In this document: one piece after another, positions 1 to 33,406 of the stretch
How the letters are laid out: each line of letters begins with the position of its first letter
Numbering within the stretch: the stretch's first letter is position 1
Assembly (NCBI GenBank): GCA_022821145.1
Contig: JAJEEE010000011.1
Span: forward strand, 1 to 33,406
Reading direction: 5' to 3'
DNA: 33,406 nt
Source of the DNA: Acidobacteriota bacterium
Lineage (GTDB): Bacteria; Acidobacteriota; Terriglobia; 20CM-2-55-15
Position numbers and translations under genes: made by a program
Notes under the pieces: generated by a model
The model's database searches: none
What the model saw: only the letters and a program-made list of their open reading frames with translations
Told to the model about the DNA's origin: nothing

Positions 1-222
1 CTTCGCTTGCCGGATGAAGTTGCCCAACGCCTGAATCGGTTGGCCGACCGGACCGGACGCAGCAAGACGTTCTACATGATCGAAGCCATCCGGGAGCACT
101 TGGACGACCTGGAGGACTTGTACCTCGCCGAGCAGCGGCTGATCGATATCCAGGCCGGGAAGTCTCAAGCCGTCCCGCTGGAAGAGTTGATGGAACGCTA
201 TGGCTTGGAGAGTCGAGATTGA
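1..222 (+). CDS. RHH antitoxin of a RelB type, 5'-partial
   Basis: The reading frame is open to the left edge, so the true start is probably outside the window; a TTG at position 7 is the only start inside it. The visible protein begins LRLPDEVAQRLNRLA, followed by a helix-turn-helix-like stretch (GRSKTFYMIEAIREHL) and an acidic helical tail. This is the usual layout of short ribbon-helix-helix antitoxins that bind their own promoter and cap a RelE/ParE toxin. The stop overlaps the next gene by 23 bases, the standard antitoxin-toxin overlap. The family is confident; the exact subfamily (RelB versus DUF6290-like) is not decided. Confidence 0.8.
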   Translation, partial: LRLPDEVAQRLNRLADRTGRSKTFYMIEAIREHLDDLEDLYLAEQRLIDIQAGKSQAVPLEELMERYGLESRD

Positions 223-469
223 CCGCGCCGCCGTCGGCGACTTGGGCAAACTCGACCGGCAAGCGGCACGGCGCATTCTGGCCTTTCTTCACGGCCGCGT
301 TGCGATACTGGACGACCCGCGCAGCATCGGCGAGGCGCTCAAGGGTTCCCGGCTTGGCGAGTTTTGGAAGTACCGAGTCGGCGATTACCGGATCATCGCC
401 CGCATCGAGGACAATGCGCTGCGTGTCCTGGTGGTGAGGGTCGCCCGCCGCGACAGGGTGTACAGGTAA
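200..469 (+). CDS. RelE/ParE-family toxin
   Basis: An 89-residue protein starting at an ATG inside the antitoxin gene. The order WRVEID, two helices, then the strands EFWKYRVGDYRIIARI and LRVLVVRVARRDRVYR is the RelE fold signature (GDYRIIARI core, basic C-terminus). RelE toxins cleave mRNA in the ribosomal A site; ParE relatives attack gyrase, and the sequence alone does not separate them. The basic residues of the last strand (R-x-x-R-R-D-R-V-Y-R) favour RelE-like. The length is normal and no damage is visible, so the pair is probably functional and repressed by the upstream antitoxin. Confidence 0.85.
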   Translation: MAWRVEIDRAAVGDLGKLDRQAARRILAFLHGRVAILDDPRSIGEALKGSRLGEFWKYRVGDYRIIARIEDNALRVLVVRVARRDRVYR

Positions 470-481
470 AGCACCGCATGC

Positions 482-506
482 GCACGGCCAACGAAAGCGG
501 CCGTGC
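482..506. terminator. Hairpin between convergent genes
   Basis: An 8-bp perfect stem (GCACGGCC / GGCCGTGC) encloses a 9-nt loop. It lies between the end of the relE-like gene (469) and the end of the convergent minus-strand gene (543). There is no T-run on either side, so it is at best a weak or Rho-assisted two-way terminator. Confidence 0.4.
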
Positions 507-542
507 ATCGTCGGCGGCGTTCGGGCGGGACGGTGCGCGGGG

Positions 543-1604
543 TCAGCGCTGCCGCGAATACCGGTAGTCGCCGGTGACGTGAATCACCATGAGGTCCGTC
601 GCCACGCCCGCATCATCGACGATGAACCGGTAACCGAGTCCCAGGCCTTCGAACAACGTTTCGGATACCGGCACCAGCAGCCGCGACGCGCCCTCGTCCA
701 CGCCGGCGGCGCCGAGGCCCACCGCCTGGTAGGCGCCCACGACGGTGGCGAACAGTTGGCCGCCGGTGAGCGTCACTTCGTAGGTCCGTTCGTTTCCGGC
801 GTATATCCCGGTGTAGACGCCGACGTACCGCGCCAGCACCTCGGGCGGCACGGACACGGCCCGATTGGAGGCGTCGGCGAGGTTGCCCGCCCAGTCTTCG
901 CTGCCGCGTTCGCACACCGACTCGAGCATCTCCGTGTCGGCAGCCAGCTCCATGTCCAACGTAAAGCCCCACGGTTCGGTGAACGCGCCGGGATCGGTGA
1001 AGGTGACCTCGACTTGCAGGCGGCCGAAGTCCGGACGCCGGTAGCGTTCCGTCATCCGCAACGCCTCGGTGTGCGATATTCCGTACCGACTCACCCACGT
1101 CTTGTCGTTGAATCCGGCGCTTTCGACGACCAGAGTGTCGCCGTCCCAGCGTCCCACCGAATAACCTGCCCAACTGGACACGGGTTCGGCCTCGAGTTCG
1201 CGGCCGTCCATGTGGACGACGCGATACGTGAGGTCCTCGTCCAGGATCGCGATGGCGGCAGGCGTCTGGAGGAAGCGTTTCCAGCCGCCGAACCGCTCCG
1301 TCTCGGGCCCGCTCGGCTGACACTGGAAGAAGGGTCGAGTCCGGTAGTACTCCTGCTGCCGCTGACGGGCGAGGTTGGCGACCCACGGCTGCACGGTGGC
1401 GGGATCGAGAACGGTCACGGGACGCGGCCCGGTCCATACGCCGGTCAGATCCGGGTGGCCGTCGGGCCCGCGCGGCGCCGGCGCGGCGAGGTCCGGATTC
1501 CCGTCAACCGTGCGCGGGATGCCCGGCCAGGGCCGATCCAGCCATTGGGCGGCTGCGGGCGTCGCGCCCGCAAAAAGCATGAGCGCCGAGACAAACAGTT
1601 TCAT
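543..1604 (-). CDS. Secreted protein with DGHPDLTGVW motif, unknown function
   Basis: A 353-residue exported protein. The start is the ATG at 1604: it has a GGAGAGG Shine-Dalgarno 5 nt upstream and gives a clean signal peptide (MKLFVSALMLFAGATPAAAQ, cleavage after AAA). The open frame runs further upstream to 1793, but that part looks non-coding. After the signal come a proline/aspartate-rich segment, the motif DGHPDLTGVWTG near residue 50, a single Cys in FFQCQPSGPE, and a beta-rich body. The last third (ARYVGVYTG to the end) resembles the small lipocalin-like/DUF3471-type domains found at the C-terminus of secreted proteins. Such proteins occur in large families in Acidobacteria and their role is not established. 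It is transcribed alone, divergent from the transaldolase. Confidence 0.85.
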   Translation of the reverse strand: MKLFVSALMLFAGATPAAAQWLDRPWPGIPRTVDGNPDLAAPAPRGPDGHPDLTGVWTGPRPVTVLDPATVQPWVANLARQRQQEYYRTRPFFQCQPSGPETERFGGWKRFLQTPAAIAILDEDLTYRVVHMDGRELEAEPVSSWAGYSVGRWDGDTLVVESAGFNDKTWVSRYGISHTEALRMTERYRRPDFGRLQVEVTFTDPGAFTEPWGFTLDMELAADTEMLESVCERGSEDWAGNLADASNRAVSVPPEVLARYVGVYTGIYAGNERTYEVTLTGGQLFATVVGAYQAVGLGAAGVDEGASRLLVPVSETLFEGLGLGYRFIVDDAGVATDLMVIHVTGDYRYSRQR

Positions 1605-1665
1605 GGATCCTCTCCAGTTTCCGGGAACCGGCTCCGAGCCCCGTGAATGGTCCGGCATGGGCCTG

Positions 1666-1694
1666 ATTCTATGCTCGCCGGTGTCATCGGTCAC
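1666..1694 (-). promoter_or_regulatory. Sigma70-like promoter of the secreted protein gene
   Basis: On the minus strand, GTGACC (1689-1694) and TAGAAT (1666-1671) are separated by exactly 17 nt. They match TTGACA at 4/6 and TATAAT at 5/6. This leaves a leader of about 55 nt before the ATG at 1604, which carries a good Shine-Dalgarno. TAGAAT recurs as a -10 at 7971. Confidence 0.55.
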
Positions 1695-1806
1695 GCCCGA
1701 ATCCGTACCGGTGGTCGATGAACGGTCCGGACCGCGGTCCGCGCCCGTCTCCAGCCGGCCCGGCCGATCGGCGGTCGGAATTCCTCCGTTCACGGCCCTC
1801 TCGCGG

Positions 1807-1812
1807 TAGAAT
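1807..1812 (+). promoter_or_regulatory. Possible -10 box upstream of transaldolase
   Basis: TAGAAT matches TATAAT at 5/6 and lies about 70 nt before the transaldolase ATG. No convincing -35 box occurs at 16-18 nt spacing, so this is tentative. The rest of the 1605-1881 gap shows no gene; it is the divergent control region of the two flanking genes. Confidence 0.3.
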
Positions 1813-1881
1813 GGGCGGGACTCCGGCCATGGTTATCGGCGGCCCGCGTCGACTCCGTTACCAAGGATCAAGGATTCCTCA

Positions 1882-2544
1882 ATGAAACTCTTCCTGGACA
1901 CCGCCAACATCGACGAGATTTCCGAAGCCGCCGCGACGGGCGTGCTCGACGGGATTACCACGAATCCCTCCCTGATCGCCAGGGAAGGCCACGATCTCGA
2001 AGACCAGCTCATCAAGATCTGCGCCGTCGTGGATGGGCCGGTCAGCGCCGAGGTTGTCAGCACCGACTTCGAAGGGATGGTGGCCGAAGGACGCAGGCTG
2101 GCCGAGATCCATTCGAACATCGTCGTCAAGTGTCCCATGACCCTGGACGGGCTCAAGGCGACGCGGGCGCTCAGTGACGACGACATCCCCGTCAACGTCA
2201 CGCTGGTATTCTCGGCCGCGCAGGCCATCTTCGCGGCGAAGGCCGGCGCGCAGTTCGTCAGCCCGTTCATCGGCCGGCTCGACGACATCGCCACCGACGG
2301 CATGTCGCTCATCGGCGACATCGTCGGCATCTACGACAACTACGGATACGACACCGAGGTTCTGGCGGCGTCGATCCGGGGTCCGATGCACGTGGTCGAA
2401 GCGGCGCGGGCGGGCGCGGACGTCTGCACGCTTCCTCTGAAAGTCTTCCGGCAGTTGCTGAAACATCCTCTGACGGACATCGGGCTGGCCAACTTCCTCA
2501 GGGACTGGGAGGCGATGGCCGTCAAGGTGGCCGGCTCCGGTTGA
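1882..2544 (+). CDS. tal: Transaldolase, MipB/TalC subfamily
   Basis: A 220-residue single-domain class I aldolase of the pentose phosphate pathway. It transfers a dihydroxyacetone unit from sedoheptulose-7-P to glyceraldehyde-3-P. Visible landmarks are [10 protein letters not shown] with Asp6, the [10 protein letters not shown] motif, and the Schiff-base lysine Lys83 in NIVVKCPMT. In the close relative fructose-6-phosphate aldolase, the residues matching Glu57 (VSAEVVSTD) and Phe129 ([10 protein letters not shown]) are Gln and Tyr. Here they are Glu and Phe, which points to true transaldolase rather than FSA. The length (about 215-220) is normal. An AAGGAT stretch lies 5' of the ATG. The next gene follows after 20 bp, suggesting co-transcription. 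Confidence 0.95.
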
Positions 2545-2564
2545 GGTCCGGAGGCGGGGGCCTC

Positions 2565-4123
<1,559 letters not shown>

Positions 4124-4127
<4 letters not shown>

Positions 4128-6007
4128 GACGAACCGCGTTCCAGGTTCGGACCGGACGCGCCGGCGGCCGGGGGGCGGCGGCGGCGCTCCTGCTCTGCCT
4201 CGGTTGTCTGCACGCGTATGCCCAGGACGACTGGAACGAGTACCGGTCGCGGAGCTTCCGCATCGTCGGCGACGCCGATCCCGATGACGCCGAGCGCGTG
4301 GTCGCGCGCCTGGAGGCTTTCATGGCGGCGACCCGGCAGTTCCTGGGTGTCGCCGGGTGGCCCTCGCTCCCGCCAGCGACGCTCGTCCTGCTGGATGGGC
4401 GGGGCGCGTTGCGGGCGGCGGGAATCGATCCGGAGGACTTCTTCGTCTTCGTGGGACCGGACCGGACCTTCGTCGTGCTTGCGGAACCCGGCCAGGAGGC
4501 GACGCTCGAGGGGCTCCTTCACCGCTATTTCATGGAAATCGCTCGCCGGGCCGTTCCGAACGCGCCGCTCTGGATCAGGGAAGGACTGGCGGCGTTCTAC
4601 CGGACGACCGCGTGGTCCGAGGACGGCCGCGGCATCGATGCCGGGCGGCCCATCGAGTCCTACATGCGCCGGGTCCGCGATTCGGCGAACCGGATCGGGT
4701 TCGCCCGGCTTGCCGAGGCGGGCGCCGACGACGAGCCGGCCAGCCGGGACAGCGTCCTCACCGCCGAATCCTGGGCACGGGTGCACTACCTGATGACACG
4801 GGACGGGGGGAGCGGTCAGGGCCGCACGGCCGAGCTCGTCCGGTTGGCGGCTTCGGGCCGGCCTTTCGAAGCGGCCGTCGAGGACGCGTTTGGCGCCGGT
4901 CCGGACGAAGTGTTCGATGGCTTCGAATCCTACGCCGGGACCGACGGGCCGTGGCCGCGGATCGCCCTCGACGCCGATCCCCGGACACGTGAAATGACCT
5001 CGGTGGGCGAGTTCGCGGAAATCGACGCGTTGACCGTTCTCGGCGCGGTCATGGTTGCGGGCCGGCTTCCGGGCGCGGAAGCGCAGTTGGGCCGCGCGCT
5101 CGCCCTCGACCGGAACGCCCCGGGGCCCTACATCGCTCTCGCCCCGCTGCTCATCGAGCAGGGGCGTTTCGACGAGGTGCGGTATGCCGTCGATCAGGCG
5201 GGGCGGCGCGAGGACCCGGGTCGCCTCGGACATTACTACTACGCGCTCTCTCTGCTACTGGAAGATCCGACGCCGGCCCGAGGTCGGATGGCCCGTGCAC
5301 GGCGGGAACTGAGGGCCGCGATCGATCTGGATCCCTCCTTCGCCGAGGCGTACCATCGGCTTGCGGCGAGCTTTCTGGGTACCGGTGAGCCGGCGGGTGA
5401 CGCACTGCGAGCGCTCGAGACGGCCATCGAGCTGAGTCCCGGAAATCCCGAATACCTGGCCACGTACAGCCGTTTCCTGATCGCCCAGGAGCGCTTCGAC
5501 GAGGCTCGCGACGTGCTGGCGCCGCTGATTGACCGCATGGGGCGTTCCCGGGCCCGTGACCGCGCTGTCGGCCTCATGGACTCGATCGCCGGGAGAACCG
5601 GCGGCCGGGGTCTGATCGGCGAGGGATTCGCGGAGATCCGGACGGGCGACGGCAACGCGCCCGGCGGCGATGCGGCGCCGTCGGCCGCGCCGGTACAGGC
5701 GCGACGCTCGCCCGCCGCCGACCTGGAGCGTGTCGTCGCCGGCGAACGGCAATCGGGTCGGCTGACGCTCGTGGATTGCCGCCAGGGTCTCGCCTTGACC
5801 GTGGAGGATGAGGCCGGAACCTACGTTTTCCACACCGATCTTCCCGACCGCGTGGCTTTTTCGAGCGATTCGGCCGAAGAGATCGGCCGCGAGATCCGCT
5901 GCGGAGTCCAGGACCCGCCGGTTGCCGTCGTGGTAACGTTTCAACCCGCGGGCGAGGGTGACCCGTTCACCGGTGTCCCGTCGGTCGTGGAGTTCGTGGG
6001 TCCGTGA
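4124..6007 (+). CDS. Exported TPR protein with decayed peptidase-MA-like domain
   Basis: A 627-residue protein. The GTG at 4124 overlaps the pccB stop (GTGA) and gives a signal peptide (Arg-rich start, [17 protein letters not shown]), supporting this start over longer frames. Residues 35-230 resemble the DUF1570/peptidase-MA gluzincin domain. Where HExxH is expected the sequence is HRYFM (133-137), and only the downstream [10 protein letters not shown] (Glu153) is kept, so no zinc peptidase activity is expected. TPR-like helical pairs span about 310-490 (e.g. [31 protein letters not shown]). A C-terminal beta module starts near 530 ([15 protein letters not shown]) and contains two Cys residues. 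Probably periplasmic; function unknown. It is translationally coupled to its paralogous neighbour. Confidence 0.8.
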
Positions 6008-7884
6008 GGACGACGTCGGCACGAAGGGCCGGTACCGCCGCCCGCGCGGCACGCGCCCGGCGGACGTGGATCGCGTATGCGATCGCCGCGCTGGCGTGGT
6101 CCGCGGCGGAGCCGGCCGCGGCGCAGTCGAGACGCGACGAGGCGTGGATCGAGCTGTCGACGCCGCGCTTCGTCGTTTTGACCGACACGGACGAGGAGAA
6201 GGGCCGCCGGATCCTGGAGGATTTCGAGGCGCGGTACGCGGCCTACGAGTCGGCCATCGTTCCCGTTCGTTCCCGGCAATTTCCGATCCGCGTTTTCCTT
6301 TTCGACGAGCTTCAGGATTTTCAGAGTTTCTTGCCGGAGGCGGTCACGACGCGGTTGAACCTGCGGAACGAACGCGTGCCGGAGCGGTCCGGTTACCTGT
6401 TTCGCGGCGACATCGGGGCGTTCATCGTGCTTCGCGACCGGGGAGTGGACGATCTGGCCGACGACGTCGGTCACTCGGTCGGGCATCTGCTGCTCGCGCA
6501 ATCCCTCCTATGGCAGCCATTCTGGCTTCAGGAGGCCGTCGGAGAATTCGTCCGGGCGCTGGGCCGTGGCGGGGGCGGCGATCCCGTGGATGCCGGCGAG
6601 GCCTTTCCCCTGGACGAACTCGTCGAGATCGTGCCGAGCGAGGACTTCGACGACCTCGGCGACGGTGGAACGTTCCGCCGGCAGTCGTATCACCTGTTCC
6701 GCGTCTTGCTCGAGGACTATCCGCGGATTCTGGCCGACTACGTCGCGGAACTCGGTTTCGCCCGAGGATACGACGCGGCGTTGAACCTGGACGCCGCGGC
6801 CTTCGGCAGCGTCGCATCCAGAGTGCTGGAGTACGACGACCGGGGGCTGGGGCTCGCGCCGGCCGTCGTGGACATCGTGGTACGGACGATCGACAACGCC
6901 GCACTGGACGCGGCGAAAGGCGATCTGGCGGCGGCCGCGGGCCTCCAGAACCTTGCCCGGAATCACTATCAAGCCAGCCGCACGGATGCGGCCCGCATCG
7001 GAATGGCGCGGCTCTCGATGCGGGACGCCCGCAACGAGAACACCCGGAGCGGTTTGCGGCAACTCGCGGCAGAACTGCCCGAATCCGGCCTGGCGCAGTA
7101 TGCCTTCGGGTCGCTCCCGACGTCGGGCGGCGAGGATCGCCTTCGGCGGATCGACGCCATGGAACGCGCGATCGAGCTGCTGCCATACATGGGCCGCGCC
7201 TACGCCGGTCTCGGCGCGCTCTACGTCGAAGAAGGCCGCCCCGAGGACGCGATCCGTCTGGCCGAGGAAGCGATCGACCTCGAGCCCGAGTTCGCCGACC
7301 GCGCGTTCGAGGTCATCATGGAAGCCCGCCTGGCGGCGGGTGACACCGACGGCGCGATCCAGGCGGCCGAAACCGCGGCCACGCTGCCGCATTCGGATCC
7401 CGGCTCGTTGGATCACTATCGGCTACTGGTGCCCGAGTTGTACCGAAGGTTGGAGCGGATCCGCCGGGAAGAGGACGCGAACCGGCTGGACGCGCTGCGG
7501 CGGGAACTGGAGACGCGGGTCGAGGCGCAGGATCCCCGGCCCACGGCGGCCCCGGGCGGACCGGTTCCACTGGGCCTGGTGCACTACGACACGTCGTCGG
7601 ATCCGCCGCCGGGCGTGAGCGAGCCGCGGCTGGTGTCGGGAGACCTTCCGGCGTATTCGACCGATATGCGCCGCGACAGGATCCAGGGCCGCGTCGTGCT
7701 GGACGTGGACCTGGACCGCCAGGGACGGGTGACGAGCGCCCAGGTTCGCAGCGCCGACGATCCGGCGCTGTCGGCGGCGGCCACCGCCGCCCTGCGGCGC
7801 TGGCGATTCGATCCCGCGCGGTTGCGGGAAGAATCCGTCGCCTTCTCGTTCCGGCTCACCTTCACGTTCGATCTCCAGGAGTAG
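6004..7884 (+). CDS. Exported TPR protein with decayed HExxH and TonB C-terminal domain
   Basis: A 626-residue protein starting at a GTG that overlaps the previous stop by 4 nt. An Arg-rich N-terminus is followed by a hydrophobic stretch and a signal-peptidase site (EPAAAQ, after residue 40). Residues 45-300 are a second copy of the peptidase-MA-like domain: GHSVGH (156-161) replaces HExxH, with Ser in place of the catalytic Glu, while WLQEAVGEF keeps the third-ligand Glu177. TPR units follow (around 380-450: MGRAYAGLGALYVEEGRPEDAIRL). The last 80 residues are a TonB_C-type domain (GRVVLDVDLDRQGRVTSAQV, then AATAALRRWRFDPA). It is probably a periplasmic interaction or scaffolding protein. With its neighbour it forms an evolutionarily related pair. 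Confidence 0.8.
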   Translation: MRTTSARRAGTAARAARARRTWIAYAIAALAWSAAEPAAAQSRRDEAWIELSTPRFVVLTDTDEEKGRRILEDFEARYAAYESAIVPVRSRQFPIRVFLFDELQDFQSFLPEAVTTRLNLRNERVPERSGYLFRGDIGAFIVLRDRGVDDLADDVGHSVGHLLLAQSLLWQPFWLQEAVGEFVRALGRGGGGDPVDAGEAFPLDELVEIVPSEDFDDLGDGGTFRRQSYHLFRVLLEDYPRILADYVAELGFARGYDAALNLDAAAFGSVASRVLEYDDRGLGLAPAVVDIVVRTIDNAALDAAKGDLAAAAGLQNLARNHYQASRTDAARIGMARLSMRDARNENTRSGLRQLAAELPESGLAQYAFGSLPTSGGEDRLRRIDAMERAIELLPYMGRAYAGLGALYVEEGRPEDAIRLAEEAIDLEPEFADRAFEVIMEARLAAGDTDGAIQAAETAATLPHSDPGSLDHYRLLVPELYRRLERIRREEDANRLDALRRELETRVEAQDPRPTAAPGGPVPLGLVHYDTSSDPPPGVSEPRLVSGDLPAYSTDMRRDRIQGRVVLDVDLDRQGRVTSAQVRSADDPALSAAATAALRRWRFDPARLREESVAFSFRLTFTFDLQE

Positions 7885-7909
7885 GCCTCTCGATGTTTCA
7901 CCGCGGGTC

Positions 7910-7936
7910 CGATGCCCGCGTGCGGCGCGGGCATCG
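7910..7936. terminator. Strong hairpin between the TPR genes and the glycan cluster
   Basis: An 11-bp perfect stem (CGATGCCCGCG / CGCGGGCATCG) with a 5-nt TGCGG loop lies 25 bp after the preceding stop codon. No T-run follows. Its place just before a promoter suggests a transcriptional boundary, but the mechanism is inferred. Confidence 0.5.
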
Positions 7937-7947
7937 AGGGCGGCTTG

Positions 7948-7976
7948 TTGAGAGGCGGTTGGGCTACGGATAGAAT
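7948..7976 (+). promoter_or_regulatory. Sigma70-like promoter, predicted leaderless start
   Basis: TTGAGA (7948-7953), a 17-nt spacer and TAGAAT (7971-7976): each box has one mismatch to consensus. The -10 box ends 6 nt before the ATG at 7983, so the expected start point falls on or next to the ATG and the mRNA would be leaderless. No Shine-Dalgarno is present, which fits. Confidence 0.65.
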
Positions 7977-7982
7977 CGGACG

Positions 7983-10799
7983 ATGGAGTTCTCGGGCGAG
8001 AGATACGTGCCTTCCGTCGGCGGACAGATCCGCTACGAGCACGTGCATCGTTACGCGTTGTCGCTGCCGTTCGTCGAACAGCGGGTGGTCCTGGACCTGG
8101 CGTCGGGAGAGGGTTACGGAGCGGCGCTCCTTGCCTCGAAGGCGAGTTTCGTCATCGGCGTGGATGCGGACGTCGGGACCGTCGGCGCCGCCGAGGATCG
8201 CTATGGCGACCCCCGACTGCGTTTCGTCGCCGGCGATTGCGGCGCCGTTCCGATCGCGGACGCCACGTTCGATGTCGTGACGTCGTTCGAGACGATCGAA
8301 CACCACGACCGCCACGCGCGGATGATGGCCGAGATCAAGCGCGTGTTGAAGCCCGGCGGCGTCCTGATCCTGTCGTCGCCGAACAGGCCGGTGTATGCGC
8401 GGCAATCGCCGGAGCCGAACCCCTTCCACGTCAAGGAACTCGACTACGACGAGCTGGCCGGACTCGTGGGCGAACACTTCGCCCACTGTCGCGTATATGG
8501 ACAACGCATCGCTGCGGGATCGGTCGTTGCGCCATTGTCCGGGGACGGCGGGATTCGCCTGGACGCGTGGACCGGCGACGAGGGTCGCGTGCGCCGCCGG
8601 ATTCGCGCCCTTCCGGACCCGGTATACTTTCTGGCCGTCTGTTCCGACGACGCACGGCGCATGGAAACCGAGATCAGCTCGGTCTACTTCGACCGGGCCG
8701 CGGACCTGCTGCGTCTGCTCGAAGACGACAAACGCGAACAGATCGACCGCATGGGGGAGCAAGTTGCGCGGACCGACGCGGAACTGGCGAAACAGCGCCG
8801 CGGTTACGAAGCGGAGATCGAGCGTCAGACACGGGAGATTTCGATACAACGCGTCGGTTATGAAGCGGAGATCGAGCGTCAGACACAGGAACTGGAGAGG
8901 GTGCACGCGGGTTACAAGTCGGCGATAGAGAGTCAACACGATGCGATGGGACAACTCCAGTCCGACAATCGGGAGCTGATCCGGTCGGCGCATGAAGCCG
9001 GGGAGCGCTTGGCGCTGACGAACCAGCAACTCGCCGCCGCGAACGTACAACTGACGCAGAAAGATACGATCATCCGAGATCAAACTGACACTATTGTCCG
9101 GTTTACCGGAATCTTGAATTGGTTCCATCTGTCACGCGCGTGGGGCGTCGCACGCCGCCTGCAGCTGCTCAACCAGGTCCGTCAACGATGGGTTGCACGG
9201 ATTTCCGGCCGTAGACGCGCTTTCCACGGCGCCATTGATGCCGCGAGGCTTGTCATCGGGCCACCGGATCGTCTCGACGTCAGCGGATGGGTGTACTCGA
9301 AGTCGTCGCGCATCCAGTCGATCGAGGTTTTCGTCGGCCCCCGTTACTTGGGAGGTCTGCGATACGGCATTCCCCGAAGCGAAGTTACGCCGGGGGCGCC
9401 CGTGAACTGCGGGTATGCGGACAACATTGACGTTTCGGGTCTGGGTATTTCCGGAAACGAGATGCTGCGGGTTCGTGTTCGCGACGCCACGGGGAACCTC
9501 GAGTGTTACGAGTCGCCGATTGCGCACGCAGAGTCCGGGAGCCCCGAGCCCGCCGTAGTGACGGAATCGGTGGGGGAGAAGCATCCAGGGGAAGAAGAGT
9601 CGTTCGGACCGGCCGAACGTCGAGTGGTCGGCGAGACCGTGGCTCCGCAGGAATGCCAGGCACTGGCGGATCTGATCGCAGAGTTCCAGACGCGAACGGA
9701 TCGCTATCCCTCGATCCTGGACTGGGAATCCGGTCTCGAGCTCGCCGAAACGTACCGCGGCATGGCAATCTGTTCTCCGCCGCCGGGGTGCGCCGGTGAG
9801 TTGCCGTATCTGGACGACAGCATCGACGTCGTCGTTGTCGGTCCAAGGCGTTCCGTACATCTGGCCGAGGGCCGCAGGGTGGCCGCGACCGCGGTCCTGC
9901 ATCCGGGCGAATCCGACGACGCCTTCACGGTGGAGTGGCAAGCCGCACTCCCGATTGGAAGACCGTTGCCGACGGCGTCCATCGTGATTCCCGTGTTCAA
10001 CAACGTGGATTTCACCCAACAGTGCCTGGAGCGGTTGCAGGCGACCGTGGCCCGCGAATTCGATTATGTGCAGATCATCGTCGTTGACGACGCATCGACA
10101 GATACGACCTCTGCGTTTCTGGAGCGGTGGGCGGAACGCGACGACCGGCATCACGTGCTGAGCAATTCAGAGAATCGGGGTTTCGTGTTCAGTTGCAATC
10201 GCGGCGCCGAGATCGCGTCCGGCGACACTCTCGTATTTCTCAACAACGACACGCTCCCTATGCCCGGATGGCTGCAACCGCTGCTGGCGTTGCTGCGGGA
10301 CTCGCCGGACGCGGGCGTCGTCGGCGGAAAGCTCCTGTATCCCGATGGACGATTGCAGGAAGCCGGCGGGGTTGTATTCTCCGACGGGTCGGCTTGCAAC
10401 TTCGGCAAGGGTTTGCCGGCGGGTGCGCCCCTGGGAAGTTTCCTGAGAGAAGTAGACTATTGCTCCGGCGCCATGCTGGCCACGCCTAGGGGCTTGTTCA
10501 GTGATTTGGGAGGTTTTGATACACGATTCGCCCCAGGATACTACGAGGATACCGACTACTGCTTCAGAGTCCGCGCCAGCGGTTATCGTGTCTACTACCA
10601 ACCCGAGAGCGTGGTCGTTCATTTCGAAGGGGCGTCGGCCGGCACCGATGGCGACGCGGGAATGAAGCGCTATCAGGCAGTGAATCGAACCAAGTTCATC
10701 GCCAAATGGAGTGACACTCTCAAAGATCATCCGAAGCCGCCGGAGAACTACGATTTCGAAACCCTCCATCAACTGTCCGTGCGCGGGGCTGGTGGGTGA
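7983..10799 (+). CDS. Methyltransferase / coiled-coil / GT2 glycosyltransferase fusion
   Basis: A 938-residue modular protein. Residues 1-180 are a class I SAM methyltransferase (VVLDLASGEGYG at 35-46, VIGVDAD, and the post-IV motif LKPGGVLILSSPN). Residues about 220-370 are a charged coiled coil that contains an 18-residue repeat. Residues about 420-515 form a beta-rich module of unknown type. Residues about 660-925 are a family 2 glycosyltransferase: TASIVIPVFNN, VDDAST, the LNND sugar-nucleotide/metal site, and the acceptor region with GGFDTRFAPGYYEDTDYCFR. Similar multi-domain proteins build and cap O-antigen or other surface glycans at the inner membrane. No membrane segment is seen. It opens the plus-strand glycan cluster and has its own promoter. 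Confidence 0.85.
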   Translation: MEFSGERYVPSVGGQIRYEHVHRYALSLPFVEQRVVLDLASGEGYGAALLASKASFVIGVDADVGTVGAAEDRYGDPRLRFVAGDCGAVPIADATFDVVTSFETIEHHDRHARMMAEIKRVLKPGGVLILSSPNRPVYARQSPEPNPFHVKELDYDELAGLVGEHFAHCRVYGQRIAAGSVVAPLSGDGGIRLDAWTGDEGRVRRRIRALPDPVYFLAVCSDDARRMETEISSVYFDRAADLLRLLEDDKREQIDRMGEQVARTDAELAKQRRGYEAEIERQTREISIQRVGYEAEIERQTQELERVHAGYKSAIESQHDAMGQLQSDNRELIRSAHEAGERLALTNQQLAAANVQLTQKDTIIRDQTDTIVRFTGILNWFHLSRAWGVARRLQLLNQVRQRWVARISGRRRAFHGAIDAARLVIGPPDRLDVSGWVYSKSSRIQSIEVFVGPRYLGGLRYGIPRSEVTPGAPVNCGYADNIDVSGLGISGNEMLRVRVRDATGNLECYESPIAHAESGSPEPAVVTESVGEKHPGEEESFGPAERRVVGETVAPQECQALADLIAEFQTRTDRYPSILDWESGLELAETYRGMAICSPPPGCAGELPYLDDSIDVVVVGPRRSVHLAEGRRVAATAVLHPGESDDAFTVEWQAALPIGRPLPTASIVIPVFNNVDFTQQCLERLQATVAREFDYVQIIVVDDASTDTTSAFLERWAERDDRHHVLSNSENRGFVFSCNRGAEIASGDTLVFLNNDTLPMPGWLQPLLALLRDSPDAGVVGGKLLYPDGRLQEAGGVVFSDGSACNFGKGLPAGAPLGSFLREVDYCSGAMLATPRGLFSDLGGFDTRFAPGYYEDTDYCFRVRASGYRVYYQPESVVVHFEGASAGTDGDAGMKRYQAVNRTKFIAKWSDTLKDHPKPPENYDFETLHQLSVRGAGG
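8802..8963 (+). repeat. Three 54-bp in-frame repeats in the coiled coil
   Basis: Three tandem units start at 8802, 8856 and 8910. Each encodes 18 residues beginning GYEAEIERQT, GYEAEIERQT and GYKSAIESQH. The first two share almost identical DNA over about 35 bases; the third is diverged. An 18-residue period (7+11) suits a coiled coil, so copy number could tune rod length. Confidence 0.8.
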
Positions 10800-10899
10800 G
10801 CCCATGAGATCAACGGCCGTTCGCACGCTGCGGTGACACGCGGTCGAACAAGACACCCGCAGTCGCCGGCCCTTGGGATTGGATCTCCGTCAACCGATT

Positions 10900-12108
10900 A
10901 TGCCAATACTCCCTAAACGTGTCCTGGTGTGCACCCATTTGATGCCGGAGTTTGACCGTGAAGGCGGTTCGCGCCGGATATTTCATATCTTGGAGTGTCT
11001 GCAGCGGGATGGCTGGGTCGTGAGTTTCGCCGCCGAGAACGGACACGGCGGCGAACGGTACGCTCGGGTACTGCAGCAAATGGGCATTCCCGCCTACACA
11101 CTGCATCGCGCGTGGGATCGCTGCGAGGACTCGCGGGTCGATCTGGAACAGTTGGTCGGGACGGGACACTTCGATGTCGTCCTCTTCGCTTTCTGGAGTT
11201 GCGCCGAGAAACACATGGCCACGGTGCGTCAACTGTCTCCGCGTTCACTCCTGGTTGTCGATTCCATCGACATCCACCTGTTGCGGCAGTCGCGTCGGAT
11301 GCTAAGAGACGCGGGTAGTCCCGGGAACCCACCGGTTCTTGACACGGCCTATGCCGATGAGGCGCGGCGGGAGTTGAACGTCTACGCCGGCGTGGACGCT
11401 GTCATCACGGTCTCTCAGAAGGAGGCAGACCTCGTCAACGACTTCGTCGGTCGACGGATCGCCCACGCGATCCCGGACACCGAAGACATTATCGACTCGG
11501 ACATTCCGTTGAAGGACAGGAGAGGTATGCTCTTTGTCGGGAATTTCAGGCATCCGCCGAACGTGCAAGCGGTGGAACACCTCTGTCAAGAAATCGTGCC
11601 TCGGATCTCTCCCGAGATTCTTGAGGCCCATCCGATATACATAGTCGGCAACGACCCGGATGATACCGTCATCGAGTGTTGCGCGGGCGCGAAGAACGTT
11701 CGCCTGGTCGGATGGGTGCCGTCTCTCGTCCCTTATCTTGTTCGAGCACGCGCGTCGTTGATTCCGCTCCTCTACGGCGCCGGGACGAAAAGGAAGCTCC
11801 TGCAGTCGCTGATGACGGGCACGCCGAGCGTAACCACCTCGATCGGTTGCGAGGGCCTGAACCTCAGGCATGATTGCCATGTGCTGGTCGCGGACGGCGC
11901 CGCCGACTTCGTCGCCGCGACTACGAGGCTGTTCACAGACGACGCCCTTTGGAGCCGCTTGGCCGTCGCTGGGCGCGAGTTCGTGAAATCCGTTCACGGG
12001 CGGGATGCGGTCGCCGCCCGGCTGTCCGAGGTTTTCGCGGAGATCACGAAGAACCGACAACACGGGCCGACATCGAGCGCGCCAAGCCACGCGGTATCGG
12101 ATTCGTGA
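10900..12108 (+). CDS. GT4-family glycosyltransferase
   Basis: A 402-residue GT-B fold enzyme. The ATG at 10900 is preferred over a TTG 27 nt upstream because the Rossmann strand KRVLVCTHLMPEF then follows directly; no strong Shine-Dalgarno is visible for either. The N-terminal acceptor half has REGGSRRIFHILECL; VDSIDIHLLR lies near residue 120. The C-terminal donor half starts at GMLFVGNFRHPPN (209-221). It holds GWVPSLVPYLVRARASLIPL, then GAGTKRKLLQSLMTGTPSVTTSIGCEGL. In the nucleotide-sugar motif, Gln302 stands where many GT4 enzymes have the first Glu of EX7E; I believe this is common in this subgroup, but did not check. Likely adds a sugar to a lipid-linked surface glycan. Confidence 0.85.
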   Translation: MPILPKRVLVCTHLMPEFDREGGSRRIFHILECLQRDGWVVSFAAENGHGGERYARVLQQMGIPAYTLHRAWDRCEDSRVDLEQLVGTGHFDVVLFAFWSCAEKHMATVRQLSPRSLLVVDSIDIHLLRQSRRMLRDAGSPGNPPVLDTAYADEARRELNVYAGVDAVITVSQKEADLVNDFVGRRIAHAIPDTEDIIDSDIPLKDRRGMLFVGNFRHPPNVQAVEHLCQEIVPRISPEILEAHPIYIVGNDPDDTVIECCAGAKNVRLVGWVPSLVPYLVRARASLIPLLYGAGTKRKLLQSLMTGTPSVTTSIGCEGLNLRHDCHVLVADGAADFVAATTRLFTDDALWSRLAVAGREFVKSVHGRDAVAARLSEVFAEITKNRQHGPTSSAPSHAVSDS

Positions 12109-12162
12109 CAAGTTCCCGCCCGCCGCACATCGCGCGAATAGCGAAGACGGACTGTTACGGGG

Positions 12163-12867
12163 ATGGGAATGTTCGATAGACTCGTCCGCAGGGCTCACGT
12201 CGCTTGGCTGCGCCGCAAGATGCGATCAGACTGGAACGCCCGAGCTTCCGAGGACGCCCTGCACTTTGTCAACACAGGGGGGCGCGGCTGGGACGAAGAC
12301 GATTTCTTCGCCACCGGGGAACAGAATGTCAGAGAGCAAATCACTTGTGACATGCAGCGTGTGTGCCAAGGCCGCGATCCAGCAAGAATGCGCGTGGTGG
12401 AAATCGGTTGCGGCGTTGGCCGCATGACTCGGGCGTTGGCCGGGGTGTTCGGGGAGGTCCACGGCGTCGACATCAGCGACGAAATGGTACGGCGCGCGCG
12501 GCGATATCTGCGAGAGTCGCCGAATGCACACGTGCACCGCAATACCGGGTCGAGCCTCGAAGTGCTTGGCGACATGCAGTTCGACTTCGCGTTTTCGTAC
12601 ATCGTGTTTCAGCACATCCCAAGCCGCCTGATCATCGACGGTTATGTGCACGAGGTCTTCCGCCGCCTTCGGCCGGGATCGTTGTTCAAGTTTCAGGTTC
12701 AAGGGTTCGATCATCCCAGCCTGCGGCGCATGACTGGAGACACGTGGCTCGGCGTCAGTGTATCGGAAGACGAAGCGCGGGACATGGCGATCCGTAACGG
12801 TTTTCGACTCATCGACAGCACCGGAGCGGGTACGCAAGACTATTGGTTGTGGTACCTCAGGCCATAG
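12163..12867 (+). CDS. Class I SAM-dependent methyltransferase
   Basis: A 234-residue cytoplasmic methyltransferase. Motif I is VVEIGCGVGRMTRALA (about 78-93), followed by VHGVDISDEMVRRAR (acidic residue binding SAM ribose) and FDFAFSYIVFQHI as motif IV. The C-terminal half, with LRPGSLFKFQVQG, closes a normal Methyltransf_25/11 fold. Two ATGs are possible (12163 and 12169); the upstream one is given, and GGGG-rich sequence lies just before both. It sits among glycosyltransferases and probably methylates a sugar or the glycan terminus, a role inferred from context only. Confidence 0.8.
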   Translation: MGMFDRLVRRAHVAWLRRKMRSDWNARASEDALHFVNTGGRGWDEDDFFATGEQNVREQITCDMQRVCQGRDPARMRVVEIGCGVGRMTRALAGVFGEVHGVDISDEMVRRARRYLRESPNAHVHRNTGSSLEVLGDMQFDFAFSYIVFQHIPSRLIIDGYVHEVFRRLRPGSLFKFQVQGFDHPSLRRMTGDTWLGVSVSEDEARDMAIRNGFRLIDSTGAGTQDYWLWYLRP

Positions 12868-13012
12868 TTCGTGCGAGTCAGCTGATCGAGCCTCTTGTAG
12901 AAGCGGTCGACGACTCCGGGGGAACGCCCAAGACCCCGACGCCGCGTTCCCGATTATCATCAGGGGATCGCGGGCGCCAATCGGAAGCGCCCCGGTGAAC
13001 AATCCGGATGCG

Positions 13013-14659
13013 ATGAATAGTGAGCGTTTACGTTCGTCCGACGCCCGGAATCGCTGGGCGGCCGGCGTGAGTCATGTGGGCGCCACGGCGTTGTTGGTGC
13101 TCGCGCCGCCTGCGTTCGGGCTATACGCCGTATGGCGTGGACAGGACATCAGTTGGGATCTTCAGAACTATCATCTGTTCAATCCCTACTCCTACCTGAA
13201 CGAGAGACTGCTGGTCGATTTGTGGCCTGCCGGCTTGCAGTCTTACTTCAATCCGTACTTGGATCTGCTCTATTTCGTTTCCGTTTCCTGGTGGGATCCG
13301 CGAACGGTCGGTTTCCTGCTGGGAGCGATCCACGGCCTTAGCTTCGTCACGCTCTACGCGATCTCTCGGCGCCTGCTCGGCGATGATGGGGCGGGTCGAG
13401 CGACCGCTTTGTTTCTGGCGGCGAGCGGCGTCCTCTCGCTGGGTTTCCTTTCCGAGGTGGGGACCGTTCTGCACGATAATCTGATGACGTTGCTCTTGTT
13501 GTCGTCTCTTTGGCTCGTTCTGAGTTGTATCCACACGCCCCAAGGCGACGGTGGCGAGCGTGTCGACGTCGGCAAGATGATTCTGGCCGGGACTCTCGCG
13601 GGAGCCGCCAACGGCTTGAAATTGTCCTGCGCGATTTTTTCCCTGGCGATGTGCCTGGCCATCCTGTCCGTGAGGTCGCCGTGGAGAACGCGTGTGAGGT
13701 CAAGCATCATGTTCGGCGCGTTTGTCCTCGTAGGTCTGGCCATTTCGGACGGGGTCTGGATGTACCGGATCTATTCGCACTTCGGCAGCCCCGTGTTCCC
13801 ATTCTTCAATGACATATTTCAGGCTGAGTTGGTCGAAGCCGTGCCGGCGATGGACCGACGCTTCGTTCCCGTGGGCGCGGTCGAGGCCCTTTTCTATCCG
13901 GTCATTTTCACACTCAACCCGTTTCGCGTCAGTGAAGTGCCGTACTATCAGCTCAGTTGGTTGTTCGCCTTCGTGGCGTTCGTTTGCCTGATCTTTGTTC
14001 TGAGCATGAGGTTGTTCCGACGAAGAGCCTGGCGGAGCGTGGTCGGTAGCCGGGAACGGGTGTTTCTGTCATACTTCTTTATCGGCTATTTGCTGTGGCT
14101 GCTCATGTTCGGAATCTACCGGTACGTGGTTCCGATAGAGGTTCTTGTCCCCCTGGTAATCTTCGTTGCCTGGCGTCTCCTGTTTCGCGGCAGGTATGCT
14201 TGGGGCGCTTGCTGGGTCGTCGCGGCCATGACACTTTTCAATCTCTCCGGAGGCGTCCCCGACTGGGGGCATGCGGAATGGGCCGATGACGTCTACCGCG
14301 TAGAGCCGGGACGGTTGTCGGACGGGCCGGAGCCGGCGGTTGTTTACCTCGCGGGTCGGCCAGTGGCGTGGATCGGCGCCGCGCTGGATATCGATTCGCC
14401 GTTCATACAGTTGTTGCCGGAGGTGCGTGGCTCCGAGGCGTATTGGCGAAGGGCCACGGATCTGGTCGAAGGTCGAGATGGGGAACGCTTCGTGGTGCTG
14501 GCGACGGAGGATCCGGCGTTGGAGGCGAATGCGGTGTCGAGTCTCGAGAATCTCGGACTCCGAATGAATTGCCAGGTGGACGGTTACGTAGTCGGTTACC
14601 TGGGTGCGTCACGATTCGAATATCGGTATTGCCAAGTCGATCAGGCCGCATCGCAGTAG
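13013..14659 (+). CDS. Multi-pass membrane protein, GT-C glycosyltransferase-like
   Basis: A 548-residue protein with roughly ten hydrophobic segments between residues about 20 and 410, and a soluble C-terminal tail of about 125 residues. The first extramembrane loop has GQDISWDLQNYHLFNPYSYL, with acidic and NYH residues in the position typical of GT-C enzymes that use polyprenyl-phosphate sugars. LLVDLWPAGLQSYFNPYLD is also characteristic of this poorly described family. The ATG at 13013 is used; an in-frame GTG 21 nt upstream is possible. Substrate unknown. The 145-bp gap before it shows no other gene. The following DPM1-like enzyme could supply its lipid-linked donor (inference). Confidence 0.7.
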   Translation: MNSERLRSSDARNRWAAGVSHVGATALLVLAPPAFGLYAVWRGQDISWDLQNYHLFNPYSYLNERLLVDLWPAGLQSYFNPYLDLLYFVSVSWWDPRTVGFLLGAIHGLSFVTLYAISRRLLGDDGAGRATALFLAASGVLSLGFLSEVGTVLHDNLMTLLLLSSLWLVLSCIHTPQGDGGERVDVGKMILAGTLAGAANGLKLSCAIFSLAMCLAILSVRSPWRTRVRSSIMFGAFVLVGLAISDGVWMYRIYSHFGSPVFPFFNDIFQAELVEAVPAMDRRFVPVGAVEALFYPVIFTLNPFRVSEVPYYQLSWLFAFVAFVCLIFVLSMRLFRRRAWRSVVGSRERVFLSYFFIGYLLWLLMFGIYRYVVPIEVLVPLVIFVAWRLLFRGRYAWGACWVVAAMTLFNLSGGVPDWGHAEWADDVYRVEPGRLSDGPEPAVVYLAGRPVAWIGAALDIDSPFIQLLPEVRGSEAYWRRATDLVEGRDGERFVVLATEDPALEANAVSSLENLGLRMNCQVDGYVVGYLGASRFEYRYCQVDQAASQ

Positions 14660-14718
14660 GCCGAATGCGGGAATGGGCCGTCAGGTCGTGGACCGGCGGT
14701 TGGAGACCGGGATGGACG

Positions 14719-15663
14719 ATGAGTAGACATGAGCCGGCAATAGCCGTGATAGTACCCTGTCACAACGAGGAACAGACGATCGGACGGGTGGTCGAGAACG
14801 CGCAAGCCGCATTGCCCAACGCCGGGGTATACGTCTTTGACAACGCGTCGACGGACCGGACTGCAGAGAGAGCGCGGGCGGCCGGGGCGCGGGTCGTCTC
14901 GACGTCGCCCAAGGGCAAGGGGGTGGTCGTCAACCGAATGTTCGCCGACGTCGACGCCGATGTCTATTTGCTCGTGGACGGTGACTCGACGTACGATCTT
15001 GGCGTTGCGTCGAAGCTTGTCCGGAAACTCCTGGACGAGAGACTCGATATGGTGGTCGGCTGCCGAGTGGATGAAGGGCACGAGACGGCTTACCGTTACG
15101 GTCACCGTTTCGGAAACCGAATGCTGACGGCCGCTATCCGCGGCATGTTTGGCGGGACGTTCACGGACGTGTTGTCGGGCTATCGAGCGTTTTCGCGGCG
15201 TTATGTAAAGACTTTTCCGTCTCATTCAAAAGGCTTCGAAATCGAGGCGGAAATGACCGTCCACGCCTTGACGATCGGCATGCCTTGCGGCGAGATCGAC
15301 ACGCGTTACGGCGCGCGACCGGCGGATTCCGTAAGCAAGCTGTCTACCTACACCGACGGCACGCGGATTCTCATCACGATAATGCGCTTGTACGTGTCCG
15401 AGCACCCGTTCTCATTCTACGGCGCGGTCGGTGTCTTGCTGGGCGGTGTGTCCGTACTCCTGGCCCTGCCATTGCTGACGTACTACCTCGAAACGGGGCT
15501 CGTGCCGCGGTTGCCGACGGCGGTGCTCAGCCTCGGCCTCATGCTGTCCGGTCAACTGGCATGGGTCTGCGGGACGATTCTGGACGGCGTTACGCGGGGC
15601 CGAAAGGAATTGCGACGAATGGCGTACCTCCGGATTCCGGGTCCGGACTCGCTGGTCCCCTGA
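14719..15663 (+). CDS. DPM1-like GT2 glycosyltransferase with two C-terminal TM helices
   Basis: A 314-residue protein. The GT2 core is AIAVIVPCHNEEQTIGRVV (7-25), VYVFDNASTDRT, the DXD site DGDSTYD near residue 87, and FTDVLSGYRAFSRRYVK. Two hydrophobic helices close the protein (about 235-260 and 270-292). This layout is that of polyprenyl-phosphate sugar synthases (dolichol-phosphate mannose synthase type), which make lipid-linked sugars on the cytoplasmic face for GT-C enzymes. The two GT-C-like genes on either side fit that role. The ATG at 14719 begins just before the first strand; longer in-frame starts would run into the preceding gene. Confidence 0.85.
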   Translation: MSRHEPAIAVIVPCHNEEQTIGRVVENAQAALPNAGVYVFDNASTDRTAERARAAGARVVSTSPKGKGVVVNRMFADVDADVYLLVDGDSTYDLGVASKLVRKLLDERLDMVVGCRVDEGHETAYRYGHRFGNRMLTAAIRGMFGGTFTDVLSGYRAFSRRYVKTFPSHSKGFEIEAEMTVHALTIGMPCGEIDTRYGARPADSVSKLSTYTDGTRILITIMRLYVSEHPFSFYGAVGVLLGGVSVLLALPLLTYYLETGLVPRLPTAVLSLGLMLSGQLAWVCGTILDGVTRGRKELRRMAYLRIPGPDSLVP

Positions 15664-15777
15664 CAACGTTGTCTGCAACGATGGCCGGCATTCGAACCAT
15701 CGCGACAAAACACTGATGAATCGCTTGCCAGTGATGACCATGCGGCCCTGGACTGTCCGCCGTTGACGGGTATTCGG

Positions 15778-17292
15778 ATGATTCCGACCGGTTTATCCGA
15801 TCGCACGATGTCAGCATCGATGCGCCCGATGTCACAACGGGTCGGCCGGTTCGCGGACCAGGCGCCGTTGTACGCCGCGTTGCGGGCCTTCGTCGCGTTG
15901 TGCGTCGCCATCGTGTTGTATTACACATTTCGTTCGTATGCGTTCTCCTACTTTTGGTTGGATGACTTCAACAACTTGTATTGGGCCCAGCTCACCAGCG
16001 GGTGGGCCATGCTCTGGCACAATGTCAACATCGCCTCGAACTACTTCCGGCCCGTGGGCATGTTGATCTACTGGATCGATCTACAACTCTTCGGGTTAAA
16101 CGCATGGGCCCATCATCTTGTGATGTGGACCATCCATGCCGCGAACGTAATGTTGGTGTATTTTCTTCTTCAGCGTTTTCTGAAGTCCGCTTACGCGGCG
16201 GCCTTCGGGGCGCTGCTCTACACGCACCAGTCGTTCTACTGGGAGATCTTCTGGAGTTCCGGAACGGTATTCGAGCTGATGTGCGCATCTTTCGTGTTCA
16301 CAGCAACGTTGCTGTACCTTCGAAACGCCGACGATCGGAACGTCATGGGCATGGTGGGTGCGACGTTGCTGTATGTTCTGGCAATCAAATCGAAGGAAAT
16401 GGCGGTTGTTCTGCCGGCAGTCTGGCTGTGTCACGCGGCGTTGTTGTCGGAGGGCCGTCCATCGATTGCGAGAATCGGAAACGGACTGCGGTGGCGGGAG
16501 ACCGTCGTGGCGCTGAGACCGCTGGCGGCGAAATTCGTCATGCCCGTCGTTATAGGTCTTTGGTTCGTCTATTTGAGGATTTCGACACTGGGGGCCGCGA
16601 ATCCGACCCCGCCCGTACTATACGGATACAACGTCGATCTGTCGGTGCCGACGCTGCTTCAGGGATACGGCTGGTACTGGAATGCGGTTTTCGGAACGAG
16701 TGTGCCCTGGGGTTGGTGGGCGGCGTTGACGGTCGCCGCTGCGGCGGTCTTCATTCGGCTGGGCAAGCGATTGCACTTGTTTTTCCTGTTGTACATTCCC
16801 GTGACGCTCATGCCCGTTTTGGTGTTGCCCGATCATCGGTTCGCCTTTTTTTGGTATATCCCGTTTCTCGGAGCCTGCGGTCTGGCCGCGCTACTGGTGC
16901 GCGGCGTTTCCGACGCGCTCCGCCGTCGCGTGCCCGCCGCGGTCGCCGTCGGAATCGGGGCGGCGTTTTTCGCGGCCGCCTCGTATCAGCATTTCCAGAT
17001 CCAGGCAGGAAGGAGCGCGGCCGCCAGACAATGGGCAACGGAGGTGTCGGACGAGTATCGAGACTTCGTTGCCGGTTTGCGCGGGCTCCGCAGTCCAGCG
17101 CCGGGCGAGACCATATTCTACGAATCGACGCCCAGGTTTTTTGATCCGGTGACCATTCTGTCGGCTACGCAGGTCGCGTTGGAGCGGACGGACGTGGGCG
17201 CGGAAATCGTGACGGAATGTCCGTTGAATGCCGGGTTGTGCGTCCGGTTCGAGAACTCGGAGTTGAGCGTCGCCGGGGTTGCGGCGCCGTAG
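15778..17292 (+). CDS. Multi-pass membrane protein, GT-C/PMT-like
   Basis: About 504 residues from the ATG at 15778. A TTG at 15763 and ATGs at 15808, 15820 and 15829 are alternatives and none has a convincing ribosome site. After a first TM segment, the loop YFWLDDFNNLYWAQ carries the paired aspartates typical of protein-mannosyltransferase/ArnT-like GT-C enzymes. It is followed by ASNYFRPVGMLIYWIDLQLFG and about nine more hydrophobic helices up to residue about 405. The C-terminal 90 residues are soluble and contain two Cys (CPLNAGLC). Likely transfers a sugar from a lipid carrier outside the inner membrane; acceptor and donor are unknown. Confidence 0.7.
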   Translation: MIPTGLSDRTMSASMRPMSQRVGRFADQAPLYAALRAFVALCVAIVLYYTFRSYAFSYFWLDDFNNLYWAQLTSGWAMLWHNVNIASNYFRPVGMLIYWIDLQLFGLNAWAHHLVMWTIHAANVMLVYFLLQRFLKSAYAAAFGALLYTHQSFYWEIFWSSGTVFELMCASFVFTATLLYLRNADDRNVMGMVGATLLYVLAIKSKEMAVVLPAVWLCHAALLSEGRPSIARIGNGLRWRETVVALRPLAAKFVMPVVIGLWFVYLRISTLGAANPTPPVLYGYNVDLSVPTLLQGYGWYWNAVFGTSVPWGWWAALTVAAAAVFIRLGKRLHLFFLLYIPVTLMPVLVLPDHRFAFFWYIPFLGACGLAALLVRGVSDALRRRVPAAVAVGIGAAFFAAASYQHFQIQAGRSAAARQWATEVSDEYRDFVAGLRGLRSPAPGETIFYESTPRFFDPVTILSATQVALERTDVGAEIVTECPLNAGLCVRFENSELSVAGVAAP

Positions 17293-17341
17293 ACCGGCCG
17301 CACGCGAACGCGGTGTTGAGAGCGAGTGATGGAATCGCACC

Positions 17342-18787
17342 ATGATCAGTAGCGCCGTTCGCGGACAAGCGGCCCGGTATCGGAGCGAGTTCCGTACGGC
17401 TCTTCCATTCCCGCACATCGTGATCGACGGGTTCCTGGAAGCGGACAAGGCGGAAGGGTTGCTTCGGGACTTCCCGCCATTCGTTCCGGAGAACGCGGGC
17501 AACGAATTCGGCGAGGTCGGCCGCAAGGCGGTCGTGCCGGAGATTCACAGGATCAGCCCATTCTACGCGAAAGTGTACGACTACATCGCGTCGCAGGAAT
17601 TCCTGGATTTCGTCGCGGCGGCGACGGGGATTCAACATCTCGTGCACGACGCGCAGATGTTCGGGGGCGGAACGCACGAAAACCTCGAGGGGCAGGATCT
17701 GGATCCGCACGTGGACTTCAACTATCTCGCGGATCGCGGGTTGCACCGGCGCCTGAATCTCTTGTTGTATCTCAACAAGGAATGGAACGTCGCGTGGGGA
17801 GGGTGCCTCGAGCTGCACTCCAATCCACGAAGACCCGCCGAGAACCAGATCAGCGTCATTGCACCGGATTTCAATCGCGCGGTGATATTCGAGACCAGCG
17901 AGCGCTCCTGGCACGGGTTCGAGCGGATACGACTGCCGGACGCCAAGAAACACCTTTCGCGCAAAATGTTGTCCGTATATCTCTATACGCGGGACCGTCC
18001 GGTGGAGGAGACCGCGCCGCCCCATTCGACGTTCTATGTGCAGCGTCCGATGAAGAAGCATCTGATCCCGGGCCACGCGTTGACACTGGACGACGTCAGC
18101 TGGCTGGAAAAATCGCTTGAACGCCGCGACCACTGGATCGAGTTCTATCAGCGAAAGGAGCTGGAAGACTCCAAGCGAATCCAGGAGTTGCTGGCACGGA
18201 ACCGCCGCCCCGGAGGCTGGTGGAGTTCGATCGGACGGTTGCGCGGATCGGTGGTCCGTCTGCTCCGCGGATCGAGGAAAGACCCAACATCGCTTGCGGA
18301 CGCCGACGTGGCTCAGGACCGACTGGATCAACCGCCTCCAGAAGTCCGGCAAGGCGAACACGCGCCTGCGGATGCAATCGTCAACGATGGCGTGCGTGTG
18401 CGAGTGTTGGGAGGCGGGATGCAGGAAGGGCCCGCACGCGGTGCATGGCCGGACGGCTGGATCGGCAGTCCGTTCGAAGTGGCGATCCGTGTCGAAACGC
18501 CTGTCGAGTCGATCGCGTTGGACGCGTTCCTGCCGCATGGGACTCTTCCGGAGGTCGAGTTGCGGGCGCGGCTGAACGGCATCGAGGCCGTGCGGAGGAT
18601 GTTCCGGCCCGGAGCCGTCGGCATGTCCGTTCCCGTGGAGGCCGGTGCGGGAGACCTCATCGAGTTGCGGATTCGCTCGGACAGGACGTACTGTCCCCGG
18701 CACACGGGGGCCGGCGCCGACAGCCGCGACCTGGTCGTGGTTCTGCGATCTCTCCGGATCGTGTCCGCGAATCCCGCTCCGGCCTGA
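17342..18787 (+). CDS. 2-oxoglutarate/Fe(II) oxygenase with C-terminal beta domain
   Basis: A 481-residue protein. Residues 20-220 are a prolyl-4-hydroxylase-like 2OG-Fe(II) dioxygenase. The metal triad is His123 and Asp125 in DPHVDFNY plus His191 in RSWHGFERI, and Arg207 (SRKMLSVYLYTR) is the candidate 2-oxoglutarate anchor. The cofactor strand LNLLLYLNKEWNVAWGGCLELH is well preserved. A helical linker (about 245-310) leads to a beta-rich domain (about 340-475) that looks like a carbohydrate-binding or jelly-roll module, though I cannot name it. No signal peptide. In this glycan cluster it may hydroxylate a sugar, lipid carrier or protein acceptor; that is inference. It ends 30 bp from the convergent ABC permease. 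Confidence 0.8.
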   Translation: MISSAVRGQAARYRSEFRTALPFPHIVIDGFLEADKAEGLLRDFPPFVPENAGNEFGEVGRKAVVPEIHRISPFYAKVYDYIASQEFLDFVAAATGIQHLVHDAQMFGGGTHENLEGQDLDPHVDFNYLADRGLHRRLNLLLYLNKEWNVAWGGCLELHSNPRRPAENQISVIAPDFNRAVIFETSERSWHGFERIRLPDAKKHLSRKMLSVYLYTRDRPVEETAPPHSTFYVQRPMKKHLIPGHALTLDDVSWLEKSLERRDHWIEFYQRKELEDSKRIQELLARNRRPGGWWSSIGRLRGSVVRLLRGSRKDPTSLADADVAQDRLDQPPPEVRQGEHAPADAIVNDGVRVRVLGGGMQEGPARGAWPDGWIGSPFEVAIRVETPVESIALDAFLPHGTLPEVELRARLNGIEAVRRMFRPGAVGMSVPVEAGAGDLIELRIRSDRTYCPRHTGAGADSRDLVVVLRSLRIVSANPAPA

Positions 18788-18817
18788 GCAGGTTGCCGGA
18801 ACCGGAGACCGCGCCCG

Positions 18818-19627
18818 TCACAGCACGTCCGCGAACGCCGTCTTGGTGCGGCGGAAGAACAACGCGCCACCGACGAACGCGCACGCGGTCCAGGCCAGCA
18901 TGACCGACACTTGGGTTGCCGACGGCGGCGGCAGCGACAGGAAAGCGCTCCGGTAACCCGCTACCACGGCGGCCATGGGATTCAACAGCATCACCACGCG
19001 GTAGGGCTCCGGGACCAGGGACGCGGGGTAGAAGATCGGCGTCAGCCAGAGCCAGAACACCATGGACACGGTGATGACCTGCGCCGTGTCGCGGACGAAG
19101 ACGTTGAGGCTCGACACCAGCCATCCGAGCCCCTGCGCCAGCAACGTCAGCGGCAGCAGGTACGCAAGAGCCCAGAACGAAGCCGACGGCGCCGATCCAA
19201 CCAAGACGAGCGCCAGGATCAGGATCGCCATCCCGATCAAGTGGTGGATCAGGTTGGAGATCACGATGGCGATCGGCAGCATTTCCGATGGGATCGTCGT
19301 CTTGGTGACCAGGTTTGCGTTGTCGGTCACCGCCGTGCAGCTCCGGAGCACGGTGTCGCTGAACATCAGCCACGGCACGAGTCCCGAGAACAGGTACAGC
19401 GCGAATCCGCCGGGGCCGGTGTCGTCCGGATCGAAGGGGAGTGTGAGGACCACCGCGAACACGAAGTAGTAGCACGCCAGCAGAGCCACCGGTTGGACGA
19501 CAGACCAGAAGAAGCCGCCGATCGATCCGACGTACCGGTTCCTGAGGTCGCGGACGGCCAGATGTCGCAACAAGTTTCTGTTGGCGTTCAGTTGCAGAAG
19601 AAAGTGCTTCAGATCCCTCGGGCTCAT
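18818..19627 (-). CDS. wzm: ABC-2 polysaccharide export permease (Wzm/RfbA-like)
   Basis: A 269-residue inner-membrane protein. It opens with an amphipathic helix and RHLAVRDLRNRYVGSIGGFFWSVV, the hallmark entry of O-antigen ABC-2 permeases. Six hydrophobic helices follow, with the conserved NPMAAVVAGYRSAFL near residue 225. Such permeases pair with a Wzt ATPase to flip undecaprenol-linked glycans to the periplasm. No ATPase gene lies on either side, although Wzm and Wzt are usually adjacent. A GATGGGG stretch precedes the ATG. The gene is divergent from ispE and has a plausible promoter of its own. It fits as the exporter for the glycan made by the plus-strand cluster. Confidence 0.9.
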   Translation of the reverse strand: MSPRDLKHFLLQLNANRNLLRHLAVRDLRNRYVGSIGGFFWSVVQPVALLACYYFVFAVVLTLPFDPDDTGPGGFALYLFSGLVPWLMFSDTVLRSCTAVTDNANLVTKTTIPSEMLPIAIVISNLIHHLIGMAILILALVLVGSAPSASFWALAYLLPLTLLAQGLGWLVSSLNVFVRDTAQVITVSMVFWLWLTPIFYPASLVPEPYRVVMLLNPMAAVVAGYRSAFLSLPPPSATQVSVMLAWTACAFVGGALFFRRTKTAFADVL

Positions 19628-19659
19628 CGGCGCCCCATCATCCCGGCATCATCGTCCCA

Positions 19660-19688
19660 ACGATAGAAGATGGCGGCGCATATTTCAA
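19660..19688 (-). promoter_or_regulatory. Sigma70-like promoter for the wzm-like gene
   Basis: On the minus strand, TTGAAA (19683-19688), a 17-nt spacer and TATCGT (19660-19665) match consensus 5/6 and 4/6. The predicted leader is about 25 nt before the ATG at 19627. Confidence 0.5.
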
Positions 19689-19719
19689 ATCCGGCGGTGG
19701 CGTGCCGTTCTTGGCCCCA

Positions 19720-19748
19720 TTGACCCGGTGTCCGCCAGGCAGTAATGT
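19720..19748 (+). promoter_or_regulatory. Possible promoter for the ispE-prs run
   Basis: TTGACC (19720-19725), a 17-nt spacer and TAATGT (19743-19748) give a strong -35 and a weak -10. The predicted leader to the GTG at 19798 is about 42-45 nt. The box lies in the 170-bp divergent gap with the wzm-like gene. Confidence 0.4.
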
Positions 19749-19797
19749 TCCGTCAGCGTATGAGCCTTGGCCATGCTTCTCGCTCGATGGGCCGCCC

Positions 19798-20679
19798 GTG
19801 ACCGAAATTTGGCGCGCGTTCGCGAAAGTCAACCTGGACCTTCGGATCCTGGGGAAACGCGGCGACGGCTACCACGAAATCCGGACGGTGCTGCAGACCG
19901 TCGACCTGTGCGACCGGATCCACGTGTCCGCGGCGGACGCGTTCGACTTTTCCACCGACGACGGTCCGGATGACGAATCCAACCTCGTTGTCCGCGCCGT
20001 CCGGGCGTTCGAGGCGGCCGCGGCGACGCCGGTTCGGCTTCGCCTGCACCTGGAGAAACGGATTCCCATCGGCGGGGGCCTGGGCGGAGGCAGCGCCGAT
20101 GCCGCGGTCACGGTCCTGGGACTCCTCCGGCATTACCGGCGGTCCATCCCGGGCGAGCGGCTCATCGGTTTGCTCGGCGCGTTGGGATCCGACGTGCCGT
20201 ACTTCGCCGTGGGCGGGCGCGTGCTGGCCACCGGGCGCGGCGAGATCCTCTACCCGCTGCCCGAGGGCCGTACGGGGGCCTCGGAACGCATTCTTCTGGT
20301 CTATCCCGGGCTCCGAATCCCCACCGCCGAGGCGTATTCCTCGTTGACGAGGCCCTTCGAGTCCAATACCATTTTAGGTTTCTGTGCGCGCTTCGAGCCC
20401 GCACTTGTGAGCATGGAGCCGACGCCGGATGCCCGTCTCAACGATTTCGAGGCTGCGCTGTTTCCCCGATTTCCCGAAATCGCCGAAATCAAGCGCAGAC
20501 TGCGGGAATCGGGGGCGCGCCAGGCTTCCCTGAGCGGGAGCGGCGCCACGGTGTTCGGGGAGTTTCCGGGGGAGCGGGAGGCCCGGGCGGCGGCGGTCGT
20601 GCTTGGCCGGGACTACGGCACATCGCTGGTTCGCCGCGTGTCTCGGACGGGCTATTTCCGGCGCGTCTTCGGCCGATAG
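19798..20679 (+). CDS. ispE: 4-diphosphocytidyl-2-C-methyl-D-erythritol kinase
   Basis: A 293-residue GHMP kinase of the MEP pathway for isoprenoid precursors. It phosphorylates CDP-ME with ATP. The GTG at 19798 is chosen because the family N-terminus (RAFAKVNLDLRILGKRGDGYHEI) begins directly after it, and a 293-residue product is the normal size; the open frame extends 32 residues further upstream without homology. The glycine-rich ATP loop is PIGGGLGGGSADAA (about 92-105). The C-terminal GHMP motif is SLSGSGATVFGEF. It heads a housekeeping run with tRNA-Gln and prs, an order also known in Proteobacteria. Confidence 0.95.
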   Translation: MTEIWRAFAKVNLDLRILGKRGDGYHEIRTVLQTVDLCDRIHVSAADAFDFSTDDGPDDESNLVVRAVRAFEAAAATPVRLRLHLEKRIPIGGGLGGGSADAAVTVLGLLRHYRRSIPGERLIGLLGALGSDVPYFAVGGRVLATGRGEILYPLPEGRTGASERILLVYPGLRIPTAEAYSSLTRPFESNTILGFCARFEPALVSMEPTPDARLNDFEAALFPRFPEIAEIKRRLRESGARQASLSGSGATVFGEFPGEREARAAAVVLGRDYGTSLVRRVSRTGYFRRVFGR

Positions 20680-20714
20680 CGGCCGCGGGCGCGATCGACG
20701 AGCCGGCTTCGGAT

Positions 20715-20786
20715 TGGGGCGTGGCCAAGTGGTAAGGCACAGGTCTTTGGATCCTGCATTCGGAGGTTCGAATCCTCCCGCCCCAG
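20715..20786 (+). tRNA. trnQ: tRNA-Gln (TTG anticodon)
   Basis: A 72-nt cloverleaf: acceptor stem TGGGGCG / CGCCCCA with G discriminator, D-arm GCCAAGTGGTAAGGC, and anticodon loop CTTTGGA (U33, TTG, G37). The T-arm is GGAGG-TTCGAAT-CCTCC. The U31-U39 apposition in the anticodon stem is seen in other bacterial tRNA-Gln. CCA is not encoded. It lies between ispE and prs and is probably processed from their shared transcript. Confidence 0.95.
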
Positions 20787-20830
20787 TAGACGCCTTTCCC
20801 GCGCAGGACGGGTTGCAGTAGAGCCGCTTC

Positions 20831-21769
20831 ATGAACAACGAGTTGAAGGTGTTTTCCGGATCCGCCAACCCGGAGTTGACCGCGGAAATCTGCAGGAACC
20901 TCGGGTGCCAGCCCGGTGAGTGCGCGACACGCAGGTTCGCGGACGGCGAAATCTACTTCCGAATCCTCGAGAACGTCCGGGGCGCCGACGTCTTCCTGGT
21001 CCAGCCCACCTGCACGCCCGTCAACGACCATCTGGTCGAGTTGATGCTGATGATCGACGCCTTCCGCCGGTCCTCGGCGCGGCGAATCACGGCCGTGTTG
21101 CCCTATTTCGGCTATGCCCGGCAGGATCGCAAGGACCAGCCGCGCGTCCCGATCTCGTCGAAGGTCGTGTCCGACGCGTTGGCCAAGAACTCCGACCGCT
21201 TGCTGACGATGGACCTTCACGCCGCGCAGATCCAGGGTTTCTTCGACATTCCCGTCGACCACCTGTTCGCCGCGCCCGTTCTGGTCGACTTCTTTCGCGA
21301 GGCCCGGCCTCGGGATCTGACGGTCGTGTCGCCGGACGCGGGCGGCGTCGAACGCGCCCGGGCGTTCGCGAAGCGGCTCGAGGGCGAGCTGGCCATCATC
21401 GACAAGCGGCGCACGGGTATGAACGAAGCGGAGGCCATGACCGTCGTCGGCGACGTCGAGGGCCGTTCCGCCCTGATCGTGGACGACATCGTCGATACCG
21501 CGGGGACACTGGTCCACACGGTGGAGGCGTTGAGGGAGGCCGGGGCCGTCGAGGTCCTGGCGTGCGCGACGCACGGCGTTCTGTCCGGGCCGGCCGTCGA
21601 ACGTATCCGGCAATCCTCGCTGAATGAGTTGGTCGTGACGGACACGATTCCGCTCCGAGGCAATGTCGCGGAGTGCCCGAAGATCCGGGTCGTCAGCGTG
21701 GCGAAGCTGCTGGCACAGGCGATCGAGTCGATCCATGACGAGACCTCGGTCAGCGGCTTGTTCATCTAG
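20831..21769 (+). CDS. prs: Ribose-phosphate pyrophosphokinase
   Basis: A 312-residue class I PRPP synthase making PRPP from ribose-5-P and ATP for nucleotide, histidine and tryptophan synthesis. Visible motifs are [28 protein letters not shown], the ATP loop [17 protein letters not shown] (about 95-111), [19 protein letters not shown] and the PRPP-binding loop [10 protein letters not shown] (about 216-225). Length is standard. The ATG is 45 nt after tRNA-Gln with no strong Shine-Dalgarno. rplY follows after 15 bp. Confidence 0.97.
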
Positions 21770-21784
21770 AAGGGACATGTATCC

Positions 21785-22468
21785 ATGGCAGAAATGACCC
21801 TCAGCGCCCAGAGCCGAACGGAATTCGGCAGCAGCGCCTCGCGGCGGCTCCGCCGCGAGGGCATGGTGCCCGGAATCGTCTATGGAGGTTCGGGCGACAA
21901 CATTGCGGTGACGGTGAGTCCCCGCGACCTGTCCCGGTTGTTGCGGTCGCACGCGGGCCGGAACACGATTCTCAACCTCGATATCGAAGGTTCCGGCGCC
22001 GACAGCGTAATCCTGAAGGATTGGCAGGTCGATCCCGTCAGCGAGGCGATACTCCACGCGGACTTCCAGCGCATCGCGATGGACAAGCCGTTGCGGGTGA
22101 CGGTTCCCATCGTTATGCGCGGGACGGCCCAAGGCGTCAAGACCGAGGGAGGTCTCCTGGAGGTCGTGATGCGGGACGTCGAGGTGGAATGTCTCCCGTC
22201 GGACATCCCGGATTCCATCGAATGCGACGTCACCGAGCTGGAGCTTCACCAGAGCATTCGCGTCGAGGGGCTGCCGGCGTTGGACAACGTGCGTATTCTG
22301 GCGGACCCCGACCACGTGGTTGTCCATGTCATGGCCTTGCGGGCCGAGGAGGTGGAAGAAGAGGCGACCGAAGGCGAGGCCGAGGCGGAGACCGCGCCGG
22401 AAGGCGAGGGCGCCGAACCCGAGGTCATGGCCCGGGGCAAGAAGGAGGAAACCGAGGGTGGCGACTAG
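21785..22468 (+). CDS. rplY: 50S ribosomal protein L25/general stress protein Ctc
   Basis: A 227-residue long-form L25 that binds 5S rRNA. The N-terminal domain (SRTEFGSSASRRLRREGMVPGIVYGG) is the RNA-binding beta-barrel. The TL5/Ctc C-terminal domain begins around residue 95 (VPIVMRGTAQGVKTEGGLLE). The end is a very acidic low-complexity tail of about 40 residues (EEVEEEATEGEAEAE and on). The AAGGG of AGAAGGGACATG lies about 10 nt before the ATG. The stop codon TAG is made of the left copy of a TA duplication plus the first G of an inserted inverted-repeat element. Confidence 0.95.
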   Translation: MAEMTLSAQSRTEFGSSASRRLRREGMVPGIVYGGSGDNIAVTVSPRDLSRLLRSHAGRNTILNLDIEGSGADSVILKDWQVDPVSEAILHADFQRIAMDKPLRVTVPIVMRGTAQGVKTEGGLLEVVMRDVEVECLPSDIPDSIECDVTELELHQSIRVEGLPALDNVRILADPDHVVVHVMALRAEEVEEEATEGEAEAETAPEGEGAEPEVMARGKKEETEGGD

Positions 22469-22627
22469 GAGCCTGTGGTGAACCCCCCGCTGCATTCGAT
22501 CGGCGCTGCATTCCGTCCGGACCGCGTTGCTCGTCGGTCACATATCGGGAATAGGCTCGCACCGGGCGCCTTGCCAGACGGGCGCCTCACCGTTTTCGGT
22601 GCGACGCGGGGTTCCACCACAGGCTCC
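22468..22627. mobile_element. 160-bp IS630-type MITE candidate between rplY and pth
   Basis: The ends are perfect 13-bp inverted repeats (GGAGCCTGTGGTG at 22468-22480 and CACCACAGGCTCC at 22615-22627). A further imperfect match runs inward (AACCCCCCGC versus GCGGGGTTC). The element is bounded on both sides by TA (22466-22467 and 22628-22629), as left by Tc1/mariner-IS630 transposases. Removing it and one TA restores CTAG, the target reported for IS630, and a tight 18-nt rplY-pth spacing. No transposase is encoded. Inside are a CACCG-TTTT-CGGTG hairpin (22588-22601) and paired CGCTGCATTC direct repeats. Confidence 0.7.
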
Positions 22628-22648
22628 TAGCCCGTTCCCCGTCATCGC

Positions 22649-23296
22649 ATGCCGCCCGATCTCGACGGCGCGGGAACGCCGGTCCCGTGGATCGTCATCG
22701 GCTTGGGGAATCCCGGCGACGAGTACTCGGACACGTACCACAACGTCGGTTTTCGCGTGGTCGACATTTTGGCCGAACGGGGGCATGCGCCGGCATGGTC
22801 CGAACCCGGCGCCGTCGGCATGATCCCGGCGCGCATCGTCCGAACCACGGTGGGGCGCCTGGGCGGGGAGGCCATACTGGTTCAGCCGTGGACCTACATG
22901 AATCGATGCGGCCGTACGCTGCCCCCGTTGTTCGATCGTTTTGGGACGGACGCCCGGCTGCTGGTGGTTTCCGACGATCTCGCGTTGCCGGTTGGCCGAG
23001 TCCGGGTTCGGGAAAAGGGTTCAGCCGGCGGCCATAATGGACTAAAATCGATTACTTGGGCTTACGGCTCGGACGACTACTGCCGTGTCCGGGTCGGAAT
23101 CGATCGCGACAGGCCCACGGGCGACGCGCGGGACTATGTCCTGTCCAGGGTTCGGGCGCCGGACCGCGAGATGCTCGGGCGGGCGGAGGTTCTGGCGGCC
23201 GATGCGGTCGAAACCGTCATCACCGATGGCGTTCAGGCCGCGATGTCACGGTTCAACGGCGTCGATCTCCGCGCGCCGGAGGACGAGGGAACCTGA
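22649..23296 (+). CDS. pth: Peptidyl-tRNA hydrolase
   Basis: A 215-residue enzyme that frees stalled peptidyl-tRNAs by cutting the ester bond. The catalytic His31 is in YHNVGF. Supporting residues are visible in IVIGLGNPGDEY (15-26), PWTYMNRCG (conserved Asn), VVSDDLALP (Asp) and GSAGGHNGLKSI. A 13-residue N-terminal extension precedes the usual first strand. Before insertion of the MITE the gene probably began 18 nt after the rplY stop. Confidence 0.95.
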   Translation: MPPDLDGAGTPVPWIVIGLGNPGDEYSDTYHNVGFRVVDILAERGHAPAWSEPGAVGMIPARIVRTTVGRLGGEAILVQPWTYMNRCGRTLPPLFDRFGTDARLLVVSDDLALPVGRVRVREKGSAGGHNGLKSITWAYGSDDYCRVRVGIDRDRPTGDARDYVLSRVRAPDREMLGRAEVLAADAVETVITDGVQAAMSRFNGVDLRAPEDEGT

Positions 23297-23309
23297 GAGA
23301 CTCGAACAT

Positions 23310-23699
23310 ATGCGCAAGTACGAGATCATGTTTATTGTCGACCCGGACCTCCCGGAGGAGGACATCGACCCGTTGAACTCACAGGTCGAAACCGTCATCA
23401 CCGACGGCGGCGGACGGGTGCTGGAAACCGAGAAGATGGGCCGACGAAAACTGGCTTACGAAGTCGACCGGCGTACGGACGGCTTCTACGTCCTGTTGAC
23501 GGTCGAGGCCGACGGCGAGATCGTCCGCGAGGTCGAGCGCCGGTTCCGTGTCATGGACAGCGTGCTGCGCTACATGACGGTCCGGGTGGACGCCGCGGAG
23601 AAAAAGCTCGAGAAGATGCGGGCGATCCGGCGGCGAAAGGCCGCGAAGCGGGACGCCGCCGAACCCGCCGCCCCGGAAGAACCGGCCGCGGCCCACTGA
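23310..23699 (+). CDS. rpsF: 30S ribosomal protein S6
   Basis: A 129-residue S6, partner of S18 in the small-subunit platform. The start [19 protein letters not shown] is canonical. The ferredoxin-like body includes [23 protein letters not shown] and [16 protein letters not shown] basic then Ala/Glu/Pro-rich tail of about 30 residues extends past the core. The ATG lies 13 nt after the pth stop. It leads the rpsF-rpsR-rplI block. Confidence 0.96.
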
Positions 23700-23715
23700 T
23701 TCCAGGGAGACGCGC

Positions 23716-23943
23716 GTGGCACAGAAACAGTTCTACCGGCGCCGGAAAGTCTGCAAGTTCTGCGTCGAGAAGATCGACTCGATCAACTACAAGGACACCA
23801 AGCTGCTTTCGCAGTTCGTGCCCGAGCGGGCCAAGATCCTGCCTCGCCGAATCTCGGGTGTCTGCTCGCCCCACCAGCGGCAACTGAACGACGCGATCCA
23901 GAAGGCGCGGAGCATCGCGCTTTTGCCGTACACGACGGACTGA
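23716..23943 (+). CDS. rpsR: 30S ribosomal protein S18 (zinc-binding form)
   Basis: A 75-residue S18. The start is a GTG with CAGGGAGA about 5 nt upstream. The body [39 protein letters not shown] is the family signature. Cys13 and Cys16 in VCKFC, with a later Cys and His in CSPH, form a C+ zinc-ribbon set; many bacteria carry the zinc-free form. Confidence 0.97.
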
Positions 23944-23971
23944 CGGCCGGTCGAGGGCGGAGAACCACGAT

Positions 23972-24496
23972 ATGGAGATCATTCTCAGGGAAGCCATCGA
24001 CAAGCTGGGCCAAGCCGGCGACGTGGTCAAGGTGAAGGACGGATACGCCCGCAACTACCTGCTGCCCAGAAAGAAGGCCTATATCGCGACGCCGGGCAAT
24101 CTCAAGGTCATGGCCCAGGAGAAGGCGCGGATGCTTCGGCGCGAGGCGGCGCAGCGCGAGGAAGCCGAGAAGCTCCGCGAGATGCTCGAGGCCGTCGAGA
24201 TTCGCGTCGAGCGCCTGGCGGGCGACGAGGGCGTGCTGTACGGCTCCGTCACCAACGCGGATGTCGCCGAAGCCCTCGAGGCGCAAGGCTACACGGTCGA
24301 CAAGCGCAAGATCCTGCTCGACGAGCACATCAAGCGTCTCGGCCGGTACACGATTCCGATCCGTCTGTTCACCGAGGTCGTCGCAGAGATTACGGTGAGC
24401 GTCGATGCCGAAGGCGGCTCGGAGGGGACGCCCGAGGCGCAAGGATCCGACGAGGCGGCGTCCCAGGAAACCGTTTCGGACGGCGAATCCGGATAA
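23972..24496 (+). CDS. rplI: 50S ribosomal protein L9
   Basis: A 174-residue L9. The N-terminal domain has MEIILREAIDKLGQAGDVV and YARNYLLPRKKAYIAT, the rRNA-binding signature. A long charged linker helix (about 50-80) joins the C-terminal domain (LYGSVTNADVAEAL, RKILLDEHIKRLGRY). The final 25 residues are an extra acidic, Ser/Glu-rich tail absent from typical 148-150-residue L9. GGGCGGAG lies 5' of the ATG. Confidence 0.96.
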   Translation: MEIILREAIDKLGQAGDVVKVKDGYARNYLLPRKKAYIATPGNLKVMAQEKARMLRREAAQREEAEKLREMLEAVEIRVERLAGDEGVLYGSVTNADVAEALEAQGYTVDKRKILLDEHIKRLGRYTIPIRLFTEVVAEITVSVDAEGGSEGTPEAQGSDEAASQETVSDGESG

Positions 24497-24533
24497 CCGG
24501 CCGTCACGCGGCCCCCGCGCGCATTGATTGCGC

Positions 24534-24562
24534 GTGACTGGTCCGGGCGCCGCCTGTATCCT
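24534..24562 (+). promoter_or_regulatory. Promoter just upstream of dnaB, near-leaderless
   Basis: GTGACT (24534-24539), a 17-nt spacer and TATCCT (24557-24562) match consensus 4/6 each. The -10 box ends 8 nt before the dnaB ATG, so the predicted start point is at or within 2 nt of the ATG. No Shine-Dalgarno precedes dnaB. Confidence 0.45.
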
Positions 24563-24570
24563 GTCCGGCC

Positions 24571-25908
24571 ATGGCCCGCGAGATCGCCGAGCGCCCCCTC
24601 CCTCACAACGTCGACGCGGAGAAGTCCGTCCTCGGCGCCATCCTGGTCAACAACGACAACTACTACACCGTCGTCGAGGGCCTGGAGGCCGACGCCTTCT
24701 ACCTGGAAGCCCACCGGATCATCTTCCGCAAGATGTCCGAGATCGTGGACCATTCCCAGGCCGTCGACCTGATCACGCTTCAGGACCGCCTGGAACGGGA
24801 CTCGCTGCTCGAGTCCGCGGGCGGCATCGCGTACCTGGCGAGCCTGATGGACGGCATACCGTACCTGGTCAACATCGAACACTACATCGGGATCATTCGC
24901 GAGAAGGCGCTGTTCCGGCGCATGATCCAGGCGAGCCACCGGATCATGAACGAGTGCTTCGACCAGGCCGACGCCGCCGAGGACGTGCTCGACCGCGCCG
25001 AGGCGTCCCTGTTCGAGCTTGCCGAGGACCGAACCCGTTCGGGGTTGATCGCGGTGAAGGAACTCGAGCCGCAAACCCATCAGATGATCGAGAGGCTCTA
25101 CACCGAGCGCGAGATGATCACGGGCATGGCGACCGGGTTCAGCGACTTGGATCGCATGACCTCCGGTCTGCAGCCGGCGGACCTGATCATCGTGGCCGGA
25201 CGGCCGTCGATGGGCAAGACGGCCTTGGCGTTGAACATGGCGCAGCGCGCGGCGCTCGAAGACGAACAGCCGGTCGGGATCTTCAGTCTCGAAATGTCCA
25301 AATCGCAGCTCCTGATGCGCTTCCTGTGCGCCGAGGCGCGCGTGGACGCCCACAAGGTGAGGACCGGATACCTTTCGAAGGATGACTTCGGCCGGCTGAT
25401 CGACACGCTGGGTCGCGTCGCCGGCGCGCCGATCTTCATCGACGACTCGTCGACGATGACGATCATGCAGATGCGCGCCAAGGCGCGCCGCATGAAGGCC
25501 GAGCACGGCCTCGGCCTGTTGATCGTGGACTACCTGCAGTTGATGTCGGGTTCCGCGCGCGTCGAGAATCGCAACCAGGAGATCTCCGGGATCTCGCGGG
25601 GCCTGAAGTCGCTGGCGAAGGAACTGAACGTCCCGGTCGTGGCCTTGTCCCAGTTGAGCCGCGCTCCGGAGCAGCGGACGGGCCGCGAGCACCGCCCGCA
25701 GCTCTCGGACCTCCGCGAGTCGGGTTCGATCGAGCAGGACGCCGACGTCGTGGCGTTCGTCTATCGCGAGGAGGTCTACAAGCCCACCGAGGAGAACGAC
25801 GGGACGGCGGAGTTGATCGTCGCCAAGCAGCGCAACGGGCCGGTCGGCACGGTGAAGCTGGCCTTCCTGAAGCAGTTCACCCGGTTCGAGACACTCGTCG
25901 ACATCTGA
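24571..25908 (+). CDS. dnaB: Replicative DNA helicase
   Basis: A 445-residue hexameric 5'-3' helicase of the replication fork. The N-terminal DnaB domain begins RPLPHNVDAEKSVLGAIL and is linked to a RecA-like motor. Walker A is GRPSMGKTA (about 210-218) and Walker B is LLIVDYLQL (about 315-323). SLEMSK, SQLSRAPEQR and DLRESGSIEQDAD complete the family motifs, and no intein is present. Placement after rplI is widely conserved. A spacer of 74 bp with its own promoter separates it from rplI. Confidence 0.98.
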   Translation: MAREIAERPLPHNVDAEKSVLGAILVNNDNYYTVVEGLEADAFYLEAHRIIFRKMSEIVDHSQAVDLITLQDRLERDSLLESAGGIAYLASLMDGIPYLVNIEHYIGIIREKALFRRMIQASHRIMNECFDQADAAEDVLDRAEASLFELAEDRTRSGLIAVKELEPQTHQMIERLYTEREMITGMATGFSDLDRMTSGLQPADLIIVAGRPSMGKTALALNMAQRAALEDEQPVGIFSLEMSKSQLLMRFLCAEARVDAHKVRTGYLSKDDFGRLIDTLGRVAGAPIFIDDSSTMTIMQMRAKARRMKAEHGLGLLIVDYLQLMSGSARVENRNQEISGISRGLKSLAKELNVPVVALSQLSRAPEQRTGREHRPQLSDLRESGSIEQDADVVAFVYREEVYKPTEENDGTAELIVAKQRNGPVGTVKLAFLKQFTRFETLVDI

Positions 25909-25948
25909 TGGGGACGCCCGCAACCCACCGCCCCGGTCCACGGCCACG

Positions 25949-27313
25949 GTGAAGGCGCGAAGCCAGTTCTTCTGCCGGGAGTGCGGTCACGGCGCGCCCA
26001 AGTGGATGGGCCGGTGCCCCTCGTGCGGGCAATGGGAGACGTTCGTCGAAGAGACCGCGCCCCGGCCCGGCCCGGCCGCCGCGGCCGCTCCCGGCTCCGC
26101 TCCGGTACTCTTCGACGAACTGGAGGGCCAGGACGCGCCCCGGTCCCCGACCGGGGTGGCCGAGTTCGACCGGGTCCTCGGCGGGGGGCTCGTGCCCGGC
26201 GCCCTGATCCTGCTCGGCGGCGACCCCGGCGTCGGCAAGTCGACGCTGATGCTCGACGTCGCCGGCGCCCTGTCGCACACGCGTCCCGTCCTCTACGCGT
26301 CGGGCGAGGAGTCGCCGCGGCAGATCAAGCTGCGCGGCGAGCGCATGCGGCTGGACACGGGCGCCCTGCACGTCTACCCCGAGATGAGCGTCGAGCGGAT
26401 TCTGGCCGTCGCGGAGGAGATCGGCGCGGGCGCCCTGGTCGTGGACTCGATCCAGACCACGTTCAGCGAGAAGCTGGACATGGCGCCGGGAAGCATCGGT
26501 CAGGTGCGGGAGGTCGCGTCGCAGTTCCTGGTCTGGACCAAGACGCGCCACGTGCCGGCGTTCCTGATCGGGCATATCACGAAGGACGGCGCCCTGGCGG
26601 GCCCGAAGGTCCTGGAGCACATCGTCGACACGGTCCTCTACTTCGAGGGCCCGCGCCAGCACCCGCACCGCATCGTGCGCACGATCAAGAACCGGTTCGG
26701 CGCGGCGAACGAGCTGGGCATCTTCGAGATGACGTCCACCGGCCTGAAGCCGGTCGAGGCGGCGTCCGCGTTCTTTCTCTCGGACCGCAAGTCGCCGGAC
26801 CCCGGCGCCGCCGTGGCGTGTTGCGTGGAAGGGTCGCGCCCGCTGCTGGTCGAGCTGCAGGCGCTGGTTTCCCGCAGCCACCTGGGGACGCCGCGCCGCG
26901 TGCCCACCGGCGTGGACCCGCAGCGGCTGGCCCTGATCGCGGCCGTGATCGAGAAACGGTTGGGCGTCAACCTGTGGGACCAGGACATCTACCTCAACGT
27001 GGTCGGCGGCCTCGAGATCGACGAGCCCGCGGCCGACCTGGGCATCGCCGCGGCGATCCTGTCCAGCTTCCTGGACCGGCCGCTCCCGTCCGACACGGTG
27101 GTCTTCGGCGAGATCGGGCTCGGCGGCGAGATCCGCTCCTGCCTGCATCCCGGTCTCCGCGTCCGCGAGGCCGCGGCGCTGGGTTTCGCCGGCGCCGTGC
27201 TGCCGCGCCAGAAGGTGCCGGAGGCTCCGTCCGGGTTCAGTGCCCGACCCGTGGAGACGTTGCAGGCAGCCGTCGACTGCCTGTTCGGCCAGCTTGGGGA
27301 AAACGACGATTAG
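25949..27313 (+). CDS. radA: DNA repair protein RadA/Sms
   Basis: A 454-residue branch-migration ATPase of recombinational repair. The GTG start leads directly into the C4 zinc finger (Cys9, Cys12, Cys23, Cys26, with PKWMGRCPSCGQW). Walker A is GGDPGVGKST (about 90-99). The RadA-specific KNRFG motif is near residue 246. The C-terminal third is the Lon-protease-like domain (LNVVGGLEIDEPAADLGIAAA). No Shine-Dalgarno is evident; the gap to dnaB is 40 bp. Confidence 0.97.
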   Translation: MKARSQFFCRECGHGAPKWMGRCPSCGQWETFVEETAPRPGPAAAAAPGSAPVLFDELEGQDAPRSPTGVAEFDRVLGGGLVPGALILLGGDPGVGKSTLMLDVAGALSHTRPVLYASGEESPRQIKLRGERMRLDTGALHVYPEMSVERILAVAEEIGAGALVVDSIQTTFSEKLDMAPGSIGQVREVASQFLVWTKTRHVPAFLIGHITKDGALAGPKVLEHIVDTVLYFEGPRQHPHRIVRTIKNRFGAANELGIFEMTSTGLKPVEAASAFFLSDRKSPDPGAAVACCVEGSRPLLVELQALVSRSHLGTPRRVPTGVDPQRLALIAAVIEKRLGVNLWDQDIYLNVVGGLEIDEPAADLGIAAAILSSFLDRPLPSDTVVFGEIGLGGEIRSCLHPGLRVREAAALGFAGAVLPRQKVPEAPSGFSARPVETLQAAVDCLFGQLGENDD

Positions 27314-27343
27314 GCGGCGGATGGGCGTTGTCCCGGGAATCCC

Positions 27344-27348
27344 GGAGG
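27344..27348 (+). promoter_or_regulatory. Shine-Dalgarno deciding a TTG start
   Basis: GGAGG lies 9 nt before the TTG at 27358 and directly abuts another in-frame TTG at 27349. Spacing favours 27358 as the start of the nucleoside deoxyribosyltransferase gene, which has no ATG near its conserved N-terminus. Confidence 0.6.
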
Positions 27349-27357
27349 TTGCTCGAA

Positions 27358-27834
27358 TTGAACACGACGAAGAGGAAGACACTGTACCTGGCCAACCCCT
27401 ACGGTTTCTCCGCGCAGCAACGCCAGGGGCCGTTGCGGGACCTGGTGGACGCCCTGGCGTCGATGGGCGCCGAGGTGTGGGAGCCGTTCGAGCGCAGCAA
27501 CCAGGTGGACCAGACGGCGCCGAGTTGGGCGTACCGGATCGGTCAGGCCGACGTCCGGGACGTCCGCGAGGCCGATGGCCTGTTTGCGGTCGTCAACGGC
27601 TGCCCGCCCGACGAGGGCGTAATGGTGGAGCTGGGAATGGCCATCGCCTGGAAGAAGCCCGTCTTCCTGTTCCGCGACGACTTCCGGCGCTGCACCGACA
27701 GCGAGGGCTACCCCCTCAACCTGATGGTGTTCGCCGGTCTGCCGGAGACCGGCTGGGAGGCCAGTTGGTACACGTCGATCGGGGAACTGGCCGATCCGGA
27801 CAAGGCCCTGGCCCGGTGGTTGCGCGGGGAGTAG
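27358..27834 (+). CDS. Nucleoside 2-deoxyribosyltransferase
   Basis: A 158-residue enzyme of the PF05014 type, exchanging bases on 2'-deoxynucleosides in salvage. The first strand TLYLANPYGFS holds the substrate loop. DVREADGLFAVVNGCPPDEGVMVELGMAIAWKKPVFLF contains the aspartates and the likely nucleophilic Glu of VELGMA. Length is typical. Translation most likely starts at TTG 27358, placed 9 nt after a good Shine-Dalgarno and 44 nt after radA. Relatives also act as nucleotide hydrolases or in signalling, so the substrate is not certain. Confidence 0.85.
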   Translation: MNTTKRKTLYLANPYGFSAQQRQGPLRDLVDALASMGAEVWEPFERSNQVDQTAPSWAYRIGQADVRDVREADGLFAVVNGCPPDEGVMVELGMAIAWKKPVFLFRDDFRRCTDSEGYPLNLMVFAGLPETGWEASWYTSIGELADPDKALARWLRGE

Positions 27835-27919
27835 GCGCGTGGTGACGAGCGACTCGTGGCATTCGGCCAGTGACGTGTTCGGTATTCCCCGATCGCCCCC
27901 GTCCGGCCGCCGCGCCTCC

Positions 27920-27948
27920 TCAACACGAGTGTCGCGCGGTACCATTCT
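27920..27948 (+). promoter_or_regulatory. Degenerate promoter of the first vapB-like copy
   Basis: TCAACA (27920-27925), a 17-nt spacer and CATTCT (27943-27948) align base for base with the intact TTGACA/TATTCT promoter of the second copy at 29449. Both boxes have lost consensus bases. The 6-nt distance to the ATG is conserved. Confidence 0.5.
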
Positions 27949-27954
27949 TGCGCC

Positions 27955-28197
27955 ATGAAGAACATCACTGTCGCGTTGCCGGAAGACACGGCCTTGTGGT
28001 TGAGCGATCGGGCCGCCGAGCAGAATCGAAGCGTCTCGATCTGGTTGGCCGAGTTGGTCGAGCAGACGCGGCGCCTTGATGCCGAATACGAAGTTGCGAT
28101 GGCCCGCGCCCTGGCCAGAAAGCCGCGACAGGTGGGGTGGATCGACGGGCGAAGGCCCACACGGGACGAGATGCACGAACGGTCCGGCTTTCGTTGA
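27955..28197 (+). CDS. RHH antitoxin, vapB-like, copy 1
   Basis: An 80-residue ribbon-helix-helix antitoxin (MKNITVALPEDTALWLSDRAAEQNRSVSIWLAELV), with a C-terminal tail RRPTRDEMHERSGFR that would wrap its PIN toxin. It is a close paralogue of the gene at 29484; most differences are conservative. The frame is intact, but its toxin partner directly downstream is broken, so it may act as a stand-alone anti-addiction factor or cross-regulate copy 2 (inference). Confidence 0.8.
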   Translation: MKNITVALPEDTALWLSDRAAEQNRSVSIWLAELVEQTRRLDAEYEVAMARALARKPRQVGWIDGRRPTRDEMHERSGFR

Positions 28198-28338
28198 GGC
28201 GACCGTACGCAGCTTCTCGCGACGATGCCTCTATCCCGGGCAAGACGGCCCGCGCCGACGCTGGGTCTACGCGCCTCCAGCGATCGCGAACCGGCCGGTT
28301 GAGCTTCCAGGTTCCGCAAGATCGTTATCGCGGAAACA
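28175..28338 (+). pseudogene. Remnant of a PIN-domain (VapC-like) toxin
   Basis: The position matching the ATG of the intact toxin at 29704 is ACG here (28175). The first residues read NGPAFVEATV against TGPVFVDTNV, losing the catalytic Asp. A frameshift near 28215-28230 moves the homology to another frame (SRTGRLSFQV, identical to the intact toxin). Similarity stops around 28338, next to the minus-strand antitoxin. Start loss, frameshift and truncation together make it a clear pseudogene. Confidence 0.85.
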
Positions 28339-28343
28339 CTCCA

Positions 28344-28574
28344 TCAGCCGAGGTCAACGATCCGTCCCGTCGATGGGTCTCGCTCGATCGACAACTCGAC
28401 GCCGACGAGCGGGGAGGAGCGCAAGAACGCCACCAAGTCACGAGCCGTTTTCGCACTTGGCAACGAAAGCATGGGTTGCAGAGTCTTGCGAATACGCTCG
28501 GCTTGTTCCCCGCCGGCACGCAAAGCTTCGGAAACCGCCTCGACCAGGGACGCGTCGTCAGAGGAGATGGTCAC
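28344..28574 (-). CDS. Orphan antitoxin-like protein with Phd-type C-terminal tail
   Basis: A 76-residue frame from a GTG at 28574 (GGCGGG upstream); the frame stays open further 5' without recognisable sequence, so the start is tentative. The second half, DLVAFLRSSPLVGVELSIERD, resembles the toxin-binding tail of Phd/YefM antitoxins. The first half (TISSDDASLVEAVSEALRAGG) is not the usual Phd DNA-binding fold. No toxin follows on the minus strand: the downstream DNA is the plus-strand vapC remnant. Product function is inferred from the tail and the neighbourhood. Confidence 0.55.
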   Translation of the reverse strand: MTISSDDASLVEAVSEALRAGGEQAERIRKTLQPMLSLPSAKTARDLVAFLRSSPLVGVELSIERDPSTGRIVDLG

Positions 28575-28734
28575 CTCGACCCGCCGGGAGACGCTGCCCG
28601 GGATTCTCGTGCAGTGACGGGCGACACGAGATCCTTGTCCAGTTGCGTGCTGGGTGTTTTCCAAAGTCAGAGCCTTCTCCGGTGACGTTTCCCGGCAGCA
28701 TGAGGCAGATCGGTCAGGTCTTGGCGCCCGGATT

Positions 28735-29030
28735 TCAGACGCGCCGTTGCCATGTCCTCGGATCCCGTGACTGGTGCACGACCGCAATGACTTCGATCCA
28801 CTCGGGCAGGATCCGGTAGAAGACTGAGAACGGGAACTTGCCGACAAGAGCGCGACGGACCGTCGACTCGACTGTCTGGTACGGCCGAGGTCTTTTCGCG
28901 ATCAGACGGATCGTTGTGTCGACCTCTTCCTCGAACGATGCCAGTACGTGTGGGGCCTCGTTCAGATACCACTGTTCGGCAAGCGCGAGGTCCTGCACGG
29001 CGGCGGACGTAGCCGGACGCGCAAGGTCAA
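28735..29030 (-). pseudogene. ParE/RelE-family toxin with an N-terminal frameshift
   Basis: The frame ending at 28735 encodes DLALAEQWYLNEAPHVLASFEEEV, RALVGKFPFSVFYRI and VIAVVHQSRDPRTW, a clear ParE toxin. Its only usual start codon is a GTG at 28998, which would drop the first beta strand. A TTG overlapping the antitoxin stop (29028-29030) reads TTG-T-L-R-V-R, a typical ParE opening, in another frame. Inserting one base near 29012 would join the two as RVR-x-TSAAVQDLALAEQWY and give a standard protein of about 98 residues. So this is either a one-base deletion or a sequencing error. Confidence 0.75.
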
Positions 29031-29257
29031 GTCGTGTCGGAGAACACCTGCTTGCGGACTGCCTCCCATGAGGCCGAGCGCTCCTCCGGCAGAATGCCCT
29101 CCAGCGCCGCCAAGCGGTCACGAATGAGGCTTCGCTGCCAGTCGGGGACCGGAATCTCCCCTGGCGCCAAGCTGTCCCAGAGATCGACCACGAGTTCGAT
29201 GCGCTCCTGAGCCGACAGGTTGAGCGCTTGTCTCTGGATCTCAGACTTGGCCAGCAT
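29027..29257 (-). CDS. Addiction-module antitoxin (RelB/TIGR02574 type)
   Basis: A 76-residue protein: MLAKSEIQRQALNLSAQERIELVVDLWDSL, then PDWQRSLIRDRLAALE and SWEAVRKQV. This is the short helical antitoxin family encoded upstream of ParE/RelE toxins. The start is ATG 29257. A TATCCT box lies 6 nt upstream, suggesting a leaderless message. It is intact, although its toxin is frameshifted. Confidence 0.85.
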   Translation of the reverse strand: MLAKSEIQRQALNLSAQERIELVVDLWDSLAPGEIPVPDWQRSLIRDRLAALEGILPEERSASWEAVRKQVFSDTT

Positions 29258-29263
29258 GGCTTC

Positions 29264-29269
29264 AGGATA
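29264..29269 (-). promoter_or_regulatory. Possible -10 box of the minus-strand antitoxin
   Basis: On the minus strand TATCCT ends 6 nt before the ATG at 29257, as in the other leaderless candidates here. No good -35 box is found at 16-18 nt, so support is limited. Confidence 0.35.
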
Positions 29270-29448
29270 TCCGTTTCTGCGGATTTCGAACAGACCAAAG
29301 GGGGCCAGTCCATACAGACGTCCGCCCTCAGAGCACGATGGGCTCGACCGAAGTCGGAATCGACCAGTTTGCCGAATGGACCACGGCTTGGTCCTTGCCG
29401 TACCATGTCCGTATGTTTCAGGAGGACGGAGCCGACTGCGGAGCGTTA

Positions 29449-29477
29449 TTGACACGAGTTTCGTGCGTTACTATTCT
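29449..29477 (+). promoter_or_regulatory. Strong promoter and operator of the intact vapBC-like pair
   Basis: TTGACA (29449-29454, perfect), a 17-nt spacer and TATTCT (29472-29477) end 6 nt before the ATG at 29484, predicting a leaderless mRNA. The inverted repeat CACGA-GTT-TCGTG (29453-29465) overlaps the -35 and spacer. It is a good candidate operator for repression by the RHH antitoxin. Confidence 0.7.
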
Positions 29478-29483
29478 CGTGGT

Positions 29484-29726
29484 ATGAAGAACGTCACTGT
29501 CACGCTGCCGGAGGATACGGCGTTGTGGTTGAGGGTCCGGGCCGCTGAGGCAAACCGGAGCGTTTCAAGCTGGCTGGCTGATTTGGTCGACGAAATGCGG
29601 CGGCATGAGGACGACTATGAAGTTGCGATGACGCGCGCACTTGCCAGAAGGCCGCGGAAGATGGAGTGGATCGACGGGCGTAGGCCGACGCGGGACGAGT
29701 TGCATGACCGGTCCGGTTTTCGTTGA
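29484..29726 (+). CDS. vapB: RHH antitoxin, vapB-like, copy 2
   Basis: An 80-residue antitoxin: strand MKNVTVTLPEDT, two helices (ALWLRVRAAEANRS, VSSWLADLVDEMRRHE), and a basic tail WIDGRRPTRDELHDRSGFR that likely neutralises the PIN toxin. It overlaps the toxin start by 23 nt. It lies 1529 bp downstream of its paralogue, in the same orientation. Intact and with a consensus promoter, it is the functional antitoxin of the pair, presumably autoregulating through the promoter palindrome. Confidence 0.85.
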   Translation: MKNVTVTLPEDTALWLRVRAAEANRSVSSWLADLVDEMRRHEDDYEVAMTRALARRPRKMEWIDGRRPTRDELHDRSGFR

Positions 29727-30207
29727 TACGAACGTACTGGTCTACCGCGCCGATGGATCCGAACCGGGCAAGCAGGCCTGCGCTGACGCTTGGTACACGT
29801 TCCTCTGGCGGTCCCGAACCGGTCGGTTGAGCTTCCAGGTTCTGCAAGAGTTATATTCCGTACTCACACGCAAGTTGACGCCCGGGTACAACGAGAGTGA
29901 AGCGCGCGAAATCGTGCGCGAACTGACCGTCTGGAAACCTGTTCCGGTCGATCTCTCCGTCATCGAGAGCGGCTGGTGGTTGCAAGAGCGCTATCGACTG
30001 TCCTGGTGGGATGCGCTGATCGTCGCGGCCGCCAGCAAGTGTGAATGCAGTGTGCTGCTGACCGAGGATCTCCAACACGGGCAGGTCTTCGAAACTGTTC
30101 GAGTGATCGATCCGTTCGCGGAGTCGGCCCGAACGCCTGTCGAGGTGCTGGAGTCTGTAGAAGCCATGCCGCCACCCATGGTGCCCGGAGTCGCGGACGA
30201 TTCGTGA
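29704..30207 (+). CDS. vapC: PIN-domain ribonuclease toxin (VapC-like)
   Basis: A 167-residue toxin from the ATG at 29704, inside the antitoxin gene. The PIN metal site is complete: Asp8 (VFVDTNVLVY), Glu49 (QVLQELYSVL), Asp103 (WWDALIVAAA) and Asp122 (LLTEDLQHGQ). VapC toxins cut tRNA or rRNA. After the usual end at VRVIDPF comes an extra tail of about 32 residues, rich in Pro, Glu and Val and not typical of the family. It is coupled to the antitoxin upstream and probably active. Confidence 0.9.
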   Translation: MTGPVFVDTNVLVYRADGSEPGKQACADAWYTFLWRSRTGRLSFQVLQELYSVLTRKLTPGYNESEAREIVRELTVWKPVPVDLSVIESGWWLQERYRLSWWDALIVAAASKCECSVLLTEDLQHGQVFETVRVIDPFAESARTPVEVLESVEAMPPPMVPGVADDS

Positions 30208-30326
30208 CTGCGCAACGCGCCACCCGTTCATGATTTTGAACGAATGGAACACGGTCAAGGCGTCAGTCCGAAACACGCTCTGTGGCGGCGGACGAAGGCT
30301 CGCTCGCGGAGTGCGGCGCCGTTTTC

Positions 30327-30548
30327 ATGCAGATACGTTCTTAATCTGTCGTTCGTTGCGATCCCGAGATAGCGGCGGGCGAACCGATTATCTGCGACAC
30401 TCGTGTGACGGTTCGCACGCTTTTCGACTATCTGGCGGGCGGAAAGACGCTGGATCAGTTCTTCGATCAGTTTCCATGCGTCTCCAGCGTACAGGCGCCG
30501 AAGGCCCCGACGATGGCCTGCCAATTCGTCCATAACCACGCGCGTTAG
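30327..30548 (+). pseudogene. DUF433 antitoxin gene with an early in-frame stop
   Basis: From the ATG at 30327 the frame reads MQIRS, then TAA (30342-30344). After that it reads SVVRCDPEIAAGEPIICD, TRVTVRTLFDYLAGGKTLDQF and FDQFPCVSSVQ to the stop at 30546-30548. DPEI-x-x-GEP-x-I-x-x-TRVTV with the LAGGKTLDQF helix is the DUF433 signature, found in antitoxins of PIN-like DUF5615 toxins. Two prolines in the last helix (APKAPTM) stand where Leu is usual. No partner toxin follows, so the gene is dead or needs stop readthrough. Confidence 0.75.
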
Positions 30549-30584
30549 CGTTGACTAAAGCCCCTCGTTCGCGGGCCCTCGAGA

Positions 30585-33326
30585 TTACTCTTGATCTCGT
30601 CCGAAGTCGGCCGCCGCCAACTGCACGAGTCCGTTGGGGTGCTTGAAGCTCGTGCTATCGGCGGACAGCAGTTGGTGTGCCCGGTTGTCGATCTCGTTCC
30701 AGTGGTGGGCGCGTAGTTCCTTATCGGCATGCGGGACGCCAGCGGATTTCGGTTTTGACTCAAGCCACCTGAGAAGAAACGGCGGATTAGTCCGTACTCC
30801 CCCTTCAGCATCGCGAAACAAAGCCACGAGATCCTTCATGAGCGGCTGTCCTTGATCATCCTGCCATCTAAGTGCGTATGCGGAAAGCACGCCACGTTCG
30901 CCGCTCGGTGAATTCACTGACGCGTAAACGCCATCGAATCGCTGCGATTTTGCCTCATCGATCAGGTATCGAAAAAACGATGTCTCGAAATCCAAAAGAA
31001 CTACATTCGAAAAACGTTGCGCCATGCCGCGGTCCATCGTGACGCGTACAACGCTCTTGTTTCCGAACTCGGCAAATTTGCCGCGAAGGTCTTCCGGCAG
31101 GTGGAATTCGACAATTCTGCGGCCATGAAGCAATGTTTCCTTTGTTGCGCCAACTCGAAACAGCATGGCGCGAACGAACGACTCGACGTGCCGCATGGTA
31201 AGCGCCAACGCACCGCGCAGCGCGTTCGCGTCGTAACCCGCAGCGTGTGCTAGGATTTCGTCTTGCATTTTTCTGGCCGCCCGGGCGCGTTCGATGGCAG
31301 CCTCTATTTCTTGTTCCGTTCGTCCGATACGCATCGACGTCGCCGCTCGGAGAAGCGCGGCCATGTCAAGATTGTCTAGTACGTCGCCGAGCACTTGGGC
31401 ATGAAGCCGATCATTGAATTCCCGGCCCACCGGCGCCATGTCCTCGGCGATTTTCGTCACTCTTTCCATCATGAGGCTGATCGCTTGGTTGTCGAAGCTG
31501 TCGTGGGCGTGCAAATTGAGGACAACGACACTTTTCGACTGCCCGTAGCGATACAGACGGCCAATCCGTTGAACCAGTCGTGCTGGATTCCACGGAAGGT
31601 CATAATTGACCATCACATGACAAGACCGGTGAAGATTGATTCCTTCACCGCCCGCCTCCGTTGAAACAAGAAACCGGTTCGGTCCTTCGTTGAACCCCTC
31701 GATTGCGGTCAGTTTCTCCTTAAGCGTCATCGAGCCGTTTATCAGAAGTACCGAACCCGCTTCAGAGAAGCGCCGCTCCAATGCCTGCTGCAAATATGTC
31801 TGAGTGGCGCGATACTCGGTGAACACCAGCAGCTTCTTGCCTTCAGCAAAAAGCGGGGCAACCGCTTGGTCCAAAAACACACGTACTTTTTCGTCCTTCT
31901 GCCGCACGACCGCCGCGAGTTCGAGTAGTCTTACGATCTGTCCGCGCTCGAACTCAAAAAACTCCCTGCGCTGCGCCCCTTGAACCCAGTCCGTCAGGTC
32001 GTCCTGATCATCGCCGCCCTCGGCCAAGTCGGCCAAAGAAATGTCGTAATCGACGTTACTCCCATGTTGCTCTGACTCATCGAGGCGTTCGAGTCGCAGC
32101 AGCAGAGCGTTTTCAATTGCTGCGATGCTGCTCGACGCGAGTTTGCGGTATGTTGTCATGACAAATCCGATCGCCCTACCTGTTGCGCCTGCGACCGCAT
32201 CTCCGGCCTTGTATCCTCGAACGAGATAATCTCGTAACAACTCGTGAAAATGTTTGGTCTGGTCGGACGGCTTCACGGCAATCCGATACACCCTCTGCCC
32301 CCGAAAAATGAAGCGACCCTCAGAGTCGGTGACCTCCGTCTTGCGATTGCGTATGATGAGACCTGCGACTACCTCTGGATTCGCCTCTATCGTGTGAATC
32401 TGCGGAGCGAGATCTGGTCTCACCAGTTCGAGGAGCGCGAGAAAGCGGTCCCGGTAGCCTTGATGCGGAGTACCGCTCAGCAACAAAAACGCCTCCGAAA
32501 GCGGCCGCAACATCTCGGCGAGACGATATCGCTGGGCACGCTCGCCACTCGCATATCGGGTCAGCTTGTGCCCTTCATCGAAAACTACCACGTCCCAACT
32601 CCCGGCCTGACGAAACATGTCGCGGTGCCCGTCCAGCTTGGCGCGATCAATCGAAACGATTACCTGATTGTATAGCTTCCATTGTCGTGCCTCGTTGACG
32701 ACAATATCGTCGCCGTAGATGAGATAATCCTGATCGAACTTGTAGCGAAACTCGTCTTGCCATTGCTTTGTCAAACCGGCGGGACACACTACCAGCACTC
32801 GCCGAGCGCGACCGGCCCGCTTCAAGCCCGCCAGCAGCAGACCGACTTCAATCGTTTTTCCAAGTCCCACATCGTCGGCGATAAGCCAGTTGTAGTTGCC
32901 CGAATTAAGAATGCGGTGAACAAGCTGAATTTGGTGTGGGAGAGGATCGACATCCAGACGATCCAACGATCCAGTCATCCGGTTCCAATTCTCAAGTGCG
33001 TGCGCCAGGAACTTGAGGCGGAAGCGTTCGGGGTGGTCATCGACTCGCGTTTCGTGTCGCTCGTAGCGCATTTGGACATCCTTGATGCGCCTAAGATTCT
33101 CGTATGGAAGCCAGACCGACCGCCCATCATCATCGAGTTGCACCAAAACCTGTTCGCGACCGCCGATTTCCCTCCGGCCGACTACACGTCCTTCGCCGAG
33201 TGGTCTCCGTATCATTGCTGTCCAAATTAGCCGATGTTGGACGGGTTCGGCGTTGAATCCATTGGACATCATTGCTGTCCAAATTAGCCGATGTTGGACG
33301 GGTTCGGCGTTGAATCCATTGGACAT
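30585..33326 (-). CDS. SNF2/RapA-like helicase, possibly defence-associated
   Basis: 913 residues from the ATG at 33326, or 876 from the ATG at 33215, where conserved sequence (RRPLGEGRVVGRREIGG) begins. The frame is open to the right edge, so the true start is undecided. Residues about 45-80 look like a small Tudor/SH3-type barrel. The motor has HQIQLVHRIL, Walker A DDVGLGKT (151-158), motif II DEGH (250-253, not the usual DEAH), SGTPHQG and, in the second lobe, TEAGGEGINLH and QRIGRLYRYGQ. This matches HepA/RapA and DISARM DrmD-like ATPases that translocate on DNA. A long C-terminal region is unassigned. GC is visibly lower than in the housekeeping genes, consistent with transfer. Confidence 0.8.
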   Translation of the reverse strand: MSNGFNAEPVQHRLIWTAMMSNGFNAEPVQHRLIWTAMIRRPLGEGRVVGRREIGGREQVLVQLDDDGRSVWLPYENLRRIKDVQMRYERHETRVDDHPERFRLKFLAHALENWNRMTGSLDRLDVDPLPHQIQLVHRILNSGNYNWLIADDVGLGKTIEVGLLLAGLKRAGRARRVLVVCPAGLTKQWQDEFRYKFDQDYLIYGDDIVVNEARQWKLYNQVIVSIDRAKLDGHRDMFRQAGSWDVVVFDEGHKLTRYASGERAQRYRLAEMLRPLSEAFLLLSGTPHQGYRDRFLALLELVRPDLAPQIHTIEANPEVVAGLIIRNRKTEVTDSEGRFIFRGQRVYRIAVKPSDQTKHFHELLRDYLVRGYKAGDAVAGATGRAIGFVMTTYRKLASSSIAAIENALLLRLERLDESEQHGSNVDYDISLADLAEGGDDQDDLTDWVQGAQRREFFEFERGQIVRLLELAAVVRQKDEKVRVFLDQAVAPLFAEGKKLLVFTEYRATQTYLQQALERRFSEAGSVLLINGSMTLKEKLTAIEGFNEGPNRFLVSTEAGGEGINLHRSCHVMVNYDLPWNPARLVQRIGRLYRYGQSKSVVVLNLHAHDSFDNQAISLMMERVTKIAEDMAPVGREFNDRLHAQVLGDVLDNLDMAALLRAATSMRIGRTEQEIEAAIERARAARKMQDEILAHAAGYDANALRGALALTMRHVESFVRAMLFRVGATKETLLHGRRIVEFHLPEDLRGKFAEFGNKSVVRVTMDRGMAQRFSNVVLLDFETSFFRYLIDEAKSQRFDGVYASVNSPSGERGVLSAYALRWQDDQGQPLMKDLVALFRDAEGGVRTNPPFLLRWLESKPKSAGVPHADKELRAHHWNEIDNRAHQLLSADSTSFKHPNGLVQLAAADFGRDQE
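33211..33324. repeat. Exact 57-bp tandem duplication at the helicase 5' end
   Basis: Copies at 33211-33267 and 33268-33324 are identical. 57 is a multiple of 3, so on the minus strand the helicase frame continues through and would encode the 19-residue peptide MSNGFNAEPVQHRLIWTAM twice. Each copy holds GTCCAA once and TTGGAC twice, plus nested inverted repeats TGTCCAA/TTGGACA and GCCGA/TCGGC. Confidence 0.9.
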
Positions 33327-33338
33327 ACGGGCGCCGTA

Positions 33339-33363
33339 GGGGATTCCTGAGAAACAGGTCCCC
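33339..33363. other. Hairpin upstream of the helicase
   Basis: GGGGA-tt-CCTG-agaaa-CAGG-TCCCC folds into a 5+4 bp stem with a 2-nt bulge and 5-nt loop. It lies 13 bp outside the most distal helicase start. No function can be assigned; a leader structure or a mobile-element end is possible. Confidence 0.35.
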
Positions 33364-33406
33364 GGTAGTGGGCGGGTCGGCGTGTGCGGATATTCGTCAG
33401 GTGCTG

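Follow-up and report, generated by a model that had tools for sequence, protein, structure and literature searches.

The SNF2 helicases of DISARM, BREX, Hma, Dpd and Zorya act within larger gene sets, and because such motors work inside these sets, the role of the helicase itself is hard to isolate. The helicase of Hachiman belongs to a different family from the one described here. Both points are in line with PMC12839542, in which the SNF2 helicases of BREX and Hma form part of larger gene sets and the family of the Hachiman helicase is likewise distinct. The same source gives BrxHII of type-3 BREX a plan of Tudor, Snf2 and alpha+beta regions, and in it both BrxHII and the DUF499-centred systems combine a helicase plan similar to that of our locus with other partners (PMC12839542).

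Set against these systems, the helicase gene analysed here is a broken copy of an unnamed two-gene module, which consists of an acidic, variable-headed adaptor (hereafter the partner) and a RapA-like motor. Its two-protein layout of helicase plus partner resembles Hachiman HamAB; the partner in Hachiman is, however, a nuclease, whereas no nuclease domain was found in the partners scanned here with Pfam and PADLOC. It also differs from BrxHII, for which one Tudor is reported in PMC12839542, against two barrels predicted in the module helicase.

A helicase gene interrupted by an insertion sequence

The window, that is, the whole stretch of DNA analysed, is the entire contig C53 (33,406 bases), one of the 89 contigs of a 4.18-Mb genome, and hence nothing lies past position 33,406 on this contig. 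An earlier note, made from the letters alone, had placed an SNF2 helicase at 30585-33326; the ORF list holds a 913-aa open frame at exactly these positions, to which we add the strand (minus), and the frame matches SNF2-rel_dom (3.7e-18) and Helicase_C (1.1e-21) in Pfam. Two further claims of that note, a DEGH motif II and a GC content below that of the surroundings, were borne out as well. GC is 0.557 in the helicase gene and 0.573 in the partner gene, against 0.648 (window 1-27840) and 0.681 in the flanks. The motor is intact, and the glycine of DEGH is ordinary for the family, since eight of 18 aligned relatives also carry DEGH, the other ten having DEAH. As for the toxin-antitoxin debris that the note saw next to the helicase, toxin-antitoxin genes do lie downstream (Table 1), but "debris" fits only 27955-28685 (by eye), because in the PIN, ParE and Unstab_antitox ORFs the match covers most of the family's domain. 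The true start of the ParE ORF is probably downstream of the long-ORF start. Just upstream of the PIN ORF, a ribbon-helix-helix-like ORF was seen by eye (no Pfam match), and radA, dnaB and rplI lie beyond the toxin-antitoxin genes (by eye).

Table 1. Positions of the features discussed, in window coordinates.
Feature	Position	Strand	Evidence
ParE-type toxin ORF	28735..29406	-	ParE_toxin 9.3e-7, residues 133-216
Unstab_antitox addiction-module antitoxin ORF	29027..29455	-	2.1e-11 (Pfam)
PIN-domain (VapC-like) toxin ORF	29641..30207	+	PIN 1.9e-11 (Pfam)
RapA-like SNF2 helicase gene, 3' 92%	30585..33212	-	ORF, Pfam, relatives' alignments, empty-site frame
11-bp target-site duplication, right copy	33202..33212	-	Adjoins IS right end
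IS4-family element, right end	33213..33406	-	Repeat matches in genome, length, terminal inverted repeats, C70 transposase

The helicase gene is interrupted by an IS4-family insertion, and the window keeps its 3' 92%. Twelve places in the genome carry the sequence of 33213-33406 (99-100% identity); eleven of these sit at contig ends and the twelfth, on contig C70, about 1.2 kb from one. The pieces of the element sum to 1494 bp, its terminal inverted repeats match, and the transposase of the C70 copy has DDE_Tnp_1 and DUF4372 domains (Pfam), which we take to indicate the IS4 family. The end present in the window carries the terminal 57-bp unit twice in tandem; this supplies in-frame ATGs, so that the ORF looks complete. 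As 33213-33406 is the right end of the element, the first 38 codons of the ORF (114 bases) are IS-derived, and the gene's own codons start at 33212.

Alignment to relatives, which are longer by about 70 N-terminal residues, showed that the window gene is truncated, and a search with the N-terminus of a relative located the missing 72 residues at the end of another contig, C89 (E 4.5e-16). There, the sequence past the helicase N-terminus runs into the left end of the IS, next to which lies the left copy of the 11-bp duplication (C89:33355-33365); the 11-bp sequence occurs once in the window and once in the C89 stretch (L087), each time beside an IS end. Reconstruction of the empty site yielded a continuous 947-aa frame that, along most of the sequence, shares 40-63% identity with 20 near relatives, and of which the native part in the window makes up residues 73-947 (875 codons without a stop). 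From the shared duplication, the IS ends and this continuous frame, we conclude that the IS splits the helicase gene. A 460-aa partner gene lies on C89, 35 nt upstream of the N-terminal helicase codons; it was found independently in this genome by a profile of the relatives' upstream genes alone (E 2.5e-37), and a five-row partner profile also finds it (E 2.3e-37). It is barely credible that the link between C89 and C53 is an artefact of assembly or binning and that the helicase fragment belongs elsewhere: while the join was reconstructed with an IS interior from a third contig and is spanned by no single contig, the 11-bp duplication occurs once per sequence, the frame continues exactly, and partner and N-terminus stand on C89 in the order seen in relatives.

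On the model of a relative (L054), with barrel positions assigned from predicted secondary structure, the interruption comes after the first barrel, immediately past the first strand of the second. Retained in the window are the remainder of the second N-terminal barrel, the SNF2 motor and the C-terminal alpha+beta region. The operon in this genome is probably inactive, because the IS removes the first barrel and parts the motor from its presumed promoter and from the partner. Since the N-terminal domain of RapA regulates its ATPase, a motor deprived of the first barrel could be deregulated or no longer work. The truncated frame, open over all of its native codons, could be expressed from a start in the IS. 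That it is in fact expressed in this way, as a motor lacking the first barrel, we consider quite unlikely: the duplicated 57-bp end does offer in-frame ATGs, the native codons hold no stop, and the frame would continue without a stop some 70 codons into the IS if its interior resembles the C70 copy, but the insertion may be recent, given the near-identity of the IS ends across copies, and thus recent enough for an unused frame to remain open, and the motor has been separated from its partner.

Near the partner on C89 are a cupin and a UPF0261 protein (Pfam), with a transporter and other ordinary genes (by eye), all within the 15.5 kb of C89 that was covered, by eye and, for seven genes, by Pfam or PADLOC. 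In a scan of 10 proteins around this copy, on C89 and in the window, only a small HTH protein gave defence matches, two in number and both weak (2.7e-5 and 4.6e-4).

Helicase fold and profile scores against described systems

The predicted fold of the helicase is RapA-like, with N-terminal barrels, an Snf2 motor and a C-terminal alpha+beta region, at a large rmsd and a TM of about 0.4. For the L054 helicase model (pLDDT 75.3), the best PDB match in Foldseek was RapA (6bog_A, E 2.9e-32, TM 0.37), which holds ranks 1 to 5. In a second structural comparison, the N-terminally truncated RapA 8spg reached Z 24.3 (rmsd 11.2, 626 aligned), and for full-length RapA 6bog the alignment begins at residue 80 (Z 21.8); the secondary structure of the model fits two N-terminal barrels.

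Profile scores, obtained with the window protein and hence without the 72 missing residues, left this helicase below the curated cut-offs for DrmD, RapA, DpdE and ZorD. The best PADLOC match was BrxHI|BrxHII (331 bits, residues 70-701), followed by DrmD (296 bits) and HmaA (246 bits), with matches mostly over the motor. The two NCBIfam DrmD models gave 319.5 bits against a cut-off of 610 and 162.9 against 950, and the models for RapA (155.8 against 576), DpdE (187.6 against 500) and ZorD (62.5 against 1500) were missed as well. Two helicases of the same genome served as controls: the one on C71 reaches 888 bits with DrmD (PADLOC) along its whole length, and the one on C73 scores 576 bits with HmaA and has HmaB, HEC-01A and HEC-05 matches as neighbours. 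Of the RapA/DrmD-like motor proposed in the earlier note, the SNF2/RapA-like character stands while both the DrmD and RapA cut-offs are missed, and the search with DrmD, ZorD and HepA models that it suggested left every cut-off unreached; the best profile match was not to RapA. Its expectation of further genes beyond 33406 proved right in that an operon partner lies past the end of the window, on C89, and wrong as to their kind, since the partner is none of the expected DrmA/B/C, methyltransferase or ZorA/B genes. The alternative it offered, a stand-alone HepA-like protein, is contradicted by the partner gene and by the RapA score.

Comparison with individual systems led to the same view. Class 1 DISARM shares the SNF2 motor through DrmD, yet the module helicase reaches only about half of the NCBIfam cut-off, and the 10 proteins scanned from C89 and the window included no match to DrmA, DrmB, DrmC or a methyltransferase; we therefore rejected DISARM. 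The genome's only MZB domain, a DUF1998-type domain that we take to be a mark of DrmB, lies on C51. BREX was rejected because the only PglZ match in the genome is on C18, not beside the helicase. Hma likewise has an SNF2 helicase, but the genome's DUF499, HmaA and HmaB are all on C73, and Hma/BR systems were rejected since the only DUF499 match (C73:54943-55533) is not beside the helicase. Zorya was rejected by the helicase score only; neither ZorA nor ZorB was found among the same 10 proteins. The likeness to RapA/HepA lies in the best fold match and the two N-terminal barrels, and the differences in the missed RapA cut-off, the low GC, the plasmid copies and the partner gene in front; a stand-alone HepA was rejected on the partner gene and the cut-off. 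In short, the locus is neither DISARM, BREX or Hma nor a stand-alone HepA, because the cut-offs failed and the DrmD and HmaA of this genome, with far higher scores, are encoded at other sites.

Dpd is approached from two sides, by the similarity to DpdE, which stays below its cut-off, and by a weak DpdG match in one partner. Among seven partners searched with PADLOC, only that of L047 matches weakly, to DpdG in the C-terminal domain (E 0.0026) and to PDC-S14 elsewhere (0.028); the partner of this genome has no PADLOC match. One DpdG model was silent in this genome, in a search whose control rang in one of 14 genomes, and its silence in 396 genomes of the phylum is uninformative, since the control was also silent at the stricter limit.

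A recurrent helicase-partner operon

The low-GC operon, an acidic partner followed by a RapA-like helicase, recurs as a pair in other bacteria. One scan of genome contigs gave 34 related helicase loci, of which 20 (L035-L054) are related over most of the length; their record labels are Pseudomonadota (several classes), Latescibacteria, Deltaproteobacteria and one Flavobacteriaceae MAG. Together with this genome (L087) and three plasmid copies of the pair (L091-L093), they make 24 loci, at 23 of which, this genome included, the C-terminal domain of the partner is encoded directly upstream of the helicase; at the 24th (L042), the contig begins inside the partner gene, and the 154-aa tail clusters with other partners. 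A profile of this domain, applied to 6089 stop-to-stop ORFs from 38 loci (E up to 1), gave 23 matches, every one directly upstream of a helicase and none among the other ORFs; 19 of the 23 were profile members and so match by construction, and those from outside the profile were L087 (1.5e-33), L091 (2.5e-30) and L092 and L093 (2e-8). The five-row profile finds L038 (1.6e-55) and L037 (3e-19), also L053, L045 and L050, and others more weakly. No partner hit came from the 14 loci left of the 34 (L055-L068), two of which (L055, L059) begin inside the helicase, while 12 are distant. At 22 of the 23 loci with a value, the closest position at which the helicase could start is -10 to +60 nt from the stop codon of the partner, the exception being L091 at 170 nt. 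Distances between partners and between helicases are correlated (r 0.918, n=18, 0 of 9999 permutations), which may stem from shared inheritance alone.

Partners share a conserved C-terminal domain and vary by lineage in their N-terminal part. The latter is acidic in all 17 rows evaluated (D+E 0.15-0.35, K+R 0.04-0.09, pI 4.1-4.5; one of 18 was too short), with values of 0.22, 0.06 and 4.2 in this genome. It contains ankyrin repeats in L045 and weak TPR-like matches, below cut-off, in L047, and two Deinococcus plasmids have about 1,150 residues ahead of the partner domain. No Pfam family reached the cut-off for the C-terminal domain in nine partners scanned (best E 0.024). Its model is mostly helical (pLDDT 88.9, pTM 0.81); among 17 Foldseek matches in the PDB at E up to 10, none had E 0.001 or less, and the best match in a second structural comparison was an unrelated helical binder (Z 4.0, rmsd 5.1, 101 aligned). 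The domain may be a new family; these fold searches do not establish that its fold is new.

The low GC, the plasmid copies and a partner hit in only one of 151 related genomes point towards horizontal transfer. The one hit is in the present genome; the listed misses include one genome from its genus and nine from its family. A helicase search at E 1e-60 hit 13 of the 151, outside this genome only with 33-36% matches in frames of 927-1276 aa. Among plasmids, a search with the partner domain gave one sensible record (Nitrosococcus, E 0.04) and six at chance level. Phages were considered as carriers and rejected: a helicase match occurs in 50 of 50,697 phage records, in no case over 80% of the helicase length.

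Restriction or defence-type genes were found near eight of the 24 loci, or 11 when weak matches are counted, a tally that covers selected large proteins only, has no matched background and leaves out the flanks of L040, L043, L046, L049 and L050. L044 has MTase_III (1.4e-132), weak ResIII and REase_III matches and a NERD-kinase; L038 has genes of clusters 2 and 3 and a NERD+UvrD match; and the neighbours of L048 and L047 are defence-type by clustering with L044 genes. Type I enzymes accompany L042, together with a NERD-kinase, and L052, a type IIG enzyme accompanies L039, and plasmid L091 carries Dsr1 and a restriction endonuclease, as annotated. The weak matches are HerA-like (L041), to a helicase (L051) and LmuB-like (L053). 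No defence match was obtained in two neighbours each of L035, L036 and L054, and the contigs of L037 and L045 hold little besides the pair. Such company could mean that the pair serves larger restriction-modification systems as an accessory and is inactive without them, a reading for which L038, L044 and L048 speak, where a type III-like methyltransferase and a ResIII-type helicase (clusters 2 and 3) accompany the pair, the L044 members giving the matches above. We find it rather improbable, given that these genes occur in only three of the 25 clustered loci plus the window and are absent at this locus, that neighbours change between loci, and that the cluster-2 protein of L038 has no PADLOC match.

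A proposed role for the pair

We infer a defence role for the pair. In the reading that we favour, with a probability of roughly 70%, the locus is a two-gene operon split by an IS, intact pairs act as one anti-invader machine, and the present copy is probably inactive. In such a machine, partner and helicase would work as a single unit, the conserved C-terminal domain of the partner docking on the helicase, and its acidic linker and variable N-terminal part (ankyrin, weakly TPR-like or about 1,150 other residues) acting to sense or recruit; the partner would in this way direct or gate the motor. The helicase would translocate on double-stranded DNA, driven by ATP, and its output would be the stripping or remodelling of proteins on incoming, foreign or damaged DNA.

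A more detailed version of this anti-invader reading, to which we give even odds, is a two-component system in which a RapA-like dsDNA motor would be gated by an adaptor with a new-family docking domain, perhaps of a new fold, and a sensor-like head swapped between lineages. The cassette would be mobile, alone or beside restriction systems, and a host with an Hma cluster and a DrmD helicase would have lost this module to an IS. No description of the helicase-partner pair was found in the open-access literature, as represented by titles and the starts of abstracts, which is weak evidence for novelty.

Rather than a defence system, the pair might be a horizontally carried transcription or repair factor, active in RapA-like recycling of RNA polymerase or in DNA repair, whose partner ties the motor to RNA polymerase or damaged DNA. 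For most of the helicase, the fold does match RapA best, and at some loci, this one included, there is no defence neighbour among the proteins tested. We nevertheless regard this as unlikely, in view of a partner confined to one of the 151 genomes, the low GC, the plasmid copies, and the restriction or defence-type genes counted near other loci.

The wider interest of the locus lies in three points. An IS at a contig end can disguise a broken gene as an intact stand-alone helicase. The C-terminal domain of the partner combines a confident model with no Pfam match and no PDB match found. Finally, a minimal pair of helicase and adaptor, present across phyla, would offer a simple system in which to test the role of the motor in defence.

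Neighbours of helicase relatives

In the Verrucomicrobia relatives of the helicase (loci L056-L058, 33%), the upstream gene is of another kind, with a frame of 1043 to 2610 aa; in L056, this frame resembles, by eye, sacsin/HSP90-type ATPases. In Amphritea atlantica, two further genes come after the pair (L039:6606-9518): one for another SNF2 helicase, which is DrmD/BrxHII-like, and one for a restriction-methylation enzyme of type IIG.

IS end and toxin-antitoxin region of the window

The terminal 57-bp unit is doubled in the right end of the IS in the window, and single in the other 11 right ends seen. Further in, by eye, another RHH-like ORF is followed by an apparent PIN remnant. This stretch, in which a Pfam scan returned no match, is similar to the RHH-like/PIN pair, and the ParE/antitoxin pair lies between both copies.

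Other loci of the source genome

The window's own genome also encodes an Hma/BREX-related cluster (L090, L096) and, close to the end of another contig, a full-length DrmD helicase (L089). A possible decayed BREX locus lies on C18 (L095), where a short protein with a PglZ domain (408-aa frame) adjoins a helicase-like match within a 238-aa frame.

Features in the window and on other contigs of its genome
Feature	Location	Bits
RHH-like ORF, apparent PIN remnant	window 27955-28685	
RHH-like/PIN pair	window 29220-30207	
Doubled 57-bp unit	window 33211-33326	
HmaA-like helicase with NOV_C	C73:54943-74000 (cluster)	576
DUF1156 methyltransferase (HmaB)	same cluster	
DUF499 match	same cluster	
AAA_21 ATPase (HEC-01A)	same cluster	504
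GmrSD_N+Schlafen protein (HEC-05)	same cluster	
DrmD helicase	C71:13823-17071	888
Helicase-like match	C18:80399-80569	
PglZ-domain protein	C18:81277-81768
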